DNA of 24,323 nucleotides from a virus: positions 1 to 24,323 of IMG/VR virus record IMGVR_UViG_3300042691_009321. The stretch is one strand, 5' to 3'. Of the stretch, positions 1 through 24,323 are shown piece by piece. The number at the start of each line of letters is the position of its first letter. Positions within the stretch are counted from its first letter, which is position 1. The position numbers were made by a program, and so were the translations under genes. The notes under the pieces are model-generated. The model was not told where the DNA came from, did no database searches, and saw only the letters and a program-made list of their open reading frames with translations.

Positions 1-1
1 T

Positions 2-3000
2 GGTGCAAATCCAACAATTTCTGGATCAAGCACAGGTACATTAACACTATTCAATACTAATTTAACTAGTGTTAATGCTTTTAATAATGCAACTGCAGTA
101 GTGATTTCAAATACTACTGGTGTTACTACTGTAAGAAATAATTTAGATGCAAGAGGTACAACTACTGTTGATTTAGAAGTAACTGGAGTATCTACATTTG
201 TTACTGATATTTACCAGTTATTTGGAACAGCAAACTTAGATTATGTATTTGTTTCTGGAATTAGTACTTTCAATAGTCCTAGTGATTTTGTTGGATTTAC
301 TCAATTTTCAAATACATCAACATCTGGAACTGCAGAAATACAAAATTTAAACGTTACTGGTGTAACTACTTTAGGTGGAAATTTAAATGTAAAAGGTGAC
401 CTTCAAGTTGATGGAACAGTAACTTCAATAAATTCTTCTACACTACAAGTCGATGATGTTAATATTGAATTGGGTGTTGTCCAAAGTCAAGTTAATCTAG
501 AGGGTACTTTAATATCTGGTACATATTATGTAATTTTAGATCCAAATCAGTACACTACTACTGGTATAATACCTGGACAATTAATAACACAGGTTGGTGG
601 AATTGGAAGTTTCGCTCCAAGTACTAGAGTAGATCAAATCATTTCACCTACAGAATTCACAGTTTTAGATCCACATGTTTTAAGTGGAACTGCTATCTTT
701 GATGTTGGTGGAGCAACAGATTTTACTGCAAATGAAGGTGGAATTACTCTTTATGGAACAACAAATAAGAGATTTTATTATAATAGACCAACAGAAAGTT
801 GGAGATCAACAGAAAATCTATTTTTAGATAATGGTAAATCACTTATTATTAATAATAATATAATTTTAACTGAACAACAATTAAGTATCCAAAATGCAAA
901 CATAACTGGTGTAGCAACTTTCCAAAGTGCAAATATCATAGAAGGTTCTACATTTATTGGAACTGTTGGAAACTTACGTGGAAATAATATTTACTATGTT
1001 GGAATATCAAGTTTTAATGAAACTTATATTTCTGTAGGTATTGTCACTAATTTAAGAGCAGATTATTTTACTTTAACCAATAATGAAACATTAATTACAA
1101 CTCAGTTAAATTCTGTAATCGGTCCAAATACAAATAAAATTGCAATTGATACCACAGGATTAACACCAGAAATGACGGTGTACTCAAGTGGAACTGAACT
1201 GTTACCAAACACAACTATTCTTTCAATTGATGAACCAGGAATTATAACAATTACTCCTGGATCAATAAATCCAGTACAAACATCAACCTCAACTATTACT
1301 GTTGTTGATGATCCTCGTGCTGGAGTTGCAAGCATTACAAAATTAAAAACTCATGTTGGTATTTTTACAAATTTTGATACCTTAAATGCAAATATTACTG
1401 GAGTAACCACTGCAGAAAGACTTTATGTAAATACCGATATTTACACTCCAGGTATTTCTTCAGCAAATATAATTACTGCCCGTGTTGGATTAGTTACATT
1501 CTTAAGTGGAACGCATGTACAATATACTGGTATTGGTACTATTGATACTCTAAGAACAAATATTGGATTTGTTACCAACTTAATGGGAACAAATCTTTGG
1601 TATACTGGAATTTCAACATTACCAATATTGAATACTAATGTTGGTATTGTAACCTTCTTAACTGGTACTAATTTAAACTACAGTGGTGTAGGTACAGTAG
1701 ATGTTATAAGATCTAATATTGGATTTGTTACCACATTTTATGGTAGAGATATTCAAGTAACTGGTGTAACAACAACACCAACGATAAGATCTAATATTGG
1801 ATTTGTTACCACTATTTCTGGTACAAGAGCAACCTACCAAGATTTAGATAATGTAAACATTTATAATACTGGAATAGGAAGCTTTACTAACTTTAGAACT
1901 AATGTTGGTATTGTAACCTTCTTAACTGGTACTAATTTAAACTACAGTGGAATTGGTACAATTAATGATATAACTGCAAACTTAATTAATACTGGAATTG
2001 CCACTGTTGGAGTTTTATCAGCAACGGACGCAGAAATATCAAATGTATTGAATGTTCTTGAAATTATTGCTAATAGAATAGGAACTATTAATTTAAGTTC
2101 TGTAGATTTAAATATTGTTGGAACTTCAACAATTGCAAACCTAAATGTTCAAAATGTTGCAATTACATCTGCAGTTGGTGATAATTTCCAAACTACTACA
2201 ATTGGAGTAGAAAACTTTACTGCAGACAGAATTTATTCTAGTGGTATTACCAGTGTTTCTGACTTCTTTGCTAATGTAGGATTTGTTACTGCATTAAATT
2301 CCACCAATTTCTCTGCTGGAATTGGAACTGTATTACTATTAGATAATACTAATATTTACACAACTGGTCTTGGAACTATCACTCAATTGAAGAGTAATGT
2401 AGGATTAGTAACAACTTTAACCTCAGATTATATTCTTGCTACAAATTATGTTATTGGTGCTGGAAGTACTGAAGCGTCTATAGGAATTAATACGACTGTA
2501 ATAGGAATTTCTACAACCTTTATACTATCACTACAAGTTAATGATTTTGTTTATGCACCAAGTGGAATATCATCTGGAACAAGAATTGTAGGTTTAGGTA
2601 CAGATACTATTACTATTTCACAACCATCCAATAACATTGGAGTTGTAACAGAAACTGCATTCTTCTCAAGAGACAATCTTGCAGGTATTGCAAGCATTTC
2701 TACATTAAAATCTAATGTTGGACTTATAACTTATCTTTCTGGTACTAATGTAGCATACAGTGGAATTGGTACAATTGACACATTATATACTAATGTTGGA
2801 TTTGTAACTTATCTATCTAACGAAAATCTATCAGTATCTGGAGTTACCACTTTAGTAACAGTAAATGCATCTACACTATTCTTAGATAACATTACTAATA
2901 ATGATACATTATATACTAATGTTGGATTTGTTACGTATCTTTCTGGTACTAATGTAGCGTATAGTGGAATTGGTACAATCAGAACTTTATACACTAATGT

Positions 3001-4300
3001 CGGTATTGTAACTAATTTAACTGGTACTAATGTAGCATACAGTGGAATTGGTACAATCAATACTTTATATGTTAACTCTGGATTTGTAACAACTCTTTCT
3101 GGAACTAACGTATCATACACTACTGGACAACTCAATTCATTATATGCAATAACAGGTGTAGTTACCACTATTTCTGGTACAAGAGCAACTTATCAAGATC
3201 TGGACAATACAAACATTTATAGTACTGGTATAGGAAGTTTTAATAACTTTAGAACTAATGTTGGTATTGTAACCTTTATTACAGGTACTAATTTAAATTA
3301 TTCTGGTTTAGGAACTATTCCAAACTTAGTCGGAACTAATTTATCTTATCCAGGTATAAGTACACTTGGTAAAATATTAGCAACTGATATTACATTAACT
3401 AGCATAACAAATACCGACATTTATGCTTCTGGAATAGGATCAATAACAACATTAAGAGCAAATGTTGGTATTATTACTTTTGTAAGTGGTACTAATTTAA
3501 ATTATTCTGGTGTATCGACTATTAATACACTCAGAAATGTTAATTTAGTTAGCACTGGTATCGCTACAGTTAATGATATTATTGGTTCCGATTGTGTATT
3601 TACAGGAATTTCAACATTTAATGCAATTAAAGGAACTAGTTTAGAAATTAATGATCTTGATATTTTCGGTTCTAACTTATTATATGCTGGTATTGCAACA
3701 TTTACACAAAGATTAGATTCACCAAATGTTTCTAACTTCAACTTCTTTAATGCAACCAATATTTCTATTACAGGCGTATCAACACTACCTATAATAAGAT
3801 CTGATCATATTCAAAATACTGGTGTAACTACTACAGGTAGATTGCGTGTTGGTGTAGGTGGAACAATTTTAACTGCAGACGCTTCTTCTGGAATTGGTTC
3901 TGTTGGTATTAATACAGTTTCTCCAAACGCAGCTTTACATGTTTACGGTGATGTCCAAATAAATGGTAACACTTTAGTTGGAACTATTTCAACAACATTA
4001 ACATCTAATGCAACAGCACAAGTTCAGTTATTATCGAGAGATGTTTTTAGATCTGTTGAATACACAGTTCAAACTTCTATTGGAAATACACATCAAATTA
4101 CTAAAATTTTATCAATTCATGATGGAGTAACATGCTACAATTCAGAATATTCAAATATTTCTACTGGAGTTGATGTTGCTTCTTATGATGTTGTAATAGA
4201 CAACTCAATTCCACCTGGATATATTGCTCTTAGAGTTACACCAGTATCAAATGTTGGTGTAACAACAGTTGTGGTTAACTTCATAGCAAATAAAATATAA
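2..4300 (+). CDS. Large repeat-rich tail-fibre-like structural protein (5' end outside window)
   Basis: The reading frame is open to the left edge (codons begin at base 2), so the apparent GTG start at 101 is only the first start-like codon in view. At least 1433 residues are visible. They are low-complexity beta-type repeats rich in G, T, N, I and V, with TGVTT/TGVST and SGIGT turns. Near residue 110 of the GTG numbering is a VDDVNIELG segment. An ITLYGTTNKRF segment, a hallmark of T4-like marine phage fibres, follows after an insert. A 26-residue unit (TNVG-[FI]-VT-x-L-[ST]-GTN-x2-YSGIGTI-x2-L) recurs between about 1330 and 3540. The end carries an SP-x-AALHVYG neck-like motif, then a distinct ~105-residue domain instead of S74. 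By family this should be a virion fibre or appendage acting in host contact. Which appendage cannot be told. Confidence 0.85.
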   Translation, partial: GANPTISGSSTGTLTLFNTNLTSVNAFNNATAVVISNTTGVTTVRNNLDARGTTTVDLEVTGVSTFVTDIYQLFGTANLDYVFVSGISTFNSPSDFVGFTQFSNTSTSGTAEIQNLNVTGVTTLGGNLNVKGDLQVDGTVTSINSSTLQVDDVNIELGVVQSQVNLEGTLISGTYYVILDPNQYTTTGIIPGQLITQVGGIGSFAPSTRVDQIISPTEFTVLDPHVLSGTAIFDVGGATDFTANEGGITLYGTTNKRFYYNRPTESWRSTENLFLDNGKSLIINNNIILTEQQLSIQNANITGVATFQSANIIEGSTFIGTVGNLRGNNIYYVGISSFNETYISVGIVTNLRADYFTLTNNETLITTQLNSVIGPNTNKIAIDTTGLTPEMTVYSSGTELLPNTTILSIDEPGIITITPGSINPVQTSTSTITVVDDPRAGVASITKLKTHVGIFTNFDTLNANITGVTTAERLYVNTDIYTPGISSANIITARVGLVTFLSGTHVQYTGIGTIDTLRTNIGFVTNLMGTNLWYTGISTLPILNTNVGIVTFLTGTNLNYSGVGTVDVIRSNIGFVTTFYGRDIQVTGVTTTPTIRSNIGFVTTISGTRATYQDLDNVNIYNTGIGSFTNFRTNVGIVTFLTGTNLNYSGIGTINDITANLINTGIATVGVLSATDAEISNVLNVLEIIANRIGTINLSSVDLNIVGTSTIANLNVQNVAITSAVGDNFQTTTIGVENFTADRIYSSGITSVSDFFANVGFVTALNSTNFSAGIGTVLLLDNTNIYTTGLGTITQLKSNVGLVTTLTSDYILATNYVIGAGSTEASIGINTTVIGISTTFILSLQVNDFVYAPSGISSGTRIVGLGTDTITISQPSNNIGVVTETAFFSRDNLAGIASISTLKSNVGLITYLSGTNVAYSGIGTIDTLYTNVGFVTYLSNENLSVSGVTTLVTVNASTLFLDNITNNDTLYTNVGFVTYLSGTNVAYSGIGTIRTLYTNVGIVTNLTGTNVAYSGIGTINTLYVNSGFVTTLSGTNVSYTTGQLNSLYAITGVVTTISGTRATYQDLDNTNIYSTGIGSFNNFRTNVGIVTFITGTNLNYSGLGTIPNLVGTNLSYPGISTLGKILATDITLTSITNTDIYASGIGSITTLRANVGIITFVSGTNLNYSGVSTINTLRNVNLVSTGIATVNDIIGSDCVFTGISTFNAIKGTSLEINDLDIFGSNLLYAGIATFTQRLDSPNVSNFNFFNATNISITGVSTLPIIRSDHIQNTGVTTTGRLRVGVGGTILTADASSGIGSVGINTVSPNAALHVYGDVQINGNTLVGTISTTLTSNATAQVQLLSRDVFRSVEYTVQTSIGNTHQITKILSIHDGVTCYNSEYSNISTGVDVASYDVVIDNSIPPGYIALRVTPVSNVGVTTVVVNFIANKI
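1634..1686 (+). repeat. 53-bp exact direct repeat, copy 1
   Basis: This 53-bp segment is identical to 1898-1950, read base by base. The copies lie 264 bp (88 codons) apart and in frame inside the partial fibre gene. They encode TNVGIVTFLTGTNLNYSG. Confidence 0.9.
1805..1950 (+). repeat. 146-bp near-identical in-frame repeat, copy 1 (contains 53-bp repeat copy 2)
   Basis: It matches 3161-3306 closely, 1356 bp (452 codons) away. The encoded ~48-residue stretches differ at only a handful of positions and both contain SGTRATYQDLDN and TNVGIVTF. The last 53 bases (1898-1950) exactly repeat 1634-1686. It indicates duplication of a whole repeat block inside the fibre gene. Confidence 0.85.
3161..3306 (+). 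repeat. 146-bp near-identical in-frame repeat, copy 2
   Basis: Second copy of the block at 1805-1950, in the same frame. Differences are mostly third-position or conservative changes, so the protein repeat is maintained. It could mediate unequal recombination that changes the length of the fibre. Confidence 0.85.
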
Positions 4301-4303
4301 ATA
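4296..4303 (+). promoter_or_regulatory. T4-type late promoter TATAAATA
   Basis: Exact match to the T4 late promoter consensus TATAAATA. It overlaps the TAA stop (4298-4300) of the upstream fibre gene. Initiation about six bases downstream of the box would give a leader of roughly 30 bases before the TTG start at 4340. In this family the box is read by phage sigma gp55 and clamp-linked gp33. Those genes are not in the window. Confidence 0.75.
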
Positions 4304-4323
4304 AACTAAGATAAAACCACGCA

Positions 4324-4330
4324 AAGGGGA
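4324..4330 (+). promoter_or_regulatory. Ribosome binding site supporting a TTG start
   Basis: AAGGGGA lies nine bases before the TTG at 4340 and is the only purine-rich site in the gap. It supports TTG as the start of the giant fibre gene. The encoded N-terminus MADRNFRVKHG looks like the N-termini of marine T4-like fibre proteins. Confidence 0.6.
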
Positions 4331-4339
4331 TAGTGAACC

Positions 4340-7300
4340 TTGGCTGATAGAAATTTTAGGGTAAAGCACGGTATCAATATTGATACCGCAAGATTAGTAG
4401 ACGTAAACAGAAATATTGTAGCGGGAGTTACAACATTTTCTCATACAAGAGTAACAGGTGTTACTACAGTAGGTATTATTTCCGCCACTAATGGTGCTGG
4501 TGGAATGGGAATAGTAACATTCCAGTCACAGATTGCTATTGAAAGTGGTGGTCAAAGAATAACAATTACTCCACCAAGTCAAACATCAGGATTTGTTTCT
4601 TCATTTACATTAACATTACCAGCAAAACCTGGAACCGATGGTCAAGTTTTAACTTATGGACCTAATGGGGTATTAGGTTTTGCTACTAATGGTTTATTTG
4701 AAAATAGATATTATGTTTCATCGGCAAATGGTGATGATAATAATGACGGAAGATCAAAACCATTTAGAACTTTAAAGAAAGCAGCACAAGCATCATCATT
4801 TAGATCATTCAGTCTTCCTGGAGGAAGATATTTAGATGCTGGTAATATATTAACTGCAAACAAAGAGTTTATAAAAGAAGAAGTTGTTTCATATCTAGAA
4901 TTCAATTACCCAAATATTTCTACAGATAAACCAGACTATGATAGAAGTATTTGTAAACGAGATGTTGGTTATATTGTAGATGCTATTGCATATGATTTGT
5001 CATATGGTGGAAATACTAAGTCTATAGAAGCAGGTTTAGCATATTGGGCAGGTGGTGTTTCTTATGTTCAAGGTGAAGAAGAAGAAGCATTACATGCATA
5101 TAATTATATAAATTTCTTAGCACAGTACGTAATTAATAATCAAACACCACCTACATTATATCAATCAACAATAACACAGGTATTTGATTTTACTCTTATT
5201 GATGATCCAGCAAACGTTAACTCTAATTTCTTCCATAGAAGAAAAGATGCAAGAAATTTAATCGTTAATAATAGACAAGAAATTATTGATAAATCTCTTG
5301 CTGCAGTTGCTATTGCACACTCAGATTTTTATTTCCCAGGTGAAGAACAAACTAATTTAAGATCTAGGTATTACGATTCATATAGATTAATTCAGCAAAA
5401 TAAACAAACAATTGTTAATTATGCTTATGCTGGTATTACTTCAGCATATCCTGGATTTGTTAATCCAGATCCAAACAAATGTCAACGAGATCTTGGATAT
5501 TTTGTTGATGCAATTTCAACGGATATATTTACTGGTGGAAATAACTATGCAAGAGAATTTACTCTAAAGTATTTTACTGGAGTTGGAATTGGTAGTCTTG
5601 CGGGTGAAGAACAACAAACAATATATGCTTTTAGATATGCAGAATCTTTGATGAAAGAGGCGATCACAAATCGCCTTCCAATTAAAGATCTAACATTAAC
5701 TGCAGATCCATTAACAGGATCTAATACAAATAGTACATCATGCGCTAATGTACAATCTAATATTGCAACACTAGTAGGAATTGTTACATCAGCAATTGGT
5801 GCGGCAAGTACAGCATCTTTACCAGCATACAATGGTGGTTATTTTGCTGGAATTACAACTTCTTGCAATGTTGTTTGTGGTTCAATTGGAATTGGGTCAA
5901 CAAATATTATTGGTGGAAGAAAGTGCGCCAGAGATTTAGGATACATCGTTGATGCAATTGCTCAAGACGTTTCATATGGTTCAAATCAGCATATTGTATA
6001 CGCAACCAAAAAATATTTTGATGGTGCTGGAAATCCACTATCAACTGGTTTGTTAGGTGAACAATCTCAATCTGTAACTGCTTTCCAAGCAGCAAGAAAT
6101 TATGCAAAACTAGCAATTACAAATAATCTAAACTATCAAGATAGAACTATAATAGCAGATGCAGTCACTGGATTTAATACAAGTACCGCATCATGTGCAA
6201 ATATTCAGACTAATATTGATAACTTAGTTGGAATATTAACTGCAGCAATTAGTTCTGGTAATTTAACCTCAGTCCCAAGTCCAGGTATTGGATCTATTAC
6301 AGATTGTGCAGATGTAAGGTCATCAATTAATACTTTTGTTGGAATTGTAACTACAATTATTGGAATTGGAACAACAGCAGCACCAGAAGTTTCTGCACCA
6401 ACAACTAAATCAAAACCAATTTGCATTTTTGTTGAAGCGGGTGAATATGTAGAAGATAACCCAATACTTCTGTATGAAGACGTTGCTGTTGTTGGTGATA
6501 ACCTTAGAAATACAATTATTAGACCATCTAATGCGGGTAAAGATTTATTCCGTGTAAGAAATGGTTGCTATGTGACTGGATTTGCAATGAAGGATTTTGT
6601 GGATGCTGCAGGAGTTCCACAATATACATTTGATTATGCAATTGCTTTTGATGATCCAGCAGATCCATTTGTAAGTAGAGTTGGATATGCAGTTAAAAAT
6701 GATAAACCACTGATTTCACGTTCTCCATATATCCAAAACTGCTCTATTCTTTCGTTCTTGGGTGGAAATGGTATTTTAGTTGATGGTGCAAAAATACAAA
6801 CACCAAATACAACTGTTATTCCAGAAGAATCTGAAAATCCAGTAAGTGGACCTCAACCACAATTTGGTAAATCCATGGTTGCAGCGGCATTTACCATGGT
6901 TTCTTTTGGTGGTATTGGATGGAGAACCATTAATGATGGTTATGCACAGGTTGTTTCTTGTTTCCAAATTTTCTGTAAGTATGGATCTTTAACACAGTCT
7001 GGTGGATACTTATCCATTACAAACTCAGCAACTAACTTTGGTTTATATGCATTAAGATCATCTGGGTTCAATCAAAGATCTTACGTATTTGATAGAGGTA
7101 GAGTTGCTACTACAGGAACTTCGAGTGGTTCTCAAACATTAAGAACGATTGGTCTCGGTAGAACTGATCAAGATTTATATGTTTTAAGATTTTTTGATAA
7201 TGCTGGAAATGATGACACTGCAGATTTTAAACCAGTTGTAACACAGGCAACATTCTTACCTACAGTAGGTCTCAATACTGCTACTGATAGATTTACAGTA

Positions 7301-10300
7301 ACTGCACACCCATTTTTAAATGGTGATACTGTATTGTATATTGGTGATGAAAATTCGGCACCTCAAAGAGTTATTGAGGGTATGGTTAGTGGAAACCAAT
7401 ATTACTTAGGATACATTGATTCAAATACATTCCAATTATACGAAGATGAAGCTTTAACAAGAGTTGTTGATACTAAATCAACACCTACAGGAATTAACAC
7501 ATTCCAAAAAGGTAACGTAGAGTTTTTTGCTTCAGAAATTTTAGATTCTCACAATAATTATCAAGTTGTTTCTCTTGCAAGTACATCATCAACATTAAAC
7601 TTTGTTTCTGGTAGACAAATTACACAATTAGTTCCTGGTGGAACTGCAGTTGGATATGCATACACTTACAATTCTACCAAGAGAGAATTAGTTGTTTCAG
7701 TAGAATCATCTAGTGGTATTACCAGATTATTTGGAGTAACAGATAATGTATCTACATTAAAAATTAATGATCATAGCGGAAGTCCAGTATCTATTGCTGT
7801 TACTGGAGTTGCTGGTATTAATACTTATTATACAGTTGAATGTAAAGTTGGTGCAACTATACCAGATACAGTTATTAATGGTGTCGGTGGTTTACCTGAA
7901 GCATATAATTTACACTTCCACAGACCTTCTATTATCAACTCATCATCACATACATGGGAGTTTTCTGGATCTGGAACAGATTACAACGCTTTACCAGAAA
8001 ATGGTGGTAAAACTATACTATCATCTGAACAAGTTTCAGAATTAGGAGGAAGAGTTTATAGTTCAGGTACGAATGAACTTGGTGACTTTAAGATCGGTAA
8101 TTTTATTACAGCATACAACAGAACAGGTAATATTATATTCAATAACAAAGTTACTATTGGACAGTTAGATTCTTTAAGATTAAGTCTTTCTGGTGGTGTA
8201 GCAGTTGAGGAATTCTCAACTGATATTGGACTTGGTGATAATGAAATAGGTGGTCCTCAGAACAAGAGAGTTTCAACTCAACTTGCAGTCAGATCATTTT
8301 TAAATAATAGATTGGGGAGTTTTATTGATAAATCAATTTCCACAAATGCTGTCCCAAGTGCTATTGTTCAACTAAATTCAAATGGACAAATTAACCCAGA
8401 TTTAATTCCACCAAAGGTTGTTAATTACTATACTGCAAGTGTTTCTGGTGGAAGAACTGATTTGGTTAATAGAATACCTGCTGTTAACTTACAAAGTGGT
8501 GATACTGTTCTAGAACCAGCAAGTGGATATGTTTTAACTAATGATTTGTATGGACAATATTTACTTTTAAGTAGTACCACAAGAAATTATAATTACTTAA
8601 ATGGTGATGAAATAATTGGTACAAATAGTGCAGGTGGAGCAATAGGAATTGTTACATCTCCCCCAACAAATTCTGTTGGTTATGGGACTACAGGACTAGT
8701 TAAAGGTGTATTACTATCAGTTTCAATAACTTCTGGTGGTTCTGGATACACAAATCCAGGAATTTATACTTGTGTACTTGATAGAACTACTGGTATTGGT
8801 ACTAGTGCAAGAGCTGCTATTACAGTTGGTGCTTCTGGAACTGTAACTGCAATTAGTGTTAATTTTGGTGGAAGGTATTACACTTCTGGAGATGTTTTAA
8901 CAATTAATAACGCCACATTACTTGGTGGTAGAAGTGGTGGAGCAAACTTTACTGCTACAGTTAATATAGTAGAAACTAGATTATATTTAAAACTAACAAA
9001 TAATCAAAAATTTGTTGCGTCATCAACTTTACCTGATTATATTACAGACAGAGATGCTGTCGGTGTAGGTACTAGTTTACAAATTCAATATCAAAAAACT
9101 TTCACACCAACAGATATTTCTGTTGGTGGTGGTGTAGATTTTGCAAACAATAGAATTATTGTTGGTGTTTCAACATTTACAAACGGTGATCCCGTAATTT
9201 ATTCTTCTGCAGGTGGAAATGTTATTGATGGTTTAACTCAAGGTGATACTTATTATGTTAAGAGAGTTGGTTTAAGTTCAGTTGAACTTTATACCACATA
9301 TGGATTATCATCTTTAGTTTCTCTTACTGGTAGTGGAACTGGAACACATAGTTTAACAAGAGTTGGTGTAAATACCTCAGATGATTTTATTGTATTTGAA
9401 AAGCATGGATTTTCTACGGGAGATGCTGTAAAAGTTACTGGAGCAACTCCAGTAGGAGTAACAACTGGAGCATTTTATTTCATTGGTTCAGTTGTTACTA
9501 ACGCATTTACTTTACATACAACAAGAGCAGACGCAACTACCTCTTTAAATGGATCTACATTTAGTCCAGTAGGATTAGGATCAACCGCAACAGGAACTGT
9601 TACATTTACCAGACAAAATGTTCAATATAATTCAACCGTAAATACATCGTCTAGTATTTTAGATAACTGGAGCGTTCTTGCCACATCTTCTGTAGACGCA
9701 GCAAACATAACTAGTGGTACAATTTCACCATCAAGACTTGGATCTGGAAGTGCAAACTCGGATACCTTCTTAAGAGGAGATTCTACATTTGATAAAGTTG
9801 TAACCAGAGTTGGTATTGGAACTACAGAACCATTAAGCGCAACTGCATCATTCACGGAAAGTGCTCCTGGTGGAGTTGGAGTTAATACTTATATTGGTAA
9901 AGTAAATCTTTCTATTCAAAGAGTTAAAACTGTAGTAGGACAGGATTATACCTCACTGGGAGTATCTAGATTTAAAACATCTACTTTTAGTATTGGTAGT
10001 GATGGTGAAGTATCAATTAAAAATTCATCAACAGGTGATATTGATGCTGCATCTTTAGGAGGACAGTCTGGATCTTATTATCTAAATCCAGTAAACTTTA
10101 CTGCATCAATTCCAATTTCTAAAGGTGGTACTGGTCTTGCCGCTATTCCTCCAGCAGGTTCAATTCTTCAAGGAAATGGTACTACTTATGACCTTGTAAC
10201 TTCACCAACACTTTCTGGAAGTCTCACTTTAACTGTTGGGGGATATTTTAGAGCAGTTGGTTTAGCAGTAACGCATGGATCAATTAGTGGATTTGGAACA

Positions 10301-13300
10301 GTAACAAACTTAGGTTCAGTAAATGCTAGCATTAGTGGAATAGCAACTTTTAGTGGTTCTGCGAATAATATTAATCAAACTGCTGGTACTGCAGCACTGA
10401 ATAGATTAACAGTTACTGGAGTTTCTACATTTAGTAACACAGTCAATACAAATACCATTACAATGTCAAGTGCAACTGATGCACGTTTGACAAACGCTGG
10501 CACAATTGTTGCAACAAATCAAACTATTTCTGGAGTAAGCACTTACAGTGGATCTGGAAATAACCTAAATTGTACTTCTGGAACTCAAGTATTCAACAGA
10601 GCAGTGTTCTCTGGTATTACGACATTCTTAAGTGATGTTAATGTAGGTGTTGCAAACTATCAAACAGCAAACGTTGCTGGAACATTAACAGCATCAAACT
10701 TTAGTGTTTCTGGCATTTCAACATTATCTAGAGTATCGGTATCTAATACATTAATTTTAAATACATTAACAGTATCAGGTGTATCAACATTTAGTGATGC
10801 AATTAATGTTGGTACTATTTCTGCATCAGCAACAACACAACAAACTTTACCTAACTTAATTAATACTAATATTGTTGTAAGTGGAGTTTCTACCTTTACG
10901 GGTGCTGGAAATAATATTAATCAAACTTCTGGTACTGCAGCACTTAATAGATTGGTTGTTGCTGGAATTTCAACCTTCACTGGTTCATTAAATTATAGTT
11001 CAATATCAGGAACAACTATAACGAACAGTGGAACTGCAGGACTTGCAAATCAAACTGTTTCTGGTGTTTCTACATTCAGTGGTTCTGGAAATAATATCAG
11101 TCAAACTGCAGGTACAGCAGCACTTAACAGATTAACTGTTACTGGTATTTCCACATTTACTGGTCAATTAAATGCTGGAACAATTAGTGCTACAACTTTA
11201 AGTGGTTCTTTGGGTAATACGTTAACTATTGCATCCCCACTGACAGGAACATCATATAACAACTCTGCAGCAGTTACTATTGGTATTAATGCTTCAAGCG
11301 CAAATACTGCAAACTACGTTGTACAGCGTGGATCAAATGGTGAATTTAGTATGGGTGCTCTTACAGCAACCACAGGAACATTCAGTAGCAACGTAGATAT
11401 TGGAACTGCAGGATCACTATCATTTGGTAGTCAAACTAGACAAATGATTAATGCTTGGAGCACCAGTTATGGTATTGGTGTACAAAGCAGTACATTATAT
11501 TTTAGAACTGGTTCTAGGTTCTCATGGCATCGTGGTGGATCGCATAGTGATACTGAAAACACGGCAGGAACTGGCGGAACAGTTGCAATGACTTTAGATG
11601 GTTCTAGTAACCTAGCAGTAACTGGAACCGTACAAGGTACAACATTAATTTCTACAATAGCAACAGGAACTGCTCCACTTACAGTAACTTCAACAACTCA
11701 GGTTTCTAACTTAAACGCATCTTTACTTGAAGGATATTCAACATCTACTACCAACACTGCAAATAGAATTGTAAGACGTGATGCTAATGGTGATTTTTCT
11801 GCGGGAACAATCACTGCAACTTTAAGTGGAAATTCTGCTGCAGTTACCTCATTCGATACTAGATCAACTAATCCAAATCCTCAAGATTATTCACAAAGAA
11901 TAACCTTCGACTTTAAAACTAATACTGTTAATGGTCTTTCAGATGGTGGTACTTATAATGGTGTGATGTCATGGAGAAAGTATGGATCATCTACAGATTT
12001 CAGTGGTGGTCCAATGCTTCAATTGGCATATACTGATAATGGAAATCTTTATACAAGATTAAGTACTGGATCTACAACGTGGGGATCATGGACTAAGATT
12101 TGGAACGCTTCTAATGATGGTTCTGGATCAGGATTAGATGCTGATTTACTTGATGGTTTAGAATTACATACTGCAAGAAATAACGAAGCAAATAAAGTCG
12201 TAAGAACTGACGCTAATGGTTACATTCAAGCAGGTTGGATTAATACAACATCAGGTGATATTGCAGACACAACAAATATTGATCGTATTTATTGTTCAAA
12301 CGATGATTATGTTAGATATAAGGGAGTTGCTGATTTCCAACAGCAAATTGGATTAACCTACAAAAATTCAAGACCAAGAAGTTCAGATACAACAGATACA
12401 AATTATTGGGTAGGTACTAGAGGATGGGGAACAACTGACCTTAATACTGTATTTGATTGGGGTTCTGGTTTCTTTGATACCTGGAGTAATCCAGGTAACC
12501 AACCATCTGGTACATCACACTGGAACGGTGTACAATCATTACACTACACAAATGCCACTGCACGTTATGGATGGCAAATGGTAGTTGGTGCTGGTGATCC
12601 TTCTCTAACCTTTATGAGAGGTGTTTGGAGTGGTGCTGGAACCTTTACATCATGGAGAAGGATGTGGAATGATGGTAATGATGGTTCTGGATCTGGATTA
12701 GATGCTGATTTACTAGATGGTTTAAACTCAGCAACAACTAATACAGTATCTACAATTGTTGCTAGAGATGCATCAGGTGGATTTGCTGCTGCTAAAGTTG
12801 ATACTACACAATTAACTAAAACAAATGCAAGAGTTGATACTGCAGAAAGATATCCAATAGGTCATTATAATCAAGGTGAAGCAGTATTTGAGTTTGATCC
12901 TACCTGGACAACTACAGAACTACAAAATTATTTCAATTCTGCATCAGTCAATTGGGTTAATGATTCAACTGCTCCAGGTGGTTATGCAATTTCTATTGTT
13001 GGTGCAGTTAATGTTGGTGGTGAATATGGTTCTGGTTTCCCATACATTCCAGTTGATACTAATGACGTATATTATATGGAATGTTACATTAGAAACGTAT
13101 CAGGAACTAATACCCATTATATGGGATCAATTGATTATAATGAAGCATTCACTTCTTTAGGCGGAAATCCAGGATCCTTTGGTTACTGGGTAATGTCGAA
13201 TACAAATCCAGGAACAACATGGACTAAGGTAAGTGGTTATATTACAGGATTTGGTGCCTCAACTGGTCAATTTAAAGCAGGTACTAAGTATTGGACTCCA

Positions 13301-13717
13301 CAAGCACTATTTAATTTCAGTGGTGGTGGAACCACATATATTTCTGGTTGGAAAGTATTTAGAGTTTCTCACTTTGGTAATAGAACAATTACAGGAAACT
13401 TCACTGCAAGTGGAACTGTTACCGCAAACTCTGATATCAAACTCAAGACTAACATTAAACCAATTGAAAATGCTCTTGAGAAAGTAACCAAGATGCGTGG
13501 TGTTGAATTTGATCGTATTGACAGAAATAATGAGCATCAAATTGGTGTTATTGCACAAGAAATTGAAGAGATTATTCCTGAAATTGTTTCTGATAACTTT
13601 GGAACCAAAGCAGTTGCTTATGGAAACATCACTGCAGTGCTTATTGAAGCAATAAAAGAACAACAGACAATGATAAATAATCTGAAGCAAGAAATTGAGG
13701 AGTTAAAAAAACAATGA
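4340..13717 (+). CDS. Giant fibre/tailspike-like protein with C-terminal S74 self-cleaving chaperone domain
   Basis: 3125 residues with a TTG start backed by AAGGGGA. In order: an N-terminal FRVKHG/TGVTT segment. About residues 124-147, YYVSSANGDDNNDGRS then PFRTLKKA, which resembles the entry of beta-helix tailspikes. Three Cys-x-RD-[LV]-GY-x-VDAI helical repeats, from C205, C381 and C529. Three shorter CA-type repeats, from C468, C619 and C656. A likely parallel beta-helix (about 693-960). HxFxxGD-type modules, then TGVSTF and NNINQTAGT repeats. Two knob-like sections bracketed by GSGLDADLLDGL. A C-terminal S74 domain from S3031 (SDIKLK). S74 domains trimerise fibres and then cut themselves off, so cleavage between N3030 and S3031 is predicted. 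S3031 and K3036 match the expected catalytic pair. Its end overlaps the next gene by ATGA. It is far longer than T4 gp34. It is probably a receptor-binding or baseplate-associated appendage. Receptor unknown. Confidence 0.88.
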   Translation: MADRNFRVKHGINIDTARLVDVNRNIVAGVTTFSHTRVTGVTTVGIISATNGAGGMGIVTFQSQIAIESGGQRITITPPSQTSGFVSSFTLTLPAKPGTDGQVLTYGPNGVLGFATNGLFENRYYVSSANGDDNNDGRSKPFRTLKKAAQASSFRSFSLPGGRYLDAGNILTANKEFIKEEVVSYLEFNYPNISTDKPDYDRSICKRDVGYIVDAIAYDLSYGGNTKSIEAGLAYWAGGVSYVQGEEEEALHAYNYINFLAQYVINNQTPPTLYQSTITQVFDFTLIDDPANVNSNFFHRRKDARNLIVNNRQEIIDKSLAAVAIAHSDFYFPGEEQTNLRSRYYDSYRLIQQNKQTIVNYAYAGITSAYPGFVNPDPNKCQRDLGYFVDAISTDIFTGGNNYAREFTLKYFTGVGIGSLAGEEQQTIYAFRYAESLMKEAITNRLPIKDLTLTADPLTGSNTNSTSCANVQSNIATLVGIVTSAIGAASTASLPAYNGGYFAGITTSCNVVCGSIGIGSTNIIGGRKCARDLGYIVDAIAQDVSYGSNQHIVYATKKYFDGAGNPLSTGLLGEQSQSVTAFQAARNYAKLAITNNLNYQDRTIIADAVTGFNTSTASCANIQTNIDNLVGILTAAISSGNLTSVPSPGIGSITDCADVRSSINTFVGIVTTIIGIGTTAAPEVSAPTTKSKPICIFVEAGEYVEDNPILLYEDVAVVGDNLRNTIIRPSNAGKDLFRVRNGCYVTGFAMKDFVDAAGVPQYTFDYAIAFDDPADPFVSRVGYAVKNDKPLISRSPYIQNCSILSFLGGNGILVDGAKIQTPNTTVIPEESENPVSGPQPQFGKSMVAAAFTMVSFGGIGWRTINDGYAQVVSCFQIFCKYGSLTQSGGYLSITNSATNFGLYALRSSGFNQRSYVFDRGRVATTGTSSGSQTLRTIGLGRTDQDLYVLRFFDNAGNDDTADFKPVVTQATFLPTVGLNTATDRFTVTAHPFLNGDTVLYIGDENSAPQRVIEGMVSGNQYYLGYIDSNTFQLYEDEALTRVVDTKSTPTGINTFQKGNVEFFASEILDSHNNYQVVSLASTSSTLNFVSGRQITQLVPGGTAVGYAYTYNSTKRELVVSVESSSGITRLFGVTDNVSTLKINDHSGSPVSIAVTGVAGINTYYTVECKVGATIPDTVINGVGGLPEAYNLHFHRPSIINSSSHTWEFSGSGTDYNALPENGGKTILSSEQVSELGGRVYSSGTNELGDFKIGNFITAYNRTGNIIFNNKVTIGQLDSLRLSLSGGVAVEEFSTDIGLGDNEIGGPQNKRVSTQLAVRSFLNNRLGSFIDKSISTNAVPSAIVQLNSNGQINPDLIPPKVVNYYTASVSGGRTDLVNRIPAVNLQSGDTVLEPASGYVLTNDLYGQYLLLSSTTRNYNYLNGDEIIGTNSAGGAIGIVTSPPTNSVGYGTTGLVKGVLLSVSITSGGSGYTNPGIYTCVLDRTTGIGTSARAAITVGASGTVTAISVNFGGRYYTSGDVLTINNATLLGGRSGGANFTATVNIVETRLYLKLTNNQKFVASSTLPDYITDRDAVGVGTSLQIQYQKTFTPTDISVGGGVDFANNRIIVGVSTFTNGDPVIYSSAGGNVIDGLTQGDTYYVKRVGLSSVELYTTYGLSSLVSLTGSGTGTHSLTRVGVNTSDDFIVFEKHGFSTGDAVKVTGATPVGVTTGAFYFIGSVVTNAFTLHTTRADATTSLNGSTFSPVGLGSTATGTVTFTRQNVQYNSTVNTSSSILDNWSVLATSSVDAANITSGTISPSRLGSGSANSDTFLRGDSTFDKVVTRVGIGTTEPLSATASFTESAPGGVGVNTYIGKVNLSIQRVKTVVGQDYTSLGVSRFKTSTFSIGSDGEVSIKNSSTGDIDAASLGGQSGSYYLNPVNFTASIPISKGGTGLAAIPPAGSILQGNGTTYDLVTSPTLSGSLTLTVGGYFRAVGLAVTHGSISGFGTVTNLGSVNASISGIATFSGSANNINQTAGTAALNRLTVTGVSTFSNTVNTNTITMSSATDARLTNAGTIVATNQTISGVSTYSGSGNNLNCTSGTQVFNRAVFSGITTFLSDVNVGVANYQTANVAGTLTASNFSVSGISTLSRVSVSNTLILNTLTVSGVSTFSDAINVGTISASATTQQTLPNLINTNIVVSGVSTFTGAGNNINQTSGTAALNRLVVAGISTFTGSLNYSSISGTTITNSGTAGLANQTVSGVSTFSGSGNNISQTAGTAALNRLTVTGISTFTGQLNAGTISATTLSGSLGNTLTIASPLTGTSYNNSAAVTIGINASSANTANYVVQRGSNGEFSMGALTATTGTFSSNVDIGTAGSLSFGSQTRQMINAWSTSYGIGVQSSTLYFRTGSRFSWHRGGSHSDTENTAGTGGTVAMTLDGSSNLAVTGTVQGTTLISTIATGTAPLTVTSTTQVSNLNASLLEGYSTSTTNTANRIVRRDANGDFSAGTITATLSGNSAAVTSFDTRSTNPNPQDYSQRITFDFKTNTVNGLSDGGTYNGVMSWRKYGSSTDFSGGPMLQLAYTDNGNLYTRLSTGSTTWGSWTKIWNASNDGSGSGLDADLLDGLELHTARNNEANKVVRTDANGYIQAGWINTTSGDIADTTNIDRIYCSNDDYVRYKGVADFQQQIGLTYKNSRPRSSDTTDTNYWVGTRGWGTTDLNTVFDWGSGFFDTWSNPGNQPSGTSHWNGVQSLHYTNATARYGWQMVVGAGDPSLTFMRGVWSGAGTFTSWRRMWNDGNDGSGSGLDADLLDGLNSATTNTVSTIVARDASGGFAAAKVDTTQLTKTNARVDTAERYPIGHYNQGEAVFEFDPTWTTTELQNYFNSASVNWVNDSTAPGGYAISIVGAVNVGGEYGSGFPYIPVDTNDVYYMECYIRNVSGTNTHYMGSIDYNEAFTSLGGNPGSFGYWVMSNTNPGTTWTKVSGYITGFGASTGQFKAGTKYWTPQALFNFSGGGTTYISGWKVFRVSHFGNRTITGNFTASGTVTANSDIKLKTNIKPIENALEKVTKMRGVEFDRIDRNNEHQIGVIAQEIEEIIPEIVSDNFGTKAVAYGNITAVLIEAIKEQQTMINNLKQEIEELKKQ
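10355..10408 (+). repeat. 54-bp repeat encoding GSANNINQTAGTAALNRL (copy 1 of 4)
   Basis: In-frame repeat in the giant fibre gene. Related copies are at 10550-10603 (diverged), 10901-10954 and 11081-11134. Start-to-start steps are 195, 351 and 180 bp, all multiples of three. Each sits between TVTGVSTFS-type strands, which points to a repeating beta-structured shaft. Confidence 0.85.
10550..10603 (+). repeat. 54-bp repeat, diverged copy 2
   Basis: Encodes GSGNNLNCTSGTQVFNRA. It aligns with 10355-10408 but has lost AALNRL and gained a cysteine. Confidence 0.7.
10901..10954 (+). repeat. 54-bp repeat, copy 3
   Basis: Encodes GAGNNINQTSGTAALNRL. Very close to the copy at 10355-10408. Confidence 0.85.
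11081..11134 (+). repeat. 54-bp repeat, copy 4
   Basis: Encodes GSGNNISQTAGTAALNRL, preceded by VSGVSTFS. Close to copies 1 and 3. Confidence 0.85.
12113..12160 (+). repeat. 48-bp repeat encoding NDGSGSGLDADLLDGL, copy 1
   Basis: Near-identical to 12677-12724 (two differences seen), 564 bp (188 codons) apart. Each copy directly follows a W-x-S/TW-x3-W aromatic stretch (SWTKIWN, SWRRMWN). They mark the ends of two homologous knob-like modules. Confidence 0.85.
12677..12724 (+). repeat. 48-bp repeat encoding NDGSGSGLDADLLDGL, copy 2
   Basis: Second copy of the linker at 12113-12160. A degenerate relative (LNASLLEGY) occurs earlier, around 11709-11760. Confidence 0.85.
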
Positions 13718-13986
13718 TTACTTATGAACTTCCCGAAGACTTAGGGGATAAAACTAATGTGAATGTGAAATTTGTAAATGAAAAGGGTGAAATTTATATT
13801 AAATTAGTTAATATTCCCAGAGATGATGAAGGATCAATAATCCAAGATGAATTTAATAATATTTTAGAAGGACAACTTAGAGGTATTGAAAATAAATTAA
13901 AAATTGGATCTATTAAATTTGAACCTCAAACAAGACAAACTCCAGCAGAAAATATTCCAGACACCGTAAAAGATACTTCAAATTAA
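13714..13986 (+). CDS. Small protein translationally coupled to the S74 fibre, function unknown
   Basis: 90 residues, acidic to neutral, beginning MITYELPEDLGDKTNVNVKF. The ATG overlaps the TGA of the fibre gene in an ATGA arrangement. A TGAGGAG-like site lies about eleven bases upstream inside the fibre's coiled-coil codons. The first half looks beta-rich (VNVKFVNEKGEIYIKLVNIP). The middle is probably helical (DEFNNILEGQLRGIENKLKI), and the tail is polar and disordered. No signal peptide, membrane segment or catalytic motif is visible. Coupling suggests it is made in proportion to the fibre, for example as an assembly factor or small appendage protein, but that rests on position alone. It is the last gene before a strong terminator. 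Confidence 0.85.
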   Translation: MITYELPEDLGDKTNVNVKFVNEKGEIYIKLVNIPRDDEGSIIQDEFNNILEGQLRGIENKLKIGSIKFEPQTRQTPAENIPDTVKDTSN

Positions 13987-13990
13987 TCAT

Positions 13991-14017
13991 AAAGGAGGTA
14001 AATAACCTCCTTTTTTT
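13991..14017 (+). terminator. Rho-independent terminator
   Basis: A perfect 9-bp stem (13991-13999 with 14005-14013) closes a 5-base loop (AAATA). The T run covers 14011-14017, its first three bases being part of the stem. It starts four bases after the stop of the 90-residue gene and would end the fibre transcript. Confidence 0.88.
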
Positions 14018-14024
14018 ATAAATA
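14017..14024 (+). promoter_or_regulatory. T4-type late promoter TATAAATA
   Basis: Exact consensus, sharing its first T with the last T of the terminator. The predicted transcript start (about 14030) lies two bases before the GTG at 14032 and about 14 bases before the ATG at 14044. This favours the ATG start for the next gene. Confidence 0.8.
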
Positions 14025-14043
14025 AAAAAAAGTGTCAGTAAAA

Positions 14044-15549
14044 ATGAAAAGAATATCTGAAGACCACAAAGAAATATCAAGTGGTAAAAAGAAAGATGAT
14101 GAAGGTTATATGGCAAGAAATGAACTTGATACTATTGAAAGACAAATCAAGAATTTAAGAAAAGTAATTAAAAGTAGTGATACCCAATTACCTGCATGGG
14201 TACAATCAAAAATTACTAAAGCAGCAGATTATATTGATACCGCAGCAGAATATCTTCAGAGTGATGAAGGTGTTGATGAGGGAGTTAGTTTTACTGTAGA
14301 TCCTAAAAAACTTAGGAAGGATGCAAGAGCAGCAAAAATAAGAAACCTTGCTCAAAAGGGTTCAACTGAAGGAGAAAGGCAAGCAGCAGAAAGAAAAACA
14401 TCAGGTCCAAAATTATTTGGAGAAAATATTTCTTTAGTAGAAAAAATTCTTGGCGAAGAGAAATGTGGTGAAGGAATGTATTGGTGCAATACTGATAAGG
14501 TATGTAAACCACTTCCTTCTGGATTTGATGTTCCAGGTCAAAGTAAAAAACCAACCGAAGTTGGTATAGGTAAAAAAGTTGCCTCAGAGGGTAAAACTTG
14601 CAATCATACTAAAAAAGGTTCTTCATGCCCAGTTCATGGTATGAACGATTGTTCCATGAAGGAAGAAAGAGATCCTAAAGGTCCAACACAACCATACAAG
14701 TCACCCAAAGAAATTGCTAAAAAACATGGAGTTTCTCTTGAAGCAATAAACAAACAACTTGAAATGGGTATTAAAGTTGAAGGAGAACATACCTCAAATA
14801 AAACTGCAGCAAGAATTACTGCTCTCCAACATTTAGATGAAGTACCAGATTACTATTCAAAATTAAAAAAAGTAGAAAAAAAATCTACTAAAAATGAAAG
14901 TGTAACTGTTGAAGATATGTTTGGTAATACATTTGTTGAATTTATAGATTTAATTAAACCACAAGATGTTATTGATGAGAAAAAAATTCCAGTCACTCGT
15001 CAAGCAGGAGACTTTAGATATCCTGGAAAGACTGGTGAAGAAAAAGCAACCAACAAAGCAAAACGTTTAAGTCAATCACAAAACCCTGCTGATCGTAAAA
15101 GAGCAAATAAAATTAATAAAACTATAAAAACAGTTGCTGACCGTGATACTGCACAAGCAAGTTCTGATGCAAGGCAAAAACTTTATAGAGGACAGCAGAG
15201 AAGAGCGAATGATCTTGCAAATCAGTTAATCAAACAAAAAAATAAGGTAGATGAAGCAGTAAGATTACCATCACAAAATGGTCAATTGATGGCAATTTTG
15301 TTTACTTGGAGAGGAAAATCATATTCATTGAAAATGTTCTTCCCTCAAGTAAAAATGCCTTCCAGAAAAGAAGTTGAGTTTGAACTACAAAAACTATACC
15401 CTGGAGCAAAAGTATTACAATCAAATATAACAGATTTAAGACAAGATGGAGCGCCTATTTTACAGGTTCAGAATTCAAAGTCAAAAAACTATCTATTAAA
15501 TAACGGAAATATTGGAGAAGAGGTTGAAATATCAGAGGGAAAAAAGTAA
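14044..15549 (+). CDS. Modular 501-residue phage protein: EGYM domain, Cys/His cluster, DUF5661-like domain, C-terminal YPGA domain
   Basis: The frame is open from a GTG at 14032 (505 residues). I prefer the ATG at 14044 because the late promoter start falls at about 14030. Residue numbers here use the GTG. In order: an EGYMARNELDTIE segment with QLPAWVQSKITKAADYI (25-76), a module recurrent in large phage structural proteins. A cysteine-rich part with CGEGMYWC (145-152), C158, then C190-x-H and C199-x2-H, possibly metal-binding. A DUF5661-like part (about 225-280) with KKHGVSLEAINKQLEMGIK, EHT and HLDEVPDYY. A basic, Gln/Arg-rich helical stretch (320-405). A C-terminal domain (418-466) with WRGKSYSL, PSRKE and LQKLYPGA. 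The last is shared with the protein at 23050-23370. It lies where T4-like genomes often have gp16, but nothing resembles gp16. I infer a virion or head-internal protein. The specific role is unknown. Confidence 0.85.
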   Translation: MKRISEDHKEISSGKKKDDEGYMARNELDTIERQIKNLRKVIKSSDTQLPAWVQSKITKAADYIDTAAEYLQSDEGVDEGVSFTVDPKKLRKDARAAKIRNLAQKGSTEGERQAAERKTSGPKLFGENISLVEKILGEEKCGEGMYWCNTDKVCKPLPSGFDVPGQSKKPTEVGIGKKVASEGKTCNHTKKGSSCPVHGMNDCSMKEERDPKGPTQPYKSPKEIAKKHGVSLEAINKQLEMGIKVEGEHTSNKTAARITALQHLDEVPDYYSKLKKVEKKSTKNESVTVEDMFGNTFVEFIDLIKPQDVIDEKKIPVTRQAGDFRYPGKTGEEKATNKAKRLSQSQNPADRKRANKINKTIKTVADRDTAQASSDARQKLYRGQQRRANDLANQLIKQKNKVDEAVRLPSQNGQLMAILFTWRGKSYSLKMFFPQVKMPSRKEVEFELQKLYPGAKVLQSNITDLRQDGAPILQVQNSKSKNYLLNNGNIGEEVEISEGKK

Positions 15550-15552
15550 ATA
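15545..15552 (+). promoter_or_regulatory. Weak late-promoter-like box AGTAAATA
   Basis: Differs from NATAAATA by one base (G for A at position 2) and overlaps the TAA stop at 15547-15549, as three better boxes in this window also do. It could serve the 84-residue gene and terminase, or be chance in AT-rich DNA. Confidence 0.25.
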
Positions 15553-15560
15553 AAAAAGAA

Positions 15561-15815
15561 ATGCCTTGCAATAAACCAAAAGCACAGTCTCATGGTTCAG
15601 GTGAAACTGGTAAGTCGCATATTGTAAAGGCATGTGAAAATGGAGAAGAAAAAATTATACGTTTTGGGCAAAAGGGCGTTAAAGGATCACCAAAAAAGAA
15701 AGGTGAAAGTGAAGAATATGCAAACAGACGTAAAAGATTTAAAGCAAGACATCAAAAAAATATCAATAAAGGAAAAATGTCTGCTGCTTATTGGGCAGAT
15801 AAAGTAAAGTGGTAA
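15561..15815 (+). CDS. Small basic conserved phage protein, function unknown
   Basis: 84 residues, strongly basic. It has IIRFGQKGVKGSP (about 53-65 of the gene region's middle), a run of lysines, and a C-terminal RRKRFKARHQKNINKGKMS followed by AAYWADKVKW. I recognise this ending from small proteins widespread in marine and other tailed phages, generally annotated only as hypothetical. No cysteine cluster or membrane segment is present. It lies 11 bases after the modular protein and 15 bases before terminase, so it is probably cotranscribed with both. The charge and location would fit nucleic-acid binding near the packaging motor, but no domain proves this. It does not look like gp16, which is larger. 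Confidence 0.85.
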   Translation: MPCNKPKAQSHGSGETGKSHIVKACENGEEKIIRFGQKGVKGSPKKKGESEEYANRRKRFKARHQKNINKGKMSAAYWADKVKW

Positions 15816-15830
15816 TTTAAATTTATTTTT

Positions 15831-17477
15831 ATGGCAGAACATTATCTAGGTAATCCGCTTTTAAAAAAAGCAAATACCGCTATTGAATTTACACAAGAAC
15901 AAATTATAGAATTTGATCGTTGTCAAGACGATCCAATTTATTTTGCAAAAAATTATATTCAAATTGTAACTTTGGATTATGGTTTACAACCGTTTAAACC
16001 ATATAAATTCCAAGAAACCATGATTGAAAGGTTTCATCATCATAGATTTAATGTTTGCAAATTACCTAGACAGTCTGGAAAATCTACAATCGTTGTTTCG
16101 TATCTTTTACATTACGCAATATTTAATGATAACGTTAATATTGCAATTCTTGCTAACAAAGCATCTACTGCTAAAGATCTTCTAGATCGTCTTCAAACGG
16201 CATACGAAAACTTACCCAAGTGGTTACAACAAGGTGTAATGACTTGGAACAAAGCATCACTGGAGTTAGAAAATGGTTCAAAAATTATTGCTGCTTCTAC
16301 TAGCGCCTCTGCGGTACGCGGTGGCTCTTATAATATTATATTCCTGGACGAATTTGCGTTTATTCCTAACCACATTGCTGATCAGTTTTTCAGTTCTGTT
16401 TATCCTACTATTTCATCTGGTAAAAATACTAAGGTAATTATTGTTTCTACCCCTCACGGGATGAATCATTTTTATAAAATTTGGCATGATGCAGAAAGAA
16501 AGAAAAATGAATATATTCCAACTGAAGTTCACTGGAGTGAAGTACCAGGTAGAGATGAAAAGTGGAAAGAACAAACTATTGCAAACACAAGTGAGCAACA
16601 GTTTAAAGTTGAATTTGAATGCGAATTTTTAGGATCTGTTGATACATTAATATCACCAAATAAATTAAGAAATTTAGTCTATGAAACTCCAAAATTACGT
16701 AGTGGTGGACTAGATGTTTTTGAAGATGTAAAGGATGATCATAATTATGCTATTTCTGTTGATGTTGCTAGAGGTGTTGGTAATGACTATTCTGCATTTG
16801 TGGTAGTAGACATAACACAATTTCCACATAAAGTTGTAGCAAAATATAGAGATAATCAAATAAAACCAATGATTTTTCCAAGCATTGTACATGAGGTTGC
16901 GAAAAGTTATAACGATGCTTATGTTTTATGTGAAGTTAATGATGTTGGTGATCAAGTAGCATCAATTTTACATTACGATTTAGAATATCAAAATGTTTTA
17001 ATGTGTTCTATGCGAGGTAGAGCAGGACAAATTGTTGGTCAAGGATTTTCTGGAAAGAAAACTCAATTAGGAGTTAAAATGTCCAAAACAGTTAAAAAAG
17101 TTGGATGTTTTAATTTAAAAACCATGATAGAGGAGGACAAATTAATATTTACCGATTATGATATTATTAGTGAATTGACAACATTTATTCAGAAATCCAA
17201 TTCGTTTGAAGCAGAAGATGGTTGTAACGACGATCTTGCAATGTGTCTTGTAATATATGCTTGGTTAGTTGTTCAGGATTATTTTAAAGAATTAACCGAT
17301 CAAGACGTAAGGAAAAAATTATATGAAGAAAAAGAAAATGAAATTATGCAAGATATGGCACCATTTGGATTTATTGTTGATGGAATAAATGATCAGTCTT
17401 CATTCGTAGATAACACTGGAGATAGATGGTTTACAGATGAATATGGAGATATGTCATACATGTGGGAATATCAATAA
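15831..17477 (+). CDS. gp17: Terminase large subunit (DNA packaging ATPase/nuclease)
   Basis: 548 residues, close to T4 gp17 (610). The N-terminal ATPase domain has Walker A LPRQSGKST (78-86), Walker B IIFLDE with D173 and E174, and a coupling-type VSTPHG (205-210). The C-terminal RNase H-like nuclease domain shows the three expected acidic sites: D311 in SVDVARG, E368 in LCEVND, and D468 in CNDDLAM. The protein powers ATP-driven translocation of concatemeric DNA into the prohead through the portal, which is encoded downstream at 21195. It also cuts the DNA at headful. No obvious Shine-Dalgarno site precedes the ATG. The stop overlaps the next start by one base (TAATG). All catalytic residues are present, so it looks functional. 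Confidence 0.98.
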   Translation: MAEHYLGNPLLKKANTAIEFTQEQIIEFDRCQDDPIYFAKNYIQIVTLDYGLQPFKPYKFQETMIERFHHHRFNVCKLPRQSGKSTIVVSYLLHYAIFNDNVNIAILANKASTAKDLLDRLQTAYENLPKWLQQGVMTWNKASLELENGSKIIAASTSASAVRGGSYNIIFLDEFAFIPNHIADQFFSSVYPTISSGKNTKVIIVSTPHGMNHFYKIWHDAERKKNEYIPTEVHWSEVPGRDEKWKEQTIANTSEQQFKVEFECEFLGSVDTLISPNKLRNLVYETPKLRSGGLDVFEDVKDDHNYAISVDVARGVGNDYSAFVVVDITQFPHKVVAKYRDNQIKPMIFPSIVHEVAKSYNDAYVLCEVNDVGDQVASILHYDLEYQNVLMCSMRGRAGQIVGQGFSGKKTQLGVKMSKTVKKVGCFNLKTMIEEDKLIFTDYDIISELTTFIQKSNSFEAEDGCNDDLAMCLVIYAWLVVQDYFKELTDQDVRKKLYEEKENEIMQDMAPFGFIVDGINDQSSFVDNTGDRWFTDEYGDMSYMWEYQ

Positions 17478-17701
17478 TGGATATAGATGATCAAATTAAA
17501 TACGGTCATTTATTATTAGTAGATAGAAAATGTAGAGTTTGTAAAGAAATTAAAAATTTAATTGATGGATTTTATCAAACTAGAAAAGATAGAGGACCAG
17601 TATCTTCATCATATTCATACGAATGTAAAAGTTGCACAGTAAAAAGAATTTTAAAATCTAGAAATCAAGACAATATTTTATGGGAATATCCTGATTGGTA
17701 G
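17477..17701 (+). CDS. Small four-cysteine (zinc-ribbon-like) protein
   Basis: 74 residues from the ATG at 17477, which shares its A with the terminase TAA. An in-frame GTG at 17462 would add five residues, but the TAATG junction makes the ATG more likely. Two CxxC pairs, CRVC near residue 19 and CKSC near residue 50, are about 28 residues apart and flanked by basic residues (KCRVCKEIK, CTVKR). This is the layout of a treble-clef or zinc-ribbon fold, as seen at the start of HNH and endonuclease VII-like proteins. No HNH catalytic residues follow, so nuclease activity is not supported. Translational coupling to terminase suggests a DNA-linked accessory role. That is inference from position. 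Confidence 0.85.
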   Translation: MDIDDQIKYGHLLLVDRKCRVCKEIKNLIDGFYQTRKDRGPVSSSYSYECKSCTVKRILKSRNQDNILWEYPDW

Positions 17702-17710
17702 TGTTCACGT

Positions 17711-17739
17711 CACGTTTCCCCTGCGTAAAGTGTTTTTTT
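17711..17739 (+). terminator. Possible imperfect rho-independent terminator
   Basis: CAC-TTT (17711-17717, with a bulged G) can pair with AAAGTG (17727-17732) around a 9-base loop, followed by seven T. The stem is weak, so this may only attenuate. Its position between the four-cysteine gene and a late promoter suits a unit boundary. Confidence 0.4.
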
Positions 17740-17747
17740 AATAAATA
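17740..17747 (+). promoter_or_regulatory. Late promoter AATAAATA upstream of tail sheath
   Basis: Matches the NATAAATA form of the T4-type late promoter. The predicted start at about 17753 gives a leader of roughly 30 bases to the sheath ATG and includes its strong ribosome site AGGAGA (17774-17779, five bases before the ATG at 17785). Confidence 0.7.
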
Positions 17748-17784
17748 TTTTTTAGAGCAAATCTGAGAACTTTAGGAGAAAAAC

Positions 17785-20523
17785 ATGGCGACTCCTCAAT
17801 TATCTCCTGGTGTACTAGTCAGGGAAGTTGATTTAACTGTCGGGAGAGCTGAAAACGTATTAGATAATATTGGTGCCATTGCAGGTCCTTTCAAAAGTGG
17901 TCCAGTTGATGAACCAACCGACATTACAACAGAGCAAGAACTATTAACTGTATTTGGAACCCCAACATCTACTGATAATCAGTATGAGTATTGGATGAGT
18001 GCATCTTCATACTTATCATATGGTGGTGTTTTAAAGGTAGTTAGAACCGATGGTCCAACACTAAAAAATGCGAACGTTGGTGTTGGTGCTTCTTCAATTA
18101 GCGTTAAAATTAAAAACTTTGATGATTATTTAACAAATTATTCTACAACATCGCCAGATTTTTACTTCTCAGTAAAAGATCCTGGAACCTGGGCGAATAA
18201 TTTAAAAGTTTGTATTATTGATGATTTAGCAGACCAAATTCTTGGCATTGGAACAACCAACGTTACCCCATTAGGTTTTGATGTTGGTTTGGGAGTAACT
18301 TTTGATATTTCTGGTAGAGTAATTCCAGGAACAGGAACTACAGAAGTATTCAATGGTTATTTAAAGGGAATTATTACTGAAATTAATCCAAGATCATTAG
18401 CAGCAAATAAAACTGATGTTAGTGTAAAGATTATTTCTAGAGTTTCTGCTGCGGGAACTGAGTATCCAATTGATTATGCAGAAAACAATCAATTTGCATC
18501 ATTCCTTCCAGGAAATAGAATTAATGTTATAAACAATTCTGGAACTTTAGTTTCTCCACAAGATTCTATCGGATTAGTTGGAGTAACAACTTTTAGTGCT
18601 ATTGATGGTGAGCAAGATCAAGTTTACATCGGTGTTGCTGGAACTTCAGCAAGTGGATCTGGTGCAACATTTACAATCACTAGAAATAGTACTAATGGTG
18701 GAGTTCAAAGTGCTACAGTAATTAATCCAGGTTTGGGATATACTGTTGGTGGACAAATTACAATTCCAGGATCCTCTGTTGGTGGATTTAATTTAGGTGA
18801 TGGTGCTATTAAGACTGTTGCTGTAGGTGCAGCATCTACTCTTCTTGCACAAGCAAACACAACTTATAGTTCAGTATCTGGTATAAGCACTCTCGGAACT
18901 GGTGCATTATTTACTATCTTTAGAGATGGTGTTGGTGGAATTAGCACCGTAACTATTGTTGATGCTGGTGGAGCATATGGTGTTGGTACTACAGTAAGTA
19001 TCGCTGGTACATCGATTGGTGGTTCAACCCCAGCAAACAACTTAGTATTAACGGTAAATGCTTTAAGAGATGATAAAGTTATCCTGACAGTAACAGAATC
19101 TTCAGCAAGAGTTGAAGTTATTGATGTTAATGATTGGTACGGAGAGCAAACTTTAGGATTAGATAATTCAATTATATATTGGAAGTCTATTGCTCCAAAA
19201 CCAACTACAAATCAATATGTATCTGAAAGAAACGGTAAGAATGATGCATTACATATTGTTTTAGTTGATGATACTGGAGACGTTACTGGAATTCAAGGCA
19301 ATATCCTTGAAAAGCACGTTAATCTTTCCAAGGCATCAGATGCAGTATCTAGTGTAAACTCACCTCAAAAAATTTGGTATAAGAATTACTTGGCAAATTA
19401 TTCCAAGTACATTTACGCTGGATCAAACCCATCAGAAGCAAACGATTTATTCCACTTTACATTCCCTCAGGCAACTGGTTTCTCAAATGATTTTTCAACA
19501 TTAAGTTTAGCAAATGGACTGTGGGATCAAGAAGCGCAGGATACAGTTTATTCTGCTGTTGGACCTGTAACATATAACTTAACTGGTGGTATTGATTACA
19601 GTCTCAGTGGTGGTTTTAAAGCAACGTTAGGAAACTTACAATCCTCATATAGATTATTCGATAACAGAGATGAGGTTGCAGTTGATTACTTAATTAATGG
19701 TCCTGGATTAGATGATGTAGCATCATCTCAAGCAAAGGCAAATAATATAATTGCTATTGCTGAAGCAAGAAAAGATTGTGTTGCAGTAATTTCTCCACAC
19801 AGAGGAAGTGTTGTTGATATTACAAATTCAAACACTCAAACTGAAAATATCATTGAATTCTTTACTGCACTAACATCTTCATCATATGCTGTTTTTGATA
19901 GTGGATATAAGTATACTTATGATAGATTTAATAACCTCTTCAGATACATTCCATGTAATGCTGATGTTGCAGGTTTAATGTGCAGAACCAATATTGTTGC
20001 ATATCCATGGTATTCTCCTGCTGGTCAACAGAGAGGAAATATCTTAAATGCAATTAAATTGGCATATAATCCAAATAAAGCACAAAGAGATAGACTATAT
20101 CCTGCAAGAGTTAATAGTATTATTAATCAACCAGGTGGTGGAATAATCCTATTTGGAGATAAGACCGCTCTTGCATATCAATCTGCTTTTGATAGAATTA
20201 ACGTTCGTAGATTGTTCTTAACTATTGAACAATCTTTAGAAAAAGCAGCACAATCTCAACTGTTTGAGTTCAACGACCAGTTAACTAGAGCAAACTTTGT
20301 AAACATTGTTGAACCATATCTCCGTGATATTCAAGCGAAGAGAGGTGTTTATGATTATCTCGTAGTTTGTGATGAGACAAATAATACTCCTGATGTTATT
20401 GATAATAATGAATTTAGAGCAGACATTTACCTGAAGCCTGCCAAATCAATTAACTACATTACTCTTACATTTGTTGCTACACGAACAGGTGTTAGCTTTG
20501 AAGAAGTCGCTGGAAGAGTTTGA
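17785..20523 (+). CDS. gp18: Contractile tail sheath protein with inserted repeat domain
   Basis: 912 residues against 659 for T4 gp18. The N-terminus (SPGVLVREVDLT, GAIAGPFKSGP, then SYLSYGGVLKVVR) and C-terminus (YPARVNSII, FDRINVRRLFLTIEQSLEKA, FEFNDQ, ending in VATRTGVSFEEV) are typical of T4-like sheaths. The C-terminal part makes the contractile lattice around the tube. The excess length lies mainly in residues about 265-430. There, two Gly/Ser-rich beta repeats (ATFTITRN...GLGYTVGGQITIPG and ALFTIFRD...GAYGVGTTVSIAG) form a surface-type insert that resembles part of the giant fibre. An AGGAGA site five bases upstream and a late promoter support high late expression. The tube gene follows without its own promoter. 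Confidence 0.97.
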   Translation: MATPQLSPGVLVREVDLTVGRAENVLDNIGAIAGPFKSGPVDEPTDITTEQELLTVFGTPTSTDNQYEYWMSASSYLSYGGVLKVVRTDGPTLKNANVGVGASSISVKIKNFDDYLTNYSTTSPDFYFSVKDPGTWANNLKVCIIDDLADQILGIGTTNVTPLGFDVGLGVTFDISGRVIPGTGTTEVFNGYLKGIITEINPRSLAANKTDVSVKIISRVSAAGTEYPIDYAENNQFASFLPGNRINVINNSGTLVSPQDSIGLVGVTTFSAIDGEQDQVYIGVAGTSASGSGATFTITRNSTNGGVQSATVINPGLGYTVGGQITIPGSSVGGFNLGDGAIKTVAVGAASTLLAQANTTYSSVSGISTLGTGALFTIFRDGVGGISTVTIVDAGGAYGVGTTVSIAGTSIGGSTPANNLVLTVNALRDDKVILTVTESSARVEVIDVNDWYGEQTLGLDNSIIYWKSIAPKPTTNQYVSERNGKNDALHIVLVDDTGDVTGIQGNILEKHVNLSKASDAVSSVNSPQKIWYKNYLANYSKYIYAGSNPSEANDLFHFTFPQATGFSNDFSTLSLANGLWDQEAQDTVYSAVGPVTYNLTGGIDYSLSGGFKATLGNLQSSYRLFDNRDEVAVDYLINGPGLDDVASSQAKANNIIAIAEARKDCVAVISPHRGSVVDITNSNTQTENIIEFFTALTSSSYAVFDSGYKYTYDRFNNLFRYIPCNADVAGLMCRTNIVAYPWYSPAGQQRGNILNAIKLAYNPNKAQRDRLYPARVNSIINQPGGGIILFGDKTALAYQSAFDRINVRRLFLTIEQSLEKAAQSQLFEFNDQLTRANFVNIVEPYLRDIQAKRGVYDYLVVCDETNNTPDVIDNNEFRADIYLKPAKSINYITLTFVATRTGVSFEEVAGRV

Positions 20524-20541
20524 TTATTTAATTAACACCAA

Positions 20542-20548
20542 AAGGAGG
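20542..20548 (+). promoter_or_regulatory. Strong ribosome binding site of tail tube gene
   Basis: AAGGAGG with eight bases to the ATG at 20557 is the best Shine-Dalgarno match in the window. It fits the high copy number needed for a tube subunit. Confidence 0.8.
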
Positions 20549-20556
20549 AACCTAAA

Positions 20557-21162
20557 ATGACAGCGAGAAACATTAGAACAATCACCGATTTCAAATCTCA
20601 ACTTGTTGGTGGTGCAGCAAGACCTAATCTATTTGAGGTCTCTATTCCATCATTCCCATCATTTGTTAATGGTTGGAATGATGAGAAGTTTAATTTCCTG
20701 TGTAAAGCTGCTGCTTTACCAGCATCAAATGTTGCACCAATTGATGTACCATTTAGAGGACGTATTCTTAAGGTTGCTGGTGACAGAACCTTTGATACTT
20801 GGACAGTAACTGTTATTAATGATGAAGATTTCCAATTGAGAACAAAATTTGAACAGTGGATGAACCAAATCAACAAATTAAATAATGGCACTGGTGCAAC
20901 TAACCCAGCATCATATATGGTTGATGCTTATGTTTATCAACTCGGAAGAGGACAACAAAGAGAATCAACCACAAATACAAGTGCATCATCAAACAATCCC
21001 CTGAGAGTTTATAAGTTCTACGATATTTTCCCAACTAATGTATCACAAATTGAATTGTCATATGATACTTCAGATACTATTGAAGAATTTACTGTAGAGT
21101 TCCAGGTTCAGTGGTGGTCTGCTGGTACTACTGGTGATCAAAACACAACTGAAATTGTATAA
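20557..21162 (+). CDS. gp19: Tail tube protein
   Basis: 201 residues (T4 gp19 is 163). It begins MTARNIRTITDFKSQL with GGAARPNLFEV. It continues with FLCKAAALPASN, the pattern VPFRGRILKVAGDRTFDTWTV and the NDEDFQLRTKFEQWMN core shared by T4-like tube proteins. The end, FDIFP-type YDIFPTNVSQIELSYD and VEFQVQWW, closes the beta-barrel fold. Subunits stack in hexamers to form the rigid tube through which DNA leaves, with the sheath wrapped around it. It is 33 bases downstream of the sheath gene and has its own strong ribosome site but no late promoter box. It is most likely expressed from the sheath transcript. Confidence 0.97.
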   Translation: MTARNIRTITDFKSQLVGGAARPNLFEVSIPSFPSFVNGWNDEKFNFLCKAAALPASNVAPIDVPFRGRILKVAGDRTFDTWTVTVINDEDFQLRTKFEQWMNQINKLNNGTGATNPASYMVDAYVYQLGRGQQRESTTNTSASSNNPLRVYKFYDIFPTNVSQIELSYDTSDTIEEFTVEFQVQWWSAGTTGDQNTTEIV

Positions 21163-21168
21163 TAAATA
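21161..21168 (+). promoter_or_regulatory. Late promoter AATAAATA upstream of portal
   Basis: NATAAATA match overlapping the TAA stop (21160-21162) of the tube gene. A poorer box, CATAAATC (21172-21179), lies just downstream. The leader to the portal ATG at 21195 would be about 20 bases and lacks a clear Shine-Dalgarno site. Confidence 0.65.
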
Positions 21169-21194
21169 GTACATAAATCTAGAACACTTTAATA

Positions 21195-22859
21195 ATGGCA
21201 AAATTATTTGGATTCTCTATTGACGATAAGCAAAAAACAACACCAACTACAGTTTCCCCCGTTCCTCAAAATAATGAGGACGGGGTTGACCACTATTTAA
21301 CTAGTGGATTTTTTGGGTCTTACGTAGATATTGAAGGTGTATATAGAACAGAATATGATTTAATTAAAAGATATCGTGAAATGGCACTTCATCCAGAATG
21401 TGATAGTGCCATTGAAGATATTGTAAACGAAGCAATTGTAAGTGATACAAACGATAGTCCTGTACAAATTGAACTATCAAATTTAAACGCTAGCGACGGA
21501 ATTAAGAAAAAAATAAGAGAAGAATTCAAACATATTTTAGAATTATTAGATTTTGATAAAAAATGCCATGAAATTTACAGAAACTGGTATGTTGATGGTA
21601 GATTATATTATCATAAAGTTATAGATTTAAAAAAACCACAAGAAGGAATTCAAGAATTAAGATATATTGACGCATTAAAAATGCGTTATGTTAGGCAATC
21701 AGTTAATAAAAGTGGAAAATCACTACGCGAAAGAAATCTAAATGCGTCAAGTGAAAATCCAATGGATTATGAATTTCCAGAAATAGAAGAATATTTCATT
21801 TATAATCCATCATCACAATCAACAGGAGTTACTAATAGATCATCATCACAATCTAATGGTGGTGTTAAAATTGCTAAAGATGCAGTAACATACTGTACTT
21901 CAGGTTTAGTAGATAGGAATAAAGGAACTACATTATCATACTTACATAAAGCAATCAAGTCTCTCAATCAACTTCGCATGATTGAGGATAGTCTTGTCAT
22001 TTATAGACTATCACGCGCACCAGAACGTAGAATTTTTTACATTGACGTTGGTAATCTACCAAAAATCAAAGCAGAGCAATATCTCCGCGATGTTATGATG
22101 CGTTATCGTAACAAATTAGTTTATGATGCAGGAACAGGCGAAATTCGTGATGACAAAAAATTCATGAGTATGCTTGAAGATTTCTGGTTACCACGTAGAG
22201 AAGGTGGTAGAGGAACAGAAATCACTACCCTTCCTGGTGGACAAAATTTAGGTGAAATTACTGATATTAAATATTTCCAAAGTAAACTTTATAGATCATT
22301 AAATGTTCCCCCATCAAGAATGGAGGGTGAAGGTGGATTTAATCTTGGTCGTTCGTCAGAAATTCTTAGAGATGAACTTAAATTTACCAAATTTGTCGGA
22401 AGATTGAGAAAAAGATTCTCTAATCTTTTCAATGATATGCTTAAGACACAATTAATTCTTAAGAATATCATTACCCCAGAAGATTGGGACATTATGAGAG
22501 AACATATTCAATATGATTTCTTATATGACAATCACTTCTCCGAATTAAAAGAAGCAGAATTGATGACCGAAAGACTTAATATGGCAGCAACTGCAGAACC
22601 ATATATTGGCAAATATTATTCTCAAGATTATGTCCGTCGCAAAATTCTTCGTCAAACAGATGAAGAAATTATAGAACAGGATCAATTAATTAAAAAAGAA
22701 ATTAAAAATGGAATTATTCCTGATCCAAATGCACCTATTGATCCTACAACTGGTATGCCAATGACAGGAGATCAATCTGCAACTGGAGATAATATAAATG
22801 GTGCATCAGGAAAAGTTCCAATTGAACCATCTGCAGATGGATCTTCCACTGAAGTTTGA
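21195..22859 (+). CDS. gp20: Portal vertex protein
   Basis: 554 residues, near T4 gp20 (524). Diagnostic stretches: FGSYVDIEG followed by RTEYDLIKRYREMALHPECD. IEDIVNEAIV. YRLSRAPERRIFYIDVGNLP followed by KAEQYLRDVMMRYRNKLVYD. The FWLPRREGGRGTEI-TLPGGQNLGEI segment. The NVPPSRM-GEGGFNLGRSSEI-RDE segment. Twelve copies form the ring at one capsid vertex. It nucleates prohead assembly, docks the terminase encoded upstream, and later joins the neck. The last ~50 residues are a Pro/Gly/Asp/Ser-rich, probably disordered tail. The stop (22857-22859) overlaps the next late promoter. Confidence 0.98.
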   Translation: MAKLFGFSIDDKQKTTPTTVSPVPQNNEDGVDHYLTSGFFGSYVDIEGVYRTEYDLIKRYREMALHPECDSAIEDIVNEAIVSDTNDSPVQIELSNLNASDGIKKKIREEFKHILELLDFDKKCHEIYRNWYVDGRLYYHKVIDLKKPQEGIQELRYIDALKMRYVRQSVNKSGKSLRERNLNASSENPMDYEFPEIEEYFIYNPSSQSTGVTNRSSSQSNGGVKIAKDAVTYCTSGLVDRNKGTTLSYLHKAIKSLNQLRMIEDSLVIYRLSRAPERRIFYIDVGNLPKIKAEQYLRDVMMRYRNKLVYDAGTGEIRDDKKFMSMLEDFWLPRREGGRGTEITTLPGGQNLGEITDIKYFQSKLYRSLNVPPSRMEGEGGFNLGRSSEILRDELKFTKFVGRLRKRFSNLFNDMLKTQLILKNIITPEDWDIMREHIQYDFLYDNHFSELKEAELMTERLNMAATAEPYIGKYYSQDYVRRKILRQTDEEIIEQDQLIKKEIKNGIIPDPNAPIDPTTGMPMTGDQSATGDNINGASGKVPIEPSADGSSTEV

Positions 22860-22865
22860 TAAATA
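22858..22865 (+). promoter_or_regulatory. Late promoter GATAAATA upstream of prohead core genes
   Basis: NATAAATA match whose first two bases are the last two of the portal TGA stop. The predicted start at about 22871 leaves a leader of about 20 bases to the ATG at 22891. Confidence 0.65.
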
Positions 22866-22890
22866 AATTATAATTTACTTAATTAAATCA

Positions 22891-23049
22891 ATGGATGACC
22901 TCTTAGATATGATTATCACTGATGAATCGCCATCACAAATTAGTGATAAGATTAAAGATATTCTTTTTACAAAGTCTGCTGAAAAAATTGAAGCACTAAG
23001 ACCTAGTGTTGGATCTTCGTTATTTGGGGATCAATCCGAGGAAGAATAA
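22891..23049 (+). CDS. Very small prohead core protein, gp67-like
   Basis: 52 residues: MDDLLDMIITDESPSQ, a helical amphipathic middle (SDKIKDILFTKSAEKIEAL), then SSLFGDQSEEE with an acidic end. In T4 the gene after portal is 67, an 80-residue internal scaffold protein that is helical with an acidic tail. The position and the pattern of a helix with AEKI, a hydrophobic SLF, then Asp/Glu all match. Family membership is inferred from synteny and this pattern, not from clear identity. In T4 such core proteins fill the prohead and are cut by the gp21 protease. It directly abuts the next ATG. Its Glu-rich codons form the downstream gene's ribosome site. Confidence 0.8.
   Translation: MDDLLDMIITDESPSQISDKIKDILFTKSAEKIEALRPSVGSSLFGDQSEEE
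23038..23044 (+). promoter_or_regulatory. Ribosome binding site within the end of the gp67-like gene
   Basis: GAGGAAG is formed by the terminal Glu codons. GAGG ends eight bases before the ATG at 23050. With stop and start adjacent (TAAATG), the two genes are probably translationally coupled. Confidence 0.55.
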
Positions 23050-23370
23050 ATGAAATCATTCAGACAATTTATATCTGAATCAGTAAACATCTCAGGAGAT
23101 TTTAACGGAAATCTCTATATCAATTCTCAACCAGAAGAACCTCAACAGGTTGGGGAAAGTTATGTTGCAGATGTTATGTGGCAGGGAAATCTGTATAGAC
23201 TAGAATTAGTTACTAAATCAGGTTTACCCTCTAAACAAGAACTTGGCGAACAACTTCAGAGACAATACCCTGGTGCAATTGTTCACCAAATTTATCCTGC
23301 AGAGGAAAAGAATTTCAACATTAAAAATACAAAAAGATATCACCCTTCAAAATTAGAATGGATTGATTAA
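23050..23370 (+). CDS. 106-residue putative internal head protein with capsid-targeting-like N-terminus
   Basis: The N-terminus MKSFRQFISES closely resembles the capsid-targeting peptide of T4 internal proteins, which I recall as MKTYQEFIAEA. It carries an I-S-E site matching the gp21 protease rule ([LI]-x-E, cut after E, here E10). Residues 11-36 are polar (SGDFNGNLYINSQ, PEEPQQ). Residues 37-84 form a compact alpha/beta-looking domain (VADVMWQGNLYRLEL, LPSKQEL, LQRQYPGAIV). It is shared with residues 418-466 of the modular protein at 14044-15549. It sits in the prohead core cluster right after the gp67-like gene. I infer that it is packaged in the head and matured by the prohead protease. 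It could instead be a core protein in the gp68 position. No enzymatic motif is visible. Confidence 0.85.
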   Translation: MKSFRQFISESVNISGDFNGNLYINSQPEEPQQVGESYVADVMWQGNLYRLELVTKSGLPSKQELGEQLQRQYPGAIVHQIYPAEEKNFNIKNTKRYHPSKLEWID

Positions 23371-23372
23371 TA

Positions 23373-24323
23373 ATGGCTCAGTGGAATAAGACTACACAAG
23401 ACTTCTTAAATCAAGAAAGAAGTCTCTTTGAAACTTTTAACATCGCAGATCACTGGGGTAACCAAACAGATTGGAGACCTCAGTTTTCTAATAACAATAG
23501 ACTAAAGACTTCTCCTTTCCAAACAGTTTTCTTCAATACCTTTCAATATGGTAAAGAGACTGATGTTTGGGATGAGAGAATAGTTGGAGTTGGAACTGCA
23601 AACTGGAACCAGTATGCTAGTAATGTAGTTATGCAGGTGGGTTCTACTGCTGGTAGTAAAGTCATTAGACAAACCAGAAGTGTAATGAGATATATTCCTG
23701 GAAGACCTGCAACACTTGCGTTTGCAATTCGTTTAGAAGCACCTCAGGTAGGTATTCGCAGAAGATTTGGGTTGTTTGATGATAGTAATGGTACTTACTT
23801 TGAGGATGATGGAGGAACATATTCTTATGTAATTCGCACCACTACGTCTGGGATTACCACAGAAAGAAGAGTAACCAGAGAAGAATGGAATGGGGAAAAG
23901 TTTGATGGTAACGGTTGGACTGGTGTAACTGCAGATCCAACAAAACAGCAAATGGTTTCTATTACTTATGAATGGTATGGTGCGGGAACAGTAGATTTTA
24001 ATTGGTTGATGGAAGGCGAAACAATTAGAAGTCATAGATTTGATAATTCAAATACCCTTGATAAAGTTTGGTGTTCTACACCATTCCTTCCTATTCGCCT
24101 AGAACTTGAGAATGTAACTGGTGTTGCAGGAACTCATTATCTTTATCAGGGATCTAATTCTCTTATTCAAGATGGTAATGCGGATAAACTTGGAACTCTT
24201 TTAAGTCAGTCTAATCCCATTACTGGAACCACAATGGCGTTAGCAAATACATATTATCCAATTGTAAGTTTACGTCTCAAATCAACTGCACTTCAAGCAG
24301 TAATGCTTTTAAGGTCCCTACAA
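23373..24323 (+). CDS. Virion structural-type protein, truncated by right window edge
   Basis: The ATG at 23373 lies two bases after the preceding TAA. The frame stays open for 317 codons to the end of the window, so the 3' end is missing. It begins MAQWNKTTQDFLNQERSLFE and continues with beta-rich sequence: an arginine-bearing stretch QTRSVMRYIPGRPATLAFAI, GIRRRFGLFDDSNGTYFE, REEWNGEKFDGNG, and ITYEWYGAGTVDFNWLMEGE then HRFDNSN. This layout suggests jelly-roll or lectin-like beta-sandwich folds like those of virion decoration or fibre proteins, and similar proteins occur in cyanophages as unnamed structural proteins. Its place between the core genes and the expected gp21/22/23 is not the T4 arrangement. 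Function beyond structural is not assignable. Confidence 0.88.
   Translation, partial: MAQWNKTTQDFLNQERSLFETFNIADHWGNQTDWRPQFSNNNRLKTSPFQTVFFNTFQYGKETDVWDERIVGVGTANWNQYASNVVMQVGSTAGSKVIRQTRSVMRYIPGRPATLAFAIRLEAPQVGIRRRFGLFDDSNGTYFEDDGGTYSYVIRTTTSGITTERRVTREEWNGEKFDGNGWTGVTADPTKQQMVSITYEWYGAGTVDFNWLMEGETIRSHRFDNSNTLDKVWCSTPFLPIRLELENVTGVAGTHYLYQGSNSLIQDGNADKLGTLLSQSNPITGTTMALANTYYPIVSLRLKSTALQAVMLLRSLQ

Follow-up and report, generated by a model that had tools for sequence, protein, structure and literature searches.

A T4-type capsid-targeting sequence on a small portal-cluster protein appears to mark virion cargo across the Kyanoviridae

Do the first ten residues of a small protein encoded near a phage portal gene carry it into the head, as those of the T4 internal proteins do? 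The question is raised by an ORF at 23050-23370 (+) of the window, by which we mean the whole 24,323-base stretch analysed here, an IMG/VR virus record. It encodes 106 aa and starts MKSFRQFISES. The earlier note had read it this way, and a ribosome-binding site and tight gene spacing confirm the reading (Table 1): the ATG comes immediately after the stop of a 52-aa ORF, and 2 nt lie between its own stop and the next gene. The protein belongs to PHROG 1742, whose label in the database is unknown function. This family is carried by 138 phage records, every one of them titled Synechococcus, Cyanophage or Prochlorococcus phage. We argue that it is probably a small T4-like cyanophage protein with a working T4-type capsid-targeting sequence (CTS), loaded into the prohead and cleaved after E10.

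Table 1. The 106-aa ORF, its parts and its neighbours, by position in the window
Feature	Positions	Strand	Basis
Paralogous domain within 505-aa ORF 14032-15549	15265..15420	+	BLASTP 35% identity, E 2e-6; tblastn in window
Portal protein gp20, upstream	21195..22859	+	Portal_T4, PF07230, E 4e-197
52-aa ORF at T4 gene 67 position	22891..23049	+	phrog_14164, phrog_2088; weak profile chain to gp67
GAGGAAG ribosome-binding site	23038..23044	+	Sequence read directly
106-aa ORF, candidate CTS-tagged prohead protein	23050..23370	+	phrog_1742, E 2.2e-45 (full-length member)
Putative capsid-targeting sequence MKSFRQFISE	23050..23079	+	F4, F7 targeting; I8, E10 processing (T4 IPIII rules, PMC9026906)
Predicted prohead-protease cut E10/S11	23077..23082	+	Expected from [LI]-x-E specificity
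Flexible segment, residues 11-35 (SVNISGDFNGNLYINS...)	23080..23154	+	AlphaFold2 pLDDT <50 for residues 1-33; sequence conserved in alignment
Folded beta-beta-alpha-beta domain, residues 36-106	23155..23367	+	AlphaFold2; profile match to 14032-15549 domain
PHROG 1645 head structural protein, runs past window end	23373..24323	+	phrog_1645, E 6.9e-134

According to the T4 review (PMC9026906), the first ten residues of IPIII are sufficient for packaging; within them, positions 4 and 7 are important for targeting and positions 8 and 10 for processing, and gp21 cleaves after [LI]-x-E. The earlier note had aligned the ORF with the T4 peptide MKTYQEFIAEA. This sequence is right: ipII and ipIII of T4 (NC_000866) both begin with this peptide, and ipI begins MKTFKEFTSTTTPVSTITEA (pattern MKTFKEF...ITEA). 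The protease site that it placed in the tag is there too, as I8 and E10. The same note staked its reading on conservation of the N-terminal 11 residues, and they are conserved in 111/111 distinct relatives. All of these PHROG 1742 members match MK.[FY]..F[ILM].E, and F4 or Y4, F7 and E10 occur in every one. Position 8 is I or L in 104 of the 111; the M8 found in the other 7 departs from the T4 protease rule, which has L/I there. These comparisons support residues 1-11 as a conserved T4-type CTS with an [LI]-x-E site.

The tag also seems to be modular, because it stays N-terminal in a relative (L233, from the contig of L159) in which a 36-residue insertion separates it from the conserved NISG segment. 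Its [IL]-x-E end fits the likely protease specificity, since cyanophage major capsid proteins bear the same type of site (FLAE/AP in S-SCSM1, LLTE/AP in S-CREM2 and ILTE/AA in S-SZBM1, with FLTE/A in T4). The prohead protease would presumably cleave after the [IL]-x-E of the tag. Tag-driven targeting of the PHROG 1742 protein to the prohead is likely.

Is the motif more than chance? Matches were sought with a strict DNA pattern that encodes M-K-x-[FY]-xx-F-[ILMF]-x-E, and the reversed pattern served as the control. The strict pattern gave 50 forward matches in 28 records (17, 29 and 4 in sets of 10, 15 and 3 whole records), where at least one is expected in each of the 15 IMG/VR records because these were picked for carrying PHROG 1742, and the reversed pattern gave 0. 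Of these matches 49/50 start ORFs of at least 54 codons and the remaining one is a 10-codon ORF. Within the window the strict motif begins one ORF only, that at 23050-23370, and there were zero strict-pattern matches in S-PM2 and in the non-T4 phage S-CBWM1. Shuffled S-SCSM1 and S-CREM2 gave 0 matches over 20 rounds against 4 observed. A relaxed motif occurs 5 times within those ORFs of these two phages that are 150 aa or longer (110,134 residues), and 4 of the occurrences are at residue 2 (binomial p ~1.5e-10 for this bias).

It is worth considering where the tagged proteins are found. Mass spectrometry has given virion proteomes for S-SCSM1 (PMC9602691) and S-CREM2 (PMC10665884). The relaxed motif starts only seven of their ORFs of at least 45 codons, and 6/7 are MS-detected virion proteins, against 97/501 genes overall (Fisher p 2.7e-4, which is post hoc because the motif was fixed after the virion N-termini were seen). 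S-SZBM1 was left out of this test since it was scanned with the strict pattern only. If the strict form is used with GTG starts allowed, 4/5 are virion proteins in the same two phages (p 0.006). The tagged virion proteins are NMNAT in S-SCSM1 and, in S-CREM2, SAM hydrolase, an APH-like kinase, cytidylyltransferase and the two unknowns gp13 and gp136. The seventh ORF is SSCSM1_30, the orthologue of the 106-aa protein. No known tail protein is among the seven.

The cytidylyltransferase/NMNAT family (T4-GC190, PHROG 395) has the tag at its N-terminus in 80/80 IMG/VR loci, and no similarity to PHROG 1742 was found besides the tag. It was detected in the virions of S-SCSM1 (PMC9602691) and S-CREM2 (PMC10665884), in those of S-SZBM1 (PMC9146016), where the tag is one residue shorter (MRFRQFIIEA), and in those of S-SM1 (PMC3037559), where the N-terminus is MKKFSAFLNEA. 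In the Cas9-like virion protein of S-CREM2 the core of the motif lies at about residue 18. Further tagged ORFs from relatives match internal head/virion protein PHROGs 2667, 8111, 8765 and 7857 at their N-termini.

The presence of NMNAT, SAM hydrolase and kinases in cyanophage virions has so far been unexplained, and co-purification had remained possible. A shared ten-residue tag is a simple reason for these enzymes to be there. Across the Kyanoviridae, a T4-type CTS seems to be a mark of virion cargo. One can go further and propose that it is a general cargo-loading code there, taking varied proteins into the head to be delivered when the phage infects; we think this a serious proposal that falls a little short of probable. 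The cargo would be NMNAT/cytidylyltransferase, SAM hydrolase, the APH-like kinase, probably the Cas9-like nuclease (with its internal copy), possibly an ADP-ribosyltransferase, and PHROG 1742. With the tag, packaged and possibly injected proteins of an abundant aquatic virus group can be predicted from their sequences, and PHROG 1742 is narrowed to prohead cargo or core. A literature search on capsid targeting and cyanophages returned the T4 review only; subscription papers and preprints were outside its scope, so it does not establish priority.

Some further sequences carry the tag or something like it. A 154-aa ORF in one relative (L242:1501-1962, +) starts MKTFQEFIAEAK, close to the T4 tag, and continues after the tag with HGTS...YGPGVYTS, which resembles ADP-ribosyltransferase. 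It matches the internal virion protein of the T7-like cyanophages P60 and S-CBP42 (E 2e-3 and 3e-2), and Pfam and PDB sequence searches with it gave no match. From these residues it is possibly an ADP-ribosyltransferase. T4 Alt is an injected ADP-ribosyltransferase that is processed at both ends. By analogy, a C-terminal form of the signal is possible in two virion proteins with tag-like C-termini, S-CREM2 gp12 (OR473000 7704-10313; PKTFRDFLN) and SSCSM1_93 (MK867354 91626-91835; KRTFKEFLEYIE). Cyanomyoviruses are said to be without alt (PMC2984593). Two cytidylyltransferase genes (L231:943-1530, -, and L245:1501, +) have apparently lost the catalytic domain and kept the tag and the C-terminal part. 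More tagged ORFs in relatives are L219:1501-1953 (151 aa), L224:1501-2082 (194 aa), L239:1120-1530 (137 aa) and L240:1354-1530 (59 aa). In T4, gene 61.1 (NC_000866 18966-19130, -) encodes 54 aa and starts with the CTS-like MKTFKEFIKED; its product is not named among the T4 internal proteins in the passages of the review considered here (PMC9026906).

The PHROG 1742 gene is part of the portal cluster in most IMG/VR relatives. A gene at the gp67 position adjoins it upstream in the window and in 103/159 relatives' rows, and the PHROG 1645 gene, whose homologue S-SZBM1_190 was found in virions, is directly downstream in 123/159. In S-SCSM1, Syn33, S-SRM01 and S-SZBM1 the PHROG 1742 gene is instead beside the terminase genes, with no gp67-position gene adjacent. 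The earlier note described the gene as lying beside portal and a gp67-like gene. The portal stands, while "gp67-like" has to be taken as position plus a weak profile chain, in which T4 gp67 and S-SZBM1_179 (a small portal-adjacent gene) both match phrog_683. The 52-aa ORF has no BLAST match to T4 gp67, and on these grounds direct homology between the two was dropped. Published work holds that cyanophages lack gp67 and gp68 (PMC2984593).

What would the tag deliver? The predicted mature form has a pI of 5.3 (5.1 and 4.5 in relatives), against 9.0-9.7 for the T4 internal proteins. AlphaFold2 gives a modest model (mean pLDDT 66, pTM 0.44) with pLDDT <50 for residues 1-33, a short helix at 4-9 and a domain with pLDDT ~68-86 by block from residue 41. 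The domain at 36-106 has a homologue in the C-terminal region of the 505-aa ORF at 14032-15549 (profile probability 96%, E 5.4e-9). An S-SCSM1 relative of the 505-aa protein, S-SCSM1_29, is a reported virion protein and also surfaced in the viral fold search. The 505-aa ORF also carries DUF5661. When the mature part was compared with known internal proteins, PHROG and Pfam scans gave phrog_1742 and chance matches only. A Pfam search with the 42-member PHROG 1742 family likewise gave chance matches only, and the family profile found no match among PDB sequences.

The earlier note had called the protein a candidate packaged internal protein, one that might be injected and act in host takeover or anti-defence. 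The tag and the prohead targeting are well supported. The acidic mature form and the absence of two orthologues from reported virion proteomes count against a T4-like internal protein, and for retention in the mature head, injection, and a takeover or anti-defence role the protein is at most a candidate. The note's alternative, a plain scaffold or core component, may yet be right. SSCSM1_30 is absent from the reported virion proteins of S-SCSM1, with just two detectable tryptic peptides predicted. SSZBM1_191 is absent from those of S-SZBM1, with six predicted, in proteome data that are shallow. At the T4-like copy number (~360) a PHROG 1742 protein should have been detected in virions.

The sequences themselves show the tag, and that it is conserved, used in modular fashion on unrelated proteins and linked with virion proteins; they also show a conserved form of the protease site in cyanophage capsid proteins. 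We infer scaffold binding, the actual cut and what becomes of the mature domain as follows. As a short helix, residues 1-10 would attach to the prohead core (scaffold) and bring the protein into the head as it assembles. A gp21-type prohead protease would then cleave after E10. This would leave inside the head a 96-residue product, made of the flexible segment and a 70-residue beta-beta-alpha-beta domain. We give roughly even odds to retention in the head at low copy, with ejection along with the DNA, and to loss as the head matures.

One can imagine a scenario where the tag brings in a transient prohead core or assembly factor; once cleaved, this would be degraded or would leave the head, and would never be injected. 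We consider this rather unlikely. The cleaved product of T4 gp68 does leave or is degraded in head maturation, and in most relatives the PHROG 1742 gene lies between the gp67-position gene and structural genes, which is the place of T4 gene 68. The orthologues are unreported in two virion proteomes (S-SCSM1 and S-SZBM1), as is the gp67-position protein SSCSM1_37, and a second L-x-E at residues 65-67 is kept in relatives. However, this second site is inside a predicted helix and may be structural in role, the N-terminus of T4 gp68 is without a CTS, and the gene is beside terminase in the four phages named above. It is improbable that the protein works in assembly as the partner of its PHROG 1645 neighbour, a head protein, and that the tag only places both in the head. 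The two genes are together in both settings, in the 123 rows and in Syn33, S-SRM01 and S-SZBM1, but in S-SCSM1 the next gene encodes another virion protein, and phage late-operon neighbours travel together without interacting.

Two other explanations can be treated more briefly. An injected host-takeover protein acting on the host RNA polymerase via a T7 Gp2-like fold is very improbable. T7 Gp2 is the best PDB fold match (4lk0_M; probability 0.87, TM 0.58 on target, E 0.34), and several "RNA polymerase inhibitor" models were matched in the viral fold library. However, hhalign against a 13-sequence Gp2 alignment gives a probability of 0.15%, not above shuffled columns, and the homologous domain of the 505-aa protein gives no Gp2 match. 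Gp2-like function was rejected since the weak fold match fails the profile comparison, the shuffles and the homologous-domain check. That the N-terminus is like the T4 peptide by chance is scarcely credible, even for a motif of merely ten residues: the control gives 0 against 50 matches, the placement is strictly N-terminal, two unrelated families conserve the motif, and the tag is associated with virion proteins.

The tagged prohead protein that we favour can be set against known systems. T4 IPII, IPIII and IPI are likewise small proteins of a T4-like phage with an N-terminal CTS that has aromatic residues in positions 4 and 7, followed by [LI]-x-E at 8-10. They are basic, whereas the mature form of the 106-aa protein is acidic and no homology was found in the mature part. 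Unlike them, PHROG 1742 has orthologues that went unreported in two virion proteomes, and its gene is beside portal or terminase. T4 gp68 has a similar portal-67-68 place to that of the gene in most relatives, but it is a 141-aa protein without a targeting peptide. The virion family of the 505-aa protein (S-SCSM1_29) has a homologous beta-beta-alpha-beta domain, but in a protein of ~500 aa without an N-terminal tag. The cytidylyltransferase/NMNAT family has the N-terminal decapeptide and the phages in common with PHROG 1742, and differs in being an enzyme of 280-440 aa that is found in four virion proteomes.
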